Source: a virus. From it: a stretch of DNA of 28,828 nucleotides. The notes beneath the pieces are model-generated. The model worked only from the letters and a program-made list of their open reading frames with translations, was not told the DNA's origin and did not search any database. The first letter of the stretch is position 1, and every line of letters begins with the position of its first letter. A program made the translations under genes and the position numbers. This document shows positions 1 to 28,828 of the stretch, piece after piece. The DNA lies in IMG/VR virus record IMGVR_UViG_3300013131_000187, positions 1-28,828 of that record; one strand, written 5' to 3'.

Positions 1-117
1 AATCTCCTCATTCTCCTCTTCATCGGGTTCAAGCTCCTCTGAAGGCTCTACCTCCTCTGGGTACTCCTCCACCTCAGCAGCTTTCATGCACGCGCATTCC
101 ACAAGCGATTTTGCCAT
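1..117 (-). CDS. Acidic hypothetical protein, N-terminal part only
   Basis: An ATG at 117 opens a frame that runs off the window edge, giving 39 visible residues that begin MAKSLVECAC. A GAGGGAAAAG ribosome-binding stretch sits just upstream, like those of other genes here. From about residue 15 the sequence is almost entirely Glu, Pro and Asp, so it is strongly acidic. It is the last gene of the visible run, 36 bases after the preceding gene. No family is recognisable from so short a piece. By position, after tail tube-type genes, it could be a small tail or assembly protein, but that is inference only. Confidence 0.55.
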   Translation of the reverse strand, partial: MAKSLVECACMKAAEVEEYPEEVEPSEELEPDEEENEEI

Positions 118-153
118 GTTCTTTTCCCTCTCTATGGGAATAAGCTTTTTCCG

Positions 154-453
154 CTAAAATCGCAACTCTCTTGCACGCAGGCACCATTGATCCAGTATTC
201 CCAATACTTCTGTCGTGACTTCTGTTCCCTGATAAGTAGCGACAAGATTGGTTCTCTTGGGAGCTTCTTTGATTTTGTCGATGTACAAGGTTGTAAATTG
301 CCCTACAGATTTAGTTTCATGGAAGATCCTTCTGATCCACTCTTGAAACTCTGGTAAATCGCACTGAACATCCGTAATGGTCAGCACAATCTGTTTGCTC
401 TCTGCCTGTACTGTGTATTCCGCATAACAAATCGAGGTTTCGTTTTCCAACAC
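154..453 (-). CDS. Hypothetical protein, 99 aa
   Basis: The frame starts at a GTG (453), supported by an AGGAG sequence six to seven bases upstream; no better ATG exists. The product is a small, soluble, mixed alpha/beta-looking protein with no membrane segment and two or three isolated cysteines. I do not recognise a family. It follows the second gp19-like gene after a 53-base gap containing a small hairpin. Its position in the tail cluster suggests a tail or baseplate accessory role, which is inference. Confidence 0.7.
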   Translation of the reverse strand: MLENETSICYAEYTVQAESKQIVLTITDVQCDLPEFQEWIRRIFHETKSVGQFTTLYIDKIKEAPKRTNLVATYQGTEVTTEVLGILDQWCLRARELRF

Positions 454-476
454 AAGTCTCCTGTTTTTGCCGTATG

Positions 477-497
477 TTGACAGAAAAAAACTGTCAA
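477..497 (-). other. Small inverted repeat with homopolymer loop
   Basis: TTGACAG and CTGTCAA form a perfect 7-base-pair stem around a run of seven A (T on the transcribed strand). It lies between the gene ending at 507 and the GTG start at 453. No U-run follows the stem on the minus strand, so it is not a classical terminator. It could be a weak attenuator, an mRNA-stabilising hairpin, or an operator. TTGACA also resembles a -35 box, but no good -10 follows. Confidence 0.4.
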
Positions 498-506
498 ATG
501 ACTTGC

Positions 507-1058
507 TTAGATAATAGCCCCCAAAGCCACCTCAACCACTACCCTTGGCTGTAACGACAACTCTTGTACCACAACTTCCGATGAAGTCGCGTCAAAATCA
601 CCAGCCGTATACGAGACAGGTATACAGTCCTCTAACAACCATACACGGCCAGGAACCCGTATCCCCTCCAAGATTTTTGCCGCTTCACTTTTAGAATTCA
701 ATTTCCCTGCCAGTAAAGCCTTGGTGGTAAAGTGAATCAAAAGCAGATTCCGCCTTGACTTATCTACCCCATTGATTGCCCGTTCAAGCCATCGATAAAA
801 GTCTGTGTCTGTCAGCCGTGCCCCCCTGCTCAAGCTGATTGCCCCTACTGTTGCACCCGTAATAAACGAGTAGGGATACATGCTATTGATCGGGCGGTAG
901 GTATCGGTTTCTGCTTCTATGCTCAGTCCTGATACACCACTGAATCCTAAAAATGGGTTGAACACCAGAAATGGCGGATTCAAGGTTGGGGAAATATCCA
1001 TCAACCAGAACGGATGCGCCTGCATCATATCAAAGAGGCGTGTATCAAAAAAGTCCAT
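507..1058 (-). CDS. Second gp19-like tail tube-fold protein
   Basis: The 183-residue product carries the signature of the T4 gp19 tail tube family. Visible elements are a region rich in structural aromatics near residues 25-45 (FSGVSGL), an ISLSRGARLTDTDFYRWL segment around residues 73-90, and a C-terminal stretch near 143-170 reading WLLEDCIPVSYTAGDFDATS then SEVVVQELSL. The tube protein at 3133-3636 has the same elements in the same order. The start has a strong GGAGG-like site (TAAGGAGGCAGT). A second gp19-fold protein in a contractile phage often forms the tube-baseplate junction or tube initiator; which of these applies here is inferred. It follows the 2H phosphoesterase gene by nine bases. 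Confidence 0.75.
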   Translation of the reverse strand: MDFFDTRLFDMMQAHPFWLMDISPTLNPPFLVFNPFLGFSGVSGLSIEAETDTYRPINSMYPYSFITGATVGAISLSRGARLTDTDFYRWLERAINGVDKSRRNLLLIHFTTKALLAGKLNSKSEAAKILEGIRVPGRVWLLEDCIPVSYTAGDFDATSSEVVVQELSLQPRVVVEVALGAII

Positions 1059-1067
1059 ACTGCCTCC

Positions 1068-1667
1068 TTAGCTCAATCGGATATTTGTTACACCAATTGT
1101 TTCCTGATCATGCTGCAACTCTACCTGTATCGTGGGCATATATGTACCAAGAGATAAATCAATCTCCTCAAGCTGTTTGAGCCGCTTCTTTTGCTCCATC
1201 GTTAGATTGCCAGGATAGTACCCAGCCGTAATATGGCGAGCGTAAATCAGGAATTGTGATTGATCCGATACAGGCATAAAAGCACGAACCAATACGCTAT
1301 TCAATGCCTCCAACATTGGAGAAGATACCTTGAATACAATTGGTGTATTACCTTCCGACGATTCAGTAGGCTCAAACATCCCGATACGGGTGATTTCTAT
1401 GTGCTTTGAGGTTCCAATGTTCGGATACCAGTCTAAGAAGGCTTCCATTGCCCGTTGATAGGCTTCGGTTACTGCCTCTACAGAGGTGTATTTCTTGCCA
1501 AGATAGACAACCGTTATGTGTGGTGGGTATGTGTCTCTGAGGACTTCAAACCCAAGTGCAGAAATTGATTTCCATAGCTCCTCATACACCTCTGAAGCTA
1601 TTGGAATCAACACAATGACTGATTTCTTTGAGGTAGTAGATACCTCAACAAGTGAGCGCACTATCAT
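1068..1667 (-). CDS. 2H phosphoesterase (LigT/CPDase superfamily)
   Basis: This 199-residue protein has the two hallmark H-x-T motifs of the 2H phosphoesterase superfamily: PPHITVVYLG (His50, Thr52) and ARHITAGYY (His145, Thr147), about 95 residues apart as in family members. Each motif sits in a predicted beta strand, with alpha/beta sequence between. The family cleaves or forms 2'-5' or 2',3'-cyclic phosphodiester bonds. In phages it includes T4 Acb1, which degrades cyclic nucleotide signals of CBASS immunity. Other possible roles are RNA-end repair or ADP-ribose 1'',2''-cyclic phosphate processing. The ATG start has an AAGGGAGA site. It sits between tail genes, so late expression is expected. 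One copy of the 12-mer repeat lies inside, encoding KSIS at residues 33-36. Family assignment is firm; the substrate is not known. Confidence 0.85.
   Translation of the reverse strand: MIVRSLVEVSTTSKKSVIVLIPIASEVYEELWKSISALGFEVLRDTYPPHITVVYLGKKYTSVEAVTEAYQRAMEAFLDWYPNIGTSKHIEITRIGMFEPTESSEGNTPIVFKVSSPMLEALNSVLVRAFMPVSDQSQFLIYARHITAGYYPGNLTMEQKKRLKQLEEIDLSLGTYMPTIQVELQHDQETIGVTNIRLS
1561..1572. repeat. Dispersed 12-mer palindrome, copy 1 (GAAATTGATTTC)
   Basis: Exact copy, flanked by A on the left and C on the right. It lies inside the 2H phosphoesterase gene, where it encodes KSIS. Confidence 0.9.
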
Positions 1668-1714
1668 AGTCTCCCTTATCCCAGGTATCTACCTGCTTGA
1701 ATACCCGCCAATTC

Positions 1715-2266
1715 TCAGCCTCCAGAATACTCGGCAAAACAGAGCTTGCTACAGTAGGGCTTTAACCGAATCCCCATACAGAGGGGAGCATCACACTTTT
1801 CACAGTCCCCAATACCACGATAGGCAATCGTAAATGCCTTTCGGGTCGCCACCTTGATCTTCTGGAAAGTCTCAAGCATCGTTTCTGGCTGGTACTCAAA
1901 TAACTCAGGGGGAGTCAGAAATCGGTATAAAACCGATGGTCTGCCATTCGGGTAGGTTGCTATAAAAGGGGTAACAATCACCAATCCAGCATTTTTCTTG
2001 ATTGCCACCAAAGCCCCATTCAGCCCCATATTTGTTTCTGCTCGTCTGGCAAATATCGTTGCCGTTCCCAGATCAAGGAATCCGCTTGTACCTGTAAGAC
2101 CAATTACATCCTGATCCGAAAACGAATGCTGACCAACAAATATTTCTATCTCCTCATAGAAAATAGACCTCTCCATTGGTTCAACTTGCTGGGGAAGTCC
2201 CAGATCCCACTTTGATATCGCGGGCGGGATTTCAAGCCGCTTTTCTGATGCTCTACCGATGAGCAT
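1715..2266 (-). CDS. Hypothetical protein with C-terminal Cys cluster, 183 aa
   Basis: The body (residues 1-145) is a mixed alpha/beta domain I do not recognise. The C-terminus carries a probable zinc-binding module: Cys155, Cys158, Cys163, then KPYCSKLCF with Cys172 and Cys176. The upstream neighbour ends in a very similar element (KPYCLELCF), so the two proteins share this tail and are translated from overlapping genes (14 bases). GGGGGTAGCC before the ATG can act as ribosome-binding site. Being in the tail cluster, it may be a tail or baseplate assembly factor; this is inference. The Cys tail could bind zinc and mediate contact between the two neighbours. Confidence 0.75.
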   Translation of the reverse strand: MLIGRASEKRLEIPPAISKWDLGLPQQVEPMERSIFYEEIEIFVGQHSFSDQDVIGLTGTSGFLDLGTATIFARRAETNMGLNGALVAIKKNAGLVIVTPFIATYPNGRPSVLYRFLTPPELFEYQPETMLETFQKIKVATRKAFTIAYRGIGDCEKCDAPLCMGIRLKPYCSKLCFAEYSGG

Positions 2267-2744
2267 TTTGGGCTACCCCCTTGCCTTTGTTGATAAAGCA
2301 AAGCTCTAAACAGTAGGGTTTTCCCTTCTTGCTAAGTGCCCGCATGCCTCCACAAGAACACTTGCCGAGAGGGCGGATATCCGCAAGTACCTGCTTAATC
2401 AGGGCTTGCATACGGGTAACAATTCCCGACATTTCCCCGGTTCGATTTACCCGTACCGCTTTAGGGAGAATCGGAACCAATTTCCCATCCTTCCGAGCAA
2501 GGGCCACGACGCGGATCGCATCGGACCCGTTTACTGCCACCGCATCAGCATGGCTCTTTCCAATGACTTCCCGATGAATGGAAGTCCACACTTGGATTAC
2601 ACGGCCAGAAGCCAGGGTATGAGTGGCCACAAGCTCACCCCGTTTGTTTTCAAGCGTCCACAGTGACGGGGGAAGCGCCTGCTTGATCTGGCAGGCCAAC
2701 GATACCCGGTCAGCCGGGTTTTCATGGTTGTATGCTTCACTCAT
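2253..2744 (-). CDS. Hypothetical protein with C-terminal Cys cluster, 163 aa
   Basis: The N-terminal 125 residues contain a predicted beta-rich section followed by a helix (about residues 108-125). The C-terminus holds CSCGG (Cys129, Cys131) and KPYCLELCF (Cys145, Cys149), a likely four-cysteine zinc knuckle that matches the tail of the next gene product. A GGAGAAGCCC sequence precedes the ATG. The stop codon overlaps the start of the following gene by 14 bases, which suggests translational coupling. No function can be assigned from sequence; tail or baseplate assembly is plausible by position. Confidence 0.75.
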   Translation of the reverse strand: MSEAYNHENPADRVSLACQIKQALPPSLWTLENKRGELVATHTLASGRVIQVWTSIHREVIGKSHADAVAVNGSDAIRVVALARKDGKLVPILPKAVRVNRTGEMSGIVTRMQALIKQVLADIRPLGKCSCGGMRALSKKGKPYCLELCFINKGKGVAQNAHR

Positions 2745-2791
2745 GGGCTTCTCCTTACGCCCGTTCTACATAACCAACTGCTCTCCTATCG

Positions 2792-3118
2792 CTATCCCTT
2801 TACAAGAGGCTTGACACTTTCTTGACGCGCTGTTCTCGTAACCTCTCTTTCCTGCCTTCCTGATAAGCTCCCTGGTAATCCACTTCTCTCTCTGAACAAC
2901 CCCTCAAACTGCTTCAAGACTGTAATTGGCTCTCCCTCAAAACCAATTGTCCAAGCCACCTCTTTCAAATCCGCATCCGATAAACTGACGTAGCTAACAG
3001 CTTTTTTCACACAGGGAATGTAATAAAAGGTGTCTAAAAAGCGGTCAGTGAGAACGCGAAAACCTTTGGTGTACCCTAAAAGCTCCTCAATCAGCTTTCG
3101 CATTGTACGCTGTGCCAT
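2792..3118 (-). CDS. Hypothetical protein, 108 aa, after the tail tube gene
   Basis: A small, basic protein, mostly helical in appearance, starting MAQRTMRKLIEELLG, with an Arg-rich C-terminal third (SGRQEREVTRTARQ). It starts 14 bases after the tail tube stop, with a GGGGGTGG ribosome-binding stretch. In many contractile phages the gene next to the tube encodes a tail assembly chaperone or a small baseplate protein. I see no slippery heptamer at its end, so the classical frameshifted chaperone pair is not supported. The family is unknown to me. Confidence 0.7.
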   Translation of the reverse strand: MAQRTMRKLIEELLGYTKGFRVLTDRFLDTFYYIPCVKKAVSYVSLSDADLKEVAWTIGFEGEPITVLKQFEGLFRERSGLPGSLSGRQEREVTRTARQESVKPLVKG

Positions 3119-3132
3119 TTGCCACCCCCTTA

Positions 3133-3636
3133 TCAGGTAGCCCGCTCTACCTCAAAATACTCAATCGCTACGTCCAATTCGGAAATAGAGACTTCGCTTG
3201 AAGAGGCGTCAAGGTCAGCACCGGGTTTCATACGAGTAGGAAAAGCCTCATAGCAGATTGTTTTCTCTGCTTTCGCCAGATCCCCAATCCCCTTGTTTTT
3301 CGCTTTCCCATCACGGTGCCAACGATATATGATGAGCGTAGTCCGGTATTCTTCCCCGTCCTTCACGCGCATCATCCAATCATAAAATTTTGAGTCTTTC
3401 TTGGAATGGCCACGCATCAAGGATACATCCCCTACCGTGACTGCGCCTGGATATTTCTGAGTATAGGTGTAATGCCCTTCCTTATACTCAACAGCTTCCG
3501 AATTCATCTCAGGCAGGGTTACAGACTGAAAGCCTGCAGCACCATTCTCGCTATCTTCATACTCCAAGTATTTTTCGACCGACTGAACCCAGAATTTGCT
3601 GTTCTGTAAAAAGTCAGATGCTTGTGAACGCGCCAT
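3133..3636 (-). CDS. Tail tube protein, T4 gp19 family
   Basis: The 167-residue length matches the gp19 family (about 160). Recognisable elements in order are the strand with GFQSVTLPEM (around residue 35), EAVEYKEGHYTYTQKYPGAV (48-67), DVSLMRGHSKKDSKFYDWM (70-88), and the C-terminal block CYEAFPTRMKPGADLDASSS followed by EVSISELDVAIEYFEV. Known members stack as hexameric rings that line the tail and contact gp18 sheath subunits. The sheath gene is two small genes upstream, as expected for a T4-like tail module. A paralogue with the same elements is found at 507-1058. Confidence 0.9.
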   Translation of the reverse strand: MARSQASDFLQNSKFWVQSVEKYLEYEDSENGAAGFQSVTLPEMNSEAVEYKEGHYTYTQKYPGAVTVGDVSLMRGHSKKDSKFYDWMMRVKDGEEYRTTLIIYRWHRDGKAKNKGIGDLAKAEKTICYEAFPTRMKPGADLDASSSEVSISELDVAIEYFEVERAT

Positions 3637-3697
3637 TTTTCACCCTACTTGTAAGTAGTGATAGCGTACCTGATAAAATCAAGCAATTTCACAAATC

Positions 3698-4153
3698 TCA
3701 CCAGGGCCGGTTTACACACTCCTCAAAGCGAATGTACACAAATCCCGCTCCGGTCATAGCGGTTCCATCCGATTCAAACTTTACTTGCCATCCATACGGG
3801 ACTTCATAGCCTCGATCCAAGGTGGCAAAATACAGCGTATCCGTTGCAAAGGTAACGATTTCAAACTCTGCTCCAGATACAGGCTCCACTAAGATGAGTT
3901 TCATCGATGCGGACCCTGGTGAATACGCATACGCAGAAACAATATGGCGAATTGGGTACTGGACTTGCTTGGGAATTGGAATCAAGCCACCATCTATCGC
4001 GGCTGCATCCCCAGGTTCTTGTGTGTAGGTAAACCAGTCTCCACTTGAGCTTACGTCGCTTTCCGCAGCTCCTGTATAGGATACTCCTGTTATAGAGTCA
4101 CCCGTGCGAAACTTTTGAATAACGATGCTGGGGTTTCTGTGAAAGGTCGCCAT
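3698..4153 (-). CDS. Hypothetical beta-rich protein, 151 aa
   Basis: The sequence is rich in Thr, Ser, Gly and aromatic residues in a beta-strand pattern, with few charged helices and no membrane segment. It starts MATFHRNPS and ends EECVNRPW. This composition resembles small virion-surface or tail proteins, but I recognise no family. It sits between the sheath and tube genes, separated from the upstream small gene by a terminator at 4164-4197, so it may have its own promoter or rely on read-through. The tube gene starts 61 bases downstream. Confidence 0.7.
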   Translation of the reverse strand: MATFHRNPSIVIQKFRTGDSITGVSYTGAAESDVSSSGDWFTYTQEPGDAAAIDGGLIPIPKQVQYPIRHIVSAYAYSPGSASMKLILVEPVSGAEFEIVTFATDTLYFATLDRGYEVPYGWQVKFESDGTAMTGAGFVYIRFEECVNRPW

Positions 4154-4163
4154 GCTTCACCAT

Positions 4164-4197
4164 AAAAAAAGGCTATACCACAAGATATAGCCTTTTT
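4164..4197 (-). terminator. Rho-independent terminator after the 56-aa gene
   Basis: GGCTATA (4171-4177) and TATAGCC (4186-4192) pair with an 8-base loop. The stem is bounded by A and T runs on both sides, so it may act in both directions. On the minus strand it ends in a run of seven T. It overlaps the leader of the following gene, whose start is at 4153. Confidence 0.75.
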
Positions 4198-4212
4198 AGA
4201 AAACCACCAACT

Positions 4213-4383
4213 TTACCGCTTCAGAGACTTCGGATCTACAGGTACGTCTACCCGTGCAAGGCGACTCTCAATCTCGTTTGAAAGAATCGCAAGGCGCAGG
4301 GTCGCGTCTTTCACCGCAAGCGTTTGCTCAAGCTCTTGCTTGGTGGGTTCTGGGGTTGTAGTGGTATCCGTTTTTTCAGCCAT
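4213..4383 (-). CDS. Small helical protein, 56 aa
   Basis: The ATG at 4383 is chosen because an AGAGGAGAT ribosome-binding site lies eight bases upstream; a longer frame to 4443 lacks one and overlaps the preceding terminator hairpin. The product begins MAEKTDTTTT, then forms a predicted amphipathic helix or coiled coil (about residues 15-45) with heptad-like leucines. It lies between two terminators, so it is probably a single-gene transcript with a promoter in the 57 bases after the sheath terminator. Function is unknown; a small tail-associated or regulatory protein is possible. Confidence 0.65.
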   Translation of the reverse strand: MAEKTDTTTTPEPTKQELEQTLAVKDATLRLAILSNEIESRLARVDVPVDPKSLKR

Positions 4384-4440
4384 AGCTCTATCTCCTCTGA
4401 CTCGCTTATCCTGCTCTATAGAAATGCACCAATTAAACAA

Positions 4441-4472
4441 CAAGGGCTTGGAAATTGATTTCCAAGCCCTTG
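4441..4472 (-). terminator. Perfect hairpin after the tail sheath gene, built around the 12-mer repeat
   Basis: CAAGGGCTTGGAAAT (4441-4455) and ATTTCCAAGCCCTTG (4458-4472) form a perfect 15-base-pair stem with two bases at the apex. It begins 15 bases after the sheath stop codon. On the minus strand it is followed by TTGTTTAATT, a modest U-rich tract, so termination is likely but not certain. The top of the stem is exactly a copy of the dispersed 12-mer. Confidence 0.7.
4451..4462. repeat. Dispersed 12-mer palindrome, copy 2 (GAAATTGATTTC)
   Basis: Exact intergenic copy at the apex of the post-sheath hairpin. Flanks are G and C. Confidence 0.9.
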
Positions 4473-4486
4473 TGTCTACTCACCGA

Positions 4487-6874
4487 TCAAGTCGATTGCT
4501 GAATCTGTGACAGACTCACAACAAGGAACTCAGCAGGTGTGGTGGGCGCAAACCCAACACTGATATGAAGCTCACCCTTTGCAATCGTTGTGGTTGTGTT
4601 GTTTGTATCATCACAAACAACCTGATATGCCTCAGAATCCTTGTTGCCAAGGAACCAACCATTCTGAAAGAGCGCCTTCATAAAGGTGGTTACCGCAGCG
4701 CCGATCTTGGTACGGGTCGTGCTTGTGTTGGGTTCAAACACAAATCCATACAGAATCCGCTCAATCGAAAGCCAGATGTACTGCTTCATCCGTTCAAGAT
4801 GAATGAACCCGTATTCACCCCCAACCTCCAGGGTATTCGCACCAAAGACTACCGGGCCTTGGGTGTTAGCCCAATTGACCAGACCGTTCACTTGTGCAGC
4901 CCGCAATACTCCCAAGTCGGCTTTTTCAAGAGCCACCTCAAGCTGGTATACCTGAGACAACGCACCGTCCGAGATACCAGCCGGGGCCTTTGCAGGAGAA
5001 CGCCGGGTATCGGTTGTGGCAATCGCACCCGCAACATGGGCAAGAGGAGGGACTTTCACGGTACGCTTAGTGCTTGGATCTTTCATCCAAATCCAAGGGT
5101 AGTATACCGCTGCTTTCCCGCCACCTAAAACGTAGGTATTGCGATTCAGTTGCTTCTTGTAATTCTTTGCTTCCAGCGTGGTTGAACCAGCCGGAGGGCA
5201 AATCAAGGCAAACCGATCTTCGCGGTCCTTACACCAATCAATGATAAGCTGATCCGTTGCCTTGGTCCCTACAAAGTCAGGAACGGCAATCATCAACATC
5301 TCAGCTACCTTATCAAAGGCATAGATCCCTACTTTGTCCGTTGCCAGGGCTGTACCTACCAGATCCGAAGCTGTCAGATCCGCACCATCAGCCCCAGAAG
5401 TCATTTGCACAGAGTACGGAGAAGTCGAATTGTACGTTGCAGCCGTGTAATACGTTGCAAGAATGTCCTCTCCATCTTCTACATCAGCCTCAAAGGTCAG
5501 ACTGATCGCACCGCTGGTATAAGTGACCGTATTGACGCCCGATGCAAGAACATCCCCAATCAACCCACCACTTTCATCGTCCGTTACCGTCATAGCCGAT
5601 GAATCAGACTCACGGGTTGTCGAAAGGGTAAGCGTTCCTGCATACAAAGATCCTTCCGCAAGGGTAAAGGTGTATTCTGAAGTAGCCCCATCCCCCGTAT
5701 CCAATACTTCATCTTCAACCAGTGTGCCAGACAGCCCAGAAGGTACACCCTTCGCCATTGTCGTGGCCACCATGTACTCTGACCCAATGCTTTCATCGTT
5801 GATCAGGGTGGTCAGGAAGTCCGCTGAGGTTTCATCAGACAAATCCAGAGCGGCAAAACTCTCCACTTCTGACCATACACCGTCACTATCCGAGGCTTGC
5901 AGTACAAGCGTCCAACGTGTAAAGGTGCCATTGTCCGTATCTTCATATCCTGGCGTTCCATACAGCCAAACACGGTAGTCGTTCCCGTACACACCCGCAT
6001 ACAACATTTCCAGATTGAAATGCCGATAGGTGTATGCAACCGTTGGAGCATTCCCAATACCAGGAGCCGAGGTGAAGGTCAGACTAACCGCACCAGTGGT
6101 ATAGTTGATCGTGCCCGTTGCACCCCCTGCCAAAGCCCCAGCTTCATCGTCGGTTACCGTAACGGCTGCACCATAGTAGGTATAGGTCACAGTAATGTCA
6201 GTGGCGTTATCAGGGACCGCACCTGTGGTATCGATCGTCAGAGCGCCTGTGGTGCGGTTAATGGTCGTTCCCGAAGGAAGGCCATCCCCACCCGCTGTTG
6301 CAGTTGTAGCACCCGCTGCAATTGTCTGAGACTTAGGAGTTGTCGAAGTCCACTCAATCAAGATTGATCCAGTGGTCAAAGGGATTTGGGCAAGCGTGAC
6401 GCTAAAGATAGCCGTCGATCCGTTGCCGTTCCCTACATCTTCATCCGTTACCGTTGACTGAGGCCGGTAGGTAAGGACAAATGTTCCAGGCTTCACATAG
6501 CCATGATCGGTGGTCATGGTATGCGTTGTGTCTGAACCATCCCCGGTAATTCCAGAAGCCTCACCCGTGATAGCACTCACGATATCCAAGGATGCCTTAG
6601 CAGCATCATCAGCTACACGCCGCACTACCCAAAGACGCTGGCCACCATTCTGAAAGAATGTCCAGGCAGACAACGGAATTCTCAGATCCGAATCAAAGGT
6701 TCCAAACACACGCTCAAACTCAGTCCACGACGTAACCAGCGTGGCCACATCGGTTGGACCCCGCAACGTCTGACCCACCAGCCCCAAGCCAGAGGTTGAC
6801 AGTGACGTACTTGCGGCTGGCGATGAGGTTTTCAGATCCAGGTATACACCCGGAAAGGTTGGGGTTATGGCCAT
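4487..6874 (-). CDS. Tail sheath protein, T4 gp18 family
   Basis: The 795-residue product has the family N-terminus (FPGVYLDLKTS, then GLVGQTLRGP and a WTEFERVFG segment, residues 8-57) and a canonical C-terminal sheath domain: NRNTYVLGGGKAAVYYPW, an HVAG motif, and a last domain with WLSIERILYGFVFEPN and an MKALFQNGWFLG segment. Between them are beta modules at about 148-285 and 392-479 of the type TGDG..FTL..L..GT...VTDDE.GG...Y.SGA.SLTF; one is also in the capsid protein. Known sheath subunits surround the tube and contract on infection. T4 gp18 is 659 residues, so the inserted modules explain the extra size. The start is preceded by GTAGGGAGAATTG. Confidence 0.93.
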   Translation of the reverse strand: MAITPTFPGVYLDLKTSSPAASTSLSTSGLGLVGQTLRGPTDVATLVTSWTEFERVFGTFDSDLRIPLSAWTFFQNGGQRLWVVRRVADDAAKASLDIVSAITGEASGITGDGSDTTHTMTTDHGYVKPGTFVLTYRPQSTVTDEDVGNGNGSTAIFSVTLAQIPLTTGSILIEWTSTTPKSQTIAAGATTATAGGDGLPSGTTINRTTGALTIDTTGAVPDNATDITVTYTYYGAAVTVTDDEAGALAGGATGTINYTTGAVSLTFTSAPGIGNAPTVAYTYRHFNLEMLYAGVYGNDYRVWLYGTPGYEDTDNGTFTRWTLVLQASDSDGVWSEVESFAALDLSDETSADFLTTLINDESIGSEYMVATTMAKGVPSGLSGTLVEDEVLDTGDGATSEYTFTLAEGSLYAGTLTLSTTRESDSSAMTVTDDESGGLIGDVLASGVNTVTYTSGAISLTFEADVEDGEDILATYYTAATYNSTSPYSVQMTSGADGADLTASDLVGTALATDKVGIYAFDKVAEMLMIAVPDFVGTKATDQLIIDWCKDREDRFALICPPAGSTTLEAKNYKKQLNRNTYVLGGGKAAVYYPWIWMKDPSTKRTVKVPPLAHVAGAIATTDTRRSPAKAPAGISDGALSQVYQLEVALEKADLGVLRAAQVNGLVNWANTQGPVVFGANTLEVGGEYGFIHLERMKQYIWLSIERILYGFVFEPNTSTTRTKIGAAVTTFMKALFQNGWFLGNKDSEAYQVVCDDTNNTTTTIAKGELHISVGFAPTTPAEFLVVSLSQIQQST

Positions 6875-6925
6875 ATATCAATTCTCCCTACTCTTATTCA
6901 GACTTACACCTTTTAGGATTTTTGG

Positions 6926-7627
6926 CTAACTATCCATTCTGTCTAATACAGGCGTTGGTGCCTCACTCACAGTTTGAGTATCGAATGGCTCATAGAAATC
7001 AATTTCTCCATCAATCACCACTCGGATCAATCGCTTATGCTCACGCGCACTTAGATCCAAAAAGTTATACTCCTCATTATCTAATTCGACAGTCCCGTTA
7101 TACCCCCGCTCATCCCCAATAGAGTCAATCAGTAAAAACTCTATCCCATCCGGGGTAAAGATTCTGGATAGCTTTTCAAACATCAACTGAGCTTGACTTC
7201 GCGCTTTCCCTCCCCGTGCCGTTAGCTCCAACTCATACGTTATCTTGTAAGGAATTGCAGCGGCTTTCAATCTTTTTTTGTTATACCCCACATGAGTCCT
7301 GCCATACCGATCTGTAACCGTTATCTCCTCTGCATAAGGGGCGGGTTCGCTACTTTCAATTGACCATCCCTGTTTCCGGCTATCATCCACTTCTAACGAG
7401 GTTCTTTTGATTACCACACAAGGATAATGAGCAGACACATAATTCTGATCCCCACCTGCAAAAAAGACAGGGATTTTCTTACCATAGATTTCCGGGCCTT
7501 CTACCTTGGGCAAATCAAAGGCATATAGCGATTCTGTACGCCCGTTATTCTGAGCCGTTATCACCGTTGCGCCTGTCATTTTGACGATTGCTTCATCAAA
7601 GTGTCGGATCAATACTTCAGATGCCAT
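6926..7627 (-). CDS. Probable tail completion / tail terminator protein (gp15-like)
   Basis: This 233-residue protein lies directly upstream of the sheath gene. It has the general layout of tail-terminator and gp15-type proteins: an N-terminal helix, a conserved-looking IPYKITYELELTAR segment (around residues 125-138), a helix with QAQLMFEKLSRIF, then strands ending in an RLIRVVIDGEIDFYEP block. In T4, gp15 caps the tail and binds the neck, and it is encoded near the sheath gene. The assignment rests on position and this pattern, not on a diagnostic motif. A 12-mer repeat copy encodes EIDF at 208-211. Confidence 0.5.
   Translation of the reverse strand: MASEVLIRHFDEAIVKMTGATVITAQNNGRTESLYAFDLPKVEGPEIYGKKIPVFFAGGDQNYVSAHYPCVVIKRTSLEVDDSRKQGWSIESSEPAPYAEEITVTDRYGRTHVGYNKKRLKAAAIPYKITYELELTARGGKARSQAQLMFEKLSRIFTPDGIEFLLIDSIGDERGYNGTVELDNEEYNFLDLSAREHKRLIRVVIDGEIDFYEPFDTQTVSEAPTPVLDRMDS
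6995..7006. repeat. Dispersed 12-mer palindrome, copy 3 (GAAATCAATTTC)
   Basis: Exact copy inside the gp15-like gene, encoding EIDF on the minus strand. Flanks are A and T. Confidence 0.9.
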
Positions 7628-7651
7628 GATTCACCACCTACCTTTACATAG

Positions 7652-8539
7652 CTATTTCTTCTCTTTTTTTCTAACCGACTTCCGAGACAACATCCCAATT
7701 ACGCGCTGATTCCAGTTTACCCACAATGCTTGATTTTTTCTGCGTATTTCAACCGGTACATCAGGGGGAATGTTGGCAGGCTTGACCTTTCCTTCTATCC
7801 CCTCCTCAAACTCCTTGACTTGCTGTGACCGGCCTAACTCTACTTCTGGCAGCGCGATAAGACCACGATGTTTCTGCTTCTGAAACTTCTCTATCGTGTT
7901 CTTCATCTCCTCTCTGACCATACGCTCAAAAATCGGTAAGCTCTTTTTCCAAGCCCCTATCTTGCGCGTCTGTACACCATACTCCTCTCTTAGAAGCATC
8001 CAAGCGATATTTTGTGTCCCGATTATCTCGGATAGTGCTACCTGATCCTCAATGAATATCTGTTTCCGCTTCTGCGTCGGGGTTCCATCTTGGATAAACC
8101 CCTCTTTCACCAGGATTGCAGAATTCTTTGCCCAACGGTTCAATACCAGCCGTTGCTCAGCAGGGGATACCGTGCGAATGAGTAGGCTTGGATCTTTTCT
8201 AAGCTGTGGACTCAAAATCATAGGGGGCAACAAGCCAAGTTTCGCAAACCGGTGCGGGGTTTGAAACTCTACCAACACCTTATCCCGATCTGCCCACTCA
8301 ATCGCTTTTTTGGTTTGGGGAAACACCAACGCATATCCATCAGCAATTTTCACCAGCTTGATCTGAGAGAAATCAATTTCTGATCCTTTCGCTTGCTTCT
8401 TTAGCTGCTCTACCAATGCAATCAACTTTTCTTCAAACATGGTACGCAAGTACCTTTCGGGGTGTCCTACCTTAAAGGTACGCTCCATATCGCGCATTCC
8501 CTTATCAGGGGAAATTTGCAATATTGGTTTTTTCGCCAT
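7652..8539 (-). CDS. Hypothetical basic protein, 295 aa
   Basis: The sequence is rich in Lys and Arg, especially at the C-terminus (SRKSVRKKEKK), with several long predicted helices (residues 30-50, 205-230). There are no cysteines forming a metal site and no membrane segments. I do not recognise the family. It lies between a Cys-rich small gene (three-base gap) and the gp15-like gene, in the T4 neck/tail-completion zone. A minor head-neck protein that contacts DNA at the portal exit would fit both charge and place, but this is inference. Confidence 0.7.
   Translation of the reverse strand: MAKKPILQISPDKGMRDMERTFKVGHPERYLRTMFEEKLIALVEQLKKQAKGSEIDFSQIKLVKIADGYALVFPQTKKAIEWADRDKVLVEFQTPHRFAKLGLLPPMILSPQLRKDPSLLIRTVSPAEQRLVLNRWAKNSAILVKEGFIQDGTPTQKRKQIFIEDQVALSEIIGTQNIAWMLLREEYGVQTRKIGAWKKSLPIFERMVREEMKNTIEKFQKQKHRGLIALPEVELGRSQQVKEFEEGIEGKVKPANIPPDVPVEIRRKNQALWVNWNQRVIGMLSRKSVRKKEKK
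8369..8380. repeat. Dispersed 12-mer palindrome, copy 4 (GAAATCAATTTC)
   Basis: Exact copy inside the 295-aa gene, encoding EIDF at residues 54-57. Flanks are A and T. Confidence 0.9.
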
Positions 8540-8542
8540 GCC

Positions 8543-8878
8543 TTACTCCAAGGTAGGAATATTCACCTTTGTCACAAATGGGGGCCGCTCACTCCCGGCA
8601 GAATAGGACTCCAACATTGGAACATGCTTTTCACAAATTCCAATATATTTTCCCTTCACCTTTACACATCCATCTATCTCTGACCCACACACAAAACAGG
8701 CTTGGGCAAGGGGAATCTCACTCTCTCGCCTTGGGAAATCACCCCCCCGGATCGGACCAAAGCAATCAGAACGATGACACCTGAACTGACCACACGTTGC
8801 TGAATCTTGCAACACCTTACACGTTGCACATGCAAATCCATAGCCTTGCAACATCAACAAATGAACAATTCGGGTCAT
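8543..8878 (-). CDS. Cys-rich probable zinc-binding protein, 111 aa
   Basis: The ATG at 8878 (MTRIVHLLML) is chosen over an upstream in-frame ATG at 8953. It falls just after the preceding stop (8883), and the longer version would overlap that gene by 71 bases. Two Cys clusters are visible: Cys17, Cys20, Cys29, Cys34, Cys39, and Cys61, Cys64, Cys71, Cys82 with His85. This looks like two zinc ribbons or knuckles. It sits inside the neck-tail gene cluster, tightly linked on both sides, so it is co-expressed with structural genes. Its job is unknown; a zinc-stabilised structural linker or an RNA/DNA-binding regulator are both possible. Confidence 0.7.
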   Translation of the reverse strand: MTRIVHLLMLQGYGFACATCKVLQDSATCGQFRCHRSDCFGPIRGGDFPRRESEIPLAQACFVCGSEIDGCVKVKGKYIGICEKHVPMLESYSAGSERPPFVTKVNIPTLE

Positions 8879-8882
8879 CTTC

Positions 8883-9593
8883 TCACCGCTTTTTGGGTTT
8901 GTAGTCCATCGACGAGCCTTTATATAACGCCTTATGCAAGCTGTACGCTGCATCCGGCTCTATATTGTGCAGCTTCATGGCTGCATCAAACCCGCGCTTG
9001 ATAATGTCTCCCCATAAGACCGATGCTTCATAGACCCCTTCAATCCAAGATAAGGTGTCCATGATCGTCTGAATCTCAGGGGCGGGTTTGTTTCCAGGTA
9101 TATCCTCTAAGTCAACATCCCCATCAAACCATTCCCGCAATTTCTGACGGCGCTCATCAGCTTCAGTCAGGGTCAGCAACACATACCGAGACAGCGCATG
9201 CTCATACACGGTATCCGTAGGCTGGGCACCTCTGGATACCCGAAGTGTGATTGAACCTTTGTTCACCGCTTGAACAATTCCCTCAGACAAAACCTTTCCA
9301 AGCAACGTCGTCACCACAACGCGATCTTCAGTACGCAAGTTTTTGTAAGAGGTAAAACGACCCGCATTCACAATGCTACGTTTCGACTCTTGCAAGAGAG
9401 CTTCCCAACCCTTGAAGGATTCCCAACGCTCATCCCCGTGCCCTTTACGGATGCTCTTAAATACCGTTGTCACCAGCGCATAAAACCCTTCCTTGTCTTG
9501 CTCCTCTTTATCGGGATACTGTTCCCGAATAATGCCCTTCGCACGCTCCCAATCTTTTTCTTCTTCTGCATTACGCACAACACCACTTGGCAT
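8883..9593 (-). CDS. Hypothetical phage protein, 236 aa
   Basis: The N-terminal 50 residues (VVRNAEEEKDWERAKGI, then EQYPDKEEQDKEGFYALVTT) resemble a short helical segment that I know as recurrent in phage and prophage structural-cluster proteins, but I cannot name a family. A small beta-rich section follows (residues 75-130: EDRVVVTTLLGKVL, KGSITLRVSRG). The C-terminal half is helical and ends in a Lys/Arg tail. AAGGGGAATT precedes the ATG. It is flanked by neck-like genes, so a head-tail connection or capsid-associated role is likely but unproven. Confidence 0.65.
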   Translation of the reverse strand: MPSGVVRNAEEEKDWERAKGIIREQYPDKEEQDKEGFYALVTTVFKSIRKGHGDERWESFKGWEALLQESKRSIVNAGRFTSYKNLRTEDRVVVTTLLGKVLSEGIVQAVNKGSITLRVSRGAQPTDTVYEHALSRYVLLTLTEADERRQKLREWFDGDVDLEDIPGNKPAPEIQTIMDTLSWIEGVYEASVLWGDIIKRGFDAAMKLHNIEPDAAYSLHKALYKGSSMDYKPKKR

Positions 9594-9646
9594 AGAATTC
9601 CCCTTCTCTCCCTTTCCATAGCCGATTCATTCAGATTTCGCACCCG

Positions 9647-10117
9647 CTATCTCAACTCACGGGCCGCAGAGAAACTTGCACGCTCTTTCAAAGCCAGGGT
9701 CCACTCAATAGAAATACCCGAAGTACGATAGTTTCCATGCTCTTTCACGTTCAGAACGTAAAACCATCTTGGATAAGTTTGTGGGTTCATACACACAATA
9801 TCCCCACGTTTCGGTATCCAACTCCCCTCTATTGTGTCTTTCCAAATTGCTTTCGATATGGTGAGGTTTGCATCAAACTCATCGTCTACCATCCCCGTAT
9901 CTCCTACGTCTGTTTCTCTATTGTCTGACTCCTCAAAGGTAAATGAAGTAAGCAACAGCTTTTTGTCATAGACTGGATCAGAATCCTCTTGGTACAGCGG
10001 ATCAAAATTGCCGACCTCCAGAATGTAGTATTCTAACGATGATTCTACTTTCTCAACCGCTCCTACCGTGCGGTAGTAGTCCTTATTGACACGCTCAAAA
10101 AACTTTGCATCTTTCAT
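9647..10117 (-). CDS. Probable neck / head-completion protein, 156 aa
   Basis: The C-terminal half has the pattern IPKRGDIVCMNPQTYPRWFY then VLNVKEHGNYRTSGISIEWT (about residues 100-140). A GD-I beta strand followed by an aromatic strand and a V-x-V strand is typical of head-closure and neck proteins that cap the portal. The N-terminus is a short helix (FFERVNKDYYRTVG). In T4, gp13 and gp14 occupy the equivalent stage between head and tail genes. The assignment is by pattern and position. It is followed 53 bases later by the 236-aa gene, and preceded by a strong terminator. Confidence 0.5.
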   Translation of the reverse strand: MKDAKFFERVNKDYYRTVGAVEKVESSLEYYILEVGNFDPLYQEDSDPVYDKKLLLTSFTFEESDNRETDVGDTGMVDDEFDANLTISKAIWKDTIEGSWIPKRGDIVCMNPQTYPRWFYVLNVKEHGNYRTSGISIEWTLALKERASFSAARELR

Positions 10118-10140
10118 AAGAACACACCTAACGCTTAGCC

Positions 10141-10179
10141 AAAAAAAAAGAAACTGACCCCCATCGAAGTCAGTTTCTT
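10141..10179 (-). terminator. Strong rho-independent terminator
   Basis: AAGAAACTGAC (10148-10158) pairs perfectly with GTCAGTTTCTT (10169-10179) around a 10-base loop. On the minus strand it is followed by a run of nine T. It ends the transcript of the gene at 10212-10967. Confidence 0.9.
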
Positions 10180-10185
10180 CAGAGA

Positions 10186-10197
10186 GAAATTGATTTC
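10186..10197. repeat. Dispersed 12-mer palindrome, copy 5 (GAAATTGATTTC)
   Basis: Exact intergenic copy between the stop at 10212 and the terminator at 10141-10179. Here the inverted repeat extends to 10-base arms (AGAGAGAAAT and ATTTCTCTCT). Confidence 0.9.
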
Positions 10198-10211
10198 TCT
10201 CTTACCCTACC

Positions 10212-10967
10212 TCAAGAGGCAAGGATTGGTGCAAGGATCGCAGAAAGCGACTCCTCAGCATCCAGATCAGGATCTTCAATCAGACCCCACTGACACAGCA
10301 TCGCCTCAACTGCAAGAGCGGCCTTGTCTTTAGCTTCTGCTACGGATACCGCGTCACCAGACTCAAGAATCCCCTCATCGGACTCATCTTCGGGATCAAG
10401 AACGGCCCAAACTACCCCTTCTTCATCTTCTACAACCAAAAGATCGACACCTTCACCGGTTTCTGCGTAGAACTCACCAGTCTCCAGCATCTCCCACTCA
10501 ACATCCATTGCCTCAAAGAGCATGTAGGTATTTTCCAGGGACTCTGAGCGAGTAGCGGCAGCGCGAGCAGCTTCACCTTTCGCTACATAGTCAGCACGGT
10601 TTTTTGCATACCCTGCTTCTTTCTTTGCACGGTACTGCTTCGCGTACTCTTTACGAGACTGCGACATATCTTTACCGTCAAAGCAACGAATATCCTTACC
10701 AGCTTCACGGGCAAGGCGACCACAAAGTTTGCCAGACGAGAAAGAGAATTTCTTGTCTTTCGGATTGAATTTCCCAATCCGCTTGGCTGTTTGATAAGTT
10801 ACACCCTTGACGCGCTCATCAGGAAATTCCCGGGCGCTTTTAGAAATCTGGTAAGATGCTGATCCCTCACCACCCGCAACACGCGCAGGGTCATGGGTAA
10901 AATGGCCAGCCTTATCATGGAAAGGCGTAGGCGACCGTTCATGAAGCGATTTTGGTTTATACGGCAT
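10212..10967 (-). CDS. Hypothetical protein with basic N-half and acidic C-half, 251 aa
   Basis: The N-terminal 135 residues are strongly basic (KSLHERSPTPFHD, then Lys/Arg-rich helices up to KNRADYVAKGEAARAA). The C-terminal part is acidic (ETGEGVDLLVVEDEEGVVWA, DPEDESDEG). A segment near residue 145 (ENTYMLFEAMDVEW) contains LFE-A, which fits the T4-type prohead protease preference for (I/L)-x-E. The gene appears to be transcribed alone: it has its own upstream element (10972-11021) and a strong terminator. A head-packaged or core protein processed during maturation would fit, but this is inference; the family is unknown to me. Confidence 0.7.
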   Translation of the reverse strand: MPYKPKSLHERSPTPFHDKAGHFTHDPARVAGGEGSASYQISKSAREFPDERVKGVTYQTAKRIGKFNPKDKKFSFSSGKLCGRLAREAGKDIRCFDGKDMSQSRKEYAKQYRAKKEAGYAKNRADYVAKGEAARAAATRSESLENTYMLFEAMDVEWEMLETGEFYAETGEGVDLLVVEDEEGVVWAVLDPEDESDEGILESGDAVSVAEAKDKAALAVEAMLCQWGLIEDPDLDAEESLSAILAPILAS

Positions 10968-10971
10968 AGAA

Positions 10972-11021
10972 TTCTCCCTCTCTTTTTAGAGGTAGTCTAA
11001 GCTCTAAAAACATGCAAATTC
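10972..11021 (-). promoter_or_regulatory. Conserved upstream element before the 251-aa gene
   Basis: On the minus strand GAATTTGCAT (11012-11021) is followed by a T run and then ACCTCTAAAAAGAGAGGGAG just before the start codon. The same arrangement precedes the capsid gene. TTGCAT could be a -35-like element, with a poor -10 about 16-17 bases on. CCTCT and AGAGG could form a small hairpin over the ribosome-binding site. Confidence 0.45.
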
Positions 11022-11022
11022 G

Positions 11023-11754
11023 TTACCCAATGAGAAATCCTGGTGAATCGACATAACCAGCTACCTCCTCATCTAATAAAGAAAACTCCATTTCTGCATC
11101 AGAGGATAGCGTATCTCCATCTAAACCTACTTTTGATCCTCCCATTGGAATCTCTGTAAACTTACGTCGTATTCTCCCCAATACCCGCATCAACGATGCC
11201 ACAATGTGTCTCCGAAACAATGGTAAAAGACGAAGCTGCATTCTCTCCACATCGACAGAAGATACACAGTATTCATACCAACAAATCCCCGTAAAGGTTG
11301 ACGGGCGTATTGTTAGCTTTCGACTTCTGCGATCAAAATCCCATGAAAAATCAACATTGTTTGCTCTTGAACGCATCAAGTCATACACCTGATCTTGAAC
11401 CTGCGTTGTCATTTGCATCCCTCCCCGACGATAGGTTTGAGAGGGGTATCGTGTATAGACTCCATTCGAGAACAAAGTATCTATCTCGGTAAAGCTATTC
11501 CCTGGCGGGATCACCTCTATCAATACGTCTACATCGACAGGCAAGGTGTATTCTGGGGTTCCGTTAAGAGTAAGTTTCCCCCTACGGACTTCCCCAATCT
11601 TAGCGGCAATCCACAATTTTGCATCTTCAACCGCAATTGCCACATCGTCTAACTCAAGCTCTACATCCACAACATTAGAACCCAATTGCTGCAAGGCACG
11701 TTTGCCCTCAAACTGCTCTCTTTCAGTCAATTGCCGAAACAAAGTCTCTCCCAT
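11023..11754 (-). CDS. Probable neck / head-tail connector protein, 243 aa
   Basis: The ATG at 11754 is preferred to a TTG one codon upstream because an AGGTG site lies at good spacing. The protein has an N-terminal helical part (EREQFEGKRALQQLG), a helix with AKLWIAAKIGEVRRG (about 50-64), then a beta region with LTIRPSTFTGICWYEYCVSS (about 148-170) and a helix rich in Arg (LFRRHIVASLMRVLGRIRRK). An 'I-RP...G-YEY' segment followed by a helical C-terminus recalls connector or neck proteins. In T4-like gene order this is where gp13/gp14-type neck genes are found. No diagnostic motif is visible, so confidence in function is moderate. Confidence 0.5.
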   Translation of the reverse strand: MGETLFRQLTEREQFEGKRALQQLGSNVVDVELELDDVAIAVEDAKLWIAAKIGEVRRGKLTLNGTPEYTLPVDVDVLIEVIPPGNSFTEIDTLFSNGVYTRYPSQTYRRGGMQMTTQVQDQVYDLMRSRANNVDFSWDFDRRSRKLTIRPSTFTGICWYEYCVSSVDVERMQLRLLPLFRRHIVASLMRVLGRIRRKFTEIPMGGSKVGLDGDTLSSDAEMEFSLLDEEVAGYVDSPGFLIG

Positions 11755-11783
11755 CAAAGCACCTGGGTTCTAATGGTGAATTA

Positions 11784-12293
11784 CTACTTCCGCCCGAAAC
11801 GCGCACGCTTTGGAGGAATTGCACCGGATACCGGTACAGGTTCTTCAAGTACAGGCTCCTCGTGTACTTCTACTTGAGACTCAAAAACAGACTCACTCAC
11901 AGGCTCAGTGATAGCCTCAATGGGCTGAGTAATTTCAAGCGTTTCCGCTACACTTGGTTGTGTAGGTTCAACTGCTTCCGCAGCCTCTTGATTTGCGATT
12001 GCTTGCTGTGACTGCTCTAACGCATCAGACAAGGCTTCTGGTGTTGTAGAAGATACCTCAACAACAAGTGCTTCTGTTGGTTGTGTCTCAGGCGGTACAG
12101 CCGGGGGAATAATCGTGACCGCACCAACCGGGATCTGCGCCTCCATAATAGGGACCAGTACCCCACGATAAACGGACCAGCTTTCACCATCCAAAATCAT
12201 ACCCGGTTTCACAAGCAGAGTTGCAAGGGAATTGGGGATTGTGATACTCGTTGGCTTACGACCGGGCGCAAGTTGCCACTTGTTAGAACTCAT
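11784..12293 (-). CDS. Pro/Glu/Thr-rich hypothetical protein, 169 aa
   Basis: The ATG at 12293 (MSSNKWQLAPG) is chosen because GGAG lies six bases upstream; an in-frame TTG at 12305 is the alternative. The first 60 residues form a small beta-rich domain (ITIPNSLATLLVKPG, SWSVYRGVLVPI). Residues 65-155 are low-complexity, acidic and rich in Pro, Val, Thr and Gln, and the last residues are basic (PPKRARFGRK). An extended acidic arm between a folded head and a basic tail suits a capsid-surface or linker protein. It directly follows the capsid terminator, so it belongs to the next transcript. Family unknown. Confidence 0.65.
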   Translation of the reverse strand: MSSNKWQLAPGRKPTSITIPNSLATLLVKPGMILDGESWSVYRGVLVPIMEAQIPVGAVTIIPPAVPPETQPTEALVVEVSSTTPEALSDALEQSQQAIANQEAAEAVEPTQPSVAETLEITQPIEAITEPVSESVFESQVEVHEEPVLEEPVPVSGAIPPKRARFGRK

Positions 12294-12322
12294 TTCAGTC
12301 TCCAATACACATCCTATTCAGA

Positions 12323-12334
12323 GAAATTGATTTC
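12323..12334. repeat. Dispersed 12-mer palindrome, copy 6 (GAAATTGATTTC)
   Basis: Exact intergenic copy between the capsid-gene terminator and the start of the following gene. Flanks are A and C. Confidence 0.9.
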
Positions 12335-12336
12335 CG

Positions 12337-12373
12337 CAAAAAGAAAGCGGGAAGGGGTGATTCCCTTCCCGCT
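12337..12373 (-). terminator. Rho-independent terminator after the major capsid gene
   Basis: AGCGGGAAGGG (12346-12356) pairs with CCCTTCCCGCT (12363-12373), an 11-base-pair GC-rich stem with a 6-base loop. It is followed on the minus strand by TTCTTTTTGC. A smaller CTGACC/GGTCAG hairpin (12375-12396) lies between it and the stop codon. Strong termination after a capsid gene is common in phages. Confidence 0.9.
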
Positions 12374-12403
12374 CCTGACCCCCCTTAGAAGGTCAGATCA
12401 AGC

Positions 12404-13876
12404 TCAGAAAGTCTCCAGACCGGTAACGGTCAGAGTGCCGTAGAACTCAGGGCGGGTAACCTTGAGAGCGTAACGGGTGCGGATCGCTTTCTTGATAGAA
12501 GCATGATCAACATCTTCCATCGTGGTGCTGAACGATACAGGGACGTAGGGAGCGTATACCGTGCCGGAAGCAAAGTAATCCTGCCCACGCAGACCGATCA
12601 GAACCGTCTGAGCCGCTTCACCAGAGGACAGGGTAGAATCCTGGTAAACAATAAACTTGTTATCCAAGGTTCCTACACGGCTGACGCGACCAGAGTACCC
12701 GTCCAACGATGCAGGATCGGTACGCTCCAGAGGATCAATCGAACCCGCACGCTCAGGCAAGAACATATTGCGGTAATTCTGGTGGGTTGAAAGCTGGTTC
12801 AACAGAGCCACAACCTTGGGAGAGGTGACAATGTAGTTAGCAGCGCCCATGTTGGTCTTACGACCAATTTCAGCCGCAATATTGGTGATCTTGGTCATCA
12901 AGTGACGAATGGTGTCCAACTCAACCGATGCAGAAGCAGGGCTGTAGCTGTAGGTCGCAGTCGTCTGAGCCGCGTCAATCTGAGCCTGGACAACCTCACG
13001 GTCAATCTCAAAGGCCACCGTTTTCGCCATGTAAGACACAAGCTCGGCTTCGGCAGAAATACCAAGCTGAGCCATCATGTCCTCAATGGTGTTGAGCGAC
13101 ATATTGAACTTGATCCGGCGTTCCTTGGTGGTCAGATTGATCGTGGTGTAACCCAAGGTCAACTCACCAACGTCAGAGCTACCTTCCATCTTCTGGGTGT
13201 AGGTCGCTACAATCGAATCGCCAGAGGTAGGAGCCGCATTGAAGGTAACAGAGAATTCACCCGTTACATAGTCAATCGTGCCCGAACCGCCCGCATCACC
13301 ACTCAACACACCAGAACCGTTGTCAACGAATTCCTCAGTCCCGTCAGTAATCACTACTGAGTAGCCCTTGGTAGCGTTGTAAGCCTGTAAGGGGGCTTTC
13401 TGCAAAGAACCAGTAAAGGTTTTCTGAGCGCCATCACCAGTCTCGATAGGCTCCTCACTGACGTATTCCGAAGAATACCATTTGTTGCTCCAACCACCAG
13501 CAGCAAGCAGGTCTGTACCAGCGGTAACAGAACCACGAGTGCGGTTGGCCACCAGGGTTTGCACAAATGCCTGACCGGTAGGAGCGGTCAAAGGCTGTAC
13601 AGTCGCCAGATCAAACGCAATCAGTCCCGCCATTGCCTTACGGATAACAGGCAGAATCATCTTGTTGTCGTTGGGGTTGATCGCCGCAGTCACATCCTCA
13701 AAAAGCTGGCCACGCTTACCGTTTGCGAGGTTGTTGGTAGTCTCAAGCAACTGAGCCATAACCCGGCGCTTCTGGAAAGCATGTGTGCCACGAAATGCAC
13801 CGTAGCTCTCATCCAAGTGCCGCGCCCATTTCTGCTCAATCGCAGCGCCCTCTTCACCAAAGATTTTCATCGACAT
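12404..13876 (-). CDS. Major capsid protein, T4 gp23 type
   Basis: The 490-residue product matches gp23 at the key N-arm block: MILPVIRKAMAGLIAFDLAT then VQPLTAPTGQAFVQTL (residues 73-107), where T4 has RRAIPNLIAFDICGVQPM. Residues 57-60 (QLFE, just before DVTA) fit the (I/L)-x-E cleavage rule of the T4-type prohead protease, so the first 60 residues are probably removed at maturation. An inserted beta module (about 146-230: TGDGAQKTFTGSL through GTIDYVTGEFSVTF) resembles modules in the tail sheath. The remainder carries the gp23-like P-domain (MAKTVAFEIDREV) and C-terminal sequence. It has its own upstream element and a strong terminator, expected for high expression. Confidence 0.93.
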   Translation of the reverse strand: MSMKIFGEEGAAIEQKWARHLDESYGAFRGTHAFQKRRVMAQLLETTNNLANGKRGQLFEDVTAAINPNDNKMILPVIRKAMAGLIAFDLATVQPLTAPTGQAFVQTLVANRTRGSVTAGTDLLAAGGWSNKWYSSEYVSEEPIETGDGAQKTFTGSLQKAPLQAYNATKGYSVVITDGTEEFVDNGSGVLSGDAGGSGTIDYVTGEFSVTFNAAPTSGDSIVATYTQKMEGSSDVGELTLGYTTINLTTKERRIKFNMSLNTIEDMMAQLGISAEAELVSYMAKTVAFEIDREVVQAQIDAAQTTATYSYSPASASVELDTIRHLMTKITNIAAEIGRKTNMGAANYIVTSPKVVALLNQLSTHQNYRNMFLPERAGSIDPLERTDPASLDGYSGRVSRVGTLDNKFIVYQDSTLSSGEAAQTVLIGLRGQDYFASGTVYAPYVPVSFSTTMEDVDHASIKKAIRTRYALKVTRPEFYGTLTVTGLETF

Positions 13877-13880
13877 TTGT

Positions 13881-13930
13881 ATCTCCCTCTCTCTTTAGAG
13901 GTTACCTATCAATAAAAAAGATGCAAATTC
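13881..13930 (-). promoter_or_regulatory. Conserved upstream element before the capsid gene
   Basis: On the minus strand GAATTTGCAT (13921-13930), a T run, then TAACCTCTAAAGAGAGAGGG leads to the capsid ATG. It closely matches the element before the 251-aa gene. It is downstream of the scaffold terminator, so a promoter is needed here. TTGCAT-16-TAACCT is one possible -35/-10 reading. CCTCT/AGAGG may also fold over the ribosome-binding site. Confidence 0.5.
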
Positions 13931-13960
13931 TACCGTATGCGCTCCAAGTGTAGAGGTTTA

Positions 13961-14008
13961 AACAATCATCCCTACCCACCTATCAAGATAGGGGTAGGGA
14001 TGATTGTT
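13961..14008 (-). terminator. Long hairpin terminator after the protease-scaffold gene
   Basis: AACAATCATCCCTACCC (13961-13977) pairs perfectly with GGGTAGGGATGATTGTT (13992-14008). The interior can fold further (CTATC/GATAG). On the minus strand TTGTTTAAACC follows, a moderate T-rich tract. It separates scaffold and capsid transcripts. Confidence 0.8.
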
Positions 14009-14021
14009 CCAGCTACGACCG

Positions 14022-16142
14022 TTATTTATTGGAAAGCAGCTTGTTGAACATAGAAACCGGGGGGACAGGAGCCGAATCCTCACTCTCATTCAAGGACGAT
14101 TCATCCCGTGTCACCTGTTCTTGTACAGGAGCTGAGCGGCGTTCTACTGTACGAGGTGCTGGGCGTGATTCAGTCTCACGCGACTCATTCAATGTTTGCC
14201 GCAAGTCAAGCGAATTCAGAGCCGCCTTGGTTTTGCTTTTTACAATCGATTCTGCCAAAGCAAGCCGATTGCTATTTGCCATTACCGCACGAAGGGCCTC
14301 CACTTTCGCCTCTACCAACTCTTTTTCAGCTTCCAACTGATTCACTTCAGCTTTTAGTGCATCATGGGTTTTCTTGTTCTCATCAATGATATTTGACTGA
14401 TTCAACCCAATATCCACAGCCTGCTGAAGCTTTTTCTCCATGCTAACAGAAAGCTCATTCGCCTGCGTCAACTCAGATTCCTTCCCTTTCAGCTTGGATT
14501 CTGTAATACGCACAGCTTCCCGCGCTTTCTCTACCTGACCCCGTAGATCCGTGATCTTGTCTTGGGCTTCATTCAGCTTAGCATCAAACTGTTTCTCTAC
14601 CTCTTTCATGGTAGCCTCAACAATCTGCTTTGCCTTTGCCTCAATCAGCTTTTCCCGTGCTTCTTCTACCGTGCCAAACTCAGGCATCTTCAACAGCTTC
14701 TCCAAGCGGGCTTGTAAAGCGGCCTCAGTCTGTACACCAATCAGCATTTCATGCAGCACATCAGCTTTCGGGTGCGTTGCAATCGACTCCCAAGTACGGC
14801 CCACAAATCGCGCCTCTGCAAGCTCAGTGGACACCGTATCCAACTTTTCAGCAAGGGTAGCTGCATCAAACTCTGCTACCATCAAGGCATCCCGCAACGC
14901 ACGAATGCGCTCCTGGGCCTCTTGCAACATCGGGCTATGCGGACCCGCAACCAAGGGTGCAAACTTCTCAGCTACCTCCTCCAACAGCTTACGCGCCAAA
15001 GCGTTCCGAGGATCAGCCTCAAACTCTTTCTGCACTCCCTCCCGTGCTTCTACCAGCGCCTGAGCTTTTACTTCAGACAGCTTAGCCTCAACCAGTGGTG
15101 CAATCGCATCTTCTACCCGGACCTTGACCACAGACTCAACTTGAGTAGCCACCGCCTCTGTAACGGCTTTCTCAATCTCGCTTGCCTTCTGGCTTTCCAA
15201 GGCTTCTACTTGAGCTTTATGCTCAGTTTCCAACTTCGCCAGCTTCTCGTTTGCTTCAGTCAGGGCTTGCACATCCAGATCCCGCTTGGTGGTCAGATCC
15301 GCAATCTGTGCATTGATACTCTCAAGCTGAGTGGTAAGCTCAAGGGCCTTGCTCTCAGAAATTGATTTCCCTTCTGTCAGCTCACTGACTTGGGCTTCCA
15401 GGGCAACACGGCTTGCCGACAGACCCGCAAGGCTTTCGTTCAAGCCCTTGATCTGGTTCTCATAGCCCTCTTTCAGAGGAGCAATCACCACTGACAACTC
15501 AGGAGAAGCACTATCCAACTTGGATACCATTTCTGTAAGTACAGCAGTACGGAATTCAGAAGGAACCGCATCAATGTAGTTTTGCAGACTCGCCTCAGTC
15601 AAAGGCTGTTCCAGCCGATCCAAGGATTCAGACACCACTTTCGGAAAGGCGGTACGCATAGCAGGATCAATCACGAAATCATAGGTATTCAGCACGAAGT
15701 CATCTTGTACTTCCTGCACACCTTCATCAATCGTTTTTACAGACCCCGTACCCCGTGAGGAGACACCAACATTCACACGGGCCTTGATCAGCGCCATCAT
15801 GATATCGCCACCCGGCGTACCTGGGATAATCTCTGCCTCTCCAATCACTACCCCCTCATCTGTAATCCGAAGATCCGTTACAAGGTGTGATACTTCAAAG
15901 AGGTTGGCGCGCCCATCACTCGGATGGTTCAACTGACCCAGGTTTTTCCGCTCTTTCAGATCGGGAAGAATCTTATTGATTGCAGACTCAACAATCTTTC
16001 TTGGGTATTTTCTCCCGTTGGCCGTTGGAACATCGACACGACCAAACTCCCCACGAACCTTTACCGTGCCTGTAGCAGTTTTCTCCTCAACCAATTCCAA
16101 AATGCTGCTTGCAGTCTGCTCGCACAAAGAAATTTTGCTCAT
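14022..16142 (-). CDS. Fused prohead protease and scaffold protein (gp21-gp22-like)
   Basis: Residues 1-175 are a T4 gp21-type (S77 family) maturation protease. They show DVPTANGRKYPRKIV (38-51), LGQLNHPSDG with the catalytic-type His73, FEVSHLVTDL (82-91), and GVSSRGTGSV with the serine at 128 or 129, then VLNTYDFVIDPA. From about residue 195 to 640 the protein is a long charged coiled coil rich in Glu, Lys, Ala and Leu, typical of a prohead core scaffold such as gp22. The C-terminus ends VSMFNKLLSNK. In T4 these are two genes; here they are one 706-residue chain, so the protease would be delivered as part of the core and then release itself. A 12-mer copy encodes KSIS at 259-262. Confidence 0.9.
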   Translation of the reverse strand: MSKISLCEQTASSILELVEEKTATGTVKVRGEFGRVDVPTANGRKYPRKIVESAINKILPDLKERKNLGQLNHPSDGRANLFEVSHLVTDLRITDEGVVIGEAEIIPGTPGGDIMMALIKARVNVGVSSRGTGSVKTIDEGVQEVQDDFVLNTYDFVIDPAMRTAFPKVVSESLDRLEQPLTEASLQNYIDAVPSEFRTAVLTEMVSKLDSASPELSVVIAPLKEGYENQIKGLNESLAGLSASRVALEAQVSELTEGKSISESKALELTTQLESINAQIADLTTKRDLDVQALTEANEKLAKLETEHKAQVEALESQKASEIEKAVTEAVATQVESVVKVRVEDAIAPLVEAKLSEVKAQALVEAREGVQKEFEADPRNALARKLLEEVAEKFAPLVAGPHSPMLQEAQERIRALRDALMVAEFDAATLAEKLDTVSTELAEARFVGRTWESIATHPKADVLHEMLIGVQTEAALQARLEKLLKMPEFGTVEEAREKLIEAKAKQIVEATMKEVEKQFDAKLNEAQDKITDLRGQVEKAREAVRITESKLKGKESELTQANELSVSMEKKLQQAVDIGLNQSNIIDENKKTHDALKAEVNQLEAEKELVEAKVEALRAVMANSNRLALAESIVKSKTKAALNSLDLRQTLNESRETESRPAPRTVERRSAPVQEQVTRDESSLNESEDSAPVPPVSMFNKLLSNK
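15358..15369. repeat. Dispersed 12-mer palindrome, copy 7 (GAAATTGATTTC)
   Basis: Exact copy inside the scaffold part of the protease-scaffold gene, encoding KSIS. Flanks are A and C. Confidence 0.9.
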
Positions 16143-16186
16143 ATTCTTTCCCTCAAAAAAGAGTTACCCAATTCCAAGGGAATCAG

Positions 16187-16221
16187 CAAAAAATAAACCG
16201 GGGAGACTACGCCCCCCGGTT
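16187..16221 (-). terminator. Rho-independent terminator between core gene and protease-scaffold gene
   Basis: AACCGGGG (16196-16203) pairs with CCCCGGTT (16214-16221) around a 10-base loop, and the minus strand continues TTTATTTTTT. It lies 23 bases beyond the stop of the -1 extension of the core gene. Confidence 0.85.
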
Positions 16222-16243
16222 ATCTCAGACCACCGATGTCTAT

Positions 16244-16393
16244 TTACCCCTTATACCGGAACTGACTCCGATACAAGAGGCTACGACGACGCTTAGACTT
16301 CTCTGATTCTCGACGATCCGTTTGACGCTCCCGATCCGGTCTTGCTACATACCCGATCAGGCGTCTTGTTTCAGACCGTCGATACTCTATCAG
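16244..16393 (-). other. Candidate -1 frameshift extension of the core-like protein (49 codons)
   Basis: The core-like gene ends CTG-GGA-AAC-TGA. The heptamer G-GGA-AAC (16393-16399) fits the X-XXY-YYZ rule for -1 ribosomal slippage, and lambda G-T uses the close relative GGGAAAG. After a shift, reading continues CTG-ATA-GAG for 49 codons to TAA at 16244. The peptide starts LIEYRRSETRRLIG and is very Arg-rich, with a KSKRRRS stretch. The frame has no ATG or GTG start between its upstream stop and the end, only a late TTG, so it is not a normal separate gene. CGGTCT/AGACCG downstream could form a stimulating stem, though the spacing is longer than usual. It could also be a relic of an old frameshift mutation. 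Confidence 0.5.
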
Positions 16394-17280
16394 TTTCCCA
16401 GGTAGACCGGGCGGAATACCTTGTACTGCTCAAAGGCTTCAACCAGCCTGCTCAGGACTTTCACCTGATTCACCAGAGAAGCAAGGTCAGGAGCGGTGTT
16501 AGCCGATTCCATCAAGGTACAACGCTGTGCAGCCGTTTCCTCAAGTTTCTTCGCTACTGACACCAATTCTTTGTGATCCGAGCCAACGGCGTTGGACTCA
16601 AAGAAGTTGTGCAGCATACCAGAAATATGTTCAACGTAGTTGTAAGCCTCGGTCAAGGCAACGTGAAGATCCGTAGCAGGCTTGGCAGTAACTACCTGAG
16701 TAGACTCCAAGAGAGCATTCAGCGCATTTGCACCGCTGGACTCTTTTACCATGCTTGGGTTTTTTGCCCGAAACGCTTTCATTGCCTTAGCGCGTTTCTT
16801 AGCCATTTTCTTTCCACCAGCAGACTTCCGGTATTTCTTACCGGCCTTGCGGATAGCAGCACGATTCTTGCGCCGTGCGATTTTGGCTTTCAGGCGCTCA
16901 GCACGAGAAGAAAGCTCTTGAGTGACTCTCTTGATCTTTCCACCAACCAGCTTCATAATTTTGCGCTTTGCTTCATCAAGAGTCTGGTCACCAGACTCAG
17001 TAACCAAACGGGTCAGAATCGAACGCAGTTGACTCAGATCCTCATCATCATAGTCCTCACTCAGCAGGGCTTCGTCGGTATCATACTCTTCACGGGCAAA
17101 AGCTACAATCGACTCTACAACCTGCTCAACAGTAGTGTATTCTTTCCCTGGTGCCGGTGCTTTGGGAGCTGAAGCCTCCTCAACAGGCTCACGAACCGGT
17201 GCCTTCGATTCAACAATCGGGGTCGGCTGCTTGTTGCCTTTCAGCAACCGGTCAAAGGATTCAAGTAGTTTATCGCTCAT
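16390..17280 (-). CDS. Prohead core-like protein with basic centre, 296 aa
   Basis: The gene sits between portal and protease, the slot of T4 core proteins gp67 and gp68. The product starts MSDKLLESFDRLLKG. It has a Pro/Ala/Glu linker (20-45), an acidic helical stretch (EEYDTDEALLSEDYDDED), then a very basic segment (about 110-175, with ARRKNRAAIRKAGKKYRKSA and KKMAKKRAKAMKAF), and a helical C-terminus. Several (I/L)-x-E sites (for example ALLE, ALTE) could be cut by the prohead protease. The basic centre could bind DNA or the acidic scaffold. Its ATG overlaps the previous stop (ATGA). A GGGAAAC slippery heptamer immediately precedes its stop. Confidence 0.7.
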   Translation of the reverse strand: MSDKLLESFDRLLKGNKQPTPIVESKAPVREPVEEASAPKAPAPGKEYTTVEQVVESIVAFAREEYDTDEALLSEDYDDEDLSQLRSILTRLVTESGDQTLDEAKRKIMKLVGGKIKRVTQELSSRAERLKAKIARRKNRAAIRKAGKKYRKSAGGKKMAKKRAKAMKAFRAKNPSMVKESSGANALNALLESTQVVTAKPATDLHVALTEAYNYVEHISGMLHNFFESNAVGSDHKELVSVAKKLEETAAQRCTLMESANTAPDLASLVNQVKVLSRLVEAFEQYKVFRPVYLGN

Positions 17281-17672
17281 GGTGTTTCCCTCTCTTTTAT
17301 CAGATTACCAGTCTGGGAAAAAGGCGCAAATTTGTCAAGCAATAGATCGTGGATCTGCACCAACTCCTCAAACTCCAACTTAGATGGATCAGGAATCGAC
17401 TCAAGCATGATCAACATTGAACCATACAAACGATTCGCATACTCCTGTAAGAGTGCAGGGATCTCATCCGATGGCAGAGAAATTGATTTCCCGTACCGCT
17501 CCACAAGGCTCAGATAGCTCTCCGTTACCTGCTCTCTAAAGCGTTCTGGATTCTGTGGTGCATGCTTCCCCAGCAGAACACCATACCGCTTTCCCTCTAT
17601 TGGAGAGGCTTCTACCTTTGCCCATTTGGCATTTTCTACCAGGGACAGAAAATCCACATACTGCTTACTCAT
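17277..17672 (-). CDS. Small core-position protein, 131 aa
   Basis: The ATG at 17672 (MSKQYVDFLS) has a GGGGGAAGC site at correct spacing; an in-frame TTG at 17684 is less likely. It overlaps the portal stop by eight bases and the next start by four, so the three genes are translationally coupled. The protein is helical and mildly acidic with no clear motif. It occupies a gp67-like slot directly after the portal gene. A small core or portal-associated protein is a reasonable guess by position; I recognise no family. It contains a 12-mer copy encoding KSIS at 62-65. Confidence 0.7.
   Translation of the reverse strand: MSKQYVDFLSLVENAKWAKVEASPIEGKRYGVLLGKHAPQNPERFREQVTESYLSLVERYGKSISLPSDEIPALLQEYANRLYGSMLIMLESIPDPSKLEFEELVQIHDLLLDKFAPFSQTGNLIKERETP
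17479..17490. repeat. Dispersed 12-mer palindrome, copy 8 (GAAATTGATTTC)
   Basis: Exact copy inside the 131-aa gene, encoding KSIS. Flanks are A and C. Confidence 0.9.
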
Positions 17673-19410
17673 TGCTTCCCCCAAACTTGCTCTTGGTAAA
17701 TGGTGTTTGACTTTGACGATTTGAGACAGCTAACAACTTCAACCGGCGCAATTCTTTCCGCATCTCAAGCAATTCCTTCTTTATCGCTTCAGAATCCGAG
17801 GCTGTTGCCTTCTTACGCAGGTTTGCACTTTCACGAATTTCTTTCAAGATTTGTTTCCCGACCTCTGCATCTAAAGCATCCTTCGGCTTTCCAAGAATTT
17901 GCTGTACACTCTCCATCGGCTCCTCTGGTAGTGCATCTTGCATCATTACTTGTGCATCTGTCTGGATCTTTGCATCCAATTTGCCAAGGCGCATTTTTTG
18001 AGCATCCATCGCCTTTATGATTTTTGCCGCTTCTTCTTCAGAATGTCCAAATACTTGCTGCAAAATCATTTCCATCGGGAAAATCTCGGTCAATCTGGAT
18101 GCCAGATCCGCCTTACTTGCGCGCTCCTCTACCTGTGCCAGAGCGTTAATCGCACTCACGGGGGTAGCTCTCAATGTCCACTTTGTTTGATCTGGATCAA
18201 GACCCTTTACCATCATGTGATATCGACACATTTGGGTCAACCCTTGCAATACAATCCCTTGAATCCGCTCAACACTACTGGCAAAGCGAACATCTTGCTG
18301 AGCTAATGACCGGGAAGTATCACCATCCGTTGTCCCCATGTAGGACGCAGGCATTTTCATGGCCGCAAGCAGCTTTTGCCGAAAATACTCTAAATCCTCT
18401 ACCGCTTGCCAGTCTGCACCTGTCAGGGTTTCAATGCGCGCTGAATCCTGTCCCTTAGAGGTAGAGATAAAGAATGATTCATCCATAGCAAGCGGTGAAG
18501 CGCGAAAGTCAAGTTTTCCATCAGAAGTAACAAACTTCTTTTTCTGGAAATTCTGCTTAGCGCGGTGCAAATAGGCTTGTATCTCGTTGTTTGGTTTTCC
18601 GGTTACATCGATATAGAACGCATAACGAGCGGGCGCACGGGTGAGCTTAAACACAAGGGCTGCATCTTCCAGTAAGACCAACCTACGGAATGCCCACCGT
18701 GCAGGCTCAAAGAGGCTATACCCATACGGCCCTACCTTGTGGTTTCTCAATCTCCAATGAATCACTTCCCAAGGTTCAAAGGGTTCAAACGGGCGTGGTC
18801 GATCTGCTTTCAGCTTCCCCTTTCTAAGATCCTCCAAGGTTTTCATAAAGACCTTGGGATCAATAGCTGAACCACTGGCACCCGAAAGCTCTTGTGCAAA
18901 CCCAATCAATGTCCCCTTCAAGTCCTCAATACGCCGCATGGTGGGTACAACTACCGGAAACATCTTGACCACGCCTTCAGTATCGTCGTACCCGACCTCA
19001 CAAAAGTCGTTTCCGTACATGCCTGTTCGATAGGCTATATTTCTCAGCTCATCGTCAATGTGTAGACGCTCGTACAACAGATTTTCCAACTCTGTCTGAA
19101 TGGTCTTATCTGTAGTTTCTACCCATACACGATGCCTTTTCCCAAGGTCAACTTTTGTTGCATCATCTGCATAGATCCCCAAGCTGGTTTCAAGCTCAGG
19201 GTATTCCGCCATTGCTTCATAGTCCTGGTATCTAAGCACCAACTCTTGATGTGTCTGCAGATAACTGGAATAGCCACTCACCAGTCCAAGCGTACCAAAT
19301 GGATCAGTGTAGTTCCATGAACGTGCTTGCTTCTCCTCTTTCGGCACCATTCCTGGTGCGGGTAAAGATTCAATGAGAAGATCATCTATTTTCGACAGTA
19401 GCCAGTTCAT
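17665..19410 (-). CDS. Portal protein, T4 gp20 type
   Basis: The 581-residue length is close to T4 gp20 (524). Diagnostic regions are the N-terminal YQDYEAMAEYPELETSLGIY (61-80), DDELRNIAYRTGMYGNDFCE (119-138), the stem segment GKPNNEIQAYLHRAKQNFQK with the following KKFVTSDGKLDF (271-302), and SARIETLTGADWQAVEDLEY then FRQKLLAAMKMPASY (323-357). The last corresponds to the T4 gp20 ETLPGG...DIEDVNYF block. The C-terminus is helical and basic. Known portals form a dodecamer at one capsid vertex, nucleate prohead assembly and are the channel for the terminase. The gene leads the head cluster and overlaps the next gene by eight bases. Confidence 0.92.
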   Translation of the reverse strand: MNWLLSKIDDLLIESLPAPGMVPKEEKQARSWNYTDPFGTLGLVSGYSSYLQTHQELVLRYQDYEAMAEYPELETSLGIYADDATKVDLGKRHRVWVETTDKTIQTELENLLYERLHIDDELRNIAYRTGMYGNDFCEVGYDDTEGVVKMFPVVVPTMRRIEDLKGTLIGFAQELSGASGSAIDPKVFMKTLEDLRKGKLKADRPRPFEPFEPWEVIHWRLRNHKVGPYGYSLFEPARWAFRRLVLLEDAALVFKLTRAPARYAFYIDVTGKPNNEIQAYLHRAKQNFQKKKFVTSDGKLDFRASPLAMDESFFISTSKGQDSARIETLTGADWQAVEDLEYFRQKLLAAMKMPASYMGTTDGDTSRSLAQQDVRFASSVERIQGIVLQGLTQMCRYHMMVKGLDPDQTKWTLRATPVSAINALAQVEERASKADLASRLTEIFPMEMILQQVFGHSEEEAAKIIKAMDAQKMRLGKLDAKIQTDAQVMMQDALPEEPMESVQQILGKPKDALDAEVGKQILKEIRESANLRKKATASDSEAIKKELLEMRKELRRLKLLAVSNRQSQTPFTKSKFGGSNE

Positions 19411-19464
19411 GACACTTCCTGGCTACCCCTTAGCGTGTTTTCTGTTTTTTGCCGATCTTTCCCG

Positions 19465-20556
19465 CTATCGCTTCAATATCACAAGATACTCTATGTTTTT
19501 TTCCTGATCCCCAAGGTAAGCACTTGTCGTTACAAGTTTCTTCTGCACGTTCTCCTTATACTCTGTAGCCTCAACCTCTACAGAACCATATTGCTTGGCT
19601 ATCCCGATCAGATCCTCTACCTTGAGCTTGCTCTTATTGGAATACGAACAAACAATGCTTCTTGCATTACTATTTCCATACAGCTTCTCAAACGCCTTGT
19701 ACACTGTATGGTAATCGGTTGATTCGTAGTTAGACAAAACACCATCATTACGATCAGATAAATCCGCTGGCCTTAACGATTTCCCTACCAGGACCGGAGC
19801 ATTGTACTGAATCAGTGTTCTCCATAGGTGGTAATAGGAAGCATAACGAACCCGTGTTTGAGGATAACGCTCATTGTTTGTCCCGTAAGGTGGATCAAAG
19901 TAAGCAATATCAAACTCACCCGCTACATCTTCAGCCCTCCCCTGAGTTACCTCACCAGACGGGCCATATACAAAAGATGGACATTCCATCCATAAGGGTT
20001 GTAAAGCACGAGATGCCCACTCTTTCAGATATGCCACTTGATGACCAAGTGTATTCTCTACCTTATCCATAGCAAGGATAAGTGACACCAGGAGCGCATT
20101 CTTGACTACAGTGTTGTCTATGCCCTCTATTTCTGTGCGGATCGCATCTGCCTTAGCAGCGTTCACAATCCAATAGGGGCGTTTCTTTCCCTCCAGTATT
20201 GGGCTGGATATTGGAGCGCCATAATTATCCGCTATAAATCCATTCTTACCAGGAACGGTGTTCAGCTTCTTAATCCAGGCTTGGATTTCCTGCTTCTCAC
20301 TCTCATTCGGGGTGTTTGCAATATAGACCCTTCCAAACAATACAGAAAGGTCAGAAACGTCGTTACAATGCACAACATACCCAGCTTGTCGTAAGGCTTG
20401 GGATACACGGGTAGTTCCTGCAAACCCATCTAATACACGGGTTCCAGACAAACCTTGTATACGGGTCAACAGCACCTCAAGCAATGCACGCTTGCTACCC
20501 ATATAGCGCACGCCTTCTGTAGAAATCAATTTCTCACTCTGTTTCTGTTTGAGCAT
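19465..20556 (-). CDS. D12-class DNA adenine-N6 methyltransferase
   Basis: The protein has the D12-class order: an N-terminal RYMGSKRALLEVLL (17-30) with the K that contacts AdoMet, motif I as VLDGFAGTTRVSQALR (41-56), an acidic motif II near VVHCNDVS, and motif IV DIAYFDPPYG (216-225). A target-recognition region lies between motifs I and IV. It would methylate adenine in a short recognition site that I cannot read from sequence. It overlaps the ParB-like gene by 23 bases, so they are coupled. Methylation could protect phage DNA from host restriction or mark it for packaging. The start at 20556 (MLKQKQ) has only a distant GGAG, so a start at Met19 is possible. Confidence 0.88.
   Translation of the reverse strand: MLKQKQSEKLISTEGVRYMGSKRALLEVLLTRIQGLSGTRVLDGFAGTTRVSQALRQAGYVVHCNDVSDLSVLFGRVYIANTPNESEKQEIQAWIKKLNTVPGKNGFIADNYGAPISSPILEGKKRPYWIVNAAKADAIRTEIEGIDNTVVKNALLVSLILAMDKVENTLGHQVAYLKEWASRALQPLWMECPSFVYGPSGEVTQGRAEDVAGEFDIAYFDPPYGTNNERYPQTRVRYASYYHLWRTLIQYNAPVLVGKSLRPADLSDRNDGVLSNYESTDYHTVYKAFEKLYGNSNARSIVCSYSNKSKLKVEDLIGIAKQYGSVEVEATEYKENVQKKLVTTSAYLGDQEKNIEYLVILKR
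20522..20533. repeat. Dispersed 12-mer palindrome, copy 9 (GAAATCAATTTC)
   Basis: Exact copy at the 5' end of the D12 methyltransferase gene, encoding KLIS (residues 9-12). It abuts the stop codon of the ParB-like gene. Flanks are A and T. Confidence 0.9.
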
Positions 20557-21343
20557 GCGCTATCGCTTCTCCAGGGATGTAGCCTACTAACAGATCATAA
20601 ATGACACTCCCAGGCTTCAATCCCTGTTCCTGTAGGGCGGCTAAACGCTCATGGATATAAGCAAACTCTTTCTTGGGCACCTCCAGAAAGATATGCTTCT
20701 GACCTCCATAACTGAACACCATGTATCCCGACGCCAGGGTGTTTGTAGCTTGCTCCATCAGCTTGCTAACGATTTTTTCCAAATCCTCAGCGGTTTTTGC
20801 TTTCGATGCTTCTTTATCGAAGCTATCTAACAGGCTTTTCTTTAGACCATCATCGGGAATGTTATCAAACGCAGATTTTGCTGATAGCTTGGCATCTGAC
20901 AAAATCTGTTCCCATTCATCGTTATCCACTACCCCAAGCAAGTCCTGCATAAACTCAGCAGGGTGCTTACTGACAAGGCTATTGTAAAATGCCTCAAACT
21001 TCTTTGGAGACACTTTACCATGCAAACAGTTCAATCGCATGGTTAGAAACTTACAAGCATCTTCTCCTGCTTCTCCCTGGTACTTGGGATCAGCAAGAAT
21101 GACAGCCGGAATCTCTGTATATCCAAGCTCCATCATTGCTTTATGTCGATGCTCTCCACCAAGTATCCGGTATTTCCCTTCATGCGGCACTACCTGGATC
21201 GGCTCCAAAAACCCACTATTCACAATTTCCTGCTTTAGCCGCTCATAGGCTTTCGCGGTCATTTGGTTTGGGTTCCAGGGATTCGGCTCTATGTCGTGAA
21301 CCGATAAGGTGGCAATATGAATTGCAGGCGTGTTTGTTTCCAT
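20534..21343 (-). CDS. ParB/Srx-fold nuclease- or NTPase-like protein
   Basis: Residues 10-90 carry the ParB N-terminal (ParB/sulfiredoxin) fold: SVHDIEPNPWNPNQMT, a helix, GFLEPIQVV, YRILGGEHRHKAMMELGYTE (58-77) and IPAVIL. GGEHRHKAM corresponds to the conserved GERR(W/H)-type motif that binds nucleotides in this superfamily. The C-terminal two thirds are helical, with no clear ParB helix-turn-helix. Phages often place such proteins next to DNA methyltransferases and terminase genes, as here. Possible jobs are DNA modification, nicking, or genome condensation and segregation. It could be tested as a binder of the 12-mer palindromes, though nothing in the sequence proves this. Confidence 0.82.
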   Translation of the reverse strand: METNTPAIHIATLSVHDIEPNPWNPNQMTAKAYERLKQEIVNSGFLEPIQVVPHEGKYRILGGEHRHKAMMELGYTEIPAVILADPKYQGEAGEDACKFLTMRLNCLHGKVSPKKFEAFYNSLVSKHPAEFMQDLLGVVDNDEWEQILSDAKLSAKSAFDNIPDDGLKKSLLDSFDKEASKAKTAEDLEKIVSKLMEQATNTLASGYMVFSYGGQKHIFLEVPKKEFAYIHERLAALQEQGLKPGSVIYDLLVGYIPGEAIAHAQTETE

Positions 21344-21348
21344 CCCGC

Positions 21349-21606
21349 CTATCTAACCGTTTTATCAGGGTTGAGCTGAACCCACTCAATGCCGGTATCT
21401 GTCAGATAGGCTTTTGGATTATACCCCTCCGTTCCGTTGGGGTTTCTCTCAGGGGGATCTAACCTCACATATCCTTTACGAGCTAATGCCATTACTGTAG
21501 CCCGGTTATTGAACCCTGGACGTTCCAGCTTAATCCCAGGATTCCGGTAGAGCCTCCATAGGCATTCTTTATGGCTGTACGGCATCAATGGCAATACAGA
21601 GGACAT
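21349..21606 (-). CDS. Small winged-helix-like protein, 85 aa
   Basis: The sequence contains a helix with RATVMALARKGYVRLDPP (about 35-52) followed by a hairpin and AYLTDTGIEWVQL (about 66-78). This 'helix, GYV, wing, LT-x-x-G' pattern is typical of small winged helix-turn-helix domains. It lies six bases before the ParB-like gene and 46 bases after the methyltransferase, in a DNA-handling block. It may be a transcription regulator or a specificity partner. The assignment is by pattern only; no cognate site is known. Confidence 0.55.
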   Translation of the reverse strand: MSSVLPLMPYSHKECLWRLYRNPGIKLERPGFNNRATVMALARKGYVRLDPPERNPNGTEGYNPKAYLTDTGIEWVQLNPDKTVR

Positions 21607-21651
21607 TTCAACCCCCTCTGCTTCGCAGCCTATCCAATCTCTCTAAAAAAC

Positions 21652-22827
21652 TCAAAACAATTTCATCTGCTTCTTTGTTTCTGTTGCTATCGGCTTCCCA
21701 AGCGTAAACGCTAATCTCCCCTCTATAATTTCCCGGTATTCTGGGGTTTTCTCTATCAGCGTTACCTCAAACCCGTTTTTCAAGGCAGCTATTCCTGTAG
21801 TACCAGAACCACCAAACGGATCAAGCACTTTCCCGCCGGGGGGAGTCACACACTTGATCAGCCACTCCATCACACGCCAGGGCTTTACGGTTGGATGAGA
21901 GTTCTTCTTTGACTCCTCTACACCAAGGGCCTCGTTGTAGATATTCGGTAAATGCTCTAACCCCGCTTCTTTCTCTTGGGTTGTAGCCTTGGCAGAGTAA
22001 ATAAATGGGAAATCAATTTCTAAATCCCAATGGTTCGCATGCCAGAAATCACTGATTGTATCCCCTTGCTGTGCAGAAAAAGCCTTTACTACACAATCCC
22101 CTACACAAAACCCCTCTTGGCAACCCACGCTATGCGTAAGAATTGTGTTGGATGGATACCTACCCAAGTCGTGCTTTATGGATACTGGAAGCCCTTTATA
22201 CACACCATGCCCTCTCCCTCCGTTATCCTTATTACTGTGTGACTCAGCTCCACTTTCTCCTATACGGGTAGCTCCAATATTCAATCCCCCAACACCATAG
22301 GCGGACACGTTCTCAATAAATGTTCCTTCACAAGCCTTCTGTGCAAGCACCATTGGCTCGCAAGAAGGCTTGAGCATTGTATTGAAGTCCTGGTACTTCC
22401 GGGCAAGTTCTGTATTGCCTGCAAGCTCAAAGGCTTTTCCAATGTTCAGACCTCTTGGCTGTGCCATTGTGTAATGCCAATATAAGCCGTCCCGAATTTG
22501 AAAACCCGACAGCCTCATGGAAAGTGTCATCAAGTCATAGGTACGGCTACCTGCAAAGGCCACCACATACGCCCCAGGCTTCATGACTCGATACACTTCT
22601 GTCCACAAAGTAGGACTTGGAACCCAGGCATCCCATTGCTGGTTTCCAAATCCTTTTTTGTTTGGAAGGTACTCTTTGCCTTCCATCCAGGCACTCAAAC
22701 ACTCTTTTACATCACGGGGAGTTACCTCCGAAAGCCCGTAAGGCGGATCTGTCACCACACTATCAAACGTGTTGTCAGGGATCTTCTTAAGCTCCTCAGA
22801 AGAATCCCCCATAATCAGAGTATACAT
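21652..22827 (-). CDS. Beta-class DNA methyltransferase (N4-cytosine or N6-adenine)
   Basis: Motif IV (TDPPYG, residues 26-31) comes first, and motif I (DPFGGSGTTG, 336-345) comes near the C-terminus, the permuted order of beta-class amino-methyltransferases. HPTVKPWRVMEWL is the typical segment before motif I. The middle third is the target-recognition region and contains a Cys-rich insert (SVGCQEGFCVGDC) that is unusual and could bind zinc. Length (391) is normal. It is not paired with a restriction endonuclease that I can see, so it is probably an orphan protective or regulatory enzyme. A 12-mer copy encodes EIDF at 270-273. Confidence 0.9.
   Translation of the reverse strand: MYTLIMGDSSEELKKIPDNTFDSVVTDPPYGLSEVTPRDVKECLSAWMEGKEYLPNKKGFGNQQWDAWVPSPTLWTEVYRVMKPGAYVVAFAGSRTYDLMTLSMRLSGFQIRDGLYWHYTMAQPRGLNIGKAFELAGNTELARKYQDFNTMLKPSCEPMVLAQKACEGTFIENVSAYGVGGLNIGATRIGESGAESHSNKDNGGRGHGVYKGLPVSIKHDLGRYPSNTILTHSVGCQEGFCVGDCVVKAFSAQQGDTISDFWHANHWDLEIDFPFIYSAKATTQEKEAGLEHLPNIYNEALGVEESKKNSHPTVKPWRVMEWLIKCVTPPGGKVLDPFGGSGTTGIAALKNGFEVTLIEKTPEYREIIEGRLAFTLGKPIATETKKQMKLF
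22009..22020. repeat. Dispersed 12-mer palindrome, copy 10 (GAAATCAATTTC)
   Basis: Exact copy inside the beta-class methyltransferase gene, encoding EIDF. Flanks are G and T. Confidence 0.9.
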
Positions 22828-22853
22828 GGTTTTCCTATGGGTAAAACTGGATT

Positions 22854-23357
22854 CTACCGCAACCGCGCTTCACGGGTTGGATTTTCACGAACCCGACGAG
22901 ACTCAGGGCCATAGCGTTCATCACGAACCTTAGCTAAGGCTATCTTCAACCCCGACAAAAGAAGCTCGGACGGATCAGAGTTCCTAACCCCCTCTCGCAA
23001 GGGTAAAGGCTCTTTGATATTCTCTCCATTGAGAGTACCCACCATATAGTATTGAGAAATCAATTTCCCTTCCTGCTCTGCTTTTTCCTCAACAAGAGAG
23101 AGGAAGTCACCAGGGGCAAGGATCACTTCATCCAGGTCAAAGAAGCCAAGCACCATACCGTACAGCACACAAGCAATCTGAAAACCTGCATAGGTATGCA
23201 AGGGAATTCTCTGCTCTGGCAAGCCCTCCTTCATCCATGACCAATCTGGTGTATGGCCACTCCAAGGATCAAATCCCAATACGTCAAAGGCTGTTTCCCG
23301 CACCACACGACGAAAGCGGTTCGGCAACCGCTGCACATTTACAAACCTCTTTTCCAT
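22854..23357 (-). CDS. Hypothetical protein, 167 aa
   Basis: The product begins MEKRFVNVQRLPNRF and ends in an Arg-rich tail (RRVRENPTREARLR). A hydrophobic stretch (ACVLYGMVLGFFDLDEVIL, about 62-80) looks more like a buried helix than a membrane span. A good AGGAG site precedes the ATG. It is the first gene of the DNA-modification block and has a promoter-like sequence upstream (23376-23403). I do not recognise a family. A 12-mer copy encodes KLIS at 98-101. Confidence 0.7.
   Translation of the reverse strand: MEKRFVNVQRLPNRFRRVVRETAFDVLGFDPWSGHTPDWSWMKEGLPEQRIPLHTYAGFQIACVLYGMVLGFFDLDEVILAPGDFLSLVEEKAEQEGKLISQYYMVGTLNGENIKEPLPLREGVRNSDPSELLLSGLKIALAKVRDERYGPESRRVRENPTREARLR
23056..23067. 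repeat. Dispersed 12-mer palindrome, copy 11 (GAAATCAATTTC)
   Basis: Exact copy inside the 167-aa gene, encoding KLIS. Flanks are A and C. Confidence 0.9.
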
Positions 23358-23375
23358 TCAGTCTCCTGTTTAGGT

Positions 23376-23403
23376 GTTCTATCTCAAGCCGAATTCCTGT
23401 CAA
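23376..23403 (-). promoter_or_regulatory. Possible sigma70-like promoter for the DNA-modification block
   Basis: TTGACA (23398-23403), a 16-base spacer and TAGAAC (23376-23381) lie in the 60-base gap after the terminase. The -35 is perfect and the -10 has four of six consensus bases. An AGGAG site and the ATG at 23357 follow. Confidence 0.5.
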
Positions 23404-23417
23404 GAAACGGAATCTGA

Positions 23418-26033
23418 TCAGAGTAGGAAAGGTAAGTCATAGTCATTGTCGTTCGGCATGTTTTCCGCAGGTGCCTTCATCCGGCCTGTAGCCGTTCTGA
23501 GAGGCTTGGTTTCTGCTTTCGCTTCTGGTGTTTTCTTCTCCTCAAACACAGGCATACTTGAAGGCTCACCCGCTTGAGCTTGAGCCTCAGCTTGGGCTTT
23601 CCGATCCTCAAGCTCCCTCTTGAGTTTCGCTTGAATATGCTTGAATGGGGCCTTCGGATCTTTGGCACGCTCCATATCCCGAAACCAATTGTCGGGATCT
23701 GCCTCTTGTTGACGCCCCAAGACAAGCTCAAACAAGCCGGGATTGGATAGTGCAAGCTCCTCTAATGAAGCAACCACACCAGCAACCGAGTCGCTGCAAT
23801 CTTTGCTGTTATGTACAACAATTCCTGACGATAAAACAAAGTTTTCAGTACCAGGAACCATCATGTCATATACAGGGGTAGGTGTATCCAAAGACTTAGC
23901 TGTAACACTTGCAACTGATACCGGAATAATGCTCATCAAATGAGATCCACAAGTAAGAAATTGTGCCTCAACATAGCTACCATCCGATAACATGAAAAGA
24001 TGATCAGGAGTACAACGGATAATAGACCCATCTTCAAGCATTATCTCTATCAGTTCGGTTACAAACTTGGTAATATGGGGGCGGACACCAATTCTGGTAC
24101 AGAAACTTTCCCCATCAAATGATACTACCTCAACGAGCGGTAGGTCAACCAACTGATCGAATGCAACCATTTCCCCATTGGCAAGCATTACCCTTGTATC
24201 ACCCGTAAAGCAGCCCCCCAACGGATGATCTATCTTTCCGGTATTCGGATCGCGTTCAAGTTTGAGCATTTCATCAATAAAAGGTTGGTAATGATACATA
24301 CGCATACGACCTTCCTGTAAGGCTGAGCGCAAGCACTCATACGCAACCGGATCACGGTCTACACTCAATATATCTGAGTCAATTCCTCGATGCCTCAACT
24401 GTTGGATATGCTCATTGCTTCCATAGGTATCTGTTGTGCTACGCACGATATGGAACCCATGATCTTGAATCTCGTACTCAAAGGCTCGCAACTCCGAAAG
24501 CTCAATGTATTCCCCAAGCTGGGGGGCAATCTGCACACAGAAATCAATTTCTATCTCTGGTGCCATCTCATAGTAAGCCCTTGCACTCTCCGGGGAAAAA
24601 CGCTCTACCTCCACCATACGGGTAATGTACCCCATCGACATACCCGTTCTGTCTCCCGTTAACGAGGTGTCGATATGAATAACTCTGGGCAAGTGAGGAT
24701 TGCGTTTTGGAACCCAACGCTTCTCAATATGCCCACTCGATAACCGCACTTCCCGAAGTTCACACATCTTTTCCCATAGAATCCGAAAGCCAGGAACCCC
24801 AAGCACCCACTGTTGCTCTGAAAAAGGATGCTCCATATCTGCTTGAATGGTTGGCTCAAACAACGTTTTCTGGTGTGTGATAAAGCTGCTGATCGCATCT
24901 GTAGACAATCCCGCTGTATCGCGGATCGCTTCATAGAGGTTCTTTTCAAACTCAGGCTTAAATACCTTGGGGACTTCAATTACCATTGATCCGGTTGAAT
25001 CTAAAAACTCCTTCGATATCTCCTCATCAGGATTCAGAATCCGAGGGCGCACCGTATGCGAACCAATCAGGACTTTAAACCGCTCATGCCCATAATCTGC
25101 TTCTTTGACCTCCCAGGTTGGATGGTCAATAATGTAAGCGTTCGGATCGTCCTTCAGCTCTGTAATACGACGCTCTGTAAACGATGAAGTCGTGGTTTTC
25201 GATGATAACAGAATCGCATATCCGGGTAACCGACCCCCAATCATAAACCGGCCCTTGACACGCGCTGTCAGCTTTGAGTAAATACGCTCGGCTGCATCGT
25301 AGTTTGCCACCGTCAGCTTTTGCCCCACTACCCCCGCAATCTGTGGCTTGTGGCGAGAACCCCCCAGAAAGTCTGTTTCGTCCATAAGGAAGCCTATTAC
25401 AGTCAAACCAATCACACGCTCAGAGTTAACGGACCCTATTTGTACCGTGATATTCTTGGGGAATCGTAAGCGATCCGCTTTCTCATCAAAGGGAAACTCT
25501 GTCATAAAATAAGGAGATTCTTTCAGCTTCTCTATCAATGGAGATAGAAGAACCGTTCTCGCAAGGTGCAAGTTCTTTGATAAGAGAATGATGTGAATTT
25601 CTGTTGCAGAAGAATGCCCATACGCTTCCTGTGGGCAACGCATACACGAAAGCTCGTAAATCAAGCGCGCTAACAGGTGTGTTCCAATATAGGTTTTCCC
25701 AATAGCCGTACTGCCTGTGGCGATAACCGTGTAATAATTCCCATTGACAATATTGATCATGTGCTGCTTCATCTTGGGATAGAACGTCCGAGAAGCACGC
25801 GCAAAGTAATAATCATCTTCTAACCATTCTTCAACCGGCAAAACTGGACGATCATACAACTGATTTTGCAGACTTCGGGCTGTAGCATCTACACCCTTGC
25901 TGCGCTCTTGTAGGATCTGTAATACCGTTGCCGCCTCTTCTGGTGTCAGGTCTTTGATCGCATCTTCAAGCAAGATATTTTCTTCATTCTCTGTTCTTGC
26001 ATGGTACGCCCTTCCTGCTTTGCGGGTAATCAT
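23418..26033 (-). CDS. Terminase large subunit containing a mini-intein
   Basis: The 871-residue precursor has the two-domain plan of TerL. The ATPase shows a Walker A-type TGSTAIGKT (106-114) and Walker B GFLMDETDF (214-222). The nuclease shows IHIDTSLTGD (Asp455), a STTDTYGS segment near 532-539, and HP.GG...SKDCSD as the third acidic motif. A 135-residue intein (608-742) splits that last motif between Gly607 and Ser743; the mature protein would be 736 residues. The C-terminal tail after 800 is Gln/Ala/Lys-rich and disordered-looking. TerL packages DNA through the portal and cuts it. Its ATG overlaps the stop of the small terminase candidate (ATGA). A 12-mer copy encodes EIDF at 495-498. 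Confidence 0.93.
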   Translation of the reverse strand: MITRKAGRAYHARTENEENILLEDAIKDLTPEEAATVLQILQERSKGVDATARSLQNQLYDRPVLPVEEWLEDDYYFARASRTFYPKMKQHMINIVNGNYYTVIATGSTAIGKTYIGTHLLARLIYELSCMRCPQEAYGHSSATEIHIILLSKNLHLARTVLLSPLIEKLKESPYFMTEFPFDEKADRLRFPKNITVQIGSVNSERVIGLTVIGFLMDETDFLGGSRHKPQIAGVVGQKLTVANYDAAERIYSKLTARVKGRFMIGGRLPGYAILLSSKTTTSSFTERRITELKDDPNAYIIDHPTWEVKEADYGHERFKVLIGSHTVRPRILNPDEEISKEFLDSTGSMVIEVPKVFKPEFEKNLYEAIRDTAGLSTDAISSFITHQKTLFEPTIQADMEHPFSEQQWVLGVPGFRILWEKMCELREVRLSSGHIEKRWVPKRNPHLPRVIHIDTSLTGDRTGMSMGYITRMVEVERFSPESARAYYEMAPEIEIDFCVQIAPQLGEYIELSELRAFEYEIQDHGFHIVRSTTDTYGSNEHIQQLRHRGIDSDILSVDRDPVAYECLRSALQEGRMRMYHYQPFIDEMLKLERDPNTGKIDHPLGGCFTGDTRVMLANGEMVAFDQLVDLPLVEVVSFDGESFCTRIGVRPHITKFVTELIEIMLEDGSIIRCTPDHLFMLSDGSYVEAQFLTCGSHLMSIIPVSVASVTAKSLDTPTPVYDMMVPGTENFVLSSGIVVHNSKDCSDSVAGVVASLEELALSNPGLFELVLGRQQEADPDNWFRDMERAKDPKAPFKHIQAKLKRELEDRKAQAEAQAQAGEPSSMPVFEEKKTPEAKAETKPLRTATGRMKAPAENMPNDNDYDLPFLL
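23808..24212 (-). other. Mini-intein without endonuclease inside the terminase
   Basis: The insert starts with Cys (CFTGDTRVMLANGE, block A), has a block B with CTPDHLFML (the TxxH-type motif), and ends with blocks F and G (PVYDMMVPGTENFVLSSG, then IVVHN). The next residue is Ser, the usual +1 nucleophile. It is 135 residues, near the smallest size known for active inteins, and shows no LAGLIDADG or HNH homing endonuclease. Excision joins Gly607 to Ser743 and restores the GGSKDCSD nuclease motif, so splicing should be required for DNA cutting. Confidence 0.93.
24540..24551. repeat. Dispersed 12-mer palindrome, copy 12 (GAAATCAATTTC)
   Basis: Exact copy inside the terminase nuclease-domain region, encoding EIDF. 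Flanks are A and T. Confidence 0.9.
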
Positions 26034-26653
26034 TTCTTATCCCCTTTTACCGCCTTCTCTGTAAGCGCCTGTACCGCTCCAAGAATCTTGTTCAAGGATT
26101 TAGGTGTCAGTGTTGGATGCTTCCCTGGTTGGGCTGTAAACCCGCTCATTGGCAATTGCTTCCCAGGCTTACCAGAAACAAGGCCAGCTTTCGCCTTGAT
26201 ATCCTGACTGGACTCTAACAACTCTTTTGCCAATCTCACCTCACGGCTAAGATTGGTATTCAATACGCCTTTCATTTTTTTCTCCATCTCCAACGCAAGC
26301 AAGATGCGCGCCTTCTGCATCTCGTAAAGCTCCCTCATTTCTGCTGCTTCATTCAAACCATTCTCTATTTCTTCAGCAGCCGCCTCTACATATCCAGGCA
26401 AAAACGGGGCCACCAGATCAATCGTAGACAGTTCAGAGTGTAGCTTTCCAACCCTGTCCAACACTTGATGAGCAGGTATTTCTACCCACTCCTTACTTTT
26501 GTCCTGTATCAAAGCACGAATGTACTCAAATGAAAACCCCTGCTTCATGTGGGCAATCACTTGCTGGTAGCACTTCAACTCTTGAAACTGTTGGTGCAAA
26601 AATGACGCAGGCTGCACTTGCGGAAGTAGTTTTAACGCAGCTTTATCAGACAT
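26030..26653 (-). CDS. Probable terminase small subunit, 207 aa
   Basis: The gene is directly upstream of the large terminase and overlaps its start. The first 70 residues are helical, with a possible helix-turn-helix (CYQQVIAHMKQGFSFEYIRA and the following helix). Residues 85-150 form long helices suitable for oligomerisation, and the C-terminus is basic and extended (GKPGKQLP, TEKAVKGDKK). DNA-recognition N-terminus plus helical core fits a small terminase, but no family motif is certain. Notably, no Shine-Dalgarno lies before the ATG (ACAAATTGT precedes it), although the in-frame upstream codons contain no alternative start. Confidence 0.6.
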   Translation of the reverse strand: MSDKAALKLLPQVQPASFLHQQFQELKCYQQVIAHMKQGFSFEYIRALIQDKSKEWVEIPAHQVLDRVGKLHSELSTIDLVAPFLPGYVEAAAEEIENGLNEAAEMRELYEMQKARILLALEMEKKMKGVLNTNLSREVRLAKELLESSQDIKAKAGLVSGKPGKQLPMSGFTAQPGKHPTLTPKSLNKILGAVQALTEKAVKGDKK

Positions 26654-26661
26654 ACAATTTG

Positions 26662-26688
26662 TGTATATCTTGTCAAGAAAAAAGTCAA
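26662..26688 (-). promoter_or_regulatory. Possible promoter for the terminase genes
   Basis: In the 68-base gap, TTGACT (26683-26688) and a second TTGACA (26671-26676) precede TATACA (26662-26667). TTGACT with TATACA gives a 15-base spacer, shorter than ideal. The leader would be very short and lacks a ribosome-binding site. Confidence 0.35.
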
Positions 26689-26721
26689 GTTTTGTTTAGT
26701 GCTTACAAGCTATAGAAGATA

Positions 26722-27036
26722 CTATGGAAGGGCTGAGACTGTTACCTGGGTGCAAACACTGTTCAGATTCTCTATATAGGTTTCGACAGGAGGTAAATGA
26801 GAACGACATACACGCGATTCAATCAGCCGCTTATCGTTTGCCCATATCTGCAAGGCTTGGGTTTCACGCTCTAACTGAGCTACTTCATACATGGTGCGAG
26901 AGAAATCAATTTCTTCTGCTTGTGGCACCGGGATTGCTGCAAGGGGCTGGTGAAAAACAGATCCCATTGTAAGAACCGCAAAGGATACAACCAACGCAAG
27001 CAACATCCCAAGTGACTTACCTATTATCTCGTTCAT
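26722..27036 (-). CDS. Small membrane-anchored protein, 104 aa
   Basis: One N-terminal hydrophobic segment (about residues 8-28, MLLALVVSFAVLTMGS) is followed by a soluble part with a helical, charged stretch (EEIDFSRTMYEVAQLERETQ) and two cysteines (near 77 and 94). The layout resembles an inner-membrane spanin or another signal-anchored phage protein. No companion lipoprotein or endolysin is visible in the window, so a lysis role is only a possibility. An AGGGGTGAG site precedes the ATG. A 12-mer copy encodes EIDF at 42-45. Confidence 0.65.
   Translation of the reverse strand: MNEIIGKSLGMLLALVVSFAVLTMGSVFHQPLAAIPVPQAEEIDFSRTMYEVAQLERETQALQIWANDKRLIESRVCRSHLPPVETYIENLNSVCTQVTVSALP
26902..26913. 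repeat. Dispersed 12-mer palindrome, copy 13 (GAAATCAATTTC)
   Basis: Exact copy inside the 104-aa membrane protein gene, encoding EIDF. Flanks are A and T. Confidence 0.9.
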
Positions 27037-27090
27037 AACTCACCCCTACCCCTTTATTAGCTGAGCAAGGAAAATATGCAACTATTTTGA

Positions 27091-27369
27091 TTATTTGAGC
27101 GATTCATGAATCTCCCTCAATGTATCACGGATGTTCGCAATCCTCTCCTCAATAATAGGTAGGTTTTCAACTTTTGTTTCCAAATTTTCTATTTGTACAC
27201 CCTGGTGAGCCACATCTATATGCAACTGTTCCAGTTTTTGTAAGCGCGTTTCCGCATTCCATGCCCACCCAGCCGCTGAGAGGGCAAAGATCGGCAAAAC
27301 CCAACGCATAAACGCACCAGAAAGCGAATTGATCATCGCCTCAAGTTGGCTTGTGGTATTTGCTGCCAT
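27091..27369 (-). CDS. Small membrane protein with coiled coil, 92 aa
   Basis: The ATG at 27369 (MAANTTSQLE) is chosen because AGGGGGTGG lies just upstream; other in-frame ATGs at 27372 and 27384 exist. A hydrophobic segment (MRWVLPIFALSAAGWAW, about residues 21-37) is followed by a long coiled coil (ETRLQKLEQLH through EERIANIRDTLREIHESL). The gene overlaps the end of the 85-aa gene by 29 bases. One membrane span plus a coiled coil is seen in some holin-like and spanin-like phage proteins, and also in tail accessory proteins. Role unproven. Confidence 0.65.
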   Translation of the reverse strand: MAANTTSQLEAMINSLSGAFMRWVLPIFALSAAGWAWNAETRLQKLEQLHIDVAHQGVQIENLETKVENLPIIEERIANIRDTLREIHESLK

Positions 27370-27598
27370 CATCCACCCCCTCATAGTATAGCTGGATATC
27401 GTCTGATTCTATTGTCAAAGATTTTGCGGATATTGTCAAATCGACAAACGGCATCCCACGATCCGTACCTTTTTCACAATATTCTCTCGGATTCACCAGA
27501 ACCACCTTTCCCAACATCCAGGGATGAGGAGAAATCTTATCCGCCACAACAGGCAATACAGTTTTGTTATCCAACTTCAACAAGAGGTATACTTTCAT
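27341..27598 (-). CDS. Hypothetical protein, 85 aa
   Basis: A small soluble protein with alternating strands (MKVYLLLKLDNKTVLPVV, then GKVVLVNPREYC, SKSLTIESDDIQLYYEG-type pattern). No motif or family is recognised. It follows the fibre-gene terminator by about 25 bases, so it should have its own promoter or depend on read-through; I see no convincing promoter or strong Shine-Dalgarno before the ATG. It is coupled to the downstream membrane-protein gene by overlap. Confidence 0.6.
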   Translation of the reverse strand: MKVYLLLKLDNKTVLPVVADKISPHPWMLGKVVLVNPREYCEKGTDRGMPFVDLTISAKSLTIESDDIQLYYEGVDDGSKYHKPT

Positions 27599-27621
27599 GC
27601 AATCGTGCTATCCCGAAGAAC

Positions 27622-27653
27622 AAAAAAAGAAAAGACACCCGAAGGTGTCTTTT
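27622..27653 (-). terminator. UUCG-tetraloop terminator after the fibre-like gene
   Basis: AAAAGACACC (27630-27639) pairs with GGTGTCTTTT (27644-27653). On the minus strand the loop is C-TTCG-G, the extra-stable UUCG tetraloop, followed by CTTTTTTTG. This is a textbook terminator. Confidence 0.95.
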
Positions 27654-27669
27654 CACTCACTCAACCTGA

Positions 27670-28743
27670 TCAGCTATTTGCAGCTACATACCGAACACGG
27701 ATCTTAGAGCCGGTTGCGGTTACGTCACCGTAAATCTCAAGGTCGCTTCCATTGATACGCCACTCACCCGCTGCATCCGGTGCGCCAGAAGGGCTATACG
27801 CCGTTACAGTCCCGTCAATCGAAGTCGCCTCAACACCGTCAAAGGTCAACTGCAAGAAGCCCGCAAGCTCTGGCATCCCTGAGGTGTAAAGCGAAGCCGA
27901 CATACCCATGACCGACAGACCAGATACACCACTGTAGGTAAAGCTGGAAGCATCAAATGTCTCAGACATGGGAATCCAAGACAGTTTTGCAGCCGTTACA
28001 CCATTGTCTTTGATAATGATGTTTCCTGACCCATCAAATGCGGTAGTAGAATCATCCACTTTCGCAGAGATTGTACCAGAGGTAATGTCAATACCGTTAC
28101 CAGCCGTGTATGACCCACCAAAGGCACTAAAGGTAATTTCGGTGGTGCCAATCGCTGAGATTGTGGTAGGCGTGTACCAAGTAGTATCTGCATTGGTTGT
28201 ACCAAGATCAACCTGCACAATCGCAGAAGTCAGATCGATCACGCTATCCGCATCAGTTGTACGGGTCAACACAAACGCTGCGCCTGCTGATCCTACCGTG
28301 GTAACGGTATAGATACCGTTCTGAGTTGCGGTAGACTGATTCTTCACCAGAATACGATCCCCAGAAGATGGAGAAGCACTATCAACAGAAATTGCGCCGT
28401 TGCTTGAACCGGTCAGAGTCGCGCCTACACCAGAAGTCCCGTTGTCGTAGGTAGCAGACAAGTTTGCAGTCGTCGCATACTGTACGTTATCCTTCCAAGC
28501 CAGCTTATTAAGCATCGCGGTAACAGTGGCAATCTCACTGTCAACGTAGCTCTTGGGAGCCGCATCACCGCTTGCCGAAGGTGTCGGCAAATTGGTAATG
28601 GTATTCCCGCCCGAATCAAGGTCTGCGCCGAGCGTGCCTTGCAAATCCGAGAAATTCCAGGTTTGGGTCAGATCCACATCCAGTTCCCCACTGGTGACTT
28701 TCAACTTAGCCGTCTTACGGATCAAACTTGCATGAATACCCAT
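27670..28743 (-). CDS. Fibre-like structural protein, 357 aa
   Basis: Residues 30-75 read like a fibre shaft (GGNTITNLPTPSASGDAAPK, then SYVDSEI), a sequence type common in phage tail- and head-fibre proteins. From about 80 to 210 lies a domain with LAWKDNVQYATTANLSATYD, GVGATLTGSS, GDRILVKNQSTATQNGIYTV and LTRTTDADS. This NGIYTV-type domain recurs in tail- and head-fibre proteins of many phages. The C-terminus is Ser/Thr/Gly-rich beta structure. It may form trimeric fibres on the capsid or tail; its place near the terminase, away from tail genes, leaves a head-fibre role open. GAGAGGGGTGAG precedes the ATG. Confidence 0.75.
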   Translation of the reverse strand: MGIHASLIRKTAKLKVTSGELDVDLTQTWNFSDLQGTLGADLDSGGNTITNLPTPSASGDAAPKSYVDSEIATVTAMLNKLAWKDNVQYATTANLSATYDNGTSGVGATLTGSSNGAISVDSASPSSGDRILVKNQSTATQNGIYTVTTVGSAGAAFVLTRTTDADSVIDLTSAIVQVDLGTTNADTTWYTPTTISAIGTTEITFSAFGGSYTAGNGIDITSGTISAKVDDSTTAFDGSGNIIIKDNGVTAAKLSWIPMSETFDASSFTYSGVSGLSVMGMSASLYTSGMPELAGFLQLTFDGVEATSIDGTVTAYSPSGAPDAAGEWRINGSDLEIYGDVTATGSKIRVRYVAANS

Positions 28744-28800
28744 AGCTCACCCCTCTCGCTAAGAGATAGCGCATTCTTTATGAAGCGTCAAATTGTGACC
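28744..28800 (-). promoter_or_regulatory. Upstream region of the fibre-like gene with the shared leader element
   Basis: On the minus strand AATTTGACG (28786-28794) is followed by TATCTCTTAGCGAGAGGGGTG before the start codon. This is a looser match to the leader of the capsid and 251-aa genes. TTGACG-17-TATCTC is a weak promoter reading; CTCT/AGAG could form a small hairpin over the ribosome-binding site. No gene is visible in the last 85 bases. Confidence 0.4.
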
Positions 28801-28828
28801 TATCTCTTGAGGTGTTCAACTTATATTG

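Follow-up and report, generated by a model that had tools for sequence, protein, structure and literature searches.

A conserved G_GGA_AAC heptamer at the end of a prohead-core-type gene points to probable programmed -1 frameshifting in uncultured T4-like phages

A gene located between the portal and prohead protease genes of an uncultured T4-like phage ends in what is, judging from sequence comparisons, almost certainly a programmed -1 ribosomal frameshift site. The window (the whole stretch of DNA that was analysed, 28,828 nt) is a 28.8-kb viral contig of metagenome type. We propose that a fraction of the ribosomes translating this gene slips by -1 at a G_GGA_AAC heptamer with the help of a 3′ RNA stem-loop, passes the core-gene stop codon and appends a conserved, strongly basic C-terminal tail, which would give a major core protein of 296 aa and a minor one of 345 aa. 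This whole account, a frameshift and two forms of the core protein, is the best explanation that we can offer and one in which we have considerable confidence. That slippage occurs at a useful rate is inferred, as there are no proteomic, ribosome profiling or reporter data, and entry of the long form into the prohead core is likewise inferred. The features of the region are as follows:

17665–19410, minus strand: gp20-like portal gene (Portal_T4, PF07230, E = 1e-50)
17277–17684, minus strand: ORF of 135 aa in the gp67 position, between the portal and the core gene; no family match
16390–17280, minus strand: prohead-core-type protein gene, zero frame, 296 aa, with a basic middle segment (ORF between the Portal_T4 and Peptidase_S77 genes)
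16393–16399, minus strand: slippery heptamer G_GGA_AAC in X_XXY_YYZ zero-frame register (from the sequence; 28 non-redundant loci have this heptamer in the equivalent position)
16387–16392, minus strand: tandem zero-frame stops TGA TAG immediately 3′ of the heptamer (from the sequence)
16244–16399, minus strand: -1 frame beginning at GGG, with the basic tail and its TAA stop; 49 sense codons past the heptamer (translation, identity to the tail of the nearest relative, profile match)
16385–16393, minus strand: opening L-I-E of the tail, a candidate cleavage site of the prohead protease (gp21-type, L/I-x-E; motif enrichment; PMC9026906)
16310–16382, minus strand: predicted 3′ stimulatory RNA stem-loop with an 11-bp basal stem, 10 nt past the heptamer (fold, z = -5.2)
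16246–16281, minus strand: 15-bp hairpin closing the tail reading frame and ending exactly at the tail stop codon (fold; role unknown)
16196–16221, minus strand: predicted hairpin resembling a rho-independent terminator, 22 nt past the tail stop and ahead of the protease gene
14022–16142, minus strand: gp21-like protease with a scaffold-like C-terminal fusion (Peptidase_S77, PF03420, E = 6e-20; phrog_207)
12404–13876, minus strand: gp23-like major capsid protein (PF07068, E = 4e-45)

Pfam and PHROGs assignments place the core gene in the head operon with the portal on one side and the protease on the other, which is the position of gp68. The earlier note on this DNA had assigned the product to the gp67/gp68 slot, and this stands as far as position in the gp20–gp21 interval is concerned, while sequence homology to gp68 has not been shown. 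Because the window core protein matched no PHROG or Pfam family and its profile gave only a weak match to gp68 from three cultured phages (probability 10–33%), we use "gp68-like" in a positional sense only. The protein contains seven [LI]xE[AGS] motifs, the chance level of which was not computed. Elsewhere in the window, the gp23-like capsid protein (12404–13876, minus strand) carries an inserted module, GSGTIDYVTGEFSVTFNAAPTSGDSIVATYT, that resembles the repeated modules of a 795-aa sheath-like protein (4487–6874, minus strand), and it is possible that the two share a surface module. The terminase (23418–26033, minus strand) has a mini-intein-like insert that starts with CFTGDTRV and ends with VVHN before SKD.

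On the minus strand, the 3′ end of the 296-aa gene reads GTC TAC CTG GGA AAC TGA TAG. The earlier note gave the gene end as CTG-GGA-AAC-TGA with a heptamer at the stop, and this is exact: G_GGA_AAC occupies 16399–16393 in a register that suits simultaneous -1 slippage, inside the overlap of both frames. The -1 frame, open starting 30 nt upstream of the heptamer, reads GGG AAA CTG ATA GAG and continues to a TAA stop at 16246–16244. Translation reproduces the 49 codons after the heptamer (LIEYRRSETRRLIGYVARPDRERQTDRRESEKSKRRRSLLYRSQFRYKG), their richness in arginine and the frameshift product of 345 aa that had been proposed from the letters alone. The 51-codon -1 segment counted from GGG encodes 18 R+K against 7 D+E, a net charge near +11, and the claim that the tail frame lacks an ATG or GTG start is borne out, since its sole ATG/GTG/TTG is a TTG at codon 41. 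The tail also fills the gap nearly to the terminator-like hairpin, as the note had said. An AlphaFold model of the tail was of low confidence (mean pLDDT 60) and is compatible with a flexible peptide. The heptamer and the 49-codon open frame of the window alone are weak evidence, because a heptamer within the last four codons occurs in 47 of the 906 ORFs that are 250 aa or longer in the loci compared here. A terminal heptamer together with an extension of at least 45 codons was found in 37 ORFs, 28 of which are the core gene.

Since direct searches with the core protein and the tail of the window gave no usable relatives, we reached relatives in IMG/VR via portal and terminase profiles and scored those loci that hold both portal and protease. 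One candidate relative, L002, proved to be a false lead with an unrelated gene. An in-frame G_GGA_AAC zero or one codon ahead of the core-gene stop was present in 34 loci, which reduce to 28 non-redundant loci at 95% nucleotide identity; two further, truncated contigs have the same arrangement. In the 28 loci the heptamer is followed in the -1 frame by a homologous basic tail, about 50–80 codons long in the relatives. The nearest relative, L005, has a portal 43% identical to that of the window, ends its core gene in GAG GGA AAC TGA and has a tail 67% identical in amino acids to the window tail. Most other tails have RRTAYSSGRxE...RTPFK..W in common. Against a profile from which both the window and L005 had been left out, the window tail scored above 1998 of 2000 shuffles, and a profile-profile comparison with the other tails gave E = 1.7e-4. 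In a portal tree the arrangement occurs across the whole clade, including its deep branches. Long intein-like inserts are also present in the portal or terminase of several relatives (in the portal of L007, L013, L043, L054, L061 and L068). The earlier note had named relatives without the heptamer, or with stops in the -1 frame, as what would refute it; the outcome was strongly favourable, with both heptamer and open frame in the 28 non-redundant loci.

A scan with a profile of the window and L005 tails recovered only the L005 contig, in two records, a search of phage records (INPHARED) returned no tail match, and a scan of genome contigs returned distant terminases only. None of nine cultured or named phages has a comparable heptamer-plus-tail at this locus. 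In the cultured T4-type relatives examined, gp68 lies in one frame without a terminal heptamer, and in the Straboviridae among the phages examined the -1 frames run into the protease gene itself.

The stop codon after the heptamer varies among the 28 loci (TGA in 16, TAG in 8, TAA in 4) and is separated from it by no spacer or by one of seven codons, while the heptamer is invariant. The glycine codon is GGA in 28/28 loci (4.4 expected from the codon usage of each locus), the asparagine codon is AAC in 28/28 (18.6 expected), and the codon ahead of GGA has G as its third base in all 28 (14.4 expected), whether it encodes L, S, E, M, V or Q. The joint log10 p of this codon choice is about -22 for 16 representatives treated as independent. 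A homologous tail without G_GGA_AAC was found in 12 further loci, and in 10 of these it is again in the -1 frame. Other canonical in-register heptamers (G_GGT_TTT, C_CCT_TTC, G_GGA_AAA, G_GGA_AAG and G_GGG_GGC) are present in eight of these ten loci; given the Lys/Gly-rich ends, single alternative heptamers may be due to chance. The remaining two of the 12 are L069, whose tail has its own ATG, and L073 (18923–19139), where the tail is in the +1 frame, at CCC TTT CGG. No recognisable tail was found in L013 or L091; the possibility that L013 is an in-frame fusion of core and tail was rejected, as the tail profile has no match to it.

The 92-nt stem region of the window has a computed folding energy of -37.6 kcal/mol (z = -5.2). 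In the relatives, the mean fold z is -2.40, with 61% of values below -2, for a 60-nt segment that begins 11 nt from the start of the heptamer, and about -0.3 at other offsets. The excess of folding is limited to the initial part of the tail. The predicted stems are unlike between subclades, yet their place is kept, and in one clade the stem itself is kept with some paired changes. SD-like 4-mers cluster 10–11 nt upstream in 12 of the 28 loci, partly explained by Asp/Glu codons; the window has none at this distance. Heptamer, frame, tail homology, selection and RNA structure together lend very strong support to the -1 programmed frameshift that the earlier note had put forward as a candidate.

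Tail dN/dS is mostly 0.05–0.2, tail pN/pS is usually lower than that of the core C-terminus, and dN/dS is low on both sides of the junction, with no synonymous excess in the close pair L088/L089 (5 changes). By this comparison, the tail is a protein under purifying selection. A DNA- or scaffold-binding role for it is an inference. In T4, the protease gp21 cuts its substrates after L/I-x-E (PMC9026906), and gp22, gp67 and gp68 are among the proteins that it degrades as the head matures (PMC9958956). L.E occurs within the first 22 residues of 27 of 40 tails, against 2.8 expected on shuffling (maximum of 9 in 2000 trials), just ahead of the basic part. Because the tail usually opens with this gp21 cleavage motif, the best function that can be suggested is that of a basic head peptide which the protease can release. 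The gp21-type protease would cut at the L-x-E that opens the tail and free a basic peptide inside the head, and this peptide could neutralise acidic scaffold fragments or DNA; both steps are inferred. We offer such release as the main function tentatively, at a little under an even chance, and it remains unproven. The reading is weaker for the window itself, because its L-I-E is followed by Tyr and not by the usual small residue.

In 26 of the 28 loci the tail stop is found at -4 to +16 nt relative to the protease start, often as ATGA, and translational coupling is therefore a possible second effect. Were the frameshift mainly a means of delivering ribosomes to the protease start, coupled to core synthesis, the tail peptide would be secondary; that T4 has far fewer copies of the protease than of gp67/gp68 (PMC9958956) would agree with this. 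We regard it as improbable. The tail is kept without coupling, because the window (+101 nt from tail stop to protease start, with a terminator between) and L005 (+131 nt) retain heptamer and tail and lack the abutting protease start. Selection on the tail at the protein level also speaks against coupling as the main purpose, and tight gene packing is common in phages anyway. A broader proposal holds that recoding is ancestral to a broad uncultured T4-like clade as a form of assembly control that makes both the composition of the core and the dose of protease depend on a single slippage rate, each slip giving a releasable basic peptide and, in most members, a ribosome at the protease start. This is speculative and in our judgement unlikely, although it deserves to be kept in mind.

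The tail might instead be a separate small gene translated by termination-reinitiation or from a non-standard start, such as the CTG in a CTGA overlap. Wherever TGA directly follows the heptamer, a CTG does overlap the stop, and some relatives have real starts: the tail of L069 has its own ATG and that of L063 a GTG overlapping the stop, while L039 (9554–9818) has a -1 frame tail with no heptamer and a CTG after AGGGGA. Against this, 22 of the 28 loci have no ATG, GTG or TTG anywhere from the upstream stop in the -1 frame to where the tail becomes conserved, and L054 has none in the entire -1 frame; L019 has a TTG at tail codon 3. The -1 frame of L005, L030, L064 and L080 has a stop immediately next to the heptamer. 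The stop and the next triplets vary (TAG, TAA, an extra codon) and G_GGA_AAC does not, and the positioned 3′ stem-loop suits frameshifting. A separate gene is accordingly a very doubtful account of the tail, and frameshifting remains the preferred one.

The strong local RNA folding would also be expected if the region past the stop were an untranslated RNA element with an incidentally open -1 frame. This is hardly tenable given that synonymous changes are in excess for tens of codons of the -1 frame, that deep branches share the homologous protein motif RRTAYSSGRxE and that the folding excess does not extend beyond the initial part of the tail. A metagenome-type contig might raise the suspicion of a sequencing or assembly error or of a decaying gene, but this is refuted, to the extent that conservation can do so: 28 non-redundant contigs, which come from different samples, share the arrangement, and dN/dS is low to either side of the junction. 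We give it next to no credence. Transcriptional slippage was set aside, as the heptamer has no run longer than three.

In phage T7, frameshifting in the major capsid gene gives a minor extended form (10A/10B). The core gene is like T7 10A/10B, T3, Lactobacillus phage A2 and Listeria phages in that a frameshift at the end of a head gene would yield a minor extended form; unlike those coat-protein extensions, which often carry an Ig-like domain, the product would be an internal core protein with a basic tail and a candidate protease site. It is also like lambda G/G-T (G_GGA_AAG), where a -1 slip at G_GGA_AAN near the end of a morphogenetic gene gives a minority product with an additional C-terminal domain. 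It differs in being a head-core gene and not a tail chaperone, in a C-ending heptamer placed 0–1 codon before the stop, and in its location between portal and protease in the head operon, whereas lambda-type chaperone genes are next to the tape measure. The haloarchaeal, tailed-phage-type virus HCTV-1 uses the same G_GGA_AAC in its g-t, again a tail chaperone gene and not a head-core gene (PMC5009743). Like T4 gp67/gp68, the gene lies between gp20 and gp21; unlike the cultured T4-type relatives examined, it has a terminal heptamer and a -1 tail.

The frameshifts of lambda G-T, T3, A2 and Listeria phages are reviewed in PMC5009743, which describes G-T tail frameshifting as conserved except in T4 and, in the text consulted, does not mention scaffold or prohead. 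The PRFect paper (PMC10885494) does not mention scaffold or prohead either, and no paper combining frameshifting with the prohead core was found in a search limited to an open-access library. Recoding by this class of mechanism is known. New to us are the gene concerned, the group of phages, the candidate site for protease cleavage and the connection to the protease start. E. coli prefers V_VVA_AAR heptamers, and G_GGA_AAC, which the earlier note called canonical, does not belong to the classes listed as most efficient in E. coli (PMC4066793). According to PMC5009743, this heptamer, the HCTV-1 site, is among the most shifty for mammalian ribosomes. The fixation of a mammalian-preferred site raises the question of whether host tRNAs or a deliberately low rate are involved.

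Against the standing of T4 as the exception to tail frameshifting, our findings point to recoding that is conserved within a T4-type clade in another module, the prohead core. They predict that the virion or prohead has a hidden component, one overlooked by gene callers, and the heptamer with its tail could serve as an annotation marker for the whole group. The arrangement would connect recoding rate with core composition and with the proteolytic maturation of the head, in a way that can be tested.
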